From Candidatus Eiseniibacteriota bacterium (GTDB lineage Bacteria > Orphanbacterota > Orphanbacteria > Orphanbacterales > Orphanbacteraceae): a stretch of 18,987 nt of DNA. Below are positions 1 through 18,987 of this stretch, piece after piece (the stretch's first letter is position 1; every line of letters begins with the position of its first letter). The stretch is from NCBI GenBank assembly GCA_024276995.1, contig JAJRWB010000002.1, forward strand, positions 1 to 18,987, read 5' to 3'. Under the pieces are notes generated by a model that saw only the letters and a program-made list of their open reading frames with translations, did not search any database and was not told the origin of the DNA. The translations under genes were made by a program, and so were the position numbers.

Positions 1-534
1 AGGGCACGATCGTCCGGCTTGGGCCGACCCGCCGCGGAAGAATCCTTCAGATAAGAACGAATTCTGCCTCTTCGCAAGGTCGCTGAGGTATTGCTGCATG
101 TGTTATGATCGATTTTGGCTCTTATCCGTGGATCTGGGCTATAATTGCGATGAATACCGAAAAGGTGCATTTTGACATGGCCGATCTCCTAGCGAAACTC
201 GCTCTTTGTCCCACCCCACGTGGACGGCTGTGCTGCAGTCCCTCCACCGCCTGGAAACGGTCCCGCTTGCACCCATCCACCACCATTCTGATTCGCCCAA
301 ACCTCGTCATGAACCGGGATCCGAACAGGCTCGTTTCGGAAGGAGCCTTTCTTCCCGATCTCCTCTATCGCCTGAAGGGCATTTCGATCGTGCTGCCGCC
401 CCTCCGGGTCCGCTTCCCGCCTCCGTCTTGATCTTTCCGACCGTCCAGGGCGAGCACGAGGCCATTGAAGCGCCCTATCCACTTCGGCATGTCACACCTC
501 CCGAGAAGTTACCGGTGGAAGGGTTACCGGAGAA
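1..534. other. Left-edge stretch without a supported gene
   Basis: I see no reading frame here with the GC-rich third positions of the neighbouring genes, nor any recognisable protein family. A minus-strand frame from an ATG at 99 down to 1 (33 codons, starting MQQYLSDLAKRQ) could be the start of a gene leaving the window, but it lacks a Shine-Dalgarno sequence and is too short to judge. Several overlapping frames between 105 and 541 on both strands look like random open frames of GC-rich DNA. The stretch may be decayed intergenic DNA. Confidence 0.4.
115..145 (+). promoter_or_regulatory. Possible sigma-70 promoter
   Basis: A perfect -10 hexamer TATAAT (140-145) lies 19 bp after TTGGCT (115-120). 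The surrounding 60 bp are less GC-rich than the window. No convincing gene follows in this direction before the convergent nuclease gene, so its role is unclear and it may be a chance match. Confidence 0.25.
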
Positions 535-1272
535 TCAGTAACCGCGTCGCTTTTTCCTCGTTTTTCCTCTCTTCCCGCCGCCGCGCCGCTCGAGTCTCTT
601 TTGCATCCTCTTCCGGTACGATTCCCGTTTCGCTTCGCGGTCGGGTCCGGCGGGCCGGACAGGCGGCGCGGGGCACAACGCAGGGGGAACCCTCCTCCGC
701 GCCGGTCGCCCGCCGGTCGCAGGGCGCGAAGGACCGGGCGGTGCGGGCTCGGCCTCTGCGCTTCCCCCCTCCTCCTTCTCCTCCTCCTCGGCGGCATGGG
801 CGATCATCTCCTCGGTGAGGGCGGCCCGTTCACCCTCGGAAAAGCGCTCTTCCTTCCCCTTCTCAGGGACCGATGCCGTGAGGATCTGCAGGAAACCGGT
901 GGTATCGACAAACTCTATCTTATGTCCTATTAATCGATTGCGAATTCCTCCGTCGCCGGTGACGACGTAGACCTTCTCCCCCGCTCCCGCCTCGCGCGAC
1001 GCGTCGAAGACGATCCGGTCGTCCGCCTCCGCCGGAGGATCGGTGAAACGGACCGAGAGGGGGCCTTCGTCGCGGTTCCCCGGATGGCCCTCGGGGTGGT
1101 CCTCCCCGTCGAAGTAGAGATGGGCGCGCACGTCGCCTTCTCGCTCCGCCCAGCGGAGGATCAGCGCCTCCGCCTCGTCCCGGGACGCGCGCTTCCCCTG
1201 GTGGGCGAGGCGGTCCGACAGGCGCGCCGTACTCAGGATCAGGTTATGGCCGTCGATAAAGTAGAGACGCAT
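535..1272 (-). CDS. YacP-like NYN/PIN-domain RNA-binding nuclease
   Basis: A 245-residue protein. Residues 1 to about 125 look like the YacP/DUF901 branch of the NYN (PIN-like) fold: YFIDGHNLI at 4-12 with acidic D7, ADDRIVFDA at 83-91, and VVTGDGGIRN at 103-112 with D107. These are the Asp positions expected to bind metal in such ribonucleases; Bacillus YacP (Rae1) is a ribosome-associated mRNA endonuclease of this family. After the domain comes a Glu-rich stretch (about 140-148), a Pro/Ala-rich linker and a very basic tail (about 211-245, mostly Lys/Arg/Gly) that could bind RNA. The ATG at 1272 follows an AGGAGGG about 8 nt upstream on the minus strand. The family call is fairly secure; the substrate is unknown. 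Transcribed away from the respiratory operon. Confidence 0.82.
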   Translation of the reverse strand: MRLYFIDGHNLILSTARLSDRLAHQGKRASRDEAEALILRWAEREGDVRAHLYFDGEDHPEGHPGNRDEGPLSVRFTDPPAEADDRIVFDASREAGAGEKVYVVTGDGGIRNRLIGHKIEFVDTTGFLQILTASVPEKGKEERFSEGERAALTEEMIAHAAEEEEKEEGGSAEAEPAPPGPSRPATGGRPARRRVPPALCPAPPVRPAGPDREAKRESYRKRMQKRLERRGGGKRGKTRKKRRGY

Positions 1273-1344
1273 GGCCGTCGCCCTCCTTCCGCCTGACCGG
1301 CTTTTCGTGCCGCCGGAACGCCCGGCGGAACCTCTCCCGTTACC

Positions 1345-1371
1345 ATCCTACACCCCGCGGGGGCGTTGCAA
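1345..1371 (-). promoter_or_regulatory. Weak promoter candidate for the YacP-like gene
   Basis: Read on the minus strand, TTGCAA (1371-1366) is followed after 15 bp by TAGGAT (1350-1345), about 70 bp before the ATG. The spacing is shorter than ideal, so this is only a candidate. The rest of the 1273-1508 gap shows no other clear element. Confidence 0.22.
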
Positions 1372-1508
1372 CGACTTTCCCCCGGTCGGATCCGGGCGTA
1401 TTCTGGTGACTCCCGCGCCGAAATACTGTAATACGGAATCGGAACCGCCGGGAGGGGGCCGGCCGGTGCCGGTTCCCCCGGTATGCGATCACTCCGCGGA
1501 GCACGACT

Positions 1509-1979
1509 ATGAGCGATACCGACCGAAATGAATGGCACGAACGGTTCGCGAAGGAGTTCTTCGATCGAACCTGGACACTCCTCGAAGGCGAAAAAGGAAG
1601 CGACGACGAGACGGCGGAGATGATCGGCGCCGCTCACGCCTCGCTCCACCACTGGCGGCAGGTCGGGGAACCGGTCCACTTCGCGCGGGGAGAATGGCTC
1701 GTCGCCCGTGTTTACGCCGAGGCGGGCCGCCCGGCATCGGCGCTCCACCACGCCCGCCGCTGCCTCGCGATCACCGAAGCGGCGGGCCTGGGAGACTTCG
1801 ACCTCGCCTTCGCGTTCGAGGGGATGGCCCGGGCCCACGCCGTGGCGGAGCGATGGCGGAAGAGCGGCGAATTCCTCGCGAAAGCGCGCGAAGCGGGTGC
1901 GGCGATCGCGAAGAAGGAGGACCGTGTCTGGTTCTTCCAGGAGCTCGAATCGATCCCCGAGCAGGCGACAGGCGCCTGA
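1509..1979 (+). CDS. Conserved helical protein of unknown function
   Basis: A 156-residue soluble protein with no signal peptide or membrane segment. It is predicted almost wholly helical, with TPR-like helix pairs: AAHASLHHWRQVG (41-53), ARVYAEAGRPASALHHARRC (66-85) and FAFEGMARAHAV (101-112). The pattern of a start rich in NEWH/FDRTW, then AAHAS-HW, then ALHHA-RCL resembles a small family of bacterial hypothetical proteins of unknown function; I know no assigned role. The ATG at 1509 is preceded by GGAG (1498-1501) with 7 nt spacing. Third positions are strongly GC-rich like the neighbours, so it is a real gene. It is separated from the ACIII operon by about 290 bp with its own promoter candidates, so co-transcription is not implied. 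Confidence 0.75.
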   Translation: MSDTDRNEWHERFAKEFFDRTWTLLEGEKGSDDETAEMIGAAHASLHHWRQVGEPVHFARGEWLVARVYAEAGRPASALHHARRCLAITEAAGLGDFDLAFAFEGMARAHAVAERWRKSGEFLAKAREAGAAIAKKEDRVWFFQELESIPEQATGA

Positions 1980-2018
1980 TTCCGCCGCGAAAAAAATACC
2001 TTCATGTTATAGAATGCC

Positions 2019-2048
2019 TTGCAATTGTATTCAGTCGTCCGATAGAAT
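2019..2048 (+). promoter_or_regulatory. Candidate sigma-70 promoter of the ACIII operon
   Basis: TTGCAA (2019-2024) and TAGAAT (2043-2048) are separated by 18 bp, within an AT-richer island (about 1990-2060) that stands out in this GC-rich DNA. Transcription from here would give a leader of roughly 210 nt before actA. Confidence 0.4.
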
Positions 2049-2136
2049 ATCAGCCTTGCAACCGATCCGGAAGAAGCGCTTCTCCGGGGATCCGCGGGCC
2101 GATTCCCATGCCGCGGCGCGTCCGGGGGGATTTCTG

Positions 2137-2164
2137 TTGACTCCGGAACAGGTGCCTGTACTCT
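2137..2164 (+). promoter_or_regulatory. Second, weaker promoter candidate upstream of actA
   Basis: TTGACT (2137-2142) matches the -35 consensus at five of six positions. The -10 candidate TACTCT (2159-2164), after 16 bp, matches at three of six. It would shorten the actA leader to about 95 nt. Confidence 0.27.
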
Positions 2165-2233
2165 CACTTACCGGGCATCCGGCTCGTCCGCCTTCCCGGG
2201 AAGAAGGAACGGAAACTCGACTTCAAAAGGAAT

Positions 2234-2248
2234 TCGGGGCTGCCCCGA
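2234..2248 (+). other. Short hairpin in the actA leader
   Basis: TCGGGG and CCCCGA can form a 6-bp stem with a CTG loop, ending 18 nt before the actA ATG. No clear Shine-Dalgarno sequence lies between it and the ATG, so the hairpin occupies the place where the ribosome would load. Function unknown. Confidence 0.3.
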
Positions 2249-2266
2249 GCCGGTCTCCGTCAATCG

Positions 2267-2938
2267 ATGAGCCTGAAATCGAAGCAGCACAACCTCTTTC
2301 TCTTCCCCCGCTGGATGAACGCCGTGCGGCCGTACATCGCCGTGGGGATGCTTCTCGCGCCGATCTACGCCGTGGCGCTGATCTACTACGCCTTCAGCCC
2401 GACCACCACGATGGCGCGCTACATGCCGGAGCAGCCGGTGCCCTACTCCCACGCCCTTCATGCGGGGGATCTCGGCATCGACTGCCGTTACTGTCACAAC
2501 ACGGTGGAGTACGGCGCTGCGGCGGCGATTCCGCCGACCCAAGTATGCATGAACTGCCACGCCACGATCCGCGCGACGAGCGAGAAGCTCGCCGTGGTGC
2601 GTGAGAGCTTCGAAAGCGGCATGCCGATTCCATGGGTGCGCGTCCACGACCTTCCCGATTTCGTCTTTTTCAACCATAGCGCCCACGTGAACCGGGGCGT
2701 CGGTTGCCGATCGTGCCATGGCCGCATCGACAGGATGGATACCGTCTACCAGGAGGAACGGCTTTCGATGGGGTGGTGTCTCGGGTGTCATCGCGACCCC
2801 GACCCGAACATCCGACCCGTCGCGTCGATCACCGACATGACGTGGGAAGCGCCGGGAGACGCGGCGCGGTTCGGCGCTAAACTGCGCGAGGAGAAACAGA
2901 TCCAACCGTCTGAGGATTGCAGCGTATGTCACCGGTAA
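2267..2938 (+). CDS. actA: Alternative complex III subunit ActA, pentaheme cytochrome c
   Basis: A 223-residue protein with one N-terminal membrane anchor (about 20-42) and five CxxCH heme c sites: CRYCH 73-77, CMNCH 94-98, CRSCH 147-151, CLGCH 171-175 and CSVCH 218-222. This heme number, the single anchor and the position ahead of actB are diagnostic for ActA of alternative complex III, the quinol:cytochrome c/oxidase oxidoreductase that replaces bc1. The hemes lie on the periplasmic side and take electrons from the ActB Fe-S clusters towards ActE and the oxidase. The start is the ATG at 2267, which lacks a clear Shine-Dalgarno; an in-frame ATG at 2315 is no better and would cut into the region before the anchor. 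The last heme motif ends at the stop, and actB overlaps the end by 13 nt. Confidence 0.95.
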   Translation: MSLKSKQHNLFLFPRWMNAVRPYIAVGMLLAPIYAVALIYYAFSPTTTMARYMPEQPVPYSHALHAGDLGIDCRYCHNTVEYGAAAAIPPTQVCMNCHATIRATSEKLAVVRESFESGMPIPWVRVHDLPDFVFFNHSAHVNRGVGCRSCHGRIDRMDTVYQEERLSMGWCLGCHRDPDPNIRPVASITDMTWEAPGDAARFGAKLREEKQIQPSEDCSVCHR

Positions 2939-5935
2939 GCGGCCGAGGCGGCGAAAAGGAATACTGGCGAACCCTCGAGGAGCTGGCGAAGTCGCCCGAG
3001 TACGAGGAGCTGTTGAGGCGGGAGTTCCCCGAAGGGGCGGATCTGCCGCCGCAGCACTTCAGTCGGCGAAGGTTCTTGCAGCTCATGGGAGCCTCGGTGG
3101 CGCTCGCCGGTTTCTCCGGATGCCGCTGGCCGAAAGAGGAGATCGTCCCCTACGCCCATAGGCCCGAGGGGGCGGTGCCCGGCGCGAGTCGCCGGTTCGC
3201 CACCACTTTCGAGATGGGCCACCGGTCGACCGGGCTGCTGGTGACGAGCTACGACGGCCGGCCGATCAAGGCGGAGGGGAATCCGGCCCACCCGGTAAGT
3301 GCCGGCACAACCGACCTGTATGCGCAGGCGAGCGTGCTCGGCCTGTACGATCCCGACCGGAGCCGCGCGCCGTATCGTCGCGAAGGGAACGGCGGCGCGA
3401 TCGTCACGTGGGAACGATTCGAGGAGGAGGCGCGCCACATCGTCACCGAGTCGGCGGCGAATGGAGGAGCGGGCCTCGCGCTCCTCACGGGCCGTTCGTC
3501 CTCCCCGAGCCTCGGTGCGATGAAGGCGCGGCTCCTTCGCGCTTTCCCGCAGGCACGTTGGTATGAGTACGAGCCGATCTCGTGGGACAGCCGGCGCGAG
3601 GGGACGCGGATCGCCTTCGGCGCTCCCTACGAAGTGTACGCCGACTACGGCGACGCCCGGGTGATCCTCTCTCTCGACAATGACCTTTTCGGCGACGATC
3701 CGGCGGCGCTTAGGAACGCGCGGGAGATCATGGCGCGGCGCGACCCCGACAGCCGCGAGATGAACCGCCTCTATGTCGTGGAGAGTGTTTTCACCACCAC
3801 CGGCACGGTTGCGGATCATCGCCTCGCCCTCAAGGGGAGCGATATCGCCCTTTTCGCCGGGGCGCTCATGGCCCGGCTCGTCGCCCATCACGGCGTCCGG
3901 CCGCCCGACGGCTTCCGCTCGCCGGAGGAGGGCGTCGTTCCGGAGCGGTTCGTCGCCGCCGTCGCCTCCGACCTCGCACAAAACAGAGGACGGTCGGTGA
4001 TCACCGCGGGGGCGAACCAGGGCGCGGCGGTGCACGCTCTCGTGTGCGATCTCAACGAGGCGCTCGGCAACGTGGGACAGACGGTGCGCTACATCGCCGA
4101 CGACGATCCCGACCGCCCATCCCACGCGGAGGCGATCGGGAAGCTCGCCGTCGACATGCGAGCCGGCAAGGTAGACACCCTCGTTCTTCTCGGCACCAAC
4201 CCTGTCTACGACGCCCCGGCAAGGATCGATTTCGTTTCGGCGATGAAGAAGGTCCGCCGCGCGATCCATCTCGGTGTTTACCGGGACGAGACGGCGCACC
4301 GGTCGAACTGGCACCTCCCGTGCGCCCACTACCTCGAATCGTGGGGCGACGCGAGGGCCGCCGACGGCACGTACTGCACCGTCCAGCCTCTGATCGAACC
4401 GCTCTATGGCGGCAGAACACCCGCCGAACTGATCGCCCTTCTTCTCGGCGACGAGACACGGACGGGATACGAAATCGCCCGGCGCACGATGCGGGAATCA
4501 CTTGATACAGGAATCGATTTCGAGAAGTTCTGGCGGCGCGCCCTTCACGAAGGGATCGTTCCCGGCACGGCGCGGCCTTTCGCCGAGCCGGCGGTGAAAC
4601 GTTCGGCCGTGGCGGAAGCGTTCGGCCGACTGCCGAAGGCATCCGCCCCCTTCGAGGTGATCCTTCACGCCGACCAGACGGTTTACGACGGACGCTTCGC
4701 GAACAACAGCTGGCTCCAGGAGATCCCGTCGCACATGACGAAACTCACGTGGGACAACGCGGCGAACATCGGCGTCGCCACGGCGAAGAAGCTCGGCGTC
4801 GCCACGGGCGATCTCGTGCGCGTCACCCATGGCGGCGGAGAGATCACCCTCCCGGTGTTCGTCACGCCGGGGCAGGCCGCCGGCACGGCGGCGATCCCCC
4901 TCGGCTACGGCCGCACCGCCGCCGGCCACGTGGGGAGCGGCGTCGGCGTGAACGCCGCCGCGATCCGCCCGGCCGACCTGTCGCTCATCCTCGCCGGCGC
5001 GAAGATGGAAAAGGTTCGCGGCAGGAAGAAGCTCGCCACCACCCAGGCGCAGTACCTGATCGACAACATCGGCATGCAGGGCCGGGCGCGCCGCACCGCC
5101 GCCCTCGTGCGGGAAGGGGAATTCGAAGCGTATCGCCGCGATCCCGCGGGCGCGCTCCACGGCAGCCACCATCCGCCGCTGGTCAACCTCTGGAAGGAGC
5201 TGTCGACCTCGGGTCACGCATGGGGGATGGCGACCGACCTGGGAAAATGCACCGGCTGCAACGCCTGCCTCGCCGCCTGCCAGGCGGAGAACAATATCCC
5301 CGTCGTCGGCCCGGATGAGGTCGCCCGGGGCCGGGGGATGCACTGGATCCGCATCGACCGCTACTTCAGCGGCGACGTGGAAGACCCGGACGTGACGAAC
5401 CAGCCTCTCACGTGCCAGCAGTGCGAGAACGCGCCGTGCGAAGGGGTCTGCCCTGTAGGCGCGACGCAGCACAGCGAAGAGGGACTCAACGACATGGTTT
5501 ACAACCGGTGCATCGGCACGCGATACTGTTCGAACAACTGCCCATACAAAGTGCGCCGTTTCAACTTCTTCAACAATCAGAAAGACCTCAAGGAAATCGA
5601 GAAGATGGTCTACAACCCGGAGGTATCACCCCGCCCGCGCGGCGTGATGGAGAAGTGCTCTTACTGCGTGCAGCGGATCCAGAACGGCAAGATCGCCGCG
5701 AGGAACGAAGGGCGGCCGCTCGCCGACGGCGAGATCACGCCGGCGTGCGCCCAGGTGTGCCCCACCGGGGCGATCACTTTCGGCGACCTCACCGACAAGG
5801 CAAGCCGCGTGTCGAAGAAGCACGCACTTCACCGCGCCTATTACCTCCTCGAGGAGCTGAACATTCGCCCGAGAAACGCGTTTCTCGCGCGCATTCGCAA
5901 TACGAACCCGGCATTGACGAAGGAGAAGGAGTCCC

Positions 5936-5955
<20 letters not shown>
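2926..5955 (+). CDS. actB: ACIII subunit ActB, molybdopterin-like/Fe-S fusion protein
   Basis: A 1009-residue fusion. A Tat-type signal ([10 protein letters not shown], about 46-55) leads to FSGC with Cys66, a possible lipidation site. Residues about 75-720 resemble molybdopterin oxidoreductases of the DMSO reductase family, a domain that in ACIII binds no cofactor. Residues about 765-960 form the ferredoxin-like domain with four cysteine groups: [11 protein letters not shown] (from Cys775), [24 protein letters not shown], and CSYC paired with CAQVC (Cys941). Known ACIII structures hold three [4Fe-4S] and one [3Fe-4S] cluster here. They accept electrons from quinol oxidised at ActC and pass them to ActA. 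I chose the ATG at 2926, with GAGG at 2912-2915, over the TTG at 2917. It overlaps actA by 13 nt and actC by 20 nt, suggesting translational coupling. Confidence 0.96.
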
Positions 5956-7345
<1,390 letters not shown>

Positions 7346-7346
7346 C

Positions 7347-7892
7347 GTGAGCGGCGACGGGAAAAGGAAACGGTACGGCTACCTCGTCGAGTTCGCCGAC
7401 GTGTCGTCCATTATCGAAGCGGCGCGAAGGGTGAGGGATGAAGGATACGTGAAGTGGGACTGCCACACGCCGTTTCCCGTTCACGGCCTCGACGGCGCCA
7501 TGGGGATTCGAATGACGATCCTACCGTGGATCGTATTCGGCGCGGGCACCGCCGGCTTCCTGACGGGCATCGGGATGCAGTGGTGGATGAACGCCTTCGA
7601 CTACGCCTACCGGATCAGCGGAAAGCCTTTCTGGAGCATCCCGGCGAACATCCCGGTCGCCTTCGAGATGACCGTTCTTTTCGCGGCGATCTCGGCGTTC
7701 ATCGGCATGCTCGGCATGAACCGGCTTCCCGAGTATCATCATCCCCTCTTCCGGTCGGAGCGGTTTCGCCGGGCCACGGCGGACCGTTTCTTCATCGCCG
7801 TCGAGGCGGACGATCCGCTCTTCGACGAGGAGAAAACGCTCGCCTTCCTCGAGTCGCTCGGCGGCACGGCGATCGAGGAGGTGGAGGACTGA
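7347..7892 (+). CDS. actD: ACIII subunit ActD (DUF3341)
   Basis: A 181-residue protein with a cytoplasmic N-terminal part (about 1-55, YGYLVEFADVSSIIEAARRV and the conserved CHTPFPVHGLD region at 39-49), two transmembrane helices (about 58-80 and 101-124) and a C-terminal soluble part ending in an acidic region. This is the DUF3341/ActD architecture; in ACIII structures ActD packs beside ActC and helps hold the complex together. It starts at GTG 7347, one base after the actC stop, with AAGGAG at 7331-7336. The stop is one base before actE. The order ActC-ActD-ActE is the canonical one. Confidence 0.93.
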   Translation: MSGDGKRKRYGYLVEFADVSSIIEAARRVRDEGYVKWDCHTPFPVHGLDGAMGIRMTILPWIVFGAGTAGFLTGIGMQWWMNAFDYAYRISGKPFWSIPANIPVAFEMTVLFAAISAFIGMLGMNRLPEYHHPLFRSERFRRATADRFFIAVEADDPLFDEEKTLAFLESLGGTAIEEVED

Positions 7893-7893
7893 C

Positions 7894-8538
7894 ATGCTTC
7901 CACGATGGTTCATACCGGCGGGAATCCTGATGGCGTGCATCGCCCTCGTGCCGTTCGCCCTGGTGGCGAGAAAGCGTGCCGTGGAAACGTCCCGAACGCG
8001 CCCGCAGATCATTTTCGACATGGACCAGGAGCCGAAGTTCAAGACGCAATCGCCGAACGCGCTCTTCGCCGACAGGCGGGCGATGCGTCCCGAGGTGCCC
8101 GGAACGGTGGCGCGGGGAGAACTTCGCGAAGACGATCACTTCTACCGCGGGAAAGTGGGCGATCAGTGGGCCGTCGATTTCCCCGCGCCGGTGACGCGCG
8201 AGATGATGAACCGCGGGAAAGAGCGCTACGAGATCTACTGCATGCCGTGCCACGGCTACGCGGGCGACGGCGACGGTCCGGTGGCGCAGCGTGCGGAGAA
8301 GCTCGCCGAAGGGACATGGATCCCGCCGACGTCGTACCACAGCGACGCGCTTCGGAAGAAGCCGGTGGGGGAGATTTTCAACACGATCACGAATGGAATC
8401 CGGACGATGCCCTCGTACGCCGGCCAGGTGCCGCCGGCCGACCGGTGGGCGATCATCGCGTATGTCCGGGCGCTCCAGAGGAGCCGGTGGGCGACGATCG
8501 ACGACGTGCCGGCGGCGGAAAGGGACGGCCTCCGATGA
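7894..8538 (+). CDS. actE: ACIII subunit ActE, membrane-anchored monoheme cytochrome c
   Basis: A 214-residue protein with an N-terminal hydrophobic segment (about 5-25) and one heme c site CMPCH at 116-120. Met172 in RTMPSYAGQ is the likely sixth ligand. The stretch before the heme (DMDQEPKFKTQ, then FADRRAMRPEVPGTVARG) is the usual ActE signature. It receives electrons from ActA and is the probable donor to the cytochrome c domain of CoxB. Cys15 in the hydrophobic segment could be a lipid-anchor site, but no good lipobox surrounds it. The ATG at 7894 follows GGAGG (7883-7887) with 6 nt spacing. Confidence 0.93.
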   Translation: MLPRWFIPAGILMACIALVPFALVARKRAVETSRTRPQIIFDMDQEPKFKTQSPNALFADRRAMRPEVPGTVARGELREDDHFYRGKVGDQWAVDFPAPVTREMMNRGKERYEIYCMPCHGYAGDGDGPVAQRAEKLAEGTWIPPTSYHSDALRKKPVGEIFNTITNGIRTMPSYAGQVPPADRWAIIAYVRALQRSRWATIDDVPAAERDGLR

Positions 8539-8554
8539 GGGGCGGTGAAGGACG

Positions 8555-9766
8555 ATGAACATGCACAAGGAGATCCGCGCCGTGGGCGATAACCGCTCGA
8601 CGGGCGAGCTTTCGGGGAAGATCGTCCGCTTCGGGGTGATCCTCGCCGCGGTCGGCGCGGCGGCGTCTCTGATCCTCCTGTTCACCGGCACCGGCGCGGA
8701 GCGATTCTTCCGCTCGTACCTCGTCAACTTCGCCTACTTCCTCAGCCTCTCGCTCGGCGCACTCTTCTTCGTGCTGATCCAGCATGTGACCGGTGCGAAG
8801 TGGAGCATCGTGGTGCGCCGCGTGGCGGAGGTGCTCTCGGCGAATATCGGGCTTTTGGCGATCCTCTTCATCCCGATGATTCTGGGAATGGGCTACACGT
8901 ACCACGAATGGCTCACACCCGACGCCGCGGAGGATCCGGCGATCGCATCGAAGCTCGGCTTTTTGAACCGCAACTTCTTCATCGTGCGGTGGGTCGTCTA
9001 CCTCGGTATCTGGTATCTCCTCACCTCGTGGTTCTACCGGGGCAGTGTGCGCCAGGATGAGACGGGCGATATTCTTCTCACGCTCCGGATGAAGCGGCTG
9101 AGCGCCCCGAGTCTCGTCCTCTTCGCCCTCACGGTGACGTTCGCCTCGTTCGATCTTCTCATGTCGATCAACCCCCGCTGGTATAGCACGATTTTCGGGG
9201 TCTATTACTTTTCCGGCGGCGCCGTCGGGGCGTTCGCGCTGATCACCGCGGCGCTCATCTTCCTGCAAAGGTGCGGCCGACTCGGCATGTCGGTGACCAC
9301 CGAGCACCTACACGACATGGGGAAACTGATCTTCGCTTTCATCGTCTTTTGGGCGTACATCGGTTTTTCGCAATACATGCTGATTTGGTACGGCAACATC
9401 CCGGAGGAGACCGAGTGGTTCCTCCACAGGCAGACCGGATCGTGGACGCCGGTGAGCTGGTTCATCCTGTTCGGCCATTTCGCGCTCCCCTTCCTCGGCC
9501 TGATTTCGCGCATTCCGAAGCGGGCGAAAGGGGCGCTCGCGGTCGGCGCGGCATGGGTGCTTTTCGTTCACTGGGTCGACATCTATTGGATCGCCATGCC
9601 GGAGTGGTATCCAAACGGCGTGGCGTTCCACCTTCTCGACGCCACCCTTTTCGCCGCCATGGCGGGACTTTTCATCGCCGCCGCCGGGAGGCGGCTCGGC
9701 AAGGCGTCGCTCGTGCCGGAAAAAGATCCGCGCCTGGCCGATTCGCTCGCTTTCGAGAATTTCTAG
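8555..9766 (+). CDS. actF: ACIII membrane subunit ActF, second NrfD-like protein
   Basis: A 403-residue membrane protein with about ten helices (for example near 24-43, 55-78, 141-160, 184-203, 213-236, 247-270, 290-309, 317-336 and 348-367). ActF is a paralogue of ActC. The motifs GMGYTYHEWLTPDA (111-124), LHDMGKLIFAFIVFWAYIGFSQ (positions 242-263) and LFVHWVDIYWIAMPEW (336-351) are typical of it. It is thought not to bind quinol and may contribute to proton transfer. Two ATGs are possible: the first at 8555 is only 2 nt from AAGGA (8548-8552), whereas the ATG at 8561 is 8 nt away and may be the true start, giving 401 residues. Confidence 0.94.
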   Translation: MNMHKEIRAVGDNRSTGELSGKIVRFGVILAAVGAAASLILLFTGTGAERFFRSYLVNFAYFLSLSLGALFFVLIQHVTGAKWSIVVRRVAEVLSANIGLLAILFIPMILGMGYTYHEWLTPDAAEDPAIASKLGFLNRNFFIVRWVVYLGIWYLLTSWFYRGSVRQDETGDILLTLRMKRLSAPSLVLFALTVTFASFDLLMSINPRWYSTIFGVYYFSGGAVGAFALITAALIFLQRCGRLGMSVTTEHLHDMGKLIFAFIVFWAYIGFSQYMLIWYGNIPEETEWFLHRQTGSWTPVSWFILFGHFALPFLGLISRIPKRAKGALAVGAAWVLFVHWVDIYWIAMPEWYPNGVAFHLLDATLFAAMAGLFIAAAGRRLGKASLVPEKDPRLADSLAFENF

Positions 9767-9775
9767 GAGTTTGTG

Positions 9776-10084
9776 GTGAGCGGTAAACCGAACGAACGCG
9801 ATCCGAACACCTTCTGGACGGTGGTGGTTCTTTGCGCCTTCGCCATCGTCACCTTCGCATCGGTGATCTTTCTGCAGGCGATATTCTTCCACGTGGAAAA
9901 GAAAGAGATCGAGGAGAAGGTGGTAAACCGTCTTCCCGACGAACTGATCGAGCTTCGCGAAAAGCAAAGCGCGCTCCTTTCGTCGTACGGCTGGACCGAC
10001 AGGGATGCGGGTGCCGTGACGATACCGATCGACAGGGCGATGGAACTCGTGGTGGAGGAAAACGGAGGAGGCGACGCGAAGTGA
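9776..10084 (+). CDS. Small single-TM protein between actF and sco
   Basis: A 102-residue protein with one transmembrane helix (about 14-37, TFWTVVVLCAFAIVTFASVI) and a soluble tail with a charged helical stretch (KKEIEEKVVNRLPDELIELREKQ). I do not recognise a named domain. Its tail (LLSSYGW, then IPIDRAMELVVEE) resembles small proteins often encoded after actF. In Rhodothermus the complex has a further small subunit, ActG, so that is a possible but unproven identity. Of two adjacent GTG codons, the second (9776) has better spacing from AGGAG (9765-9769) than the first (9773). The stop overlaps the GTG of the SCO gene, so the two are likely translated together. Confidence 0.75.
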   Translation: MSGKPNERDPNTFWTVVVLCAFAIVTFASVIFLQAIFFHVEKKEIEEKVVNRLPDELIELREKQSALLSSYGWTDRDAGAVTIPIDRAMELVVEENGGGDAK

Positions 10085-10887
10085 GAATACTTTCTCTCAT
10101 GGCGATTCTTACCCTCGCCGCCGCGCAAGCCATGGCGGGCAGGCAGGAGCCCCTTCCCGCCGATCTCGAGGGGGTCGGGATCACCGAGCACCTCGACGGG
10201 CAGCTCCCTCTCGACGCGCCGTTCCTCGACTCGGAGGGGAAGAACGTCCGGTTGGGCGACTACTTCGACGGCGAGAACCCGGTGATTCTGAACCTCGGGT
10301 ACTACAGCTGCCCGATGCTTTGCGGGCTCGTGCTGAATTCGCTGCTCGACGGAATGAAGGGGTTGAAGTGGACGCCGGGGGAGAACTTCCGCGTGGTGAC
10401 GCTCAGCATCGACCCGTCGGAGTCGACGGCGCTCGCCCGGCTGAAGAAGAAGACGGTGATCGAAGATTTCGGCCGCCCGGAGGCCGCGGACGGATGGTGC
10501 TTCCTCACCGGCATGGAGGAGAATATCCGGCGGGTCACCGATGCGGCGGGGTTCAACTTCCGGTGGAACGACGACCGGAAGGAGTTCGCCCACGCGGCGG
10601 GCATCATGATCTGCACGCCCGACGGGAGGATGTCGCGCTACCTCTACGGCGTCGAGTATTCCCCGCGCGATCTTCGCCTCGCCCTCGTCGAGGCGGCGGA
10701 CGGGAAGATCGGCACCACCGTCGACAAGATCCTGATGTACTGTTTTCATTACGATTCATCGAAAGGGCGCTACGCCCCGGCGGCGAGAAGAATCATGAGC
10801 GCCGGCGGGGCGCTCGCCGTGCTCGTCCTCGGCGGCGCGCTTTTCATTTTCTGGCGGCAGGAAGCGAAGAGAAAGGCCGCCGCGTAG
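10081..10887 (+). CDS. SCO1/SenC-family copper chaperone, membrane-anchored
   Basis: A 268-residue protein with an N-terminal signal sequence (about 1-19), a thioredoxin-fold SCO domain and a C-terminal membrane helix (about 238-258). The copper-binding residues are visible: Cys77 and Cys81 in SCPMLCG, and His161 in EFAHAAG. SCO proteins carry copper to the CuA centre of oxidase subunit II or keep its cysteines reduced. The C-terminal anchor is common in SCO proteins encoded beside ACIII. The GTG start at 10081 overlaps the previous stop (GTGA) and follows GGAGGAGG about 9 nt upstream. An in-frame ATG at 10099 would shorten the signal peptide and is less likely. Its gene directly precedes coxB, the expected client. 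Confidence 0.93.
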   Translation: MRILSLMAILTLAAAQAMAGRQEPLPADLEGVGITEHLDGQLPLDAPFLDSEGKNVRLGDYFDGENPVILNLGYYSCPMLCGLVLNSLLDGMKGLKWTPGENFRVVTLSIDPSESTALARLKKKTVIEDFGRPEAADGWCFLTGMEENIRRVTDAAGFNFRWNDDRKEFAHAAGIMICTPDGRMSRYLYGVEYSPRDLRLALVEAADGKIGTTVDKILMYCFHYDSSKGRYAPAARRIMSAGGALAVLVLGGALFIFWRQEAKRKAAA

Positions 10888-10906
10888 CGGGGGGATCCGT
10901 TTACCG

Positions 10907-11905
10907 ATGCTGATGAACCACATCATCCCGTTCTTCCTCGCCGCCGCGGGCGACGCCGGCCTGTCGCCGGGCATGCCGGTGAGGGCGTCCACCTTCGCCA
11001 CCGGCGTCGACTGGGTCTGGGATCTCATCTTGGGGATCTCTCTCTTATTCTTCGTGCTGATCATCGGGTTGATGATCCTGTTCATCTTCCAGTACCGCGC
11101 ACGGGAGGGGCACGAGTCGGCGCCGACGCCGAGCCACAATACCCGTCTCGAGGTGATCTGGACGGTGATCCCGACGATCATCGTGGGGATCATCTTCTTC
11201 TTCGGTTTCCGGGGATACATGGACATGGCGGTGGTGCCGCGGGGAGCTTACAGTATCAATGTTCTCGCCCAGCGGTGGTCGTGGCAGTTCCAGTACCCGA
11301 ACGGTCACGTGGACAACGAACTTCACGTTCCGGTCGACCGGCCGGTGAAGCTGGTGATGACCTCCGACGATGTGATCCACGGCTTCTACGTACCCGCGTT
11401 CCGCGTGAAGCGGGACATCGTCCCGGGACGGTACAATACGACTTGGTTCGAGGCGACCGAGCCGGGAGAGTACGACATCTTCTGCGCCGAGTATTGCGGC
11501 ACCGGTCATTCGGACATGCTCTCGAAGGTGATCGTCCACAAGAAGGGCGATTTCGAAAAGTGGTTGAGCGAAGCGGCCGACCTGCTCGGCACGATGACGC
11601 CGGCGGAGGCGGGCGAGTGGCTCTACAACGCGCGGGGATGCAAGCAGTGCCACACCATCGACGGCGCCGCGCGGATCGGCCCGACCTTCAAGGGCGATTT
11701 CGGAACGGAAAGGGCGCTGAAAGACGGCTCGAAGGTGACGGTGGACGAGAACTACATCCGCCGGTCGATCCTCGATCCGCAGTCACAGATCGCCGCCGGA
11801 TTCGAACCGGTGATGCCCACATACAAAGGCCGTGTGACCGACGAGGAAATCACGATGATCATCGAATTCCTGAAATCGCTGAATCCCGAAAGCGGCGACC
11901 AGTGA
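10907..11905 (+). CDS. coxB: Cytochrome c oxidase subunit II with fused cytochrome c (caa3 type)
   Basis: A 332-residue protein: possible signal or N-terminal segment, two transmembrane helices (about 37-62 and 81-101), a CuA cupredoxin domain and a C-terminal cytochrome c domain. CuA ligands visible: His158 ([10 protein letters not shown]), Cys193, Glu195, Cys197, His201 and Met204 ([12 protein letters not shown]). The aromatic patch RWSWQFQY (123-130) is the electron entry region. Heme c is bound at CKQCH (245-249) with Met303 (PVMPTY) as likely axial ligand. The fusion defines a caa3 oxidase, which takes electrons directly from ACIII or a soluble carrier through its own heme c. ATG at 10907, with a G-rich Shine-Dalgarno region (10889-10895); a second ATG at 10913 is possible. 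Confidence 0.96.
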
Positions 11906-11921
11906 GAGATTCGAGGAGAAC

Positions 11922-13586
<1,665 letters not shown>

Positions 13587-13587
13587 C

Positions 13588-14547
13588 ATGGCGCGTAAGC
13601 ATCACGCCGGCGAGGCGGTTCACACGGAGCACTCGCCCCACTTGCAGCATCACTTCGACACGCCGGTGCAGCAGTACGATTCGGCGAAAATGGGGATGTG
13701 GCTTTTTCTCGCCACCGAGGTGCTCCTCTTCTCGGGACTCTTCTGCGCGTATGCCGTCTACAGGAGCAACCACCCGGAGGTGTTCGCCTACGCGAGCCGG
13801 TTCCTCGACACGACGCTCGGCGCACTCAACACGTGCGTGCTCCTCTTCAGCAGTCTCACGGCGGCATGGGCGGTGCGCGCGGCGCAGCTCGGACAGCGGA
13901 AGCTGCTGATCGCCCTCCTTTCGATCACCCTCGTGTGCGGTTTCGGCTTCCTGGGAGTCAAGTACGTCGAGTACTCGGCGAAGTGGACGCACGGGCTTCT
14001 GTGGGGGGCGCGGTACAACCCGGCGGAACATGGGGAAGAGGGCGCGGCGGCGGAAGGCGTAGCTGGGCACGCGGCGGCGGAAGGCGGTGCAACGGCGGGC
14101 GCGGTGGAAGCGGCCCGAGATGCGACGGACGCCGATGCGAAGCGCGCCGGCGTTGAGGGGACGGCCGCCGCGGATAACGCGACAGGCGATGGGGCGCAGG
14201 CGGAAGCCGCGCCGGCACCGGCCGCGCCCGCGCAGGCGGCGATCGGCCCGCGCGGGCTGACCGAAGAGGCGGTGCTCAATCCCGATTTCGGAACCGACGA
14301 CGTCATCCATATCGAGCCCGACCCGCAGAACGTGCAGCTTTTCTTCAGCGTCTATTTCGGCATGACCGGGCTTCACGCCATCCACGTGATCGCCGGGATG
14401 ATCGTTCTCGCGTGGCTCTTGATCCGCGCGATGAAGGGGGAATTCGGCCCGCGCTACTATACCCCCGTCGATCTGGGCATCCTCTACTGGCATCTCGTCG
14501 ATTTGATTTGGATCTTCCTTTTCCCCCTTTTATACTTGATCGATTAG
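13588..14547 (+). CDS. coxC: Cytochrome c oxidase subunit III with Ala-rich loop
   Basis: A 319-residue subunit III. The N-terminal part (about 33-140, with KMGMWLFLATEVLLFSGLF) and the C-terminal part (about 250-319, with YFGMTGLHAIHVIAG and YWHLVDLIWIFLFP) match the family and give about five helices. Glu44 in ATEVLLF is the conserved acidic residue near the oxygen path. Between them (about 148-222) lies an Ala/Gly/Glu-rich low-complexity insert that most subunit III proteins lack. The subunit stabilises the catalytic core. ATG 13588 is 1 nt after coxA, with GGGGGA at 13573-13578. Confidence 0.95.
   Translation: MARKHHAGEAVHTEHSPHLQHHFDTPVQQYDSAKMGMWLFLATEVLLFSGLFCAYAVYRSNHPEVFAYASRFLDTTLGALNTCVLLFSSLTAAWAVRAAQLGQRKLLIALLSITLVCGFGFLGVKYVEYSAKWTHGLLWGARYNPAEHGEEGAAAEGVAGHAAAEGGATAGAVEAARDATDADAKRAGVEGTAAADNATGDGAQAEAAPAPAAPAQAAIGPRGLTEEAVLNPDFGTDDVIHIEPDPQNVQLFFSVYFGMTGLHAIHVIAGMIVLAWLLIRAMKGEFGPRYYTPVDLGILYWHLVDLIWIFLFPLLYLID
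14029..14253 (+). repeat. Low-complexity Ala-rich coding insert in coxC
   Basis: About 75 codons, close to half of them Ala and most of the rest Gly, Glu, Asp, Thr and Pro. The DNA is built from GCG/GCC-rich runs without a strict repeat unit. The encoded loop between two membrane parts of subunit III is probably disordered and periplasmic or cytoplasmic. The frame stays open, so it is part of the protein. Confidence 0.7.
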
Positions 14548-14560
14548 GAGGAGCTGCGCA

Positions 14561-14911
14561 GTGGCCGGACAATCGTCATCACCGAATCACCCCGATGTGG
14601 GTCACGTCGTCCCCTTGCCGATGCTCACCGGAGTATTCGCCGCGCTCATCGCGCTGACGATCCTCACCGTTCTCGCGGCGAAAGTCGATCTCGGCGGAGC
14701 GAACGTCTGGATCGCCATCTTCATCGCCGGCGTGAAAGCGACGCTGGTGGCGTCCGTTTTCATGCACCTCAAGTGGGACCGGCCGTTCAACGGGATCATC
14801 CTGATCGGGTCGCTCCTTTTCGTCGTCCTCTTCCTCGGCATCGCGCTGATGGACACGATGGAGTACCAGGTCGACATGATCCCCGGGCCCGCGCCGGCGT
14901 TTCAGCAATGA
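14561..14911 (+). CDS. coxD: Cytochrome c oxidase subunit IV (prokaryotic type)
   Basis: A 116-residue protein with three hydrophobic helices (about 22-41, 49-69 and 77-98) and the motif KATLVASVFMHLKWDRPFN (59-77), a clear mark of the prokaryotic COX IV family. It is a small accessory subunit that helps assemble or stabilise the oxidase. Starts at GTG 14561, about 8 nt after AGGAGG. Its stop overlaps the start of the next gene (ATGA), indicating coupled translation. Confidence 0.92.
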   Translation: MAGQSSSPNHPDVGHVVPLPMLTGVFAALIALTILTVLAAKVDLGGANVWIAIFIAGVKATLVASVFMHLKWDRPFNGIILIGSLLFVVLFLGIALMDTMEYQVDMIPGPAPAFQQ

Positions 14912-15516
14912 CGGCGCCGCCGGGAATCTCCGACTCCGATCCCCGCTACGACAGCCGGTACCAGTCGGCGGCGGGCGCCGGCAAGCTCGGCATGGCGATC
15001 TTCCTCGTCGTGGTGGGCGCCCTTTTCATCGTCGGTCTGATCGGCTACGTCGTTGTTCGGCTCCGCGCGCCTGAGTGGCCTCCCCCGGGGACGCCCCCCT
15101 TCTTCTACGGCCTGTGGATCAGCACCGGGATCTTGGTGACGAGCAGCGTCTTCCTCCACATGGCGTACGTCGCCGTGCGGAGCGACAACCAACCGGGCCT
15201 TCGCCGGGGCATGACCGTCGCCGCCCTTCTCGGCGTCGCCTTCCTCCTCTGCCAGGCGTGGAACTGGAGCCACATGGTCGGCGAGAGCGTCACACCGTCG
15301 GGGAACCTCTACGGATTCACATTCTTCATGCTCACCGGGCTGCACGCCCTCCACGTGCTCGGCGGCGTGATCCAGCTTTCCATCGCCGCGGCGCGCGCCC
15401 GGCGGGGGAAATACTCGAGCACGTTCTACCCCGGGGTGCTCTACAGCGCCATGTACTGGCATTTCCTCGCGGTGATCTGGATCGTTGTCTTTTCGATCCT
15501 CGCCCTCGGCGGCTGA
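14908..15516 (+). CDS. Second oxidase subunit-III-like protein
   Basis: A 202-residue membrane protein with five helices (about 26-51, 66-88, 102-123, 131-154 and 178-199). The signature of heme-copper oxidase subunit III is seen in GFTFFMLTGLHALHVLGG (positions 136-153) and in YWHFLAVIWIVVF (184-196). It differs from coxC in length and lacks the Ala-rich loop. Paired subunit III genes also occur in other ACIII-caa3 clusters; the second may form part of the oxidase or of an ACIII-oxidase supercomplex. I chose the ATG at 14908 because it overlaps the coxD stop and begins the conserved part; no Shine-Dalgarno is visible, so re-initiation is likely. Confidence 0.9.
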   Translation: MTAPPGISDSDPRYDSRYQSAAGAGKLGMAIFLVVVGALFIVGLIGYVVVRLRAPEWPPPGTPPFFYGLWISTGILVTSSVFLHMAYVAVRSDNQPGLRRGMTVAALLGVAFLLCQAWNWSHMVGESVTPSGNLYGFTFFMLTGLHALHVLGGVIQLSIAAARARRGKYSSTFYPGVLYSAMYWHFLAVIWIVVFSILALGG

Positions 15517-15519
15517 GAG

Positions 15520-15537
15520 GCGCCGGCGCCCCGGCGC
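15520..15537 (+). terminator. GC-rich hairpin at the end of the cox operon
   Basis: GCGCCGG and CCGGCGC form a perfect 7-bp stem with a CGCC loop, 3 nt after the last cox stop codon. A T-run (TTTT, 15557-15560) lies 20 nt further on, too far for a classic intrinsic terminator, so it may be an RNA 3'-end stabiliser or a partial terminator. Confidence 0.45.
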
Positions 15538-15568
15538 ATCCCGGAGCGGGCCGGCATTTTCCGTAAGA

Positions 15569-15598
15569 TTCCCGCGGCGCGGCGCACTATACTATAGT
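15569..15598 (+). promoter_or_regulatory. Possible promoter of the secreted-protein/selenothioredoxin pair
   Basis: The AT-rich island has two overlapping -10-like hexamers, TATACT (15588-15593) and TATAGT (15593-15598), including the palindrome ACTATAGT. The only -35 candidate (TTCCCG, 15569-15574, 18 bp before the second) is weak. It lies 86 nt before the next ATG. Confidence 0.35.
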
Positions 15599-15683
15599 AG
15601 ACAGATACGAAATGGCGCCGGCCGGCGCGGGCGGGACCGATGCCGCAATGCCGGGACGCCGTCCCCAGTCGTTGGAGATCGAA

Positions 15684-16607
15684 ATGAAAAGGAAGATTCG
15701 AAGAATCCCGGTCGCGCCGCTTGCGGCGGCCGTGCTTCTCTTCGCGCTCTGTCTTACCCTTCCCCTTTCCGCTTCCGCCGAAGATGCCGGCTTCGATGCG
15801 TACTGGCACGACGGCCTCGCCGAACTCGACGGTTACGACCTCACCGTCTCGCGCTACGGCGAGGAGCGGCAGGGGACGGCTGTGATGATCTATGTGACCG
15901 AGCCGTTCAGCGAGAAGAAACTTGTCAAGGTGGACGACGCGAACGCGAACCGGCGCGACACGTTCGACGCGCTCAAGCTCAACCTGGTGCGCGATTTCCA
16001 GACGGGAATCTACGACTACAACACGATGTCCTCCCTTTTCGTGCGCAGCGACGACTTTCGCCCGTCGAAGATCTCGTTCAGCAGCGCCGAATGGTGCGGT
16101 CACGTGTACGACGAGAGGATCTTCCGCCGCGGCAAGGTGGAACGGTCGCTCCGAAGCTACTTCGAAGACCGGTCGGAAGAGCGCAGAATCAGCAACCCCT
16201 CGGAGGGGATCGTCGAAGAGAACCTCTTCATCCTTCTAAGGGGGTTGCGCGGTGCTTTCTTGAAGGAAGGGGAGAGAAAATCGTTCGTCTTCCTCCCGTC
16301 GAGCTACGCCGAGCGGATCGGGGGTGCGCCGTTCGAATGGACCACCGCCGTGGTGAAGCGGGAGAAGGGATTGCGCGAGACCGAAGTTCCCGCCGGGCGG
16401 TTCGACACGATTCTCTACAAGGTGGAGATTTCCGGCGGGCGGACGGGGGAGTTCTTCGTCGACTCGAAGTACCCCCACGTCATCGTCCGGTGGACGCTGC
16501 CCCCCGACAGCTCGGGAGAGCTGACCGGCTCGACGCGCCTTCCGTACTGGAAGCTCAACGGTAACGGTGACGAGAAGTATCTCGGGGAAATCGGCCTGGG
16601 CGGCTGA
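15684..16607 (+). CDS. Secreted protein of unknown function (family often mislabelled Maf)
   Basis: A 307-residue exported protein: basic N-terminus, hydrophobic core and a likely cleavage after SASA (about residue 32). The mature part carries the blocks AYWHDGLAELDGYDL (39-53), SRYGEERQGTAVMIYVTE (56-73), NLVRDFQTGIYDYNTMSSLF (positions 100-119) and SSAEWCGHVYDE (133-144). These match, from memory, a Bacteroidetes-type secreted family that databases often call 'septum formation inhibitor Maf'; it bears no resemblance to the cytoplasmic Maf nucleotide pyrophosphatases. The real function is unknown. I placed the start at ATG 15684 because it begins the signal peptide and has GGAG (15674-15677) 6 nt upstream; the ATG at 15612 would add a tail in front of the signal. 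The next gene begins 29 nt later, so the two are probably co-transcribed. Confidence 0.82.
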   Translation: MKRKIRRIPVAPLAAAVLLFALCLTLPLSASAEDAGFDAYWHDGLAELDGYDLTVSRYGEERQGTAVMIYVTEPFSEKKLVKVDDANANRRDTFDALKLNLVRDFQTGIYDYNTMSSLFVRSDDFRPSKISFSSAEWCGHVYDERIFRRGKVERSLRSYFEDRSEERRISNPSEGIVEENLFILLRGLRGAFLKEGERKSFVFLPSSYAERIGGAPFEWTTAVVKREKGLRETEVPAGRFDTILYKVEISGGRTGEFFVDSKYPHVIVRWTLPPDSSGELTGSTRLPYWKLNGNGDEKYLGEIGLGG

Positions 16608-16636
16608 CGCCCGAGGCGCAAACGAAAGGACGGACC

Positions 16637-17845
16637 ATGAAACGATCCCGGCCACGATACGCGGCGACCGGGGCGGTGCTGGCGCTCCTCCTTGCGGCGC
16701 CGGCGCTCTTCGCCGGCCAGCCCGGCGCGGGAGGAACGTACGAGGAAGCGCTCGCCAGGGCGACCGCAAGAGGCATTCCCCTGGTGCTCGACTTCTATAC
16801 CGACTGGTGAAGCGGCTGCCAAGCATTCGCTCGTGCAGCGGAAGAAGATGAAACTCTCCAGGCGACACTGAAAAAGGTGGAGTTCCACGCGATCGACTGC
16901 GAAAAGGGCGAGGGGATCGACCTCGCGAAGCAGTTCAAGATCAAGGGGTACCCGACATACATCGTCTACACCCCCGACGGAAAAGGGAAAATCGATCACT
17001 GGCTCGGCTTCGACGACGGCCCCGGATGGTCCGCCTACGTGGAGGCCGACATCGCCGACCCGACGGTGGTTGCCGACAGGACCGCGCGGTTCGAGGCGGA
17101 GCCGACGGCGCGCGACGCGAAGGTGCTCGCCCGGGTGAGCGATGCCGAGTCGCGATACGCCGACGCCGCGAATTACTTCAGGACGGCGCAGAGGCTCGAC
17201 CCCGCCGCGGCGGACGAGCTGGCGTTTCCTCTCTTCGATACGATCCTCTCGGGACACAAGGCGGGGGCGTTCGAGCTCGCCGACGCCCTGAGCGCCGCCG
17301 ATGCGGTGATCGAAAGAGAGAACGCCGACCCCGCCGAAGCGATCTTCGTGCAGCTGATGCTCAGCGGCCTGCTCAAGGAGAGCGCCGACGCCGAGCTGAA
17401 GACGAAGTACTTAAAGGCGGCGGTTCGGCTCAGCGAAAGGAGCGACGATCCGCAGGTTCTGAAGTACCGTCCGCGGATTCTCGTCGATTACGCCCTCCAG
17501 GTCGACGGGGACAAGGAGAAGGCGCTCGGTCTCAAGCGCGACCTCCTGCCGGAAGGTTGGAAAGACGATGCCGGCGAGCTGAACGGCTTCGCGTGGTGGT
17601 GCTTCGAGAACAACATCAATCTCGCCGAGGCGGAGCAGCTCGCCCGGCGCGGCGTCGAGCTTGCCGAACCGGGCAGGCAGAAGGCGAGCATCCTCGACAC
17701 GCTCGCCGAGATCTGCAACGCCCGCGGCTTGTGCGGCGAGGCGGTGAGACTGGCAAAACTCTCCGTCGAAGAAGCGCCCGACAACAAGTATTACCAGGGC
17801 CAGGTCGAGCGCTTCGAGAAGCTCCTCCAGAAAGGCGCGAATTAG
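16637..17845 (+). CDS. Exported thioredoxin-TPR selenoprotein with in-frame TGA (UxxC)
   Basis: Read through TGA 16808-16810, the frame gives 402 residues: signal peptide (about 1-26), thioredoxin domain (about 33-135) and a helical TPR-like tail (about 145-400). The active site reads LDFYTDW-U58-S-G-C61, with the TGA exactly where relatives have the first Cys of WCxxC. The cis-proline loop is GYPTY with Pro106. The motif and signal suggest an envelope thiol-disulfide reductase whose selenolate is the attacking residue. ATG 16637 has AAAGGA 6 nt upstream. A product from the internal GTG at 16877 would lack both signal and active site and has no Shine-Dalgarno. TGA ends many neighbours normally, so the code is not reassigned. 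Selenocysteine is inferred; a nonsense mutation or sequencing error is the alternative, but one hitting this exact codon is unlikely. Confidence 0.85.
16826..16842 (+). promoter_or_regulatory. Candidate bacterial SECIS hairpin
   Basis: UUCGCU (16826-16831) pairs with AGCGGA (16837-16842), one pair being G-U, closing a 5-nt loop CGUGC. The loop starts 22 nt after the TGA and holds G then U at its second and third positions, as bacterial SECIS elements bound by SelB require G/GU in the apical loop about 16-37 nt downstream. A competing fold pairs GCUGC (16815-16819) with GCAGC (16835-16839). Codons here (CAA, GCA, GCT, CGT, GCA, GAA, GAT, ACT) depart from the GC-ending habit of the gene, as expected if the RNA is constrained. 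Confidence 0.55.
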
Positions 17846-17854
17846 GCGGGAAGA

Positions 17855-17943
17855 GGCCAAGCAAAGGCCGGCGTTCGCGTTCGCCGTGTCCGCAGCAGGC
17901 CTGCGGGCTTCCAGCAGCAGGATCGTGGCCGGCCTTGATTGCC
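17855..17943. repeat. Long imperfect inverted repeat with an inner hairpin
   Basis: The arm at 17855-17872 (GGCCAAGCAAAGGCCGGC) is matched by an imperfect reverse complement at 17928-17943 (GCCGGCCTTGATTGCC). Inside, CCGCAG (17890-17895) and CTGCGG (17901-17906) form a perfect 6-bp stem around CAGGC. The whole could fold into a branched structure of about 90 nt just after the selenoprotein gene. I do not find attC core sites (RYYYAAC/GTTRRRY) at its ends, so it is not called an attC. Confidence 0.45.
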
Positions 17944-17967
17944 TCCCAGGATGATGAAGTGCTTATG

Positions 17968-17990
17968 GGGCGGGGGCGGTTCCCCCGTCC
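17968..17990. repeat. GC-rich perfect hairpin
   Basis: A 9-bp stem with one G-T pair (GGGCGGGGG against CCCCCGTCC) around a CGGTT loop. No T-run follows, so it is not a standard terminator by itself. It is the second of several inverted repeats between the selenoprotein gene and the integrase. Confidence 0.4.
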
Positions 17991-18011
17991 TGCTTCGTTC
18001 GAGGCGGGTGG

Positions 18012-18038
18012 CGCTTCGGTGAACCGAAGGCGAGTTTT
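18012..18038 (+). terminator. Probable Rho-independent terminator
   Basis: CGCTTCGG pairs with CCGAAGGCG (one bulged G) around a TGAA loop, followed 2 nt later by TTTT (18035-18038) and a C-run. It lies 167 nt after the selenoprotein stop and just before the integrase promoter candidate, a fitting place to end the upstream transcript. Confidence 0.55.
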
Positions 18039-18059
18039 CCCCCATTCTCCCGGTTTCCC

Positions 18060-18089
18060 TTGACCGATCAAAATCCAATGCCGTAGGAT
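18060..18089 (+). promoter_or_regulatory. Probable promoter of the integrase gene
   Basis: TTGACC (18060-18065) and TAGGAT (18084-18089) are 18 bp apart in a locally AT-rich stretch, directly after the terminator and 75 bp before the TTG start. No LexA-type box (CTGT-N8-ACAG), which controls some integron integrases, is seen. Confidence 0.5.
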
Positions 18090-18108
18090 TACGATCCGCG
18101 GATGAACC

Positions 18109-18126
18109 CCGGCGAATCTTCGCCGG
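18109..18126 (+). other. Hairpin in the integrase leader
   Basis: CCGGCGAA and TTCGCCGG are perfect reverse complements 2 nt apart, giving a stem of about 7 bp with an ATCT loop. It lies between the promoter candidate and the start codon, so it could affect integrase translation or be a recombinase binding element. Confidence 0.45.
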
Positions 18127-18163
18127 CACACCCGCCGCCGACCCTGCCAACCGGAGTTTCATC

Positions 18164-18987
18164 TTGAGTCGAGCCGCCGAAGCGAAGCGGACCTATCCCT
18201 CTCCACGTGGTGGATACGCCCGCCACGCCTGCGCCCCGCTCATGATCGCCGAGGGTCCCCCCTCCCCCACCGGTGGGAGAAAGCTCCTCGATCGCGTCCG
18301 CTCCGAGATCCGCATCCGCCACTACAGCCGCAGAACCGAAGAAGCGTACGCCGGGTGGATCCGCCGGTTCATCGTATTTCACCGGATGCGCCATCCCAGT
18401 GAAATGAGCGAACATGAGATCTCGGCGTTTCTTTCCCACCTGGCGGTCGGCCGCAATGTCAGTGCTTCCACTCAGAACCAGGCGCTCAGCGCCATTCTCT
18501 TCCTCTACCGGAAAGTACTCGGTATCGACCTGAAGTGGATCGATGGAATCGTCCATGCGAAAAGACCGCAACACCTTCCCGTTGTTCTCACGACCGAAGA
18601 GGTTCGAAAAGTGCTTCTGGAACTCCACGGCATCCCCAAGCTGATAGCAACACTGCTCTACGGATCGGGACTCCGGCTCCTCGAATGCGCGCGCCTTCGG
18701 ATCAAGGATATCGACCTGGCAAAAGAACAGCTCCTCGTCCGCTCCGGCAAGGGAGCGAAGGACAGGATCACAATGCTCCCCTCTTCCTCCAAGCCAGCTC
18801 TCACGAAACAGATCGAGAGCGTCCGGACGCAACATCGGAAGGACCGCGAAAAAGGGGCGGGATGGGTCGAACTCCCCGGCGCGCTCCAACGGAAATACGC
18901 CAACGCCGGCAGAGATTGGGCCTGGCAGTGGGTCTTCCCCGCCACACGCATCTATACCGACCGCGAAACCGGCGAGAAACGCCGGCA
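18164..18987 (+). CDS. Integron-type integrase (IntI-like tyrosine recombinase), 5' part
   Basis: 274 codons before the right edge, no stop. The core-binding domain is typical: LLDRVRSEIRIRHYSRRTEEAY (positions 41-62), FLSHLAVGRNVSASTQNQAL (89-108) and HLPVVLTTEEV (137-147). The catalytic domain starts with LLYGSGLRLLECARLRIKDID (164-184) holding catalytic Arg171, and SGKGAKDR with Lys196. The stretch GWVELPGALQRKYANAG (233-249) followed by DWAWQWVFPATRIYTDRETG is the extra segment found in integron integrases and not in XerC/D. The remaining HxxR, H/W and Tyr nucleophile lie beyond the edge. TTG 18164 has GGAG (18153-18156) 7 nt upstream; ATG 18242 (residue 27) has no Shine-Dalgarno but gives a more usual N-terminus. 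Codon use is less GC-biased than in the respiratory genes, consistent with transfer. Confidence 0.88.
   Translation, partial: MSRAAEAKRTYPSPRGGYARHACAPLMIAEGPPSPTGGRKLLDRVRSEIRIRHYSRRTEEAYAGWIRRFIVFHRMRHPSEMSEHEISAFLSHLAVGRNVSASTQNQALSAILFLYRKVLGIDLKWIDGIVHAKRPQHLPVVLTTEEVRKVLLELHGIPKLIATLLYGSGLRLLECARLRIKDIDLAKEQLLVRSGKGAKDRITMLPSSSKPALTKQIESVRTQHRKDREKGAGWVELPGALQRKYANAGRDWAWQWVFPATRIYTDRETGEKRR

Follow-up and report, generated by a model that had tools for sequence, protein, structure and literature searches.

Selenium-containing thioredoxins with a UxxC motif are known, and one of them has been verified (PMC13188914). Table 1 of that 2026 study, which covers 119 prokaryotic selenoprotein families, contains a selenocysteine (Sec) thioredoxin of family PF00085 and a Sec thiol:disulfide interchange protein of family PF13098, both UxxC, together with a Thioredoxin_7/PDZ protein whose motif is CxxU. 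CnoX (YbbN; PDB 3QOU) joins an N-terminal thioredoxin domain to a C-terminal TPR domain; it resides in the cytosol, works with GroEL/ES, and has the motif SxxC in E. coli (PMC8129009). The C-terminal (gamma) domain of DsbD is a periplasmic reductant.

We analyzed a stretch of 18,987 nucleotides (the window), which is an entire contig (C32) of a 3.76-Mb genome that is 96% complete. The window carries alternative complex III and cytochrome oxidase genes in an act-sco-cox cluster, at the end of which lies a gene that an earlier note had read as a probable selenoprotein of the thioredoxin type. Translation confirmed the observation on which that note was built: from the ATG to the TAG at 17843 to 17845, one 402-codon frame is broken by a single stop, a TGA at codon 58 that takes the place of the first Cys in a WCxxC thioredoxin motif (FYTDW-U-SGC). 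The read-through product matches Pfam families Thioredoxin_7 (PF13899; 3e-14) and Thioredoxin (PF00085; 4e-10). An open reading frame that starts at the GTG at 16877 is also present, as the note had said, from which annotation would report a truncated protein of 322 amino acids; this fragment has lost the active site and matched no Pfam family.

Features of the Sec thioredoxin gene, its upstream neighbor, and two Sec machinery genes of the same genome (G000); positions are those of the window unless a locus is named
Feature	Position	Strand	Description and basis
Shine-Dalgarno-like AAAGGA	16625..16630	+	6 nt ahead of the ATG; read from the sequence
Complete gene, almost certainly of a selenoprotein	16637..17845	+	402 codons with UGA as Sec, stop TAG; translation and full-length homologs of about 40% identity
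Signal-peptide-like N-terminus, residues 1-26	16637..16714	+	Basic start, hydrophobic core, small residues; by eye
Thioredoxin domain, residues 34-125	16736..17011	+	Pfam PF13899/PF00085; AlphaFold beta-alpha pattern, high pLDDT
In-frame TGA, predicted Sec58, first residue of UxxC	16808..16810	+	Same column in 35 loci; Cys in Cys-form homologs
Cys61, predicted resolving cysteine of UxxC	16817..16819	+	Invariant in 38 aligned homologs
SECIS-type hairpin	16826..16842	+	5' arm UUCGCU 16826-16831, loop CGUGC 16832-16836, 3' arm AGCGGA 16837-16842
cis-Proline codon Pro106, thioredoxin active site	16952..16954	+	Invariant; just before strand 107-111
All-helical TPR-like tail, residues 128-401, with invariant Cys322	17018..17839	+	AlphaFold, Foldseek TPR superhelices, weak Pfam TPR
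Upstream 331-aa exported-looking protein	15612..16607	+	No Pfam or NCBIfam family
Split selA	L097 1617-2983 = G000 contig C12 38616-39982	minus	Two frames
selD, itself a selenoprotein gene	L098 1659-2582 = G000 contig C49 5158-6081	minus	AKAG-U-AAK

AlphaFold, run on a 38-sequence alignment, returned a model with a pLDDT of 93.4 in which Sec58 starts helix 59-70, Pro106 precedes strand 107-111, and a long series of helices follows. The protein belongs to the thioredoxin superfamily by its WCxxC-type motif at a helix start, its cis-proline, and its beta-alpha-beta fold. Positions 58 (Cys or Sec), Cys61, Pro106, Trp308, and Cys322 are invariant, and most members also have a Cys360/Cys366 pair. 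All full-length homologs begin with a signal-peptide-like sequence as judged by eye (in L094 and L095 with a lipobox-like LAGC or LAAC), which argues for export. Foldseek placed E. coli YbbN/CnoX first by E-value, followed by TPR superhelices and DsbD-gamma. With YbbN, the superposition was poor (TM 0.23/0.32; rmsd 21.7), and therefore the likeness is one of architecture, with a different arrangement of the domains.

CnoX is nevertheless the nearest working analogue. Both proteins have the thioredoxin and TPR architecture, whereas ours has a predicted signal peptide and Sec, and the signal-peptide-like N-termini of its family, scored by eye, do not fit a cytosolic GroEL/ES partner. The nearest thioredoxin domain, both by profile (PRK00293; 3e-11) and by fold (PDB 2fwe, 1uc7, and 1vrs), is DsbD-gamma, whose role as a periplasmic reductant we propose for the window protein also; unlike DsbD, however, the latter has neither the membrane domain nor the alpha domain, has Sec for Cys, and carries a TPR tail. 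With the Sec proteins of PF00085 and PF13098 it shares the thioredoxin fold and Sec at the attacking position of UxxC, but it differs from them in its predicted export and in a TPR-like tail of about 270 residues. The Trx7/PDZ domain selenoprotein NF041199 (PF13899) is of the same Thioredoxin_7 family and is also bacterial, yet it combines CxxU, with Sec second, and a PDZ domain where the window protein has UxxC and a TPR tail (PMC13188914, PMC9312934). The NF041199 profile had no match in the window protein, and a search of NCBIfam, which includes the known selenoprotein families, gave 12 weak matches, none over its curated cut-off. No thioredoxin-TPR protein appears among the 119 families of the published table, and the words "TPR" and "tetratricopeptide" are absent from the main text of that paper (PMC13188914). 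A literature search on selenoproteins of Eisenbacteria, Krumholzibacteriota, or Zixibacteria, or with PF13899, found nothing on a thioredoxin-TPR family. The best reading is that the UxxC thioredoxin-TPR protein is an apparently unlisted architecture and a new subfamily of a known kind of selenoprotein, absence from the sources being no proof that it has gone unseen.

Homologs were sought first in 98 sampled genomes and then more widely in the relevant phyla and among GTDB genomes. Among the 98, good full-length matches came only from the window's own family and from two further groups. In total, a TGA stands in the identical alignment column in 35 loci from 35 genomes, the window included, which belong to three phylum-level groups; the Sec-type homologs are 31 to 43% identical to the window protein. 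Their frames contain no second TGA, so the codon-58 column is the sole place at which it occurs, which is more than chance would give. The contexts are of the FYTDWUPSCKVFAR type, and the motifs are UPSC, UGSC, UPGC, UGGC, UGPC, USGC, UGAC, UAAC, and USSC. Other homologs have Cys in this column (WCxxC or KCGPC), and in three genomes (G001, G004, and G005) a Cys-form second copy exists beside the Sec form. Thus, both kinds of relative that the earlier note had named as support, those with Cys at position 58 and those with TGA, were found, and the pattern of other inactivating mutations that would have told against it was not seen in them, the frames being otherwise intact. On the tree there are at least two changes between Sec and non-Sec states (in which the row for L107 is shortened, its residue actually being Ser). 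This homolog, L107 (G101, contig C282), has WSYSC, with Ser in place of Sec or Cys, much like the SxxC motif of E. coli CnoX; the same genome also has a Sec form, L108. At a further locus, L105 (G100, contig C154), the gene lacks the short stretch with the Sec codon and the hairpin and continues in a shifted frame, owing either to a genuine deletion or to a fault of the assembly.

Comparison of the Sec genes revealed a SECIS-type hairpin, which the earlier note had not described. The helix occupies the stretch 15 to 33 nt after the TGA (+18 to +36 when counted from the U of this codon) and has 6 or 7 bp in 35 of 35 Sec genes; the outermost of the family's seven pairs is an A-A mismatch in the window. 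The loop is CGUGN with one exception, CGGGN. Cys-form homologs, which are equally related, form only 2 to 5 pairs at this site. Three of the seven pairs have changed on both sides (G-C to A-U; C-G to U-A; and G-C to C-G, U-A, or A-U). Pairing holds in 97.5% of the cells of the hairpin alignment and drops to 35 to 57% in slid registers, the covariation score was reached by 0 of 500 shuffles, and RNAalifold picked the same helix unprompted. Because the hairpin partly overlaps a conserved FAR[AE] peptide, we ran a control in which each gene was recoded with its own synonymous codon frequencies. The hairpin with a CGTG loop was seen in 34 genes against 1.3 expected under recoding, and the Arg codon of that peptide was CGT in 34 of 35 genes against 3.8 expected from the genes' own usage, figures that are to be read as coming from nonindependent trials, since the position was picked after looking and the sequences are related. 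CGT makes up 6.5% of the Arg codons in the window's gene cluster.

The hairpin also agrees with the published bacterial SECIS model in its geometry. That model has an apical loop of 3 to 9 nt with a G in the first two positions, an upper stem of 4 to 16 bp, a UGA-to-loop distance of 16 to 37 nt, and a minimum free energy of -7.5 kcal/mol or lower (PMC13188914). Here the loop has 5 nt with G second, the stem 6 to 7 bp, and the UGA-to-loop distance is 21 nt; the energy rule is reached by 29 of the 35 helices, whereas the window's helix, taken by itself, falls short of it at -5.4 kcal/mol. As a free 45-mer, the window RNA prefers a competing hairpin (-13.4 versus -5.4 kcal/mol). Nucleotides 18 to 36 alone fold into the SECIS helix, and we would argue that, with a ribosome paused on the UGA codon, the 5' half of the competing structure would be occluded. 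A single-sequence fold of the window's 53 nt was unremarkable (z -0.28), the hairpin emerging only by comparison, and an Rfam search returned no SECIS. When run on its own genome, a covariance model of the hairpin (R1) scored this site at 52 bits and the next at 19.6, which speaks for its specificity and is no independent support, the site being in the training set. That search yielded no further selenoproteins in the genome, the next matches (19.6 and 19.0 bits) being without a matching upstream in-frame TGA.

We then turn to whether the organism could insert Sec. The genes that the earlier note had proposed looking for, selA, selB, selC (tRNA-Sec), and selD, are all found in the genome. SelB (359 bits) and SelD (380 bits) score over their NCBIfam cut-offs, and tRNA-Sec (71 bits) scores over the Rfam gathering score and is called by ARAGORN as tRNA-SeC with anticodon TCA. 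SelA is present as two parts (410 and 99 bits), which lie in different frames: when the intact SelA of a relative is aligned to the extracted stretch, the match leaves its first frame at base 1042 and resumes in a second at base 1048, a change within a few bases at about 39,040 to 39,060 of contig C12, and selA is in a single frame in 12 related genomes. Both halves are otherwise intact, and we therefore consider a lost pathway less likely than a fault of the assembly or a lesion of very recent date. The selD gene carries its own in-frame TGA, followed by a CUUCC-UGAG-GGAAG hairpin, at the known UxxK Sec site of SelD. SelB is over its cut-off in every searched genome of the window's phylum group and of the G072 group and in 73 of 80 genomes of the G031 phylum. 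Its co-occurrence was therefore dropped as a discriminator of the Sec form, SelB being near-universal in these groups and present in Cys-form genomes as well.

Because 34 distant relatives keep both the codon and the hairpin and the genome carries the machinery, we hold it to be nearly certain that the gene encodes a selenoprotein in which this UGA is read as Sec, in support of the earlier note. There is only a slight chance that the UGA is instead read as Cys or another residue, whether by Sec machinery that is short of selenium, by a suppressor tRNA, or through general reassignment. Cys is a functional alternative in the homologs, and the identity of an inserted residue is beyond proof by sequence alone. 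However, actB, actD, actE, coxB, coxA, coxD, the second coxC, and the immediate upstream gene all have TGA as their normal stop, much as had been noted before, and therefore the codon is not globally reassigned; in addition, the best tRNA-Sec match has anticodon TCA, selA, selB, and selD are present, and the hairpin has the geometry that SelB recognizes (rule in PMC13188914). That the gene is a pseudogene, its catalytic Cys codon having recently been hit by a nonsense mutation or misread in sequencing, is hardly credible. The frame does hold a stop, and the break in selA shows that errors or lesions occur in this assembly; but the TGA recurs in the same column in 34 other genomes, whose frames are otherwise intact with ordinary downstream conservation, and the hairpin goes specifically with the TGA forms. 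A shared accident does not explain this, which refutes the idea for the family.

For the Sec thioredoxin, we propose the following course. SelB and tRNA-Sec would decode the UGA as Sec, guided by the hairpin just downstream in the coding sequence, and the product would be exported across the inner membrane as a thioredoxin domain with an attacking Sec (U-x-x-C) and a helical TPR-like tail. Judged by its family, the protein is probably a periplasmic thiol-disulfide reductase, in which the Sec58 selenolate would attack a substrate disulfide, Cys61 would resolve the mixed selenenylsulfide, and the enzyme would be re-reduced by an electron donor in the membrane, of the DsbD/CcdA type. The tail may select partners; the analogy with the thioredoxin-TPR chaperedoxin CnoX gives roughly even chances that it binds partner or unfolded proteins.

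Carried further, this analogy leads to a different main function, which we consider rather unlikely: that the selenoprotein mainly holds unfolded or oxidised proteins, as an exported, CnoX-like selenium chaperedoxin, and does not serve housekeeping disulfide reduction. The thioredoxin and TPR-like architecture, the first rank of YbbN/CnoX in Foldseek, the invariant Cys322 of the tail, and the Cys360/Cys366 pair are all consistent with such a protein. The poor superposition and differing domain arrangement speak against it, as do the cytosolic location of CnoX and its lack of an attacking Cys in E. coli (PMC8129009). Similarly unlikely is a wider reading, in which the whole new subfamily, present in three or more phylum-level groups of little-studied bacteria, consists of exported selenium chaperedoxins. 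Their TPR tails would bind envelope proteins that are oxidised or unfolded, and the Sec thioredoxin would mend the disulfides of these clients.

More doubtful still is a dedicated role in assembly of the neighboring cytochrome c oxidase or alternative complex III, in which, in the window's genus, the protein would reduce Sco, CoxB, or c-type heme-binding cysteines. The position of the gene at the end of the act-sco-cox cluster suggests it, and in G004 a Sec gene lies near coxC together with a 56% identical copy of the 331-aa upstream protein. This protein is not near the Sec gene in the other loci examined, though, and the link to cox is found in two genera only, the window's and that of G004; the other 25 neighborhoods searched had no nearby act or cox gene and no conserved neighbor. 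Elsewhere in the window, a cytochrome oxidase subunit III gene (13588-14547) has a long Ala/Gly/Glu-rich insertion between two conserved parts, each an NCBIfam stretch. On the other side of the Sec gene, an integron integrase (TIGR02249; 303 bits, over cut-off) occupies 18164-18987 and is open at its 3' end; because the contig breaks inside it, an integron may follow.

The predicted periplasmic Sec thioredoxin adds thioredoxin-TPR, an apparently unlisted architecture, to the prokaryotic selenoproteome. Standard gene calling, which here would yield a fragment of 322 residues that lacks the signal peptide, the active site, and any Pfam match, is likely to do the same in the other genomes with the gene, and once the family is recognized, 35 genomes or more regain an exported redox enzyme. 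Since Sec and Cys versions exist, sometimes in the same genome, the family offers a clean natural experiment on the benefit of selenium to a periplasmic thioredoxin.
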